Origin: Marinilabiliales bacterium
GTDB taxonomy: Bacteria > Bacteroidota > Bacteroidia > Bacteroidales > F082
Assembly: GCA_002869315.1 (NCBI GenBank)
Contig: PKTD01000241.1
Span: 1 to 42,522, forward strand
Direction of reading: 5' to 3'
Length of the DNA: 42,522 nucleotides
Position numbers and translations under genes: made by a program. Below are positions 1 to 42,522 of the stretch, piece after piece. Each line of letters begins with the position of its first letter. The first letter of the stretch is position 1. Below the pieces are notes generated by a model. It ran no database searches. It saw only the letters and a program-made list of their open reading frames with translations, and was not told where the DNA came from.

Positions 1-32
1 ACCGTCACCCCATTCGTCACCTAAAAAAACAG

Positions 33-63
33 AACCCTTGCAAATATATTATCTACAAGGGTT
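33..63 (-). terminator. Rho-independent terminator downstream of tRNA-Leu
   Basis: Inverted repeat AACCCTTG (33-40) / CAAGGGTT (56-63); on the minus strand it is followed by a T-tract (CTGTTTTTTTAGG). Confidence 0.75.
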
Positions 64-78
64 TCTGATCACGCTAAG

Positions 79-163
79 TACTCGAGGCGGGACTTGAACC
101 CGCACGACCGCAATGGTCATTGGATTTTAAGTCCAACGTGTCTACCAATTCCACCACTCGAGC
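79..163 (-). tRNA. tRNA-Leu (anticodon TAA)
   Basis: Reverse complement GCTCGAGTGGTGGAATTGGTAGACACGTTGGACTTAAAATCCAATG...GGTTCAAGTCCCGCCTCGAGTA: acceptor stem, GGTAGACA D-loop, TAA anticodon, long variable arm, GTTCAAGTCC T-arm. Confidence 0.95.
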
Positions 164-176
164 AGAATATTTTCAA

Positions 177-212
177 GAAAAAAACCCGATCCCCAAATTC
201 CGGATATCGGGT
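177..212 (-). terminator. Rho-independent terminator between the two tRNAs
   Basis: Stem ACCCGAT (184-190) / ATCGGGT (206-212) followed on the minus strand by a T7 tract (ATCGGGTTTTTTTC). Confidence 0.75.
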
Positions 213-217
213 CTTGT

Positions 218-291
<74 letters not shown>

Positions 292-384
292 ATCAAAAAT
301 TTCGACTATTAGCCTCATTTTTGGAGGTGCAAATGTAAAACTTTTTTCAATAAACAAACAAAAAAATTGATTTTTTTTTGCTTT

Positions 385-3000
385 TTACCCACCTAGTAGT
401 TTTTTTATCTCATTTAACTTCATAAGAGCCTCCACAGGAGTTAGTGTATCAATATTGGTGCTTAATATATCATCCTTAATCTGATGTAATAAAGGATCAT
501 CCAATTGTATAAAACTCAACTGGAAATCATCTGCCTTTGGCAAACTCTTTACTTTTTGATTCAACTCATGATTATTTCTGCTTTTTTCCAAAACAGCCAG
601 CATTTCTTTTGCCTTAGCCAAAACGCTTCTCGGCATACCGGCCATTTCAGCAACGTGAATCCCGAAACTATGCTCACTGCCTCCGCTTTTCAGTTTTCTG
701 AGAAAGATAATTTTGTTGCCTATCTCTTTTATGGCGATGTGATAATTTTTTATCCTTTCCATAGTCGAAGCCATGGAATTTAACTCATGATAATGCGTTG
801 CAAAAAGAACTTTTGGACGGAAAGCACCATGATTATGCAAAAATTCTGTAATCGACCATGCTATGGAGATTCCGTCATAAGTACTTGTTCCTCTTCCTAT
901 TTCATCTAAAAGTATCAGGCTTCTGTTGGAAATATTATTTAGAATACTGGCTGTTTCATTCATCTCCACCATAAAAGTTGATTCGCCGGAAGAAATATTG
1001 TCGGAAGCACCAACACGTGTAAAAATTTTGTCAACTAATCCGATTTCAGCCTTTCTGGCTGGAACAAAACAACCAATCTGTGCCATCAAAACTATTAAAG
1101 CCGTTTGCCGCAACAATGCTGATTTACCCGACATATTTGGCCCTGTAAGTATTATTATCTGCTGACTTTCATTATCCAGGAAAATATTGTTGGCAACGAA
1201 AGATTCACCAACTTTCATATTTTGCTCGATTACGGCATGGCGGCCTGATTCAATATTTATTGAGTAGCCTTCATTAAGTTCTGGTTTATTATATTTATTT
1301 TCCTTGCTGACAACTGCAAAAGATAATAAACAATCGAGTGCTGCTACTACGGAAGCATCAATTTGTATTTGCTTAACAAATTCAGATGCAAAAATTACTA
1401 TCTCATCAAATAGTTTTTGTTCCAATACCTGAATTTTCTCTTCAGCACCTAGAATTTTCTGCTCATATTCTTTTAATTCTTCGGTAATATATCTTTCCGA
1501 TCCTGTGAGAGTTTGCTTTCGATGCCACTCAACCGGAACTTTATCTTTATGTACATTGGTAACCTCCAGATAATATCCAAAAACATTATTATAACCTATT
1601 TTAAGAGATGGTATTCCAGTGTTTGCAGATTCTCTTTCCTGAATTTTCTTAAGGAAGTCTTTACCTGAAAAGGCAATATTCCTGAGTTCGTCTAGTTCGG
1701 CGGAAACTCCTTCAGAAATTACTTTTCCTTTGCCAATTGACATAGGTGGCTCTTCTTCAAGTGAAGTTTTTAATTTCTGGATAAGGCTTTCGCATTGATT
1801 CAACTGGTCGCCCATTTTTATAAGTTGGTCGAAATTGCTTGCCGAAATACTTGATTTTATTTCCTCAACAGCCTTAAGTGATCTTAATAACTGAGCTAGT
1901 TCCCTTGGATTTATCCTTGCCGTTGCAACCTTTGAAATTAGCCGTTCAAGATCACCAATTTTTTTAATGTGGGTTAAAACCTGATTTTTAAGTTTTTCAT
2001 TTTTCGTAAAAAACTCAACAACATCAAGTCTCGATTCTATTTTGGTTTTGTCCTTTAATGGCATGCTTATCCATCTGCGCAGCATGCGCGCTCCCATAGG
2101 GGATTCTGTTTTGTCTATGACATCAATTAAGGACATGCCATCAGGATTTAAACTGAACAGAAGTTCCAGATTCCTCATAGTAAACCTGTCGAGCCAGACA
2201 TAGTTGCCTTCGTCAAGCCGACTGATACCATTAATATGGTCTAACTTATCATGATGTGTTTCAAAAAGATAATGCAGAACTGCTCCTGCAGCAATAATTC
2301 CCAAAGGCATATTTTCAATTCCAAAACCTTTCAAAGATGTGGTATTGAAATGCTTTATCAACAGTTCATCTGCAAACTCATTGGCAAATACCCAGTCGTC
2401 GAAAACAGAAATGTAAAAACTATCTCCAAACCGCTCAATGAATTTATTTCTCTTTTGTCTCTGAACAACAACCTCAGAGGGCTGCAATCCTTGTATAAGT
2501 TTGTCGATATACTCATTATTACCTTCTGCAATAAAAAATTCTCCCGTTGATATATCTAAAAATGCTATACCATTATTTCCGGTTTCCTGATGTATGGCTG
2601 CCAGAAAATTATTTTTCTTTTGCTCGAGTACATTGTCATTAAGGGAAACTCCCGGCGTAACCAGTTCTGTAACACCTCTTTTTACAATTTTTTTTGCCAG
2701 TTTGGGATCTTCCAATTGGTCACAAATTGCTACTCTATAGCCTGCTCTTACAAGTTTCGGCAGATATGAGTCCAGTGAATGGTGAGGAAATCCAGCAAGC
2801 TCAACATAAGCAGCAGCGCCATTTCTTCTTTTTGTTAAAACAATACCCAGGGCTTTGGAAGTATTTATAGCATCTTCTCCAAAAGTTTCATAGAAATCAC
2901 CTACCCTAAACAGCAATAACGCATCTGGATATTTAGCCTTGATGTTATTATACTGCTTCATCAAAGGCGTTTCGGCATATTTTTTCTCAGATTTCGACAT
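385..3000 (-). CDS. mutS: DNA mismatch repair protein MutS
   Basis: Contains TPLMKQYNNIKAKYPDALLLFRVGDFYETFGEDA, Walker A TGPNMSGKSALLRQ, and LLDEIGRGTSTYDGISIAW. Start taken at internal MSKSEKKY; the ORF extends to 3042. Confidence 0.97.
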   Translation of the reverse strand: MSKSEKKYAETPLMKQYNNIKAKYPDALLLFRVGDFYETFGEDAINTSKALGIVLTKRRNGAAAYVELAGFPHHSLDSYLPKLVRAGYRVAICDQLEDPKLAKKIVKRGVTELVTPGVSLNDNVLEQKKNNFLAAIHQETGNNGIAFLDISTGEFFIAEGNNEYIDKLIQGLQPSEVVVQRQKRNKFIERFGDSFYISVFDDWVFANEFADELLIKHFNTTSLKGFGIENMPLGIIAAGAVLHYLFETHHDKLDHINGISRLDEGNYVWLDRFTMRNLELLFSLNPDGMSLIDVIDKTESPMGARMLRRWISMPLKDKTKIESRLDVVEFFTKNEKLKNQVLTHIKKIGDLERLISKVATARINPRELAQLLRSLKAVEEIKSSISASNFDQLIKMGDQLNQCESLIQKLKTSLEEEPPMSIGKGKVISEGVSAELDELRNIAFSGKDFLKKIQERESANTGIPSLKIGYNNVFGYYLEVTNVHKDKVPVEWHRKQTLTGSERYITEELKEYEQKILGAEEKIQVLEQKLFDEIVIFASEFVKQIQIDASVVAALDCLLSFAVVSKENKYNKPELNEGYSINIESGRHAVIEQNMKVGESFVANNIFLDNESQQIIILTGPNMSGKSALLRQTALIVLMAQIGCFVPARKAEIGLVDKIFTRVGASDNISSGESTFMVEMNETASILNNISNRSLILLDEIGRGTSTYDGISIAWSITEFLHNHGAFRPKVLFATHYHELNSMASTMERIKNYHIAIKEIGNKIIFLRKLKSGGSEHSFGIHVAEMAGMPRSVLAKAKEMLAVLEKSRNNHELNQKVKSLPKADDFQLSFIQLDDPLLHQIKDDILSTNIDTLTPVEALMKLNEIKKLLGG

Positions 3001-3076
3001 AAGAGAACACAAAAATATAAAATGACTAATGTTATTCCACATTTTTTAATTTTGCTTTTCAACAAATTGCTGATTA

Positions 3077-3625
3077 ATGAGAAAACTTAAGTTAGATGAG
3101 TTAAACCGGATAAGTGTTAAGGATTTTAAAGAGGCTGAGAAATTGCCTCTGGTAGTGGTACTTGATAATATCAGAAGTTTAAATAATATAGGTTCGATTT
3201 TCAGAACTGCAGATGGTTTTAGAGTTGAAAAAATTCACCTTTGCGGCATAACAGCATGTCCTCCACACAGGGATATTCAGAAAACGGCCCTCGGAGCTAC
3301 CGATTCAGTGGAATGGAAATATTTTGATAGCACACTGGATTCCATCCATGAATTAAAAAAAGAGGGCTATATAATACTATGTTTGGAACAGGTAGAAAAC
3401 AGCACTTATTTACACGATTTTCAACCCCAAAAAAACTCCAAATATGCCCTTGTTTTGGGCAATGAGGTCAAGGGTGTTGATGACCTAATTATTGAAAAAT
3501 CGGATTTTTATATTGAGATTTTGCAGATCGGCACCAAACATTCATTTAATGTGACCATAAGTGCAGGAATTGCAATTTACGACATAGCCCTGAAACTCAA
3601 ATATTTAGATTTAACGAAACTTTAA
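3077..3625 (+). CDS. SpoU/TrmH-family RNA 2'-O-methyltransferase
   Basis: LVVVLDNIRSLNNIGSIFRTADGF, ALVLGNEVKGVDD and HSFNVTISAGIAIYDIAL motifs of the SPOUT/TrmH fold. Confidence 0.92.
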   Translation: MRKLKLDELNRISVKDFKEAEKLPLVVVLDNIRSLNNIGSIFRTADGFRVEKIHLCGITACPPHRDIQKTALGATDSVEWKYFDSTLDSIHELKKEGYIILCLEQVENSTYLHDFQPQKNSKYALVLGNEVKGVDDLIIEKSDFYIEILQIGTKHSFNVTISAGIAIYDIALKLKYLDLTKL

Positions 3626-3657
3626 CTTTATTCTCACGTAAAAAAGAATTAAAAATA

Positions 3658-3687
3658 TTGTTTTAGAATTATTTTGTAGTAATTTTG
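3658..3687 (+). promoter_or_regulatory. Bacteroidetes-type promoter of the OmpA/TPR gene
   Basis: TTG (3658-3660), 19-bp spacer, TAATTTTG (3680-3687), matching TTG-N19-TAnnTTTG. Confidence 0.6.
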
Positions 3688-3767
3688 CATTTACCAAAAC
3701 CACGTTATTTCAAATTTTTAATATATTTGTAAATAATAATTTTATTTTGATAATAATTTATAAAATC

Positions 3768-6248
3768 ATGAAAAGAGTTTATTCTATTTTAACAAGCGTA
3801 TTTTTTCTAAGCATGATGATCCTACCGATGTCTTTTTACGGACAGGAGGAAGGAACAGATGATACTAAGAAAGAAGTGAAGAGTGCAAGTTTTAGTCCCT
3901 ACATTTTTGTGCAAGGGCAGTTTGGAACCAGTTGGTTTTATGGTGACTTAGCCAGATACCAATTTGCACCTGATTTGGAAAACACACAAGTGAGTGGTGG
4001 TTTTGGTGGAGGTTACCAATTCCTACCATGGTTAAATGCTCAAATGAATCTATTGAGAGGCTTTAATAGTGCTCACAGAAAAGTTATAACACCTAAAAAT
4101 GCCATAGGTACGGGAGCAGGTACATCTCAGGATATGAAGATGGATATGGATTACTGGAGTGGCGATATCATGTTGGGTATCAATGTTTCAAATCTATTGG
4201 CAGGTTATAAAGATCGATTAGTTACATTCGGTCTTCATGGTGGTGTTGGTCAAACACAGTTTAATTCCAGAACTTATGATGGAATTACAGGTGCGCGACT
4301 TGCAGGTAGAGGAAAATATGCTCCAGCAGGATCTACAGCTGAAGGTAAAGGGTTAGCTAAGCGTAAGGTTGCATTAACTGTGCCTGTAGGTGCTGATTTA
4401 AACTTTGCTGTTTCAGAAAAGTTTGATGTATTTGGTAAATATACTTATACCTGTATGGCAACTGATTGGGCAGACAATGTAATTCATGGTGAAATGGCTG
4501 TGAAAAATGACGCTTATTCTCAGTTAAGTTTAGGTTTGAGATATAAGTTTATCAGCAAGAGCCCAGCAAAGATGGCAAATAACTTCGATAAAGTTGAGTT
4601 AATGGCTGTTCCTAATCCACTTGAAGAAAGAGGAGATTCAGTAGCAGTTACTATTAAAGGTACTTTCCCTCCAAAATATTTCATTGAGAATGGTGTAATG
4701 TGTTTTACTCCTGTATTGAAATATGAAGGCGGTGAAACTGCTTTCGAACCTATGAAGTTTAAAGGTGAAGATGTAGAAGGTGACGGAACATTAATTTCAT
4801 ATAAGAATGGTGGTTCTTTCGTTTATACAGGAAAGATTCCTTATAAAGAAGGCATGGAAGTTTCAGAACTTTATGTAGCCCCTGTTATATATAATAACAA
4901 TGGAACGGAATATACTGATTGTGATGAAGCATTAGCAAACGCTCCTAAAGCAGTTCAAGCTGAGCCTAGAAAACTTGCTGATGGTGTTATTCACCTTTCA
5001 AAATTTGTTCGTCATAATGAGTCAGAAATTGTTGCACCTCATGGATATGAGTTAGAAACAGTTATTACTCAAACAGCTGATATTTATTTCCAGGTTAACC
5101 TTGCATATCTTAACAAGCGTTTACCTCTGAATAAAGATGAAGCAAATAAAGAAAAACTTGCTAATTCAACTATGGACATAGAAAATGGATGGGCAGTTAA
5201 AAATATTACTATCAACGGTTGGGCATCTCCTGAAGGAGAAGAGACTTTCAACGAAGGCCTTTCAATGAAGCGTGCTCAAACTGCTGAGAAGTTTATGAAG
5301 AAGAAAATTGGAGAAGATGCCGAGAATATGACATTTGTACTCAATGGTAATGGTCCTGATTGGAATGGATTCATGACTGCCGTTGAAGGTTCACAGATTG
5401 CTGATAAGAATGCAATCATCAATGTTGTTAACTCTGCAGATGCCAGCAAAAAAGAAGAAGAAATTCGCAATATGATTCTTATTTATCCTGAATTAGAGCG
5501 TGATATTCTTCCTCCATTACGTCGTGCTGAAATAAATGTAAATACATATGAGCCTAAGAAGCCAGCTGCTCAGATTGCTGAATTTGCTACTTCTGATCCT
5601 GCTCAGCTTTCAGTAAACGAAATATTATATGCTGCAACATTAACTGATGATCTTAATACTAAGAAACAAGTTTATGCTAATGCAATGAACCAATATCCAA
5701 AATGCTGGAGAGCAGTTAATAATGCTGCCGCCATCGAATTGGAAATGGGTAATGTAGATGCTGCAAAAGAATTATTGGCAAAAGCACTGGAGATGAATGA
5801 AAATTCTTCAGAGGTGTATAACAATATGGGAATTGTTGCTCTGCATGAAGGAGACTTCAATGCAGCAGAAGAGGCATTTACTAAAGCTCAGGATTTAGGT
5901 GCTGACGTAACTTATAATATGGGTGTTACCAAACTTTATCAAGGCGATTATGCCAAAGCAGAAGGTTTACTAGCAAATGCTGGTTGTGATTTCAACCGCG
6001 GTTTAGCTCAGTTATTAAATAGTAACTATAGCGGAGCACAAAAGACTTTCTCTTGTGTTGAACCTCAGGATGCAGAAACTATCTACATTCAGGCAGTTGC
6101 GGCTTCAATGAATAATGATAAAGAATCTACACTTAAGTATTTAGGAGAAGCTATTAAAGCAGATGCTAAGTATAAGAAATGTGCAACTAATGATATGGTA
6201 TTCTTAAAGTATCGCGATGATGCAAGTTTCCAGGCTTTAATAAAGTAA
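3768..6248 (+). CDS. Outer-membrane beta-barrel protein with OmpA-like region and C-terminal TPR repeats
   Basis: Signal peptide (MKRVYSILTSVFFLSMMILPMSFYGQ), barrel-like N-terminus, OmpA-like stretch ITINGWASPEGEETFNEGLSMKRAQTAEKFM, TPRs (AKELLAKALEMNENSSEVYNNMGIVALHEGDFNAAEEAFTKAQDLG). Confidence 0.8.
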   Translation: MKRVYSILTSVFFLSMMILPMSFYGQEEGTDDTKKEVKSASFSPYIFVQGQFGTSWFYGDLARYQFAPDLENTQVSGGFGGGYQFLPWLNAQMNLLRGFNSAHRKVITPKNAIGTGAGTSQDMKMDMDYWSGDIMLGINVSNLLAGYKDRLVTFGLHGGVGQTQFNSRTYDGITGARLAGRGKYAPAGSTAEGKGLAKRKVALTVPVGADLNFAVSEKFDVFGKYTYTCMATDWADNVIHGEMAVKNDAYSQLSLGLRYKFISKSPAKMANNFDKVELMAVPNPLEERGDSVAVTIKGTFPPKYFIENGVMCFTPVLKYEGGETAFEPMKFKGEDVEGDGTLISYKNGGSFVYTGKIPYKEGMEVSELYVAPVIYNNNGTEYTDCDEALANAPKAVQAEPRKLADGVIHLSKFVRHNESEIVAPHGYELETVITQTADIYFQVNLAYLNKRLPLNKDEANKEKLANSTMDIENGWAVKNITINGWASPEGEETFNEGLSMKRAQTAEKFMKKKIGEDAENMTFVLNGNGPDWNGFMTAVEGSQIADKNAIINVVNSADASKKEEEIRNMILIYPELERDILPPLRRAEINVNTYEPKKPAAQIAEFATSDPAQLSVNEILYAATLTDDLNTKKQVYANAMNQYPKCWRAVNNAAAIELEMGNVDAAKELLAKALEMNENSSEVYNNMGIVALHEGDFNAAEEAFTKAQDLGADVTYNMGVTKLYQGDYAKAEGLLANAGCDFNRGLAQLLNSNYSGAQKTFSCVEPQDAETIYIQAVAASMNNDKESTLKYLGEAIKADAKYKKCATNDMVFLKYRDDASFQALIK

Positions 6249-6273
6249 AATAGAATAAATTATTATAAAGAAA

Positions 6274-6306
6274 AACCCGGCTTCTTTTTGAAGTCGGGTT
6301 TTTTAT
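6274..6306 (+). terminator. Rho-independent terminator
   Basis: AACCCGGCTTC / GAAGTCGGGTT hairpin followed by T-tract, just after the 6248 stop. Confidence 0.8.
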
Positions 6307-6357
6307 TTTTTGTGAATTAATTATACTAGAGCATTGAAATACCCAGAATTGTAAAAA

Positions 6358-6990
6358 TTAAAATGTGATTCTGTGAACGCCCTTAGTATAATCTTTATTT
6401 AAGGTATCAATAATTGTTTGATAGTCATCCATATTATGAACAAAATCCAGATTATTGGTGTCCAGTATTAGTATCCTCATATCTCTTTGTTGATTCATAA
6501 AATCGAAATAACCACTCTGTATCCTGTCGAGATAGTCATTTCCAATTTCCTGCTCATAGGGCCTTCCACGTTCTTTAATATTCTGTTGTAGTCGGGGAGT
6601 ATCAACATATAAGAATACAAATAAATCAGGTTTAGGTAATTGAGTATGGATAATTTGAAAGAATCTGTTATATAATTTTAATTCATCTGCCGCAAGTGTT
6701 TTGCCGGCAAAAATTAATGACTTTATGATATAATAATCTGAGATGGTAAAGGTTTTAAACAAATCTCTATCACCTAATTGATCTTTGAGTTGTTGAAATC
6801 TGGATGCTAAAAATGACATTTCCAATGGAAAAGCATATTTGTCAGGTTCCTTATAAAATTTAGGTAAAAAAGCATTGTCCTCAAACTGTTCGAGTATGAG
6901 TTTAGCATTAAAATCTTTAGCTATCATTTTCGACAGGCTTGTTTTGCCGGCACCTATATTTCCCTCTATGGCTATAAAATTATAGTTCAT
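6358..6990 (-). CDS. Deoxynucleoside kinase
   Basis: N-terminal P-loop FIAIEGNIGAGKTSLSKMIA; DLFVFLYVDTPRLQQNIKERGRPYEQ lid region. Confidence 0.92.
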   Translation of the reverse strand: MNYNFIAIEGNIGAGKTSLSKMIAKDFNAKLILEQFEDNAFLPKFYKEPDKYAFPLEMSFLASRFQQLKDQLGDRDLFKTFTISDYYIIKSLIFAGKTLAADELKLYNRFFQIIHTQLPKPDLFVFLYVDTPRLQQNIKERGRPYEQEIGNDYLDRIQSGYFDFMNQQRDMRILILDTNNLDFVHNMDDYQTIIDTLNKDYTKGVHRITF

Positions 6991-6993
6991 TAT

Positions 6994-7488
6994 TTATATG
7001 CTATTCACTTTTGATTCATCACTGCATTCATCCAGTAACTTAAGGTTAGTTTTATTAAATATTGGATGAACATAATAAGGAGCAATCTCACATAAAGGTT
7101 CCAAAACAAATTTTCTGAATTGTAAACGCGGATGCGGAATAATTAAGTCCTTTTCGTTTATTATATCATTATTGAAGTAGATAATATCAGCATCCAGTGT
7201 TCTGGATGAATATCCTTGTGATTTATTTCGCTTCCTTCCCAACTCCATTTCTATCTCCAGTAAACTATTCAATAATTCATTGGCTGAATAATTTGTTTCT
7301 ACCTTTAAAAGGATATTCAGAAAGTTGTTTTCCGATTCAAATCCCCAGGCTTCAGTTTCATATATTGCCGATTTATTTGAAATATATCCTGACTTTAAAT
7401 TAATTTTCTCCTCTGCTTCTTGTAAAAAAGACTTGCGTGGTTCAATATTTCCACCTAATAAAACAAAAGCGGTATTTTTATAAGACAT
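6994..7488 (-). CDS. folK: 2-amino-4-hydroxy-6-hydroxymethyldihydropteridine pyrophosphokinase
   Basis: FVLLGGNIEPRK, EIEMELGRKRNKSQGYSSRTLDADIIYF and IIPHPRLQFRKFVLEPLCEIAP motifs of HPPK. Confidence 0.95.
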   Translation of the reverse strand: MSYKNTAFVLLGGNIEPRKSFLQEAEEKINLKSGYISNKSAIYETEAWGFESENNFLNILLKVETNYSANELLNSLLEIEMELGRKRNKSQGYSSRTLDADIIYFNNDIINEKDLIIPHPRLQFRKFVLEPLCEIAPYYVHPIFNKTNLKLLDECSDESKVNSI

Positions 7489-7566
7489 CAGAAAAAATTA
7501 ACTATGACAAAATTAAAAATTAGCCTAGTATAATTTTAAAAGATGATAATTATTTATTAAGAAAAT

Positions 7567-8319
7567 TTATTTGGCAGAATTGTAATTATAGTTTTCAATT
7601 CTATTTAGGATATTAGTTATTTTATTACCATAGTTCTTGTCGCTTGCCCATTTTCCAGTGAGATCGTCAACATGTTTTGCACTTCCTCTTTTTACAAATT
7701 TAAAACGACTATCAATAATTTTATTTTTCGGGGCTTTAGTAGTTGCATAAGCCTTAAGGTGTTGAATATGAGCACGTATTCCTTTTCTTTCATCTTCGAA
7801 GGAGAGGCCTTTCACTCCATTTCCTGTAACTCCTAATCCGCAAAAATTATTCTGATGCGGCTGAACGTCTCCACCAAAATTCAGAAAGCCTGTTTCCAAA
7901 CACATCTGGCTAAATGCCACATCATGATTAATACCTTCAATTTTTGATTCTTCATAATAAATTCGTGCTATCTCCTTCGATTTAATAAGGCTTATTTGAG
8001 GATTATTATTATGAAGGTAATAAGCCATTACATCAATGCTAAATCTGCCATCTTGAGCAATTTTTACTGAACTTTTTGTCTTTATAACCTTAGGAATATT
8101 TGTTTCCTTTTTGATATACCTGAGATCGAATGGCTTTAACCCAAATAAATTTGCGGAGTACGATTCCATTAAAAGAGAAGATGTATTAGTAAATTCAACT
8201 TCCGGAATAGTACTTACTGAAAAGGTATAAGAGCCTGAACTCATCAAAAGCATAATAAATGCAAGTAAAATCCCTCTATTAATTCTTGCTTTTGATATAA
8301 TATAGTTTACCTTTTTCAT
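7567..8319 (-). CDS. Glucosaminidase-domain (peptidoglycan hydrolase-like) secreted protein
   Basis: GINHDVAFSQMCLETGFLNFGGDVQPHQNNFCGLGVTG...GIRAHIQHLKAYA, LTGKWASDKNYGNKI typical of the glucosaminidase/LYZ2 family; N-terminal hydrophobic segment. Confidence 0.85.
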   Translation of the reverse strand: MKKVNYIISKARINRGILLAFIMLLMSSGSYTFSVSTIPEVEFTNTSSLLMESYSANLFGLKPFDLRYIKKETNIPKVIKTKSSVKIAQDGRFSIDVMAYYLHNNNPQISLIKSKEIARIYYEESKIEGINHDVAFSQMCLETGFLNFGGDVQPHQNNFCGLGVTGNGVKGLSFEDERKGIRAHIQHLKAYATTKAPKNKIIDSRFKFVKRGSAKHVDDLTGKWASDKNYGNKITNILNRIENYNYNSAK

Positions 8320-8522
8320 GTAAATTTATCTTCAATAAAAGTCATAATTGTTTAGGGAACTTTTGCAAATAGCCCACTTGAATTATCCACAATTTTATGT
8401 TAATATTGTATTTGGTTTATTGGAAAGGCTAAACAGGCAATTCACCGATTAAATTCTACCGTTTACCGAATGATAATATACCAAATTAATTAATTAGCGT
8501 TATTTCGCAAAAAAATAATCTC

Positions 8523-10298
8523 ATGAAACAGTTTTTTAAATTTATGTTCGCCTCTTTTACAGGCACATTATTAACAATTTTAGTAATATTTCTGATTTTT
8601 GCAGGCTTGATATCAAGTATTGTTGCTATGTCAGAAAATGAAAAAGTAACAGTTCAGCCTAATTCAGTTTTACAACTTAACTGGACTACTCCTATCGTTG
8701 ACAGGGCAAGTGATAATCCATTTGATGGATTCGATTTTGCGACTATGGAGTCGAAAAAACCTGCAGGTCTTAACGAAATCCTTAAAACCATTGAAAAGGC
8801 TAAAAATGATAGTAATATTGATGGTATATTTATCGATATGGAATCAATACCGGCTGGTATTGCTACGGTTGAAGAAATCCGTGATAAACTAATTGAATTT
8901 AAAGCGGAAGGTAAATTTATCTTAGCCTATGGCAACTCATATAGCCAAAGCGGATATTATTTTGCAAGTGTTGCAGATGAAATTTATCTTAACCCTAAGG
9001 GAATGGTCTTATTCAAAGGGCTAAATGCAGAATTAATGTTTTTCAAGAATATGCTTGAGAAACTGGATATTGAGATGCAGGTTCTAAGAGGTCCGGATAA
9101 TAAATATAAAAGTGCTGTAGAACCACTTATTAAGGATAAAATGAGTGAGTCAAACCGAGAGCAATACTCTACCCTATTGAATTCTATTTGGGGAAAAATA
9201 TTAATAGAACTTAATGAAAGCAGAGGTTTGAGTATTGAAGACTTAAACTCTATAGCTGATAATCTTGAAGTTACAAACGCTGAAAAAGCAATGGAACTTA
9301 ACTTTGTGGATGGTATAGTTTATAGAGATGAAATTGAAAATAAACTAAAAGAACTTACTGGTAAAAGTGAGGATGAAAAATTAGCATGGATTACTTATTC
9401 TAAATATACTAAAGCCTCCGTAGGTAAAACAAATATTTCTAGAGACAGAGTTGCTGTGATTTATGCAAGCGGTGATATAAAACAGGGATCCAGTGCGCAA
9501 AACTCAATGGGTTCCAAAACAATTGCCAAAGCAATAAAAAAGGCCCGTACCAATGATAATGTAAAAGCAATTGTAATGCGCGTAAACTCTCCTGTTGGAG
9601 ATGCTTTGGCATCAGATGTTATTCGTCGTGAAGTTGCTTTGGCAAAAGAAGCAAAACCATTTATTGTATCTATGGGAGATCTTGCTGCCTCAGGCGGATA
9701 TTGGATTTCAACAAGTGCCGATTATATATTTGCACAGCCCACAACAATAACCGGATCAATAGGAGTATTTGGTGTAATTCCTAATTTCCAGGGTTTGATG
9801 ACAAATAAACTTGGAATTACTTTTGATCAGGTATCCACAAATGAAAATTCAAATTACATAAGCGTTACATCTCAAATGAGTGATTTCCAAAAAGAGAAGT
9901 TAAATGCACAGATAATCGATATTTATGACGACTTTATTGATCTTGTGTCAACTACAAGGGGATTGAAACCTGAGTATGTTGATAGTATTGCAAAAGGGAG
10001 AGTTTGGTCAGGTACTGATGCTTTAAGTATAGGACTTATTGATGAAATTGGAGGACTTGAAGATGCCATAGCATATGCTGCTGAAAAGGCTGACTTAGGG
10101 AGTGATTTCAGATTAAAGGATTATCCTGAAAGGGGAGATGTATTCAAAGAGTTGGTAAGCCAAATTACAGGCGAAGCTAAGGCTAATATTGTAGCTGATG
10201 AACTTGGTGACTATAAAATATACTATGATCAAATTAATACTCTAAAAAATATGAAGGGTGTACAGGCACGACTACCATATTTTTATTCAATTAATTAG
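8523..10298 (+). CDS. sppA: Signal peptide peptidase SppA, 67K-type
   Basis: GPDNKYKSAVEPLIKDKMS (catalytic Lys region), SMGDLAASGGYWISTSADYIFAQPTTITGSIGVFGVIPN (catalytic Ser region), N-terminal TM helix. Confidence 0.95.
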   Translation: MKQFFKFMFASFTGTLLTILVIFLIFAGLISSIVAMSENEKVTVQPNSVLQLNWTTPIVDRASDNPFDGFDFATMESKKPAGLNEILKTIEKAKNDSNIDGIFIDMESIPAGIATVEEIRDKLIEFKAEGKFILAYGNSYSQSGYYFASVADEIYLNPKGMVLFKGLNAELMFFKNMLEKLDIEMQVLRGPDNKYKSAVEPLIKDKMSESNREQYSTLLNSIWGKILIELNESRGLSIEDLNSIADNLEVTNAEKAMELNFVDGIVYRDEIENKLKELTGKSEDEKLAWITYSKYTKASVGKTNISRDRVAVIYASGDIKQGSSAQNSMGSKTIAKAIKKARTNDNVKAIVMRVNSPVGDALASDVIRREVALAKEAKPFIVSMGDLAASGGYWISTSADYIFAQPTTITGSIGVFGVIPNFQGLMTNKLGITFDQVSTNENSNYISVTSQMSDFQKEKLNAQIIDIYDDFIDLVSTTRGLKPEYVDSIAKGRVWSGTDALSIGLIDEIGGLEDAIAYAAEKADLGSDFRLKDYPERGDVFKELVSQITGEAKANIVADELGDYKIYYDQINTLKNMKGVQARLPYFYSIN

Positions 10299-10315
10299 AT
10301 TTATGAATCATTAAT

Positions 10316-10350
10316 AAAAAGGCGAGTTTTCAAGGAAAATTCGCCTTTTT
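10316..10350. terminator. Bidirectional Rho-independent terminator between sppA and the BFD-like gene
   Basis: AAAAAGGCGAGTTTTC / GAAAATTCGCCTTTTT hairpin with A/T tracts on both sides. Confidence 0.8.
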
Positions 10351-10358
10351 TATTTTGT

Positions 10359-10556
10359 TTAACTTCTGTCTTTTATAATTTGTTCAATGTCTTCATGACA
10401 AGTTTCACAAATAAGACCTGCTTCAATATCACTACCTATTAATTCAATTGTGTTATTTCCATTGCTTATAGATTCAAGTATATTGCCTCTTGTGATTGCC
10501 ATGCAACTACAAACTATTTCGTTATGATCATTTAATGATAATGTAAATCCGTTCAT
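10359..10556 (-). CDS. BFD-like [2Fe-2S]-binding protein
   Basis: 65 aa with CxC (VCSCMAITRGNI) and CxxC (GLICETCHEDIEQII), the four-Cys pattern of BFD-like [2Fe-2S] domains. Confidence 0.75.
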   Translation of the reverse strand: MNGFTLSLNDHNEIVCSCMAITRGNILESISNGNNTIELIGSDIEAGLICETCHEDIEQIIKDRS

Positions 10557-10597
10557 TATTTAGAATAGTTATAAATTAGTAAAAATTGTAAAAAATA

Positions 10598-10617
10598 AGC
10601 GGTCGCAACCGACCGCT
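10598..10617 (-). terminator. Terminator after the ferredoxin-NADP reductase gene
   Basis: AGCGGTCG (10598-10605) / CGACCGCT (10610-10617); minus-strand T-rich tail (TATTTTTT). Confidence 0.7.
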
Positions 10618-10624
10618 CTAATTG

Positions 10625-11464
10625 TTAAAACTCTTCAGCGTGTATTTGTCCTGGTTCTTTTCTTTTATGTTCTTTAAACCCATGTTTTGAAAGTGCTTCC
10701 TTCATCCCTTCCACCATTCTGGGATTTCCACAAAGGAAGAAATCAGTATTATCCGGAGTAGTTTCAACACCCCATTTTTCTTTAGCGATACCGCCATCCC
10801 ATATTTCCTGTATAAAACGTGTATCACCATACCATCCTGTTGGTTCTTTATCAGGGTCAGTAATTGTTGGATAATAAGTGAAATTAGGGAACATACTGGC
10901 AAGAAGTTTTAATTCTGAAGAATATCCAAGATCCCATGAGTTTGCCGCCCCATGAATTACCATTATTCTTCCTTTTCTTTTTAAAGCGTTTGATCGCAAC
11001 ATACTCATATAAGGAGCAACACCAGTTCCGGTGGCTATTAAAACAACATTCCTTTCCTCATCAACCTGATCGAGTGTGAACATTCCAACTGCTTTTTTGC
11101 CCATAAACACTTTATCGCCAATATCTAAATTGAATAGACGAGGAGTTAGTTGACCTGAATGAACAAGAGTTATATAAAACTCTACTGAATCTTCAGTAGA
11201 AGATGAGGCAATTGAATAAGCTCTCTTTATTAACTTATCAGGTTTTGGAGCATAAGGTTCATTTGAAGCCTCATCACATCTCTTTGCATCCGGTGGCAGA
11301 CCAAGGGCTACAAATTGACCAGGTTCAAATGGTGGAAACTCCCACCCCTCAGGGCTTACCTTAATAATTCTCATTATTGGAGAAACCCTTACATTTTGTA
11401 TTATCCTACAATTTAATTCCTTTTCCAATTCCATTAATCTATGGTTTAAAAAAACAGACTGCAA
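10625..11464 (-). CDS. fpr: Ferredoxin--NADP+ reductase
   Basis: KRAYSIASSSTEDSVEFYITLV (FAD), VVLIATGTGVAPYMSMLR (NADP), FFLCGNPRMVEGMKEALSKHGF. Confidence 0.92.
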   Translation of the reverse strand: MQSVFLNHRLMELEKELNCRIIQNVRVSPIMRIIKVSPEGWEFPPFEPGQFVALGLPPDAKRCDEASNEPYAPKPDKLIKRAYSIASSSTEDSVEFYITLVHSGQLTPRLFNLDIGDKVFMGKKAVGMFTLDQVDEERNVVLIATGTGVAPYMSMLRSNALKRKGRIMVIHGAANSWDLGYSSELKLLASMFPNFTYYPTITDPDKEPTGWYGDTRFIQEIWDGGIAKEKWGVETTPDNTDFFLCGNPRMVEGMKEALSKHGFKEHKRKEPGQIHAEEF

Positions 11465-11598
11465 AATTAAAAATATTAGTGTATTTTCGAGACATAATTA
11501 TATATTTTTGGTATAATTAAACTATTAGTTTTCTACATTTTCTAAACTATCTCCTTTATTGAATAAAACTTAGATATTATTAATTGATAATTAGCATT

Positions 11599-12960
11599 AT
11601 GCAAAGAAAAAGTAATTACACTTCAGCATTTATTAGTTTAACGGTATTGTTTTTCATGTGGGGGTTTATGACCGTTTTAAACGATATCTTAATTCCTTAT
11701 TTAAAAGGCGTATTTGAGTTAAACTATTTCAAGGCAATGTTAGTACAGTTTGCTTTCTTCCTTGCATATTTCATTGGATCATTGGTGTATTTTATTTTTT
11801 CTGTAACTAAAGGAGATCCCATTAATAAAATAGGATATAAAAATGGTATTATTGCAGGTTTGATAGTCTCTGCATTGGGTGCATTATTGTTCTATCCCGC
11901 AGCACAATTCCACATGTATGGCTTCTTCTTATCTGCATTATTTGTTTTAGGATTAGGTTTTACATTGTTGCAAATATCTGCGAACCCTTATGTTGCTATA
12001 CTGGGACCAGAGGAATCAGCCTCTTCACGACTTAATCTGGCGCAGGGATTTAACTCTCTGGGAACAACTATAGGCCCAATTATAGGTGGATTCCTGATAT
12101 TTACTTTTTTCAAAAATTCTGAAGGCTCCGATGCTGTTAAAATTCCATATTTAGTTTTTGCCCTGATATTTGTTCTAATAGCTGTTTTTATTAGCAAAAC
12201 TAAATTACCTGTTTTTACAAATGCAGAAGACCAGGTTAAAGGCTTTGGAGCATTTAAATATCCTCAATTGGTTTTTGGAATGTTCGCCATATTTATGTAT
12301 GTTGGTGGTGAAGTTAGTATCGGTAGTATGATAATCAACTTTTTGAATTTGCCTGAAATGGGTGGAATGAATGAAAATGCTGCAAGTACCTATGTTGCCT
12401 TTTATTGGGGCGGACAAATGATTGGAAGGTTTTTAGGAGCCATCTCACTTAGTGAAATTACCAATAAAATAAAGAAGTATCTTTTGATGCTTATTATACC
12501 TGTGTTTTCTTTTGTAATTGTTGGATTTGTTACAGACTTCTCAACAGCATCAATTTTTGGCATATTGCTTATATTGAATTATTTAGCCTTTGTATTTGCA
12601 GGAAAAAAAGCAAATCGCAACCTATATGTCTTCGCTGGAATTAATATAATTTTACTAATTGTTGTATTAAACACAACCGGCCAATTGTCGATGTGGAGTT
12701 TAGTTGGAATAGGGCTATTTAATTCTATTATGTGGTCAAATATATTTACATTGGCAATTTCAGGTTTAGGAAAATATACTAGTCAGGGATCTTCATTGCT
12801 GGTAATGATGATATTAGGAGGGGCGATTCTACCAGTAATTTCAGGATTGGTAGCTGATTCATATGGAATACAAATGGCGTTTATCGTCCCCATTTTTAGT
12901 TATATTTATCTGATGTTTTATGGTTTGGCTGGCTACAAACAAAGTAAGATTGAATTATGA
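11599..12960 (+). CDS. Sugar MFS transporter (FucP/NagP-like)
   Basis: LFFMWGFMTVLNDILIPYLKGVFELNYFKAMLVQFAFFLAYFIGS is characteristic of the FucP/GluP subfamily; about 12 TM segments. ORF begins at 11584; internal MQRKSNYTS start preferred. Confidence 0.9.
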   Translation: MQRKSNYTSAFISLTVLFFMWGFMTVLNDILIPYLKGVFELNYFKAMLVQFAFFLAYFIGSLVYFIFSVTKGDPINKIGYKNGIIAGLIVSALGALLFYPAAQFHMYGFFLSALFVLGLGFTLLQISANPYVAILGPEESASSRLNLAQGFNSLGTTIGPIIGGFLIFTFFKNSEGSDAVKIPYLVFALIFVLIAVFISKTKLPVFTNAEDQVKGFGAFKYPQLVFGMFAIFMYVGGEVSIGSMIINFLNLPEMGGMNENAASTYVAFYWGGQMIGRFLGAISLSEITNKIKKYLLMLIIPVFSFVIVGFVTDFSTASIFGILLILNYLAFVFAGKKANRNLYVFAGINIILLIVVLNTTGQLSMWSLVGIGLFNSIMWSNIFTLAISGLGKYTSQGSSLLVMMILGGAILPVISGLVADSYGIQMAFIVPIFSYIYLMFYGLAGYKQSKIEL

Positions 12961-13970
12961 TAAACCGACGTAAATTTTTAGAAAGTGCTGCTGCATTAGG
13001 ACTGATAGGTGCTTTACCTTCTAAAGTTTTAAAAGCAGGAAATAAAATAACCAACCGAGGTATCAAATATAAATTGCCAATTGTAATATCTACATGGTCC
13101 CACGGTTTAGAAGCAAATGCTGAGTCTGTTAGAGTTCTTAATGAAGGAGGAGGTATTGTTGATGCAGTTGAAAAAGGTGTAATGATACCCGAATCTGATC
13201 CCAATAATCATAGTGTAGGATTAGGAGGCTTTCCTGATATTACAGGCAAGGTTACCCTGGATGCAAGTATTATGGGTCCTGATGGAAATGCTGGTGGTGT
13301 TTGTTTTCTTGAAAATATAGTACATCCTATTTCTGTTGCAAGAAAGGTAATGGATGAAACTCCTCATGTTCTACTCTCTGGAAGTGGAGCATTGAAATTT
13401 GCTCTTGATAATGGTTTTGAGGAGGAAAATTTATTGACCGAAAAAGCCTTACAGGGATGGAAAAAAATGTTGGAAAGAGAGAATAGAACTCCTGAAATTA
13501 ATTGGGAAGAAAAACATAATGAACTGCATGACACCATAGGTTTATTGGCCATAAATGAAGAAAGTGATATTGCCGGCGCTTGCACTACCAGCGGATTAGC
13601 AGCAAAAATGAGGGGTAGAGTAGGGGATTCTCCCATAATTGGAGCAGGACTATATGTTGATAATGAAATTGGAGCAGCAACAGCCACCGGGATGGGTGAG
13701 TTGGTGCTTAAGACCCTGGGATCTTTTCTGGTAGTTGAATTAATGAGAAATGGAGCAAGCCCTCAACAGGCATGTGAGCAGGCGGTAAAGAGAATTGTAG
13801 ATAAAGTTGCAGACCACAAAAAATATCAAATTGGTTTACTCGCCTTATCAAAAAAAGGAGAAATAGGTGCTTATAGTATTCAGCCTGGATTTAATTATGC
13901 ATTATATGCAGAGGGCAAGAACCAACTTCTAAACGCTGGATCTTTTTATAAAACAACTACCAATAAATAA
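12957..13970 (+). CDS. N4-(beta-N-acetylglucosaminyl)-L-asparaginase (aspartylglucosaminidase), Tat signal
   Basis: Twin-arginine N-terminus MINRRKFLESAAALGLIGALPSKV; SVGLGGFPDITGKVTLDASIMGPDG; catalytic-Thr region HDTIGLLAI; ATATGMGE. Start overlaps the transporter stop (ATGA). Confidence 0.93.
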   Translation: MINRRKFLESAAALGLIGALPSKVLKAGNKITNRGIKYKLPIVISTWSHGLEANAESVRVLNEGGGIVDAVEKGVMIPESDPNNHSVGLGGFPDITGKVTLDASIMGPDGNAGGVCFLENIVHPISVARKVMDETPHVLLSGSGALKFALDNGFEEENLLTEKALQGWKKMLERENRTPEINWEEKHNELHDTIGLLAINEESDIAGACTTSGLAAKMRGRVGDSPIIGAGLYVDNEIGAATATGMGELVLKTLGSFLVVELMRNGASPQQACEQAVKRIVDKVADHKKYQIGLLALSKKGEIGAYSIQPGFNYALYAEGKNQLLNAGSFYKTTTNK

Positions 13971-13975
13971 TAAAT

Positions 13976-14857
13976 TTAGGCTTTGCTTATCGATTCCTCG
14001 ATATTTTTTGGTGCAATATTCAATATCTTAAGTATTTTATCATCTCTGCATATAAATTCTATGCTAACACTTTCAATCAGAGCTCTTGCCAATCGATAGG
14101 AAGTTGAAGTGGCCAAAAACAACCAAAATGCTGATAGAAATGGTGTTTTAACGGGAATATTTACCACAGGTCTTTTGAGGTTTTTACACTTTGCATATAT
14201 AAGTAGTAAATCTCTATATGTAACAATTTCCTGGGCTCCTATATCAAAATCTTTATTATATAATTCGTCGTTTTTTATACTCTTAACCAAAATATTTATT
14301 GTATCATCTAGACCAATTGGCTGACATTTAGTGGAAAGATAAGAGGGTGCAAAAATTATGGGGAGTTTCTCCACAAGATTTTTAATGATTTCGAAAGAAG
14401 CACTACCTTTTCCTATAACAATACCTGCTCTTAAAGCAGTAAAATAATAACTGCCTTTAATTAACTCTTCTTCAACCTTTTTACGTGAGTTCATATGCTT
14501 GGAAAGTGATTTCGCATTTAAAATGCTTCCTAAATAAATCACCTGGCTAATGTTTGTCTCACTTAAATATTCTCTGAAATTAATAGCACATCTTATTTCG
14601 TTATTTTCAAAATTGGAATTTCCTGACATGGAATGAATTAGGTAATATGCTATTTCAATATCTTTTGGTAATTTATTAAGGCTGTCTTTATCCAAAAAAT
14701 CTACCTCGTAAATGGTAATATTTGCGAACTCATGAATATTTAATTTTAACTTTGATTTGTTTCTTACACAGCAAATAACTTCATGACCTGCTTTTAATAA
14801 TTCAGGAAGTAAATTCCTTCCAATATATCCATTTGCTCCGCTTAATAAAATTTTCAT
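13976..14857 (-). CDS. NAD(P)-binding Rossmann-fold (atypical SDR) protein
   Basis: MKILLSGANGYIGRNLLPELLKAGHEV nucleotide-binding motif; YLIHSM, ALRAGIVIGKGSASFE. Confidence 0.85.
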   Translation of the reverse strand: MKILLSGANGYIGRNLLPELLKAGHEVICCVRNKSKLKLNIHEFANITIYEVDFLDKDSLNKLPKDIEIAYYLIHSMSGNSNFENNEIRCAINFREYLSETNISQVIYLGSILNAKSLSKHMNSRKKVEEELIKGSYYFTALRAGIVIGKGSASFEIIKNLVEKLPIIFAPSYLSTKCQPIGLDDTINILVKSIKNDELYNKDFDIGAQEIVTYRDLLLIYAKCKNLKRPVVNIPVKTPFLSAFWLFLATSTSYRLARALIESVSIEFICRDDKILKILNIAPKNIEESISKA

Positions 14858-14981
14858 TTTTATATGTTTAGGGAATCAAAATTCCTTAAGAACTTAAAAC
14901 AATAATACCAATACTATAAAGATAATGCATTTAAATTATTTACATTTGCTATGACTAATAATTATGAATACTTTTTTATTT

Positions 14982-16610
14982 ATGAGAAAATTTACATTAG
15001 GGCTTGTTTTATTAACTCTTTTCTTATTTTCCTGTCAGTCAGGTAGTAAGCCAGAGGTTAATATAATTCCTCAACCACAGGAAATTGAAATTGGTAATGG
15101 CAGTCTTGCTCTTAGTGGCAGTTTAACCATAAATTATAGAGATGACCAGTCTATTAAAGAAATCGCCGATTATTTTACAAATTTGGCTAAGGAACAGTTT
15201 GATCTGAACTTTGTTAAATCTGATGATGATTTTACGGCAAATACTTTAAATATTTTTTACCTGGGCGACAAATCCATGTATGGTGAGGAAGGCTATAATA
15301 TGATAATTAATGATAAAGGAATTAAAGTTTTTGCAGCTACCGATAAGGGTTTATTTTATGGTTTACAATCGCTTTATCAACTTATGTTAACCCATAAATC
15401 AGAAAACGGAATAATTGTTCTGACTGAACTTGAAATAAAAGATGATGCCATGTTTAAATACAGGGGAATGCATCTGGATGTGGGGCGTCATATGTTTCCA
15501 GTAGAATTTATTAAGAAGTATATCGACTTATTGGCGCTTTACAAATTCAATAATTTCCATTGGCACTTAACTGAAGATCAGGGATGGAGAATCGAAATAA
15601 AAAAGTATCCGAAACTTACAGAAATAGGTGCTTTTCGTAAGGAAACCCTTGTGGGTCATGGTGGTAAAACGCCATATGAATATGATGGAAAACCATATGG
15701 TGGATATTATACTCAGGATGAGATAAGGGAAGTTGTTAAATATGCTGCCGAGAGAAAGATAAATGTAATTCCGGAAATAGAAATGCCCGGTCATTCTTTA
15801 GCAGCTCTTGCTTCATATCCTGAACTAGCATGTAAGCCAGATAATTTTGAAGTAGCAAAACGATGGGGCGTTTTTAAAGATATTTATTGTACGAAGGAAG
15901 AAAATTTCAAATTTTTAGAGGATGTGTTAACTGAAGTAATGGACTTATTTCCTTCAAAATATATACATATTGGTGGTGATGAAGCCCCGAAAGACAGATG
16001 GAAAGAATGTGATGTTTGCCAGGCTAACATTTTAAGGGAAGGCCTAAAAGATGAACATGAATTACAAAGTTACTTTATACAAAGGATAGAGAGGTTTTTA
16101 AATGATAATGGTCGCCAGATAATCGGATGGGATGAAATACTTGAAGGAGGTATTGCTCCCAATGCAACAATTATGTCATGGCGTGGTACCGATGGAGGAA
16201 TAGCCGCAGCAAAACAAAGTCATTTTGCTATAATGACTCCTGGATCTCATTGCTATTTTGATCATTATCAGGCCGATCCTGAAAATGAACCTCTGGCAAT
16301 TGGAGGCTATACTACACTTGAAAAAGTATACTCATACAATCCAATACCTGATACACTTAGCCGAAAAGAATCCAGATATATTTTAGGAACACAGGCAAAT
16401 GTGTGGACAGAATATATGGAAACTTCTAAGCATGTTGAATATATGGTGCTTCCTCGTATGGCAGCACTTTCAGAAGTGTGCTGGACTTATCCGATTAACA
16501 AAAACTGGGACTCTTTCAAAAGCAGAATCACTGAACATTTCAATATCTATCAAACACTGGATTATAACTATTGTGATCACCCTTTCGAAATAGAAACAGA
16601 AGAAAAATAA
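14982..16610 (+). CDS. Beta-N-acetylhexosaminidase, GH20, lipoprotein
   Basis: Lipobox LFLFSCQ; FKYRGMHLDVGRHMFPVEFIKKYIDLLALYKFNNFHWHLTEDQGWRIEIKKYPKL; IHIGGDEAPKDRW; NVWTEYM. Confidence 0.96.
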   Translation: MRKFTLGLVLLTLFLFSCQSGSKPEVNIIPQPQEIEIGNGSLALSGSLTINYRDDQSIKEIADYFTNLAKEQFDLNFVKSDDDFTANTLNIFYLGDKSMYGEEGYNMIINDKGIKVFAATDKGLFYGLQSLYQLMLTHKSENGIIVLTELEIKDDAMFKYRGMHLDVGRHMFPVEFIKKYIDLLALYKFNNFHWHLTEDQGWRIEIKKYPKLTEIGAFRKETLVGHGGKTPYEYDGKPYGGYYTQDEIREVVKYAAERKINVIPEIEMPGHSLAALASYPELACKPDNFEVAKRWGVFKDIYCTKEENFKFLEDVLTEVMDLFPSKYIHIGGDEAPKDRWKECDVCQANILREGLKDEHELQSYFIQRIERFLNDNGRQIIGWDEILEGGIAPNATIMSWRGTDGGIAAAKQSHFAIMTPGSHCYFDHYQADPENEPLAIGGYTTLEKVYSYNPIPDTLSRKESRYILGTQANVWTEYMETSKHVEYMVLPRMAALSEVCWTYPINKNWDSFKSRITEHFNIYQTLDYNYCDHPFEIETEEK

Positions 16611-16622
16611 AATAATCACAAT

Positions 16623-19586
16623 ATGAAAAATATTAAAATTGCCATTTCCCTTATTATATTTTCGGGAATGGTTTTGTTACTAAATTCATGTAGCAATAAG
16701 AAACCAGATACCCCATTTTATAATGTAAATACATTTATACGAACAGGAGGACATGGACATACCTATCCAGGAGCTACCATGCCTTTCGGGTTTGTTCAGT
16801 TGAGCCCCGATACCCGAAAAGATAGTTGGGATGGTTGTTCAGGATACCATTATTCTGATAGTATAGTTTATGGCTTTAGTCATACCCATCTTAGTGGAAC
16901 AGGAGTTGGTGATTATGGTGATGTGAGAATTTTTCCTTCCGTTGGGGAAGTTAAGACTAATGTTGTTTATGGAGATAATTATCAGGAGGGCTATGGTTCA
17001 AAGTTTATTCATGAAATGGAAGTTGCTGAACCAGGATATTATGCTACTTACCTTATCGACTCAGATATTTATGCTTCGTTCACAGTAGGTACCCATAGTG
17101 GTTTTCATAAATATATGTTCCCAAAATCAAATGAGTCGCACATTCTTCTCGATCTGATAGAAAGTGTTACCAGTGAGAGAATAAACGGAGCCAAAATCGA
17201 AATCATCAATGATAGTACAATTGCTGGTTTTCGTAATACTAGTGGTTGGGCAAATAATCAGCATCTTTTCTTTTATGCTAAATTTTCAAAAGCATTTACC
17301 TCCTGGGGAATAGAGAATAATGGAATAAGGGAAGACAATAAAAAACATGCTGAAGGTGATAGCTTAAAAGCCTGGTTTAATTTCAAAACGTCTGCAAAAG
17401 AAATTGTATACCTTAAAGTTGGTATATCAGCAGTTGACATTGAAGGGGCTAGAAATAATCTTGAAAATGAGATTCCCGACTGGGATTTTAAAAATAACAG
17501 AAAAATGGCAAAAGAAGCCTGGGAAAATCAGTTGGATAAGATAGAAGTATTTGGCAATAGAGATGATAAAGAAATATTCTATTCGGCTTTATATCACTCA
17601 TTTGTAGCTCCTAATTTAAGTTCTGATGTGGATGGAAGATATCGCGCACACAACAATAAAATTTATGAAAATTCGGATATGAAAATGCATACAGTATTTT
17701 CATTATGGGATACATTTCGAGCCTTACATCCTTTATTTACAATAGTTCAGCAGGATAAAACCAATGATTTAATAAATTCTATGTTGGAAATGTATTCGCA
17801 TGATGGTTTACTACCGGTTTGGGAACTTGCAGCCTGCGAAACCAATTGTATGATTGGATATAATGCTGTTCCGGTAATTGCAGATGCCTATGTAAAAGGA
17901 ATTAGAGGATACGACCCTCAAATTGCTCTGGAGGCAATGGTAGCTTCTGCGAATTCAGGAAAATTCGGATTGGAGTATTATTATGATAAAGGATATATAC
18001 CTGCAAATAAGGAAGGTGAATCTGTTTCTAAAACATTGGAATATGCCTATGATGATTGGTGTATAGCAGAGATGGCAAAACTTGTGGGAAATGAAGAAAT
18101 TTATAATGAGTTTATAGAAAGAGCACAATACTATAAAAATATTTATGACAGGAGTACCGGCTTTTTCAGAGGTAAAAGTAATGGACGTTTTGTTCATCCT
18201 TTCGATCCGACAGAGGTAAATTTTATGCTAACTGAAGCCAATACATGGCAGTATAACTTTTTTGTACCCCAGGATATAAATACACATATTGATTTATTGG
18301 GTGGAGATATAAACTATGAAGCAAAACTGGATAGTTTGTTCACCACAAAACAATCTCTTAGCGGAAGACATCAATCAGATATTACCGGTTTGATTGGTCA
18401 GTATGCTCATGGAAATGAACCAAGTCATCATATGGCATATTTGTATAATTATGTTGGCAAACCCTGGAAGACACAGAAAATTGTTCGCCAGATAATGTCG
18501 GAACTTTATTCAAATAAACCCGATGGATTAGCAGGTAATGAAGATTGTGGTCAAATGTCGGCCTGGTATGTTTTAAGTTCCATGGGTTTTTATCCTGTAA
18601 GCCCAGGAACCGACAAGTATGCCTTAGGATCCCCGGTTTTTGATAGTATTAAAATTAATCTGGAGAATGGAAATGTTTTCAAAATTATTGTAGAGAATAA
18701 CTCTGAAGAAAATATTTATATTCAGTCAGTTACTTATAATAAGGAATTGTATTTCAGGTCATTTATTACTGATAAAATGTTAGTGGATGGTGGCACATTA
18801 AAGATGATTATGGGACCTGACCCAAATATGGAATGGGGATTGCTTCCTGAAAACAGACCTTATCAAAAAATTGTAGATAATTTGATTATACCTATCCCTT
18901 CATTTTCATATTACGCAAAAACTTTTGAGAATGATATTGATGTTGAAGTATTGAAATTTAATACTGAAGATATTATTTATGTAAAACAAAACTCATCTGC
19001 TTACAAGCAATATAATGAAAAATTTACTATTGATAAAACAACCGAATTTATTGCCTATGCTGAAAATGCAGGAAGAAATAGTTTTAAAGAGCAATCCAAA
19101 CTAATTAAAATTCCTGCCGGACGAAAGATTACTTTGAATACCAATTATAGTTCACAATATTCCGCAGGTGGAAATATTGCATTAATAAATATGTTGCGAG
19201 GTGGTCAGGATTTCAAAACCGGTGACTGGCAGGGATATCATGCTGTTGATGTAAATGCTGTGGTTGATATTGGAGTTAAAACAAAAGTTAAAGAAATAGG
19301 AATGGGCTTTCTGCAGGATATAAATTCCTGGATATTTATGCCAGAATATGTTATTATTGAGGTGTCTGCTGATGGTAAGAACTTTGATAAAATAGGAAAG
19401 ATTGAGAATACTGTTGATGTCAGAAAAAGTGGTGGTATAGTCAAAGATTTTAGTATAAAACTAAAAAAACCACAAAGAATAAAATATATAAGGGTATTTG
19501 CAAAGAACCTTGAGAAATGCCCTGAGTGGCATAAAGGAGCTGGCGGAGAGACATGGCTTTTTACAGATGAAATATGGTTTAAATAA
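16623..19586 (+). CDS. GH92 alpha-mannosidase, lipoprotein, with C-terminal CHB_HEX_C/F5-8C-like tail
   Basis: VNTFIRTGGHGHTYPGATMPFGFVQLSPDT, GFSHTHLSGTG, VFSLWDTFRALHPL, GLAGNEDCGQMSAWYVLSSMGFYPV; C-terminal INMLRGGQDFKTGDWQGYHAVDVNAVVDIGVKTKVKEIGMGFLQD. Confidence 0.96.
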   Translation: MKNIKIAISLIIFSGMVLLLNSCSNKKPDTPFYNVNTFIRTGGHGHTYPGATMPFGFVQLSPDTRKDSWDGCSGYHYSDSIVYGFSHTHLSGTGVGDYGDVRIFPSVGEVKTNVVYGDNYQEGYGSKFIHEMEVAEPGYYATYLIDSDIYASFTVGTHSGFHKYMFPKSNESHILLDLIESVTSERINGAKIEIINDSTIAGFRNTSGWANNQHLFFYAKFSKAFTSWGIENNGIREDNKKHAEGDSLKAWFNFKTSAKEIVYLKVGISAVDIEGARNNLENEIPDWDFKNNRKMAKEAWENQLDKIEVFGNRDDKEIFYSALYHSFVAPNLSSDVDGRYRAHNNKIYENSDMKMHTVFSLWDTFRALHPLFTIVQQDKTNDLINSMLEMYSHDGLLPVWELAACETNCMIGYNAVPVIADAYVKGIRGYDPQIALEAMVASANSGKFGLEYYYDKGYIPANKEGESVSKTLEYAYDDWCIAEMAKLVGNEEIYNEFIERAQYYKNIYDRSTGFFRGKSNGRFVHPFDPTEVNFMLTEANTWQYNFFVPQDINTHIDLLGGDINYEAKLDSLFTTKQSLSGRHQSDITGLIGQYAHGNEPSHHMAYLYNYVGKPWKTQKIVRQIMSELYSNKPDGLAGNEDCGQMSAWYVLSSMGFYPVSPGTDKYALGSPVFDSIKINLENGNVFKIIVENNSEENIYIQSVTYNKELYFRSFITDKMLVDGGTLKMIMGPDPNMEWGLLPENRPYQKIVDNLIIPIPSFSYYAKTFENDIDVEVLKFNTEDIIYVKQNSSAYKQYNEKFTIDKTTEFIAYAENAGRNSFKEQSKLIKIPAGRKITLNTNYSSQYSAGGNIALINMLRGGQDFKTGDWQGYHAVDVNAVVDIGVKTKVKEIGMGFLQDINSWIFMPEYVIIEVSADGKNFDKIGKIENTVDVRKSGGIVKDFSIKLKKPQRIKYIRVFAKNLEKCPEWHKGAGGETWLFTDEIWFK

Positions 19587-19587
19587 A

Positions 19588-19615
19588 AAAAGGCTCTCTA
19601 TTTTGAGAGCCTTTT
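19588..19615. terminator. Bidirectional terminator
   Basis: AAAAGGCTCTC / GAGAGCCTTTT between the convergent GH92 and Crp/Fnr genes. Confidence 0.85.
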
Positions 19616-19617
19616 AT

Positions 19618-20316
19618 TTATCCTTTAGTTGCAATTTGTTCCAATTTCTCAGCATCCAGAATTTTTAGATCTCCATTTTCAAATTCCAAAAGTTTTTCTT
19701 CTTCAAACGATTTCAATAATTTTTTTGCTGAATCCCGGCTTATACCTGTTAACTCAGCAATGTCATTAATGCTGAGTTTTAAACGAGGGCCACTTTCGCA
19801 ATAAATTTCCTTACTTATTAAACTTATTGTTTCTGCCAGTTTGCCCGTATTTTGTTTAGTAGCCATACTGTGCAGTTTGTTTACTATTTCTAATAAAAAT
19901 GAATTTAAATTTTTGAAATATTCAAAGGAAAATTTGGCATTATTCTGAAGAATTTCTTTTATTACTTCTTCTTCTATAAAGCAAATCTGGCAGTTACCCA
20001 TTGCTTTTAAAGAAAAATGATATTTATTATCGGTAAAAATTCCCGGTGATATATAAAATTCACAAGGGCGTATGATCTTTACCGTAAGGTCTTTATGCTT
20101 GCTGTCTTCTAAATATAGTTTTGCAAAACCCGATTTTAGATATACTATATGACTACTTACAGTACCGGTTTTTTGAATTAGTTCTCCATCAAAAAAATGA
20201 ACAGTATTTTTACCCGAACTGAACAAAGATTTCTGAGCATCACTCAAATACTTTATCAGAAAGGATGAATTATTGCAATTTTGGCAATCAAGAAAGTTTT
20301 TATTCTTTAAGTCCAC
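19618..20316 (-). CDS. Crp/Fnr-family transcriptional regulator with N-terminal CxxC
   Basis: cNMP-binding-like N-terminal domain, HTH LSINDIAELTGISRDSAKKLLKSFEEEKLLE; N-terminal FLDCQNCNNSSF. Confidence 0.9.
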   Translation of the reverse strand: MDLKNKNFLDCQNCNNSSFLIKYLSDAQKSLFSSGKNTVHFFDGELIQKTGTVSSHIVYLKSGFAKLYLEDSKHKDLTVKIIRPCEFYISPGIFTDNKYHFSLKAMGNCQICFIEEEVIKEILQNNAKFSFEYFKNLNSFLLEIVNKLHSMATKQNTGKLAETISLISKEIYCESGPRLKLSINDIAELTGISRDSAKKLLKSFEEEKLLEFENGDLKILDAEKLEQIATKG

Positions 20317-20410
20317 GTTTTTTTCTACAAATATATATTAAAATTAATATTACATAAATTAGATTGTTTATGACATTTATAATAATTTTACCTACATAAA
20401 ATTATAGGAA

Positions 20411-22948
20411 ATGAAAAAAATCTTCTTAATATTATTCCCATTAATTGCCTTTTTATTTCTATCTGTTTTCTATTATGAATCAAATGATGCTGAAGTTGAA
20501 CAGTTTAAAGAGTATCCTAACAATTGGTTTCAGGCTCAGAGGGCTTATCCATTTAAAAGCATTAATCATAAACAATATTTAAAAGCTATTGATCAAGCAA
20601 AATTGATGTTATCGGAAAAATCGGGAAATAATGCCAGTTGGGAATTTGCCGGACCAGAAAATTTAGAAGGCAGAATAACTGATATTGAATTACTTCCGGG
20701 AAATTCGCAAACCATTTTTATAGCTTCGGCTGCTGGAGGTATTTTTAAAACAACAAATTCTGGCATCACCTGGATTCCGGTTTTTGATTCTGAATCTAGT
20801 CTGTCAATAGGTGATATTGCAATTTCACAGTCGAATCCTGAAGTTATTTATGTTGGAACTGGCGAGGCAAATGCAGGTGGTGGATCTTTAGCATACGACG
20901 GAACAGGAATATTTAAGTCGATTGACGGAGGAACTAACTGGATTTCTATAGGGCTTGAAAATAGCGGCTCCATTGGCAGAATGCAGGTGCACCCTGATAA
21001 CCCTGAAGTATTATATGTGGCTGCTATGGGCAGACTTTTCTCAGATGGAAGTCAGGGAGGAATCTACAAAACCACAGATGGTGGAATGAGTTGGGAACAA
21101 AAACTTTTTATAAGTGATTCCACAGGAGCTATTGATGTGGTAATTAATCCTGATAATCCTGAAGTTGTCTACGCAGCCATGTGGGAGAGAGTGAGGCGCC
21201 CGGGTAGAAGAAGTTATGGTGGCCCTACTTCAGGAATTTATAAATCTGTTGATGGAGGGGAAAACTGGACAGAACTTACAAATGGTTTACCATTATTGTC
21301 CTCAGAAAAGGGAAGAATAGGTATAGATATTTCTGAATCTAATACCGATGTTTTATATGCAGTTTATGCTGATAGCATTGGCTATTTTCAGGGAATGTAT
21401 AAAACCTTAAATGCCGGTGATTCATGGCTAAATATTAGTAATGGTATAGATAGCGATGCCTATGCTTCCTATGGTTGGTGGTTTGGTAGAGTTGAAGTTG
21501 ATCCTACGGATCATAACACTGCTTATTTGATTGGTTTTTATCCATATAAAACATCAAATGGAGGTAGTAGTTGGAATAATATTGCTACATGGATAGTTCA
21601 TGTTGATCAGCATGCAGTGGCTATCGATCCCATGGCTAACAATAAAGTATTTCTTGGAAATGATGGTGGCTTTTATACATCTCAAAATGGAGGACTTTCC
21701 TGGCAATGGAATGAGAAATTGCCCATAACTCAATTTTATACTTGTGAAGTAGATGAGCAGTTTCCCGAACGAATTTATGGCGGTACACAGGACAATGGAA
21801 CAAACCGAACTATGACCGGAGATTTTGATGACTGGGAGTCCATTTACGGTGGAGATGGATTCAGAGTTTTAGTTGACCCCATCGATAATAATTATGTTTA
21901 TGCTGAATATCAATATGGGGGATTGGGCAGGTCCACCAATGGAGGGAATAGTTTTAGCGGAGCTACAAATGGCATAAGTGGTTATAATAGGTTTAACTGG
22001 AATAGCCCTTTGGCATTTGATCCACAAAATCCTGCAACACTCTATTTTGGAAGTCAGAAATTGTATAAATCAGTCAATCATGCCCAATCATGGACAGCCA
22101 TTAGTGGTGATCTTACAGAAGGATTGGGCGATGGTAATATCGCTTTCAACACCTTAACTACTGTATCTGTTTCTCCATTCAATTCTGATCTTATTTATAC
22201 AGGTAGTGATGACGGTTCAGTTTATTTTACACCAGATGGTGGCGATTCCTGGACGAAGATTTCAGATGATCTTCCTGACAGATGGATAACTTCTGTGGCT
22301 ACCGATCCATATTTAATTAATAAGGTTTATGTAACACTAAGTGGATATAGATGGGATGAATATCAACCTCATGTTTTGATGTCAGATGATTATGGATATT
22401 CATGGATAGACATTTCATCAAATCTTCCTGAGGCACCTGTAAACGAAATAATTATTGATCCTGAAAAAGAAGGATTTTTATATGTTGCAACAGATCTGGG
22501 TGTATTTTATTCAGAGAATAATGGTGACTCATGGATGCCTGCCGGGGATGGTATGCCATTAATAGTAGTCACTGATTTAAGATTACATAATCCCAGCAGG
22601 ACTCTAATTGCAGCAACTTTCGGACGTGGTATGTACAAAATGGATTTATCAATATTAACAAGTTTGGGAAATAAAAATACATTAAATGATGACCAGATAA
22701 ACTGCTATCCCAATCCGTTTTCTACATTAATTAATATTGAATTGAAAGATGAGTTTGCCAACAAATCCAGAGTGGAAATAATTAATTCTAAAGGGCAAAT
22801 GGTGAAAACAATTAATTCAACTAAGAATAATAAACTGCTTTGGGATGGAACAAATGAAAATGGTGAAATTCAGGAAGCGGGGATTTATTTTATACGAATT
22901 ACTAGTAATAATAAAACTATTATTCGTAAAATAATTAAGTCCAAATAG
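20411..22948 (+). CDS. Secreted BNR/VPS10-like beta-propeller protein with T9SS C-terminal sorting domain
   Basis: Repeated GIFKTTNSGITWIPV / GIYKSVDGGENW / DGGDSWTKISDDLP motifs; tail CYPNPFSTLINIEL...GIYFIRITSNNKTIIRKIIKSK. Confidence 0.93.
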   Translation: MKKIFLILFPLIAFLFLSVFYYESNDAEVEQFKEYPNNWFQAQRAYPFKSINHKQYLKAIDQAKLMLSEKSGNNASWEFAGPENLEGRITDIELLPGNSQTIFIASAAGGIFKTTNSGITWIPVFDSESSLSIGDIAISQSNPEVIYVGTGEANAGGGSLAYDGTGIFKSIDGGTNWISIGLENSGSIGRMQVHPDNPEVLYVAAMGRLFSDGSQGGIYKTTDGGMSWEQKLFISDSTGAIDVVINPDNPEVVYAAMWERVRRPGRRSYGGPTSGIYKSVDGGENWTELTNGLPLLSSEKGRIGIDISESNTDVLYAVYADSIGYFQGMYKTLNAGDSWLNISNGIDSDAYASYGWWFGRVEVDPTDHNTAYLIGFYPYKTSNGGSSWNNIATWIVHVDQHAVAIDPMANNKVFLGNDGGFYTSQNGGLSWQWNEKLPITQFYTCEVDEQFPERIYGGTQDNGTNRTMTGDFDDWESIYGGDGFRVLVDPIDNNYVYAEYQYGGLGRSTNGGNSFSGATNGISGYNRFNWNSPLAFDPQNPATLYFGSQKLYKSVNHAQSWTAISGDLTEGLGDGNIAFNTLTTVSVSPFNSDLIYTGSDDGSVYFTPDGGDSWTKISDDLPDRWITSVATDPYLINKVYVTLSGYRWDEYQPHVLMSDDYGYSWIDISSNLPEAPVNEIIIDPEKEGFLYVATDLGVFYSENNGDSWMPAGDGMPLIVVTDLRLHNPSRTLIAATFGRGMYKMDLSILTSLGNKNTLNDDQINCYPNPFSTLINIELKDEFANKSRVEIINSKGQMVKTINSTKNNKLLWDGTNENGEIQEAGIYFIRITSNNKTIIRKIIKSK

Positions 22949-22951
22949 ATA

Positions 22952-23641
22952 CTATAGTTTTTCTATTACGTCCATGATTTTGAAAATCAAGTCTTTGTTT
23001 TTTTCAAAATGTGATTTATCGGCAATAATTGACTCTTCTGACTGAACAAAATCTCCTTCACTAATATCTGAACGGCAATTTTCAAACATTAAATCTATGT
23101 TTTCAGGTTTTATTTCCAAATGAAATTGAAGAGCAAATACCCTGTTTTTGAATGAAAATGCCTGATTAGCTGTAGCATCAGATGTGAATAATTTATCACA
23201 TCCCCTGGGCACATCATAGGTGTCGCCATGCCAGTGAAAAGCAGTGAATTTATCAGGTAATACATCGAATAGCGGACTGTCAGTTGATTGGTTTTTACTA
23301 ACATCAAACCAGCCAATTTCCTTTTCAGTGTTTTTATAAACTTTCTCGCCCATAGCATCGGCAATAAGTTGAGAACCCAAACATATACCAAGTACTTTTT
23401 TTCTTTTGTCAATCATATCTGATATATAGTCTTTTTCCTCCCTTAACCAAGAGTATTTGTCTTCATCATTTATACTCATTGGCCCGCCCATAATTATTAA
23501 TAAGTCAATATTAGTTGGAAAGGGAATAGTAAATGCCATGTCGAAATTAGTATAAGTTAATGTATGACCTTTTGATATTGCCCAATCAGCAATAAATCCG
23601 GGAGTTTCAAAGTAGGCATGTTGTAGTATATGTATTTTCAT
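22952..23641 (-). CDS. Class I glutamine amidotransferase (GMP synthase-like)
   Basis: IIMGGPMSINDEDKYSWL, KKVLGICLGSQLIADAMG (nucleophile Cys), FHWHGDTYDVP, FALQFHLE. Confidence 0.92.
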   Translation of the reverse strand: MKIHILQHAYFETPGFIADWAISKGHTLTYTNFDMAFTIPFPTNIDLLIIMGGPMSINDEDKYSWLREEKDYISDMIDKRKKVLGICLGSQLIADAMGEKVYKNTEKEIGWFDVSKNQSTDSPLFDVLPDKFTAFHWHGDTYDVPRGCDKLFTSDATANQAFSFKNRVFALQFHLEIKPENIDLMFENCRSDISEGDFVQSEESIIADKSHFEKNKDLIFKIMDVIEKL

Positions 23642-23718
23642 TTTTTTGTATTTATTCTTTAATTTGAAACTTTAAGTGATGAATTCAAAAATTAAAATTA
23701 TTTCTACAAAATTAGATA

Positions 23719-23726
23719 TAACTTTG
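23719..23726 (+). promoter_or_regulatory. Candidate -7 box of the rlmN promoter
   Basis: TAACTTTG matches TAnnTTTG, only a few nt upstream of the ATG at 23731; no TTG at the expected -33 position. Confidence 0.35.
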
Positions 23727-23730
23727 CATC

Positions 23731-24762
23731 ATGAAGAAAAAATTATTCGGATTAACTAAATCACAACTGCAAGAAATTGTAAAAGGCCTTGGTTTACCAT
23801 CTTTTACGGTTAGTCAGATTACAAATTGGCTTTACAAGAATCATATTACCAGCATCGACGAAATGACAAATTTGTCGAAGAAGGCAAGGTAATTATTAAA
23901 TAAAGATTATATCGTAGGTCTTGAAGAACCAACTAAAGTAAGTACATCCGTTGATGGAACGAAAAAGTACCTCTTCAAGATAGAGGATGGTAGGTTTATT
24001 GAGGCCGCTTATATTCCTGAAGAAAACCGCAAAACTTTATGTGTTTCTTCACAGGTTGGCTGTAAGATGGGCTGTAAGTTTTGTGCCACAGGTAAGCAGG
24101 GATTTCAGGCTCATTTAACCACCAATCAAATTGTTAATCAGTTGAGAAGCATAGCTGAATTTGAAAGTGTTAGCAATATTGTTTTTATGGGAATGGGGGA
24201 GCCATTGGATAATCTCGATAATGTTATGAATACATTAGAAATCCTTACTTCAGAATGGGGATATGAGTGGAGTCCTAAAAGAGTTAATGTTTCTACAATA
24301 GGTGTTATTCCATCAATGAAACATTTTCTGGAGCATTCCAATTGTCATCTGGCCTTAAGTCTGCATAACCCTTTTGATGATGAAAGGTCTGCTATTATGC
24401 CGGTAAATAATAAATATCATATACAGGAAATCATTGACGAAATACGTAAACACGATTTCGGAAGGCAGAGGCGAGTTTCTTTTGAGTATATTGTTTTCCA
24501 TGGGATGAATGATACTCCGAGGCATGTTAAGGAACTGGCGCGTTTGCTAAACGGAATGCGTTGCAGGATAAATTTAATACGCTGGCATAATATACCAGGA
24601 GCTGATTTTGTGGGGACCAATGAAAAGCGTCTTATAGAATTTCAGAATGAGTTAAAGGCAAAAGGCATAGTAACTACCATTAGGGCCTCACGAGGGCAGG
24701 ATATTGATGCTGCATGCGGACTACTTTCAACCAAAGAATTATTGAAGAATAAAAAGAATTAA
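23731..24762 (+). pseudogene. rlmN: 23S rRNA (adenine2503-C2)/tRNA(adenine37-C2)-methyltransferase RlmN, interrupted by in-frame TAA at 23890-23892
   Basis: Same-frame translation MKKKLFGLTKSQLQEIVKGLGLPSFTVSQITNWLYKNHITSIDEMTNLSKKAR*LLNKDYIVGLEEPTKVSTSVDGTKKYLFKIEDGRFIEAAYIPEENRKTLCVSSQVGCKMGCKFCATGKQGF... then an intact remainder to GQDIDAACGLLSTKELL. Confidence 0.88.
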
Positions 24763-24773
24763 TATTTAATAAA

Positions 24774-25829
24774 ATGGGATCAGTAAAATCATTTGCAAGC
24801 GATAATTGGTCGGGGGTTAGCCCCGAAGTTATGCAGGCTTTACAAAAAGCCAATGCGGGTCATAATCAGGCTTATGGAGAGCTTGAAGATCCTTTTATGA
24901 TAGCAGCGGAAAAGAAATTTAAAGAACATTTCGGCCCTCATATAGCATTATTTTTTGTTTATAATGGCACGGCTGCAAATGTACTTGGGGTATCTCATTT
25001 AATGAATTCATACCATGCTATTGTTGCAGCGCATACAGCACATTTAAATGAAGATGAATGTGCTGCGCCAGAGAAGTTTATAGGTACCAAAGTACTGGAA
25101 ATTGATACTGCTAATGGTAAAATTACACCAGATCAGGTGGAACCATTTCTCATGAGTATAGGCTTTCAACACCATCCTCAACCAAGGGTAATTTCAATTT
25201 CTCAGGTAACTGAGATGGGAACTGTTTATACTCCTGATGAAATAAAAACTCTTGCTGATTACGCCCATAGTAAGAATATGTTTTTACATCTCGATGGGGC
25301 CCGAATTGCTAATGCTGCTGTATCACTGGAAGTGGATTTCAAAACTATGATTACAGATACAGGTGTTGATGTGATTTCTTTTGGAGGTACAAAAAACGGA
25401 TTGATGTTTGGCGAAGCAGTGGTTTTCCTGAATAAAGATCTGGCAATAGATTTTGAATATCGCAGAAAGCAAGGCATGCAATTGCATTCCAAAATGAGGT
25501 TTATTGCTTCTCAGTTTGAAACTTACCTTACTAATGATTTGTGGAAGAATAATGCTACCCACTCAAATAATATGGCTAAGTTGCTGGAATCAGAAATAAA
25601 AACTATTTCAAAACTGGAACTTTCTCAGGAGGTTAAAGCAAATGGCGTTTTTGTTTATATGCCCAAAGAAATTATTGAAAAAGTACAGGAAAAATATTTT
25701 TTCCATATCTGGAATGAAAGCCCTAAAGGAAAAGACAATTATAAGGAAGTACGTTTAATGTGTTCCTGGGATACAAGTGTCGAGGATATAAATGGATTTA
25801 TAGATGCAGTAAAAATTGCAATTACTTAA
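24774..25829 (+). CDS. Low-specificity L-threonine aldolase / beta-eliminating lyase family PLP enzyme
   Basis: FASDNWSGVSPEVMQALQKANAGHNQAYGEL, MFLHLDGARIANAAVSL, VISFGGTKNGLMFGEAVVF (PLP-Lys region). Confidence 0.92.
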   Translation: MGSVKSFASDNWSGVSPEVMQALQKANAGHNQAYGELEDPFMIAAEKKFKEHFGPHIALFFVYNGTAANVLGVSHLMNSYHAIVAAHTAHLNEDECAAPEKFIGTKVLEIDTANGKITPDQVEPFLMSIGFQHHPQPRVISISQVTEMGTVYTPDEIKTLADYAHSKNMFLHLDGARIANAAVSLEVDFKTMITDTGVDVISFGGTKNGLMFGEAVVFLNKDLAIDFEYRRKQGMQLHSKMRFIASQFETYLTNDLWKNNATHSNNMAKLLESEIKTISKLELSQEVKANGVFVYMPKEIIEKVQEKYFFHIWNESPKGKDNYKEVRLMCSWDTSVEDINGFIDAVKIAIT

Positions 25830-28275
25830 AAATTATTTTGGTTATTCCGGCTCCACCCATATCAAGTGAAGCATCCCCAAAATACTGAATTTCATCAACC
25901 GACTGTAAATACTCTCTGATAATAGGACGTAGAATACCGTTTCCTTTGCCGTGTAAAACACTCACTTCCTTTATGCTTAATATCATGGCATCGTCAATAT
26001 AGCGCTGTAAATCGGCAAGGGCCTCATCAACTCTTTTACCTCTAACATCAAGCGAAAGTTTGAAATTGGCTGCCTTTTTGTTAATGTCGCTTACTATTCC
26101 CGAATAAGAACTCCTATGTTGTTTTGTTTTTGGTTTTGGGCTTTGAGTTCTTTCAAGTTTTGAGTAACGTGTTTTCAGGATTACTTCATTAACATTTAAA
26201 GTAACATCATCTCCGGAAATTGAAGTTAATACACCAGAAATATCAGTATTTTTAACTTTTACAAAATCCCCTATATTAGGCTTTCCACTAAGATCTTCTT
26301 TTTTTTCTACGGGCTTTTGAACATCTAATTTCTTTTCCTTTTTTAAAGATTTTTTCTTTTCGCGAAGTTTTGGTTGAGGTTCTTTTTCCTCCTGCGCGAT
26401 TTTGGATTTGTAATCTTCAAGTTCTTCCCTGATATCCTTAGTTTTGCTTTTTTCTGCCTGGGCTTCTTTTATTTCCCTGATGGTTTTTTCAACAGCCTTA
26501 TTGGAGTTTTCAATTATTCTTTGTGCTTCTTCTTTGGCCTCCTTTATAATTTGTTTTTTAGATTTTTCCAGATTTTCAAGTAGTTCGGTGTATTTTTCTA
26601 CTGTTTTGGAAAGTTCATCGTCAGCAGATTCAACTTTTTGCTTCTGCCTCTGAAGCATAATTTTGTCAGTTTCCAATTGCTGTAATTGCTGATCAAATCT
26701 GATATGCTTGCCACCGCTTTTCTTTTTTGCCCTGTTTAGTACATAGTTAGGAAAACCTATTTTTTTTGCAATCTCAAAGGCAAATGAACTACCTGGTTTT
26801 CCTATTTGAAGTTTAAATAGAGGCTGCATCTCTTTTGAATCGAATAGCATGGCACCATTAAGAAGTCCCTCCTGTTTGTCAGCGGCCAGTTTTAAATTGG
26901 AATAGTGAGTTGTTATAAGTCCATAGGCACCTTTCTTGTTCAACTGCTCCAAGGTTGCCTCTGCTATTGATCCTCCCAGTTGAGGTTCCGTTCCTGTTCC
27001 AAACTCATCTATCATAAACAGAGTTTCTGAGTTTGCATTTTTCAGGAAATGCTTCATGTTCAGCAAATGCGAACTATAAGTACTCAGATCATTTTCCAGA
27101 GATTGTTCATCACCAATATCTATAAACAAATTTTTAAAAACCCTCATTTCACTATTTGGTGATACGGGAACAGGCAGTCCGCATTGAAACATATATTGCA
27201 AAAGCCCTGTAGTTTTTAAACAAACCGACTTACCTCCCGCATTGGGTCCGCTTATCAAAAGTATTCTTCTATTTGCATCTAAATTTATATCGAGAGGAAC
27301 TATTTCCTTATCAGCTTTTTTTAAAGTAAGCCATAGTAAAGGGTGTTTAGCATCTTTAATGTCGAAACTTTCATCTACCGAAAAAGTAGGGATAGTTGCG
27401 CTTATATATCTGGAAAACAAGGCTTTGGCACGAATAAAATCGATAATGCCAAGAAAGTGGTAGGAAGAAATCAGTTCACTAATATATGGCCTTAGGTCAT
27501 CAGTAAATTCCAGAAGTATTTTAATAATCTCCCTTCTTTCTTCATTTTCCAGTTCTCTTATTTGGTTGCTGAGTTCAAATGATCCTGCGGGTTCCACAAA
27601 AACTGTTTGTCCACTGGCCGATTCATCATGAATAAATCCGCCAATGGCCCTTTTGTCGGAGGCTCTCATGGGAATGACGGTACGACCATTACGTATTGTC
27701 ATATCCGTATTCTCCGGAACCCAGCCTGATTTTTTTGCCTTTTCGAAAGCCTTTTTAGTTTCTTTCAGTACCAGCCTGCTTTTGGCATTTATTTTATTCC
27801 TTATTTCTCGTAAATTCGGAGATGCATTGTCTCTGATTTCACCTTTATCATCGATAATATTTTCGCTTACTTTCAATAAGTTTTCCGGAATATAAACTCT
27901 TTCACAAAGTTTCTTTAATTCAGGATATTCTTCTTCTTCAGTATTTTTGAAATACTTAATTATATCTCGTATTACAATTAATGACGACTTTAGGTCGAAT
28001 AATTTTTCCTGTTCTATATAAGTTCCCTGTGTTTTGAGTCTGACCAACTCCTGCCTTAAGTCGAAATAATTATTTGAAGGAAATGATTCGCCAAAAGAAA
28101 GGATATGCATAAACTCCTCTGTTTGTATCAATAGGGTTTTTATGATATCCTCCTTTGAGGAAAACCTGATTTTATCCACAAACAGTTTACCCATAGGGCT
28201 AATGCAGTTATCTGCAATATGCTCACGGATAGTATCGAAGCCAAGTTTATGCTCAAAATTTTTAGGATAAATCAT
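25822..28275 (-). CDS. mutS2: Endonuclease MutS2 with C-terminal Smr domain
   Basis: ISGPNAGGKSVCLKTTGLLQYM (Walker A), LFMIDEFGTGTEPQLGGSIAEATLE (Walker B), Smr LDVRGKRVDEALADLQRYIDDA...VLHGKGNGILRPIIREYL. Confidence 0.96.
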   Translation of the reverse strand: MIYPKNFEHKLGFDTIREHIADNCISPMGKLFVDKIRFSSKEDIIKTLLIQTEEFMHILSFGESFPSNNYFDLRQELVRLKTQGTYIEQEKLFDLKSSLIVIRDIIKYFKNTEEEEYPELKKLCERVYIPENLLKVSENIIDDKGEIRDNASPNLREIRNKINAKSRLVLKETKKAFEKAKKSGWVPENTDMTIRNGRTVIPMRASDKRAIGGFIHDESASGQTVFVEPAGSFELSNQIRELENEERREIIKILLEFTDDLRPYISELISSYHFLGIIDFIRAKALFSRYISATIPTFSVDESFDIKDAKHPLLWLTLKKADKEIVPLDINLDANRRILLISGPNAGGKSVCLKTTGLLQYMFQCGLPVPVSPNSEMRVFKNLFIDIGDEQSLENDLSTYSSHLLNMKHFLKNANSETLFMIDEFGTGTEPQLGGSIAEATLEQLNKKGAYGLITTHYSNLKLAADKQEGLLNGAMLFDSKEMQPLFKLQIGKPGSSFAFEIAKKIGFPNYVLNRAKKKSGGKHIRFDQQLQQLETDKIMLQRQKQKVESADDELSKTVEKYTELLENLEKSKKQIIKEAKEEAQRIIENSNKAVEKTIREIKEAQAEKSKTKDIREELEDYKSKIAQEEKEPQPKLREKKKSLKKEKKLDVQKPVEKKEDLSGKPNIGDFVKVKNTDISGVLTSISGDDVTLNVNEVILKTRYSKLERTQSPKPKTKQHRSSYSGIVSDINKKAANFKLSLDVRGKRVDEALADLQRYIDDAMILSIKEVSVLHGKGNGILRPIIREYLQSVDEIQYFGDASLDMGGAGITKIIFK

Positions 28276-28338
28276 GGCGCAAATTTAGGGAAATTAATGC
28301 TTAATCTGTATTTATGTATTATGAGTTTGACTGCCGGC

Positions 28339-28620
28339 TTGACTGCCGTAAAAATTAGTTTAAAGGCAGTAATGAAATGTAGGCACGGTTATGGAGTTAT
28401 TGGTGTGATGGAGTAATGGAAAGTGAATAATTAAAAATTAAGATAGGAGATTTCTCCTCATGTCATTCATTTCATTACAGAAAATCGTCCAAATGACATC
28501 AACACGCTGTTAATCTGTCATTTCGATCGAGGAGGAACGACGAGGGAGAAATCTCCTAAAGTGAATAGATAATGGGTAATTGACAATTGATAGTGAATTG
28601 TTCATGCTAACCTAAGTTAG
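28339..28620. repeat. Intergenic degenerate repeat island containing a palindromic GGAGAAATCTCC-type element
   Basis: AGGAGATTTCTCCTC (28445-28459) inverted versus GAGGGAGAAATCTCCT (28542-28557); ATGTCATT (28460-28467) versus AAATGACAT (28491-28499); TGTCATTTCGATCGAGGAGG; short GACTGCC repeats upstream. Confidence 0.7.
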
Positions 28621-28660
28621 GAATTGTGATAATCGCAAACTTAATAACTCCAGGAAATTC

Positions 28661-30937
28661 CTATTTCTTCTTTTCCTTTTTCTTAAACAGATTTCTGAAA
28701 AACTTCTTTATACCTTTTTCTTCTTTCTTTTCAGCCTGTGGCTTTTCATTTTTTCTGATTGTACTATCAGCACTCATTTCTGAAGTTTCATTAAAAAGCC
28801 TTTTCATAGCACCTAAAAAGCCTTTTTCTCTAAACGGCTCACATTCTGTCTTTGTGGTGATTTCCTCACTTAAACTGAAACTACTTAGGTATTTATTTTT
28901 TAGTTTGTTTTGTTTTTCGATTTTATATATAATTTCTCCTGAAATTGGTAATGCTAGGGCAGAGCCGCTTCCCAGCCCGCTGCTAAAATGAAGTTTTGGT
29001 GAACTGGCACCTACCCATGTTCCTATTACAATATCTGGTGTGTAGGATAAAAACCAGGCATCACTGTAGTTTTGTGCTGTTCCGGTTTTACCTGCTAAAT
29101 CGGCTTTTATACCGTAAGTGTTTCTTATGCGGGTTCCAGTACCCTGATTAATAGCCAGAGTAAGCATATTTGTTATCTGTTCACAAACTTCCGATGAGAT
29201 GACCTTTTCCTTTTGTACATCTTCATTTAAGTAAATGATATTGTCATCTGAATCGGTTATTTTTTCTATCATTACCAAATCATCGGGCAAATATCCTCCA
29301 TTGGCAAAAGCACTATATGCTTTTACTACATCATAAAGTGAGGCATCGATTGTTCCTAGTGCCATTGCTGGAGTTTCCTCAAAAGGAGCATCTAAACCCA
29401 CTCTTCTGCATAAATCGGCCACATTTTTATGTCCGGTGTTAAAATACAAATCAACTGTTGGAAGGTTCATGGAGTGGGAGAGGGCATACCACATTGCTAC
29501 CTTTATATTTTCGTCACTGCTATGGTCATAATTTTCGGGCTTCCATTCCTCATATCCTTCATAATTCTTTTGATAATTGTCGAGATAGTCGCATGGTGAG
29601 TTCCCATTTTCCATAGCCGCAGCATATATAAATGGCTTAACGGTAGAGGCCATTTGACGTTTTGACAGAACTAAATCGTAGGGGAGGAAGCGGAAGTTAT
29701 TTCCTCCTCTCCATACCAATACTGCAGCATTATTTGGATTTACAGCAAGAACTGATGCATTTAGCATTTTATAATAATGCCAAATACTGTCTACCTTGCT
29801 TATTTCGAGAGTTTTCATTCCCTCATTTGTAAATACTTCGCGCCTCGCTACTTCTTGCCATTTATCATTATCGATAAGTTCTTTATGTTCTTTTTTTAAC
29901 CACTTTTTTTTGAAATTCCTGTATTTAAGTTGTTTATCAAGTAAAGCCTGCATCTTCTTTATTTGCCTGTCGGCAGAAGCATTGGTGATTTTCTGAAGTT
30001 CAATGTCCATAGTAGTATATATACTTAATCCATCTTTATTTATGTCGTATGAAGCCCCTCTTGTTTTGTTTATTTTGTCAATAATATCCGTAGCTCTTTT
30101 TTTTACCTGATATACAAAATATGCTGTTTGAGAATCGAGTTTATAGTTAGTGTATTTTAATTCGATCTTTGTTTTTTTAAGGCTGTCAGATTCATTTTCA
30201 GATAAATATTTTTGCTGATGCATTAACTCCAAAACCTGATTTCTTCTTTTGAGAGCATGGTCCGGATTAGTTCTGGGATTATAATATGAATTGGCTTTAA
30301 GCATTCCTACAAGAGTAGCCGACTCCTGTATATTAAGATTTTTGGCATTTTTATCAAAATATCTCTTAGCCGCGGCTTCAACACCATAAACTTCTTCCCC
30401 AAAGGGAACGGAGTTAAAATAAAGTAACAGTATTTCCTCTTTGGAAAACACATTTTCCATTCTGCTTGCAATTATGGCTTCTTTTAATTTACTCACAGGC
30501 ATTGAAAGTATGCTGTGATAATTTCTGCCATAGAGGTTTTTCACCAATTGCTGGGTAATTGTACTTCCGCCACCTGAACTTCTGTCGCCAAGTAAGATTG
30601 TCTTGAAAAACACTCTTAAATAACTTCTGCTATCTATTCCTTTATGCTCGAAAAACCTTTTATCCTCTGTAGCCACCAAGGCGTTTACCATATGTTGAGG
30701 TAATTCTTCCCAATTAATGTTGGTACGATTTTCAGCAAAATATTTACCTATAAGGCTACCATCTGAGGATAAAACCAGTGATGCCTCTTCATTTGATATT
30801 TTCTCCAGTTCCGACTTATCTGGCAAAGGCCCGAATACACCAATAAATACAGAGCCAAAGAACAGGGCAATTAGTAAAACAACAATGATTAAAATTGTAA
30901 GTGTTATTTTAAAGATACGTTTAATTTGCATTTTCAA
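28661..30937 (-). CDS. Penicillin-binding protein 1A (bifunctional transglycosylase/transpeptidase)
   Basis: TG motifs ATEDKRFFEHKGID and GGGSTITQQLVKNL; TP motifs STVK, SHSMN, GKTGTAQ; N-terminal TM anchor. Confidence 0.96.
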   Translation of the reverse strand: MKMQIKRIFKITLTILIIVVLLIALFFGSVFIGVFGPLPDKSELEKISNEEASLVLSSDGSLIGKYFAENRTNINWEELPQHMVNALVATEDKRFFEHKGIDSRSYLRVFFKTILLGDRSSGGGSTITQQLVKNLYGRNYHSILSMPVSKLKEAIIASRMENVFSKEEILLLYFNSVPFGEEVYGVEAAAKRYFDKNAKNLNIQESATLVGMLKANSYYNPRTNPDHALKRRNQVLELMHQQKYLSENESDSLKKTKIELKYTNYKLDSQTAYFVYQVKKRATDIIDKINKTRGASYDINKDGLSIYTTMDIELQKITNASADRQIKKMQALLDKQLKYRNFKKKWLKKEHKELIDNDKWQEVARREVFTNEGMKTLEISKVDSIWHYYKMLNASVLAVNPNNAAVLVWRGGNNFRFLPYDLVLSKRQMASTVKPFIYAAAMENGNSPCDYLDNYQKNYEGYEEWKPENYDHSSDENIKVAMWYALSHSMNLPTVDLYFNTGHKNVADLCRRVGLDAPFEETPAMALGTIDASLYDVVKAYSAFANGGYLPDDLVMIEKITDSDDNIIYLNEDVQKEKVISSEVCEQITNMLTLAINQGTGTRIRNTYGIKADLAGKTGTAQNYSDAWFLSYTPDIVIGTWVGASSPKLHFSSGLGSGSALALPISGEIIYKIEKQNKLKNKYLSSFSLSEEITTKTECEPFREKGFLGAMKRLFNETSEMSADSTIRKNEKPQAEKKEEKGIKKFFRNLFKKKEKKK

Positions 30938-31021
30938 TAAATATCCAGAATTAGGAACGATTAACTATAAATTTTCGTATTTAAAAATACTTAATTACTC
31001 TTAAACAGTTTACTAAGATAG

Positions 31022-31055
31022 AAAAAGCCACCTGATCACTGACCAGATGGCTTTT
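31022..31055 (-). terminator. Terminator of the PFOR gene
   Basis: AAAAAGCCACCTG / CAGATGGCTTTT hairpin with minus-strand T-tract. Confidence 0.8.
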
Positions 31056-31074
31056 AATTTTTGTCAGAACAATT

Positions 31075-34000
31075 CTAATGTTCTGTATAATCCATTTCTG
31101 CAAGACGCTTATAATAATTATAACGCCACTGAGCATTTTTCAATGCCATCTTTTGCAGTTCTCTTGCTCTTTCAGGGAATGATTTCTTAAGAGTTAAGAA
31201 ACGCACCTCCATATCGAGGAAGTTTTGGAATTTACTCCAGTCAGGCTCTTTTGAATCCAGTTGGAAAGGATTCTTTCCTTCTAGTTCCAATTGAGGGTTA
31301 TAACGGTACATCGACCAGTATCCTGATTGAACAGCATATTTCTCCTCTGCTTGTGATTCTTTCATAGTATTTTTCAAACCATGAGCGATACAAGGTGAGT
31401 AAGCAATAATTAATGAAGGTCCGGGGAAGGCTTCTGCTTCTTTCAGTGCTTTGAAATACTGCGCCATATTACCTCCCATTGCTACCTGAGCAACATATAC
31501 ATAACCATAAGTCATTGCAATGGCTCCAAGGTCTTTTTTGCGAACTTCCTTACCTGATGTTGCAAACTTAGCAACTGAAGAAGTTTGACTCGCTTTTGAT
31601 GATTGTCCACCAGTGTTTGAATAAACCTCAGTATCCATTACCAGAATGTTAACATCTTCACCAGAAGCAATAACGTGGTCGAGGCCACCGAAACCGATGT
31701 CGTATGCCCAACCGTCACCACCGAATATCCAAACCGATTTTTTAACAAAATACTGCTCTAATCCCAGAAGTTCTTTTGAAAGATCATCAGTTTTACCCTT
31801 AAGTACGGCACTTAACTTTTTCGATGCTTCGATTGATGCTTCGCCGTCTTCTTTAGTGTCTATCCATTCCTGGAATGCTGACTTAGTTTCAGCATCAATT
31901 CCGTTGGAAAGAGCGTTTGTCATTAAGCGTTCAATTCTGTCGCGCATTTGACGAACACCTGTTGACATACCTAAACCATATTCTGCATTATCTTCAAATA
32001 ATGAGTTAGCCCAGGCTGGTCCTTTACCTTCTTCATTTGTAGTATAAGGAGTTGAAGGAGCACTACCGCCATAAATTGAAGAACAACCTGTGGCATTGGC
32101 AATCATCATTCTTTCTCCATATAATGTTGTGGCTGCCTGAATGTATGGTGTTTCACCACAACCGGCACAAGCACCTGAAAACTCAAACAAACTAGGAGCA
32201 AACTGAGCATCCTTAAAGGATCCGAATTTATTAACAACATCTTTCTTAAAGGAAATATTATTAACCATATGATCCCAGTTTTCAGCTTCTTTCATCTGAC
32301 TGTCAAGTGGTTTCATGATAAGTGATTTTTCCTTAGAAGGACAAACAACGGCACAACTACCACAGCCTGTACAGTCTAAAGCACTAACCTGAATACGATA
32401 TTTATATCCTTTTTGTTTTCCTTTGGCATCAATAAGTTTAATGTCGGCAGGTAAAACTTTCTCTTCATTTTCGTCAACCAGGAATGGTCTGATAACAGCG
32501 TGAGGACATACGTAAGCACATTGGTTACACTGTATACAATTGTCGGGTTGCCATTCTGGAACATCAACTGCAATACCTCTTTTCTCAAATGCTGCAGTAC
32601 CAGGAGGGAATGAGCCATCTTCTCTTCCAAGGAATGCGCTTACAGGTAAATCATCACCTTTAAGTGCTTCAATAGGACGAACTACATCTTTGATGAATGC
32701 AGGTAGATTAGAATTATCTACTTGTTTTATTTCACCATCCAGTTTAGACCATTCTGCCGGAACTTCAATTTGTTTAACATTACCACCTTTATCTACAGCA
32801 GCGAAGTTCATATTAACGATTTCTTCTCCTTTATTACCATAAGTCTTCTTGATAAAAAGCTTCATTTGCTCTTCAGCATCTTCATAAGGAATAACCTCAG
32901 CAACTTTAAAGAAAGCGGCCTGCATAATTGTATTGGTTCTATTTCCAAGTCCGATTTCTACAGCCTCTTTGGTTGCATTTATGGTATAGAATTTAATATC
33001 ATTATCTGCCATAAACTTCTTCATGTGGTCAGGTAAACGACGTTTTGTTTCTTCCTCATCCCAAATACTGTTTAAGAGGAATGTGCCACCTTTTTTCATG
33101 CCTTTAAGCATATCATATTTAGTAAGATATGCAGGAACGTGACAAGCCACAAAATCGGGTGTTCCAACAAGATAAGTAGAGCGAATAGGACTGTCACCGA
33201 AACGAAGGTGAGACACAGTTATACCTCCTGATTTCTTGGAGTCGTATGCAAAATAAGCCTGTGCATATTTATCAGTTGATTCACCAATTATTTTAATGGA
33301 GTTTTTGTTTGCTCCTACAGTACCATCAGCACCTAAGCCATAGAATTTTGCTTCGAAAGTACCTTTATCAGAAATACTAACTTCTGGTAATAAAGGTAGC
33401 GATTTGAAAGTAACATCATCAACTATACCAACAGTAAATCTGTTTTTCGGCTCACTTAATTTCAGGTTTTCGTAAACAGAAATAATATGGGCAGGAGTAG
33501 TATCTTTTGAGCTTAATCCATAGCGTCCACCAACTATTAATGGCTTATTTTCTTTATCATAGAAAATATCTTTTACATCCAGATATAGAGGTTCTCCATT
33601 TGCTCCCGGCTCTTTAGTGCGATCTAAAACAGCAATTCTCTTAACTGTTTTTGGCATCACTTTCAAGAAATATTTTTCTGAAAATGTACGATAGAGATGC
33701 ACTGATACCAATCCAACTTTTTCGCCATTATTATTAAGATAGTCAACAGTTTCGCGGATTGTTTCAGTAACTGAGCCCATTGCAATAATAATATTTTCAG
33801 CATCATCAGCACCATAATAAGTAAATGGGTGATATTCGCGGCCTGTTAACTTTTTAATTTCCTGCATATATTCTTCAACCAAATCAGGAATAGGATCATA
33901 AAAACGGTTGGAAGCTTCGCGAGCCTGGAAATATATGTCAGGATTCTGAGCAGTACCTCTTGTTACAGGGTGCTCAGGATTTAGAGCGTTGTCGCGGAAT

Positions 34001-34617
34001 TTCTGAACATCTTCCCAAGGGAATAAATGCTCCAGATCCTGATGCTCGAAATATTCTACTTTTTGTATCTCGTGTGATGTCCGGAAACCATCAAACATAT
34101 GTAGGAAAGGAATTCTGGAACGAAGGCTCACTAAGTGTGAAATAGGAGCGATATCCATAATTTCCTGAACACTGCCTGTAGCTAAAATTGCAAATCCTGT
34201 ATGACGAGTACTCATAACGTCGCTGTGGTCTCCAAAAATTGAAAGTGCCTGAGCGGCTAAACTACGTGCACTTACGTGGAAAACTGCAGGTAGAAGTTCA
34301 CCTGAAATTTTATACATATTTGGTATCATCAACAGCAATCCTTGTGATGCTGTAAATGTAGTTGTAAGAGCACCTGACTGCAGTGAGCCGTGAACAGCAC
34401 CTGCTGCACCACCTTCAGATTGCATTTCCACAACTTTTACTTGTTCCCCAAAAATATTTTTTCTTCCGAATGATGACCATTCGTCAACATATTCGGCCAT
34501 GGTAGATGATGGAGTAATAGGATAAATAGCTGCTACTTCACTAAACATATAAGCTACATGAGCTGCTGCATAGTTTCCATCACATGTTATAAACTTTTTA
34601 TTATTGCTCATAATCAA
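31075..34617 (-). CDS. nifJ: Pyruvate:ferredoxin (flavodoxin) oxidoreductase
   Basis: AAIYPITPSSTMAEYVDEW, 2x[4Fe-4S] CIQCNQCAYVCPH and CTGCGSCAVVCP, GCAGCGETPY, TPP-domain GGDGWAYDIGFGGLDHV, SNTGGQSSKASQTS; 1180 aa. Confidence 0.97.
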   Translation of the reverse strand: MIMSNNKKFITCDGNYAAAHVAYMFSEVAAIYPITPSSTMAEYVDEWSSFGRKNIFGEQVKVVEMQSEGGAAGAVHGSLQSGALTTTFTASQGLLLMIPNMYKISGELLPAVFHVSARSLAAQALSIFGDHSDVMSTRHTGFAILATGSVQEIMDIAPISHLVSLRSRIPFLHMFDGFRTSHEIQKVEYFEHQDLEHLFPWEDVQKFRDNALNPEHPVTRGTAQNPDIYFQAREASNRFYDPIPDLVEEYMQEIKKLTGREYHPFTYYGADDAENIIIAMGSVTETIRETVDYLNNNGEKVGLVSVHLYRTFSEKYFLKVMPKTVKRIAVLDRTKEPGANGEPLYLDVKDIFYDKENKPLIVGGRYGLSSKDTTPAHIISVYENLKLSEPKNRFTVGIVDDVTFKSLPLLPEVSISDKGTFEAKFYGLGADGTVGANKNSIKIIGESTDKYAQAYFAYDSKKSGGITVSHLRFGDSPIRSTYLVGTPDFVACHVPAYLTKYDMLKGMKKGGTFLLNSIWDEEETKRRLPDHMKKFMADNDIKFYTINATKEAVEIGLGNRTNTIMQAAFFKVAEVIPYEDAEEQMKLFIKKTYGNKGEEIVNMNFAAVDKGGNVKQIEVPAEWSKLDGEIKQVDNSNLPAFIKDVVRPIEALKGDDLPVSAFLGREDGSFPPGTAAFEKRGIAVDVPEWQPDNCIQCNQCAYVCPHAVIRPFLVDENEEKVLPADIKLIDAKGKQKGYKYRIQVSALDCTGCGSCAVVCPSKEKSLIMKPLDSQMKEAENWDHMVNNISFKKDVVNKFGSFKDAQFAPSLFEFSGACAGCGETPYIQAATTLYGERMMIANATGCSSIYGGSAPSTPYTTNEEGKGPAWANSLFEDNAEYGLGMSTGVRQMRDRIERLMTNALSNGIDAETKSAFQEWIDTKEDGEASIEASKKLSAVLKGKTDDLSKELLGLEQYFVKKSVWIFGGDGWAYDIGFGGLDHVIASGEDVNILVMDTEVYSNTGGQSSKASQTSSVAKFATSGKEVRKKDLGAIAMTYGYVYVAQVAMGGNMAQYFKALKEAEAFPGPSLIIAYSPCIAHGLKNTMKESQAEEKYAVQSGYWSMYRYNPQLELEGKNPFQLDSKEPDWSKFQNFLDMEVRFLTLKKSFPERARELQKMALKNAQWRYNYYKRLAEMDYTEH

Positions 34618-34666
34618 GTTATTTTGATTGATTAGTACTGTTTACCTAAGTTAAAATTAGGTCGTG

Positions 34667-34686
34667 CAAAAGTACCCATTTTGGGT
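34667..34686 (-). promoter_or_regulatory. Candidate -7 box plus palindrome upstream of nifJ
   Basis: Minus-strand TACTTTTG (34667-34674) abutting ACCCA-TTT-TGGGT (34674-34686). Confidence 0.4.
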
Positions 34687-34815
34687 CAAAAACTTATGGC
34701 CTAATTGTTAAATATATAGCAGAATCATTAATTTAAAATGATTATAAATTCGGATTAGTTTCGAATTATGGGTTTTTATAGTAATTTTACAGCAAAATTA
34801 ATAAACATATATATC

Positions 34816-35829
34816 ATGGATCTAAAGACAAAATATCTGGGATTAGAACTTAAAAACCCTATTATAATAGGAGCCAGCAATTTAGTTGCTGATATCGAAA
34901 TGTTGAAGAAGTTAGAAGCAGCAGGAGCGTCTGCTATCGTTTATAAATCTCTTTTTGAGGAACAAATTCAGTTGGAAAACCTTGAAATGCATGAATTACA
35001 AAATGAGTATGAAGAGCGTTATGGAGAAAGCACTTCTATGTTCCAAAGCGATCTATATGAGGCTAGTCCGAATGAGTTTCTTATGAACTTCAAAGAAGCA
35101 AAAGCAGCCCTGAATATTCCATTAATTGCAAGTTTAAATGCTGTTAACGACGATACCTGGTATGAATGGGCAAAGAAACTTGAAGAAGCTGGGGCAGATG
35201 CTCTGGAATTGAATTTTTACAATAACCCCAGAGAATTTGAAATGGAAGGTAGATCCATTATTCAGGAGGAGTTAGATGTAATAGAAGGTGTTAAAAAAGC
35301 AGTAAGTATACCTGTTAGTGTAAAACTTAGTCCTTTTTATACTAATCCACTTTATGTTATTAATGAAATGGATAAAAGGGGAACTGATGGATTTGTTTTA
35401 TTTAATAAGCTTTTCCAGCCTGATATTAATATTGAAACTGAAGAAATGACTTTCCCTTATAATTTATCAACTGAGCATGATAGCAGGTTACCACTGAGGT
35501 ATGCAGGATTACTATATGATAATATAAAAGGAGATATTTGTGCAAACAGAGGAGTTTTTACCGGAGGTGATGTAGTTAAGATGATTTTGGCAGGAGCAGA
35601 TGTTGTAGAAGTTGTAAGTACTGTTTATAAGCATGGTCCTCAGCAAATAACCAAAATGCTTGAAGATATGGAAATATGGATGGCAAACCGCGAATATTCC
35701 AGTTTAGAAGAGTTCAGAGGAAATATGTCGAAGAAGAATATTAAAGATCCATTTGCTTACCGCAGAGCACAATATGTAGATATTTTAATGAAATCAGGAG
35801 AGATATTTAAAAAATATCCAATGAAATAA
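34816..35829 (+). CDS. Dihydroorotate dehydrogenase-like FMN-barrel protein
   Basis: MDLKTKYLGLELKNPIIIGASNLV, VSVKLSPFYTNP, GVFTGGDVVKMILAGADVVEVVSTVYKHG resemble the DHODH TIM-barrel. ORF starts at 34768; internal ATG preferred. Confidence 0.82.
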   Translation: MDLKTKYLGLELKNPIIIGASNLVADIEMLKKLEAAGASAIVYKSLFEEQIQLENLEMHELQNEYEERYGESTSMFQSDLYEASPNEFLMNFKEAKAALNIPLIASLNAVNDDTWYEWAKKLEEAGADALELNFYNNPREFEMEGRSIIQEELDVIEGVKKAVSIPVSVKLSPFYTNPLYVINEMDKRGTDGFVLFNKLFQPDINIETEEMTFPYNLSTEHDSRLPLRYAGLLYDNIKGDICANRGVFTGGDVVKMILAGADVVEVVSTVYKHGPQQITKMLEDMEIWMANREYSSLEEFRGNMSKKNIKDPFAYRRAQYVDILMKSGEIFKKYPMK

Positions 35830-35852
35830 TACTTTATAAAAGTTTAATTGAG

Positions 35853-35882
35853 CCGCCTTGCTGATGAGTAAGGCGGTTTTTT
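35853..35882 (+). terminator. Rho-independent terminator of the DHOD-like gene
   Basis: CCGCCTT (35853-35859) / AAGGCGG (35870-35876) followed by a T-tract. Confidence 0.85.
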
Positions 35883-36085
35883 TATGCAGCCTTTTATTAT
35901 GAATGATTATAACTGCAAAATCAGTACATATTTGGCAACTCAAATATTAATAAATGTTTTGTGATTATGAAGTATAATATTTGTTTTATTGGGTTAATTT
36001 GAAGGTAGAAAAGTTTAAGATAAATAACGCATTTATATTATATGTAATAATGTTGTAAAGTTCATTGTCTTCTATATATAGAAAT

Positions 36086-36122
36086 AAAAAACCTGCAAAG
36101 AATAAATCCTCTACAGGTTTTT
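36086..36122. terminator. Intergenic terminator-like hairpin
   Basis: AAAAACCTG / CAGGTTTTT inverted repeat in a noncoding stretch. Confidence 0.6.
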
Positions 36123-36193
36123 ATTGGTATTAATAAACTTAATATTATTTTTTACAATCTACGATTGTCGATAATAATTCTAATCCAATAAAA

Positions 36194-36235
36194 AAATCGG
36201 GCAAATCATATATGCAGATATACCCGATTTTTTTT
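36194..36235. terminator. Terminator of the cytochrome gene (likely bidirectional)
   Basis: AAATCGGG (36194-36201) / CCCGATTT (36223-36230) with A/T tracts on both sides. Confidence 0.75.
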
Positions 36236-36252
36236 ATATCATAATATGCTTA

Positions 36253-37380
36253 TTATAAACCTAATGCTGTTTCAGCCTGAGTTAATAATTGTTTAGCATA
36301 TCCGAAGTTATGTAAACCATGACTCTTGTCTTCCCATAAACACATAAAGTTCCAGAAAGCATTCCACTCGTCTCTTGGAAGAGAAGCATACATTGGGTGT
36401 ACACCATCGTCGGCAACGTGAATTGCACCTATTCCTTCTAAAGCAACTTCAACAGCATGCATTCTGTCAGCTATGGCTGCCATCTCTGCTTCAATATCTA
36501 GAGCATCTCCGTGACATTCATTACACATAGCAATATTTGGTGAAAATGTGTGGCCTGAACCTTCTTCTTTTGATAAGTGACAGCCAGCACAATCTGTGTG
36601 ATGATCTCTGTCAAATGGAGCACCAGCAACAGTTCCAATATCAGCCGCAAAAATATTTGCCTGAGGACCGTGGTGTGGTCCAGCATGAGTACTACTAGTA
36701 TAAACATGGGTTGTAGGTACATCGAAAGTAACAAATAAAGTATCACCTACTAATTCCATAGTTCCGTTAGGTCCTATAGCACCATGTGCCTGATATACAG
36801 CAATATCTTCACCTGTGAATTTTCTGCTATATGTAGCGTCTTCAGTTTTGTTGTCGTAGCCAGTTGAAGCTCTTCTTGCCTGGTGACATGTAGCACAGGT
36901 ATTACCCATACCATGCTCATAAGTAGCACCTTCAATAGCAATAGATACAACCGGACTAGCAACGCTACGCATTGGAGCGCTTATACCATCTTCTAAACTA
37001 CTGTGGTCTGCATGACAAGTTTGACAAGTTACTGGAGTAGAAACTGCGGCACCAATTTCTTCACCTGATCTTGCGAACTCAATAAAACCGTCACTTGAGT
37101 GACAACGTCCACAAGAACCGCTTGTTCCACGAGCCCAAGATGAACCCGTTACGTGTTTTGTTTGATCAAAAGCAGCGTGAATATCACCCATATTAGCGGC
37201 GGTGTGACATACTAAACAAGATACGTTTCCGTCAACGCCGTCTTTTCCGTCTGATCCGTTTGTTCCATCTGCACCATCTTTACCAGCAGGGCCTGCAGGT
37301 CCCTCTTTAGTACATGATGCCATCATTCCTATAACAAATATTATTGATATAAGGAAATAACTAAAATAATTTCTTTTCAT
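36253..37380 (-). CDS. Multiheme c-type cytochrome lipoprotein with collagen-like (Gly-X-Y) N-terminal segment
   Basis: Lipobox-like MMASC; GPAGPAGKDGADGTNGSDGKDGVDG; six CxxCH motifs (CLVCH, CGRCH, CQTCH, CATCH, CAGCH, CNECH). Confidence 0.9.
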   Translation of the reverse strand: MKRNYFSYFLISIIFVIGMMASCTKEGPAGPAGKDGADGTNGSDGKDGVDGNVSCLVCHTAANMGDIHAAFDQTKHVTGSSWARGTSGSCGRCHSSDGFIEFARSGEEIGAAVSTPVTCQTCHADHSSLEDGISAPMRSVASPVVSIAIEGATYEHGMGNTCATCHQARRASTGYDNKTEDATYSRKFTGEDIAVYQAHGAIGPNGTMELVGDTLFVTFDVPTTHVYTSSTHAGPHHGPQANIFAADIGTVAGAPFDRDHHTDCAGCHLSKEEGSGHTFSPNIAMCNECHGDALDIEAEMAAIADRMHAVEVALEGIGAIHVADDGVHPMYASLPRDEWNAFWNFMCLWEDKSHGLHNFGYAKQLLTQAETALGL

Positions 37381-37518
37381 GATTAATAATTGTTTAATTA
37401 AACTTAAATGTTAAAAATTACAAATTTTATTACGTTCAAAAATAACAATTAGTCATGTAGCTTTACAAAAAACACAACTGATATAATTGCTGTTCGAAAT
37501 TTAACTAAGATGAAATAT

Positions 37519-37595
37519 TATTGATATATCTCAATATTTTTTAATATAAATTATTGTATTGAGATAATATTTGCTATGTTTGTATTGAGAAATAT
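37519..37595. promoter_or_regulatory. Operator-like cluster and promoter between the cytochrome and Crp/Fnr genes
   Basis: TTGATatatCTCAA (37521-37534, near FNR-type TTGAT-N4-ATCAA); direct repeat TTGTATTGAGA at 37554-37564 and 37580-37590; promoter TTG (37554-37556)-N18-TATGTTTG (37575-37582). Confidence 0.55.
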
Positions 37596-37657
37596 GTGAA
37601 AAAAATTTAGTAATTATTCTTAAACATTAATAATTAAATATTTACATAAAGCAGTAT

Positions 37658-38311
37658 ATGTTTACAAACGTTTTAAGATATCTTGAACCAGAGCAATTAA
37701 AAAAAATTGAGGAGATAAAATTTCCTGTAAACTTTGCGAAAGGGGAAACAATTTTTAAGCAAGGAGCGCCGCTAACTCATATTATTGTTATTAATAAAGG
37801 ACTCTTAAAAGTATATCTTGAAGATAGGGAACAGCATAGTATTATTTTGCGATTAATAAAAAGTGGAGAGATTGTTGGAGGTCCAGGATTTCATACCGAT
37901 TACCGTCATCATTTCTCTTTAACAGCGCTGGAAGAAACAGAAGCATTTTTCATAGATGTGATGCAATTTGAAAATTGTTTATTGCAAAATTCCACCTTTG
38001 CAATTAAGTTCATTGCCTATTTAAATAAAGGACATATAGGGCTTTATAATAAATTGAGGGTGTTCGAACATAAGCACATGAATGGAAGGATGGCTTCTAC
38101 TCTATTATATTTGTCGGAACAGATTTATGAAGCTGAGGAATTTGAAACTGAACTTTCACGTCAGGATATAGCCGACATGTCAGCAATGACAAAAGAGAGT
38201 TCTATTAGGCTCATTAAAAACTTTAAAGATTCAGGTATTATAGAATGCAATAATAACCATTTTAAATTGTTGGATAAAGAGCACCTTATAAATATAATGG
38301 AAAATGGATAA
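37658..38311 (+). CDS. Crp/Fnr-family transcriptional regulator
   Basis: cNMP-like domain (FAKGETIFKQGAPLTHIIVINKGLLKVYLED) and HTH ELSRQDIADMSAMTKESSIRLIKNFKDSGII; resembles the 19618-20316 regulator. Confidence 0.9.
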   Translation: MFTNVLRYLEPEQLKKIEEIKFPVNFAKGETIFKQGAPLTHIIVINKGLLKVYLEDREQHSIILRLIKSGEIVGGPGFHTDYRHHFSLTALEETEAFFIDVMQFENCLLQNSTFAIKFIAYLNKGHIGLYNKLRVFEHKHMNGRMASTLLYLSEQIYEAEEFETELSRQDIADMSAMTKESSIRLIKNFKDSGIIECNNNHFKLLDKEHLINIMENG

Positions 38312-39001
38312 TTAAAATACTTTTAAAATTAATCCAACACCTATATTTGTAAATAAAATATTCCGAATTCTGTACACATGTCCTGAATATTCATAAAATC
38401 CAAACTTCAATTTTGAATAAGTTAAATCGAAATTCAAATCCATAGCTACGTAATTGTTAAATGCGTAAATCAGGTTTGCACCTCCTTTAAAGGCCAGTCC
38501 ATAAGCCTTCGATGAGGTAATAGTAAAATACGAGGGGCCATATAAATAATACTCAGGGAAAAATAATTGATAAGGTGTTTTTCCATACATCACACCTATT
38601 AGTATTTTTGGATTAACACTGAGTTTCTCATTAATTTTTATTCTGTAATTAGTTCCTAATAAAGTTGTGCTCAATGAATAAGCCTCTGATCTTATGTATA
38701 AGTCTAAAAGAAGATTATCCTCATTTACCATGGCAGTGCCCAATTCACTTGTATTTACCGGGTGGAATGTTTGATTAAAGTCGAGAACTAAACCAATTTT
38801 TTGGTTAATATGCCATGTTAATTCACTACCAAAGGAAACTCCATGTAGTGTAAAACAACTTTTATCTATATCATTTCCTGCATATTCACCCCAAGGTGAG
38901 GAGAGGTTCGAACGAATGGAGATGCTTAAATTCTCACTTTGAGCACTAATGCTAAAATTTATTAATACCAATAAGAAAATTATTATTGTCTTTTTAATCA
39001 T
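38312..39001 (-). CDS. Outer-membrane beta-barrel protein (hypothetical)
   Basis: Signal peptide MIKKTIIIFLLVLINFSISAQS; alternating amphipathic strands ending in aromatic/hydrophobic residues (IGVGLILKVF). Confidence 0.65.
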   Translation of the reverse strand: MIKKTIIIFLLVLINFSISAQSENLSISIRSNLSSPWGEYAGNDIDKSCFTLHGVSFGSELTWHINQKIGLVLDFNQTFHPVNTSELGTAMVNEDNLLLDLYIRSEAYSLSTTLLGTNYRIKINEKLSVNPKILIGVMYGKTPYQLFFPEYYLYGPSYFTITSSKAYGLAFKGGANLIYAFNNYVAMDLNFDLTYSKLKFGFYEYSGHVYRIRNILFTNIGVGLILKVF

Positions 39002-39200
39002 GAATCTTTGTTTTGATATGCAAATCTAATGGATTTAGTTTTGTAATAATGGATCTAAAAATATAATTTGAATAAATTATTAAATTACTAATATTTGAAA
39101 AAATACTACAAATAATAAATGGCTTTAAGCAGATAAAATTGAATGGCACATTTTGTTTATTAAAAGTGTATTTTTACTTTATAAATCAAAAATCAAAAAG

Positions 39201-39677
39201 ATGAAGATAAAAAAATTATTGTTTTTAGTAGTCATTTCAGTGGGGATTATGACATTAATGAGTACAACTTGCGATAAGGTGGAGGACCCGGCAGGTTGTT
39301 CAGGAGTTGCTTCTGCAACTGCTACAGGTGAAATTTCTCAATCGTTTTGCTTCGATGAGGTTACATCATTTACTTACGATCCTGAAAACCGTTTATCATT
39401 TTGGGCAAAAGAAACATCAACCGATTATGGGTTTGATTTTAGTATTTATGCTCAGAACGATCAAAGTATAACTCCTGGAACATATCAGTGTGGACCCGAC
39501 AACCCTGGCTTTGTTGAGTTAATAACTGCTCAGGATGGGGATTTTTACAAGTCACAATCCGGTACAATTACTATAAGCAGTGCCAACCAAACCAGTATGA
39601 GTGGTAGTTTTAATGTAGTATGTGAAGGTTATTATAATAAGAAAACAATTAATTTCTCAGGAACATTCTCGAACTAA
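39201..39677 (+). CDS. Hypothetical lipoprotein
   Basis: N-terminal MKIKKLLFLVVISVGIMTLMSTTCDK with lipobox-like Cys; compact beta-rich sequence. Confidence 0.6.
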   Translation: MKIKKLLFLVVISVGIMTLMSTTCDKVEDPAGCSGVASATATGEISQSFCFDEVTSFTYDPENRLSFWAKETSTDYGFDFSIYAQNDQSITPGTYQCGPDNPGFVELITAQDGDFYKSQSGTITISSANQTSMSGSFNVVCEGYYNKKTINFSGTFSN

Positions 39678-39698
39678 TAGATAATTAAGGTTTTGGGG

Positions 39699-39730
39699 CC
39701 CGTTGTGTTTTGTGCACAACGGGTTTTTTG
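39699..39730. terminator. Rho-independent terminator
   Basis: CCCGTTGTG (39699-39707) / CACAACGGG (39715-39723) followed by T6. Confidence 0.85.
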
Positions 39731-39732
39731 TT

Positions 39733-40668
39733 TTAATGTAAATCCAGTTGATGTATCATATAAAGCGAGTGCTCAACAGTTTTTAGTATTTCATCCATAT
39801 ATTCGTTAACCGCTTTTGTACTTCCGGGCAGACAATATATTTGTGTTTGCCCAATTAAACCTGCAATAGACCTGCTTATGAGAGCGGCTGGTTTATTTGC
39901 ACCGTATTTCATCCTTATCAAATCCATAATACCGGGAATTTCTTTATGAAGCATAGGCTCAATAATATCGGGAGTTATATCTTTAGGCCCAATACCTGTT
40001 CCTCCGGTTGTGAAAATAAAGTCAAAGTTCGAGTCCACTGCATCATTAACTGCTTTTTTCAATTGTTCTGCATCATCGGGAATTAGAGTGTAGTCAGTTT
40101 CAGAAAGTCGGTTGTTTTCAATCCAGAAATCATTTATTCTTTTCTCAATTATTTTTCCACTTTTATCTTTATAGAAACCATTGAAGGCTCTGTCGCTAAG
40201 TGTAATAACTTTAGTTTTGATGATTCTTGGTTTATATGTAAATTCATCCCCGTCTTTTACAATCCCTTGCTTTAAAACCCTTGCGAAAATTCCTTCTTTG
40301 GGCATAACACAATTTCCTATTTCCTGAAATATCTGACAGTTAGTCCCATGACATTTCTTCCCTATTTGAGTTACTTCCAACTCAACACTATCATTATAAA
40401 ATTTATCCAGTGGTTTCGACTTATGCAATAACATGCCTTCGGTTGAAATGTTTTCTGCAAACTCTCCAAACTCAATATTACGATTAGCCTCTTTTGCGAA
40501 TTTATCAATGCTTTCAGCAGCCAGTAAACTTAGCATACGGTTCCATGGCCCTGAATGGGCATCACCTTCAACACCTGTAGATGTGAGATTTATGCTTTTC
40601 ACAGGCTTTTTTATGGTGCCTTTTTTTTCTGATATATTTACTGATATGACTTTAATTTTTGTTTCCAT
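39733..40668 (-). CDS. MOSC domain fused to MoaB/MogA-like molybdopterin adenylyltransferase domain
   Basis: N-terminal TSTGVEGDAHSGPWNRMLSLLA and CHGTNCQIF; C-terminal KVITLSDRAFNGFYKDKSGKII and FIFTTGGTGIGPKDITPDII. Confidence 0.88.
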   Translation of the reverse strand: METKIKVISVNISEKKGTIKKPVKSINLTSTGVEGDAHSGPWNRMLSLLAAESIDKFAKEANRNIEFGEFAENISTEGMLLHKSKPLDKFYNDSVELEVTQIGKKCHGTNCQIFQEIGNCVMPKEGIFARVLKQGIVKDGDEFTYKPRIIKTKVITLSDRAFNGFYKDKSGKIIEKRINDFWIENNRLSETDYTLIPDDAEQLKKAVNDAVDSNFDFIFTTGGTGIGPKDITPDIIEPMLHKEIPGIMDLIRMKYGANKPAALISRSIAGLIGQTQIYCLPGSTKAVNEYMDEILKTVEHSLYMIHQLDLH

Positions 40669-41123
40669 TATGCTAAGTCTGTTTTAGTTTTTTCTAATAA
40701 TTTGATTTCGCTCATAATCATAGTTTTGTCGACAGCTTTACACATATCATATACAGTAAGTAAAGCAATAGAAACTGCAGTTAAGGCTTCCATTTCAACC
40801 CCGGTTTTACCCTGGCATCTTACAAGCGAGCTTATAACTACGCCTTTATCAGTAATCTTTGTATCAACCTTCACTTTGTTGAGCATAAGAGTGTGACAAA
40901 GAGGTATTAAGGCCGGGCATTGTTTTGCTGCCTGTATTCCTGCGATTTCTGCCACAGTTAATACATCACCTTTTTTTATTTTATTTTCCCGGATTAATTT
41001 TATGGTAGTTTCCGATAATTTGATAAATCCTTCAGCAGTTGCCTGCCTGATTTGGTCAGGTTTGTTACCCACATCTACCATTTCGGCTTTGCCTTGTTCA
41101 TTAATATGACTTAACTTTTCCAT
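40668..41123 (-). CDS. moaC: Cyclic pyranopterin monophosphate synthase MoaC
   Basis: LSHINEQGKAEMVDVGNKPDQIRQATAEG, AAKQCPALIPLCHTL, KTGVEMEALTAVSIALLTVYDMCKAVDK. Confidence 0.97.
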   Translation of the reverse strand: MEKLSHINEQGKAEMVDVGNKPDQIRQATAEGFIKLSETTIKLIRENKIKKGDVLTVAEIAGIQAAKQCPALIPLCHTLMLNKVKVDTKITDKGVVISSLVRCQGKTGVEMEALTAVSIALLTVYDMCKAVDKTMIMSEIKLLEKTKTDLA

Positions 41124-41923
41124 TATCCTACTATATTATAAAACTGATTTACTTTGTTTTTTTTTCCACTTAGCGGCTTAGCCCCAACAGCCTTTAGAAT
41201 TGCATTACGCGCACCATATTCTCTTACATTAAAACCATCTTCACTAAATAAACATGGTTTGATATCACCATTGGCGGTTAATCGAATACGATTACAAATT
41301 TTACAAATGCCTCCTTCTCCTCCTTCTACGGGATAAAAACTACCATCTTCAAGCGACATTTGTCTTATAAACCTCAGTTTGTAATTATTTTCATTGCAAA
41401 AATCAATTAACTCCTGTCTTTCATTTCTATCACCAGATGGATTGATAACACAATTAATTTTTATGGGATCAAGGCCTGCATTGCGCGCCGCCTCCAGTCC
41501 TTTGAAAACTTTTTTAATATTCCCGCCTCTGCTTAAATATTTATAGTTTTTAGCATCTAGTGTATCAAGACTTACATTTACTCTGTTCAATCCGGCTTCA
41601 GCAAGTGGAAAAGCATATTTTTCCAATAATTGCCCATTGGTAGTCATCCCCAGGTCTTTAACACCGGGAATACTGGCTATCATCTTTACCAGGTCAACTA
41701 TTCCTTTTCTTACCAGAGGTTCTCCGCCCGTGAGGCGAATTTTATCAACTCCTAAAGAAACGGCTTCTTCCGCAACCTCAATAATTTCTTCGAAGCTTAA
41801 TATATGGCTATGATCTATCCACTCAATACCCTCTGCAGGCATACAGTAACGACATCTCAAATTACATCTGTCTGTAACTGAAATTCTTAAATAGTTAATA
41901 TTTCTGTTATATGAATCTAACAT
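41123..41923 (-). CDS. moaA: GTP 3',8-cyclase MoaA, shortened variant
   Basis: Radical-SAM CNLRCRYCMP, IRLTGGEPLVRKG, MTTNGQLL, NVSLDTLD; C-terminal cluster CKICNRIRLTANGDIKPCLF; only 266 aa. Confidence 0.92.
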   Translation of the reverse strand: MLDSYNRNINYLRISVTDRCNLRCRYCMPAEGIEWIDHSHILSFEEIIEVAEEAVSLGVDKIRLTGGEPLVRKGIVDLVKMIASIPGVKDLGMTTNGQLLEKYAFPLAEAGLNRVNVSLDTLDAKNYKYLSRGGNIKKVFKGLEAARNAGLDPIKINCVINPSGDRNERQELIDFCNENNYKLRFIRQMSLEDGSFYPVEGGEGGICKICNRIRLTANGDIKPCLFSEDGFNVREYGARNAILKAVGAKPLSGKKNKVNQFYNIVG

Positions 41924-42522
41924 CTGCTAATTCTCCTTTTTTTAAGATGTTTTTTCCTATGGGGAAACTGGCTATGGCATCTGCAGCCTCATAAGCATTT
42001 AAATGTGCCGAACCATGATATTCCACTGCTTCTAATTCTGTTGCACTATTTATTATTACCGGGAAGAACAAGTTCCTTTCAGACCTCTTTCTGGAAAGAT
42101 CATTCGACATGGGCAACTTTAAGATTATCTCTTTTTGCTTATTACCACTAAGTAAATTTATTAATGGTTTAAGCAAGATTTGAAATTGTACAAATGACGA
42201 AACCGGATTTCCGGATAAGCCAAATAGAAACTTTTCTCCAACAGTAGCGAACAAACATGGTTTTCCGGGTTGAATTGCAAGTTTTGTAAACTGGATTTTT
42301 GCTTTAAGATTTTCGAAAACTTTTTGGCTGAAGTCAAGATCCCCAAAGGATGCTCCGCCTGTTAAAACCACTATATCCGATTTTAAGAGAGCCTCCTTTA
42401 CTGACTGCAGTATCTTTGCTTCATCGTCTTCAACCTGAGTCATATAACTAACTTCAGCACCGCATTCATAAGCCAGACTTTGTATTTGAGAGGAGTTGCT
42501 ATTTCTTATTTGAGGAGGAACA
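41907..42522 (-). CDS. moeA: Molybdopterin molybdotransferase MoeA (truncated by window edge)
   Basis: Frame stays open to the edge (VPPQIRNSNSSQIQSLAYECGAEVSYMTQVEDD...), DIVVLTGGASFGDLDF, QPGKPCLFATVGEKFLFGLSGNPVSSFVQF. Confidence 0.94.
   Translation of the reverse strand, partial: VPPQIRNSNSSQIQSLAYECGAEVSYMTQVEDDEAKILQSVKEALLKSDIVVLTGGASFGDLDFSQKVFENLKAKIQFTKLAIQPGKPCLFATVGEKFLFGLSGNPVSSFVQFQILLKPLINLLSGNKQKEIILKLPMSNDLSRKRSERNLFFPVIINSATELEAVEYHGSAHLNAYEAADAIASFPIGKNILKKGELADVRFI

Follow-up and report, generated by a model that had tools for sequence, protein, structure and literature searches.

FNR, known from Escherichia coli and Aliivibrio fischeri, is an oxygen sensor that carries a 4Fe-4S cluster and recognizes the site TTGAT-N4-ATCAA. 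Its classical operators are found at -41.5 or -61.5, whereas the sites described here lie at about -95 and -52 of a predicted Bacteroidota promoter. The cluster-less FNR relatives DNR, NnrR and FixK show FNR-type DNA recognition without 4Fe-4S ligands. Haem or NO binding is the mark of the DNR, NnrR and HcpR group. For CrpPg (PG0396) of P. gingivalis, we know of no link to cytochromes. In the searched literature, the control of outward electron transport in Bacteroidota is hardly known.

The window, i.e., the whole stretch of 42,522 nucleotides that was analyzed, contains a gene for a Crp/Fnr-superfamily regulator without FNR-type cluster cysteines (37658..38311, plus strand). It is divergent to the gene of a c-type, lipoprotein-like cytochrome (36253..37380, minus strand), an arrangement present in many genera. 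The intergenic region has a GC content of 17% and holds the FNR-type dyad TTGATATATCTCAA (37521..37534, no strand assigned), a putative operator at about -95 relative to the predicted start of the cytochrome transcript. FNR-type dyad, Crp/Fnr regulator, TAnnTTTG promoter and multiheme cytochromes are all of known kinds. An earlier description of the three-part architecture reported below, or of the regulator family, was not found in the searched literature, which had most subscription journals outside its scope; within the same scope, no prior description of collagen-like multiheme lipoproteins was found.

Dyad conservation and promoter geometry

The dyad matches nine of the ten positions of TTGAY-N4-RTCAA, one base off the family consensus, and most relatives reach nine or ten. 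Chance levels were taken from 2000 dinucleotide shuffles of the intergenic region, and a dyad scoring at least nine of ten positions turns up in 9.6% of them. Conservation was ranked over 267 windows of the intergenic alignment of ten genomes, drawn from g1, the genus of the window, and from another genus, g7. The dyad windows take ranks 1 and 2, making this the top conserved 14-nt stretch, in genomes that are mostly drafts and, being kin, are not independent samples. The proposal of the initial annotation that an FNR-like dyad lies between the Crp/Fnr gene and that of a multiheme cytochrome is supported by this ranking. Orthologs of the Crp/Fnr gene were collected first among 60 relatives and later across the family (173 genomes); most of the cysteine-bearing ones also have an FNR-type dyad upstream.

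Over the whole genome, the plain pattern TTGAYN4RTCAA gave 36 matches against 28 for the reversed pattern, and TTGAYATWTATCAA with one mismatch allowed gave 20/15 against 15/8, both weak on their own. Two dyad matches were rejected: one on contig C205 adjoins an interrupted thioredoxin-like ORF, and one at C310:19092 has the letters of the dyad of the congener G002, yet is intragenic. The apparently interrupted ORF (L092:1067-1315) is flanked by ArsR-type and CcdA-like genes. On contig C2 (L112:2671-2684), an exact dyad, TTGATATCTATCAA, lies 88 nt before an Fe-S oxidoreductase gene with 4Fe-4S and CCG domains. A box-like TATTCTTG stands there at +62; at the cytochromes the box is about two helical turns farther away, so the cytochrome geometry is absent.

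The proposed target gene (36253..37380) encodes a protein with Pfam cytochrome c3/c7 similarity, a signal with SC, a short collagen-like GXX stalk and six CxxCH haem motifs, and would be a surface lipoprotein. Its predicted -7 box, TATTTTTG (37437..37444, minus strand; consensus TAnnTTTG), starts 83 nt from the dyad centre. A TTG with -33-like spacing, 21 nt before the box (37466..37468, minus strand), is a weak candidate read from the sequence. The second site is a half-operator TATATCA (TGATATA on the plus strand; 37479..37485, minus strand), which starts 42 nt from the dyad centre. In this phylum, the main sigma factor uses TAnnTTTG as its -7 box, which in Flavobacterium psychrophilum occupies -12 to -5 (PMC7366714, PMC9723704); by this count, the positions of the dyad centre and the second site are near -95 and -52, respectively. 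In the cytochrome direction, TAnnTTTG is found at +81 to +83 from the dyad centre in all ten genomes, and TATATCA at +41 or +42 in nine of the ten cytochrome promoters, one genome being without the half-site. In per-promoter shuffles, a box at such a position occurs in 0-0.6% and the half-site in 0-0.3%.

The same genome contains a second, exact dyad, TTGATATTTATCAA (contig C17:6143), upstream of an unlinked cytochrome operon. This operon encodes a monoheme cytochrome lipoprotein, a DUF5777 barrel, a NapC/NirT-like cytochrome, a c7-type cytochrome and cytochrome b561, and is followed by a further c7/CxxCH protein. In promoters of this type the dyad is again the top conserved window (rank 1 of 210), and in all eight genomes examined from g1 and g7 it lies 113-123 nt ahead of the monoheme start codon. 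TATATCA stands at +42/43 in seven of the eight (TAAATCA in the other), with TAnnnTTG at +83/84. The spacing of dyad, half-site and -7 box is thus common to 10 cytochrome and 8 unlinked monoheme promoters, and at each of them it is rare in shuffles. At this fixed offset, strict TAnnTTTG is present in 14 and TAnnnTTG in all of the 18 promoters, as in a housekeeping promoter. The monoheme operon adjoins the regulator in several other genera, suggesting that the module originated as one locus. In some aligned promoters, L185 among them, there is one more half-site, GATATATCA-like, at a distance of about 21-22 bp from the dyad; this hints at a site for every second turn of the helix.

The geometry was derived from g1 and g7 and later tried on other families, so that the fairest test comes from the scans of the order and the class. 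Scans covered 173 genomes of the family, 393 of the order and 395 of the class, with the reversed pattern as control. In the family, dyad plus box at the cytochrome distance gave 28 matches, distributed over 23 genomes; the reversed pattern gave 6. Where the second site is present as well (16 matches), a c-type cytochrome gene always follows at 29-63 nt; of the 12 matches without it, 7 show no cytochrome. The three-part pattern was matched 11 times in the order and 5 times in the class genomes (own genome counted once in each), and its reversed version not once in either set. Outside the own genome, 11 of the 14 matches precede collagen-stalk multiheme or monoheme cytochromes, one is beside a cysteine-bearing FNR-like gene and two are chance-like. 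In these scans, nearly all occurrences of the three-part architecture are in front of c-type cytochromes, for the most part multiheme lipoproteins with a collagen stalk. Pattern and close regulator occur together in 13 of the 23 pattern genomes (hypergeometric 2e-7, kinship ignored). In two congeners (G004 and G003; L174 and L175), a 292-aa CxxCH lipoprotein comes after the same dyad-box spacing without the second site.

On the side of the regulator, a possible -7 box TATGTTTG (37575..37582, plus strand), with a TTG 18 nt upstream, is present as claimed earlier. It lies 47 nt from the dyad centre, and TAnnTTTG is found at +47 in all four genomes of g1, not in g7. In several cysteine-bearing genera, the dyad starts 20-21 nt before the GATATTTG box of the regulator; its left arm is therefore the -33 TTG of the regulator, a position that would suit repression. 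Autoregulation of the Crp/Fnr gene, the main suggestion of the initial annotation, is thus possible and plausible, but the promoter geometry on this side varies between genera. Control of the cytochrome is the better-supported part of that annotation, and the emphasis moves to it because the fixed geometry is shared with an unlinked cytochrome operon. The regulator could also be mainly a repressor that acts on the cytochrome, on its own gene or on both, with the far cytochrome sites forming a loop. The genera in which the dyad covers the -33 to -7 region of the regulator fit such a role. It nevertheless appears unlikely: the cytochrome sites, near -95 and -52, are outside the core promoter and keep their spacing at two unlinked promoters, and far sites at fixed spacing are the usual layout of upstream activation. 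Judged from the position of the sites, activation is most likely.

The regulator and its cysteines

The membership of the regulator in the Crp/Fnr superfamily follows from its cNMP_binding (PF00027, 2.6e-16) and HTH_Crp_2 (PF13545, 7.2e-13) domains, both above cut-off. The NCBIfam FNR model, on the contrary, gives the window protein only 43 bits, far from its cut-off of 228. The nearest solved structure by sequence, although distant, is PDB 2GAU, the P. gingivalis CrpPg, which is classed as a cAMP-independent Crp homolog (PMC12040651).

The window protein has no cysteine before residue 107, unlike FNR proper with its 4Fe-4S sensor, a point that the initial annotation does not make. At the position that we take to align with C122 of E. 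coli FNR, it has no cysteine either. Most relatives possess an N-terminal CxxC, often with a third cysteine nearby, and an internal cysteine presumably equivalent to C122. By alignment and tree, the window protein belongs to a clade of nine proteins with zero N-terminal cysteines (support 100/99), nested among cysteine-bearing proteins. The aligned internal cysteine is absent in the window protein and three congeners and is kept in one protein of g7 (L006). A separate, partial loss of the N-terminal CxxC, with one cysteine left, is seen in genus g3 (L010, L057, L058 and L059). A misplaced start does not hide the motif, because the upstream frame has 225 aa for a 217-aa protein.

The recognition helix keeps the Glu and Arg of the FNR/CRP type. 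The segment that we take to align with E72, R82 and S83 of E. coli CRP reads GGPGFHTDYRHHFS, where, given uncertain gaps, the CRP Glu and Arg are presumably absent. As both the helix residues and the operator are kept, DNA recognition is apparently unchanged despite the loss of the sensor. Read from the sequences, the clade has lost the cluster cysteines and the operator has outlived that loss.

Six other Crp/Fnr paralogs are present in the genome, several of them with CxxC. A second Crp/Fnr gene in the window (19618-20316, minus strand) has an N-terminal CxxC, is 30% identical to the first and has no FNR-type dyad upstream. Three paralogs (L033, L034 and L035) are found within about 9 kb of one contig, C73.

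The sites could be read by one of the other, cysteine-bearing paralogs, with the adjacent cysteine-less protein role-less or modulating. Apart from the number of paralogs with CxxC motifs, this agrees with the presence, in the congeners G003 and G004, of a cysteine-bearing relative (L063 and L064) with its own FNR-type dyads in the same geometry. However, a comparable upstream dyad is missing from all six paralogs of the window's genome, and throughout the cysteine-less clade the adjacent regulator and the dyad stay paired, with the recognition helix kept. A reading by a paralog appears unlikely.

The direct copies beside the dyad

All strings of the initial annotation were found at their positions: TTGATATATCTCAA at 37521-37534, TTGTATTGAGA at 37554-37564 and 37580-37590, and TATCTCAATA at 37527-37536. 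The last one, listed separately as an inverted copy, belongs to the dyad itself as its right half. The two TTGTATTGAGA copies (37554..37564 and 37580..37590, both plus strand) rank only 121 and 176 of 267 in conservation. G002 has a 94% identical regulator, and its first copy is already broken and reads TAATGAGA; the second is kept in that genome only, and no TATTGAGA direct copies are present in the remaining congeners. Among the shuffles, 21% contain some exact 11-mer direct repeat, 0.4% contain one with at least three G+C, and 1.1% contain an 8-mer with at least two G+C in three copies. By composition alone, the dyad is unremarkable and the direct copies are unusual; the conservation ranking reverses both. 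Conservation, proposed at the time as a check, thus holds for the dyad across ten genomes and fails for the direct copies outside the nearest relative; the two copies are probably incidental. A cluster of three TATTGAGA operators controlling the Crp/Fnr gene is highly improbable in spite of the rarity of such a G+C-containing repeat in shuffles, since the direct copies are unconserved, one being broken already in the nearest relative, and a genome-wide search gave zero matches to TATTGAGA-N0-6-TCTCAATA, leaving the genome without any other such dyad.

Proposed circuit and comparison with known systems

The dyad is likely the operator for the divergent Crp/Fnr-type regulator, which would be an upstream activator of the multiheme cytochrome and of the unlinked operon. 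A regulator dimer would bind at 37521-37534 and probably also contact the TATATCA half-site, which lies 43 bp closer to the promoter on about the same helix face. From about -95 and -52, it would activate the TAnnTTTG housekeeping-type promoter of the multiheme cytochrome and, alike, the unlinked monoheme/DUF5777/NapC/NirT-like/c7/b561 operon. In most relatives, the FNR-like cysteines probably hold an iron-sulfur cluster that reads oxygen or NO. In the cysteine-less clade, where these ligands are gone, the circuit would have to be constitutive, respond to another signal or be set by the level of the regulator. We infer the binding by the 37658-38311 protein, as well as the cluster chemistry and the signal. 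The best reading is that an FNR-type surface-cytochrome activator had its oxygen/NO sensor lost or replaced.

More tentatively, the rigid two-site module (dyad, half-site after 43 bp, -7 box after another 40 bp) may be a dedicated switch for surface multiheme cytochromes throughout the class Bacteroidia, driven in the clade of the window by an FNR relative that has no iron-sulfur sensor and reads a different signal. As a signature with almost zero chance matches, the three-part motif finds cytochrome genes so controlled straight from genomes, and it also points to the regulator and to promoters for testing. The cysteine-less clade is a natural experiment, in which the sensor of an FNR circuit is removed and the operators are kept.

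For the target genes, a likeness in kind is found in an electrode-community Bacteroidetes MAG, with a cluster of six multiheme cytochromes and a beta barrel resembling the unlinked operon (PMC8258643). That paper describes the genes only; regulation is absent from it. On the side of the regulator, the superfamily fold, the FNR-type dyad, the cysteine ligands in most relatives and the proposed control of respiratory genes are shared with FNR. Unlike FNR, the window protein lacks the N-terminal cysteine motif and the aligned internal cysteine; it fails as FNR proper on its cysteines, and its predicted FNR-type behaviour at the DNA stands. In this it is similar to DNR, NnrR and FixK. Unlike these, the window regulator represents a separate Bacteroidota lineage, paired with multiheme cytochromes.
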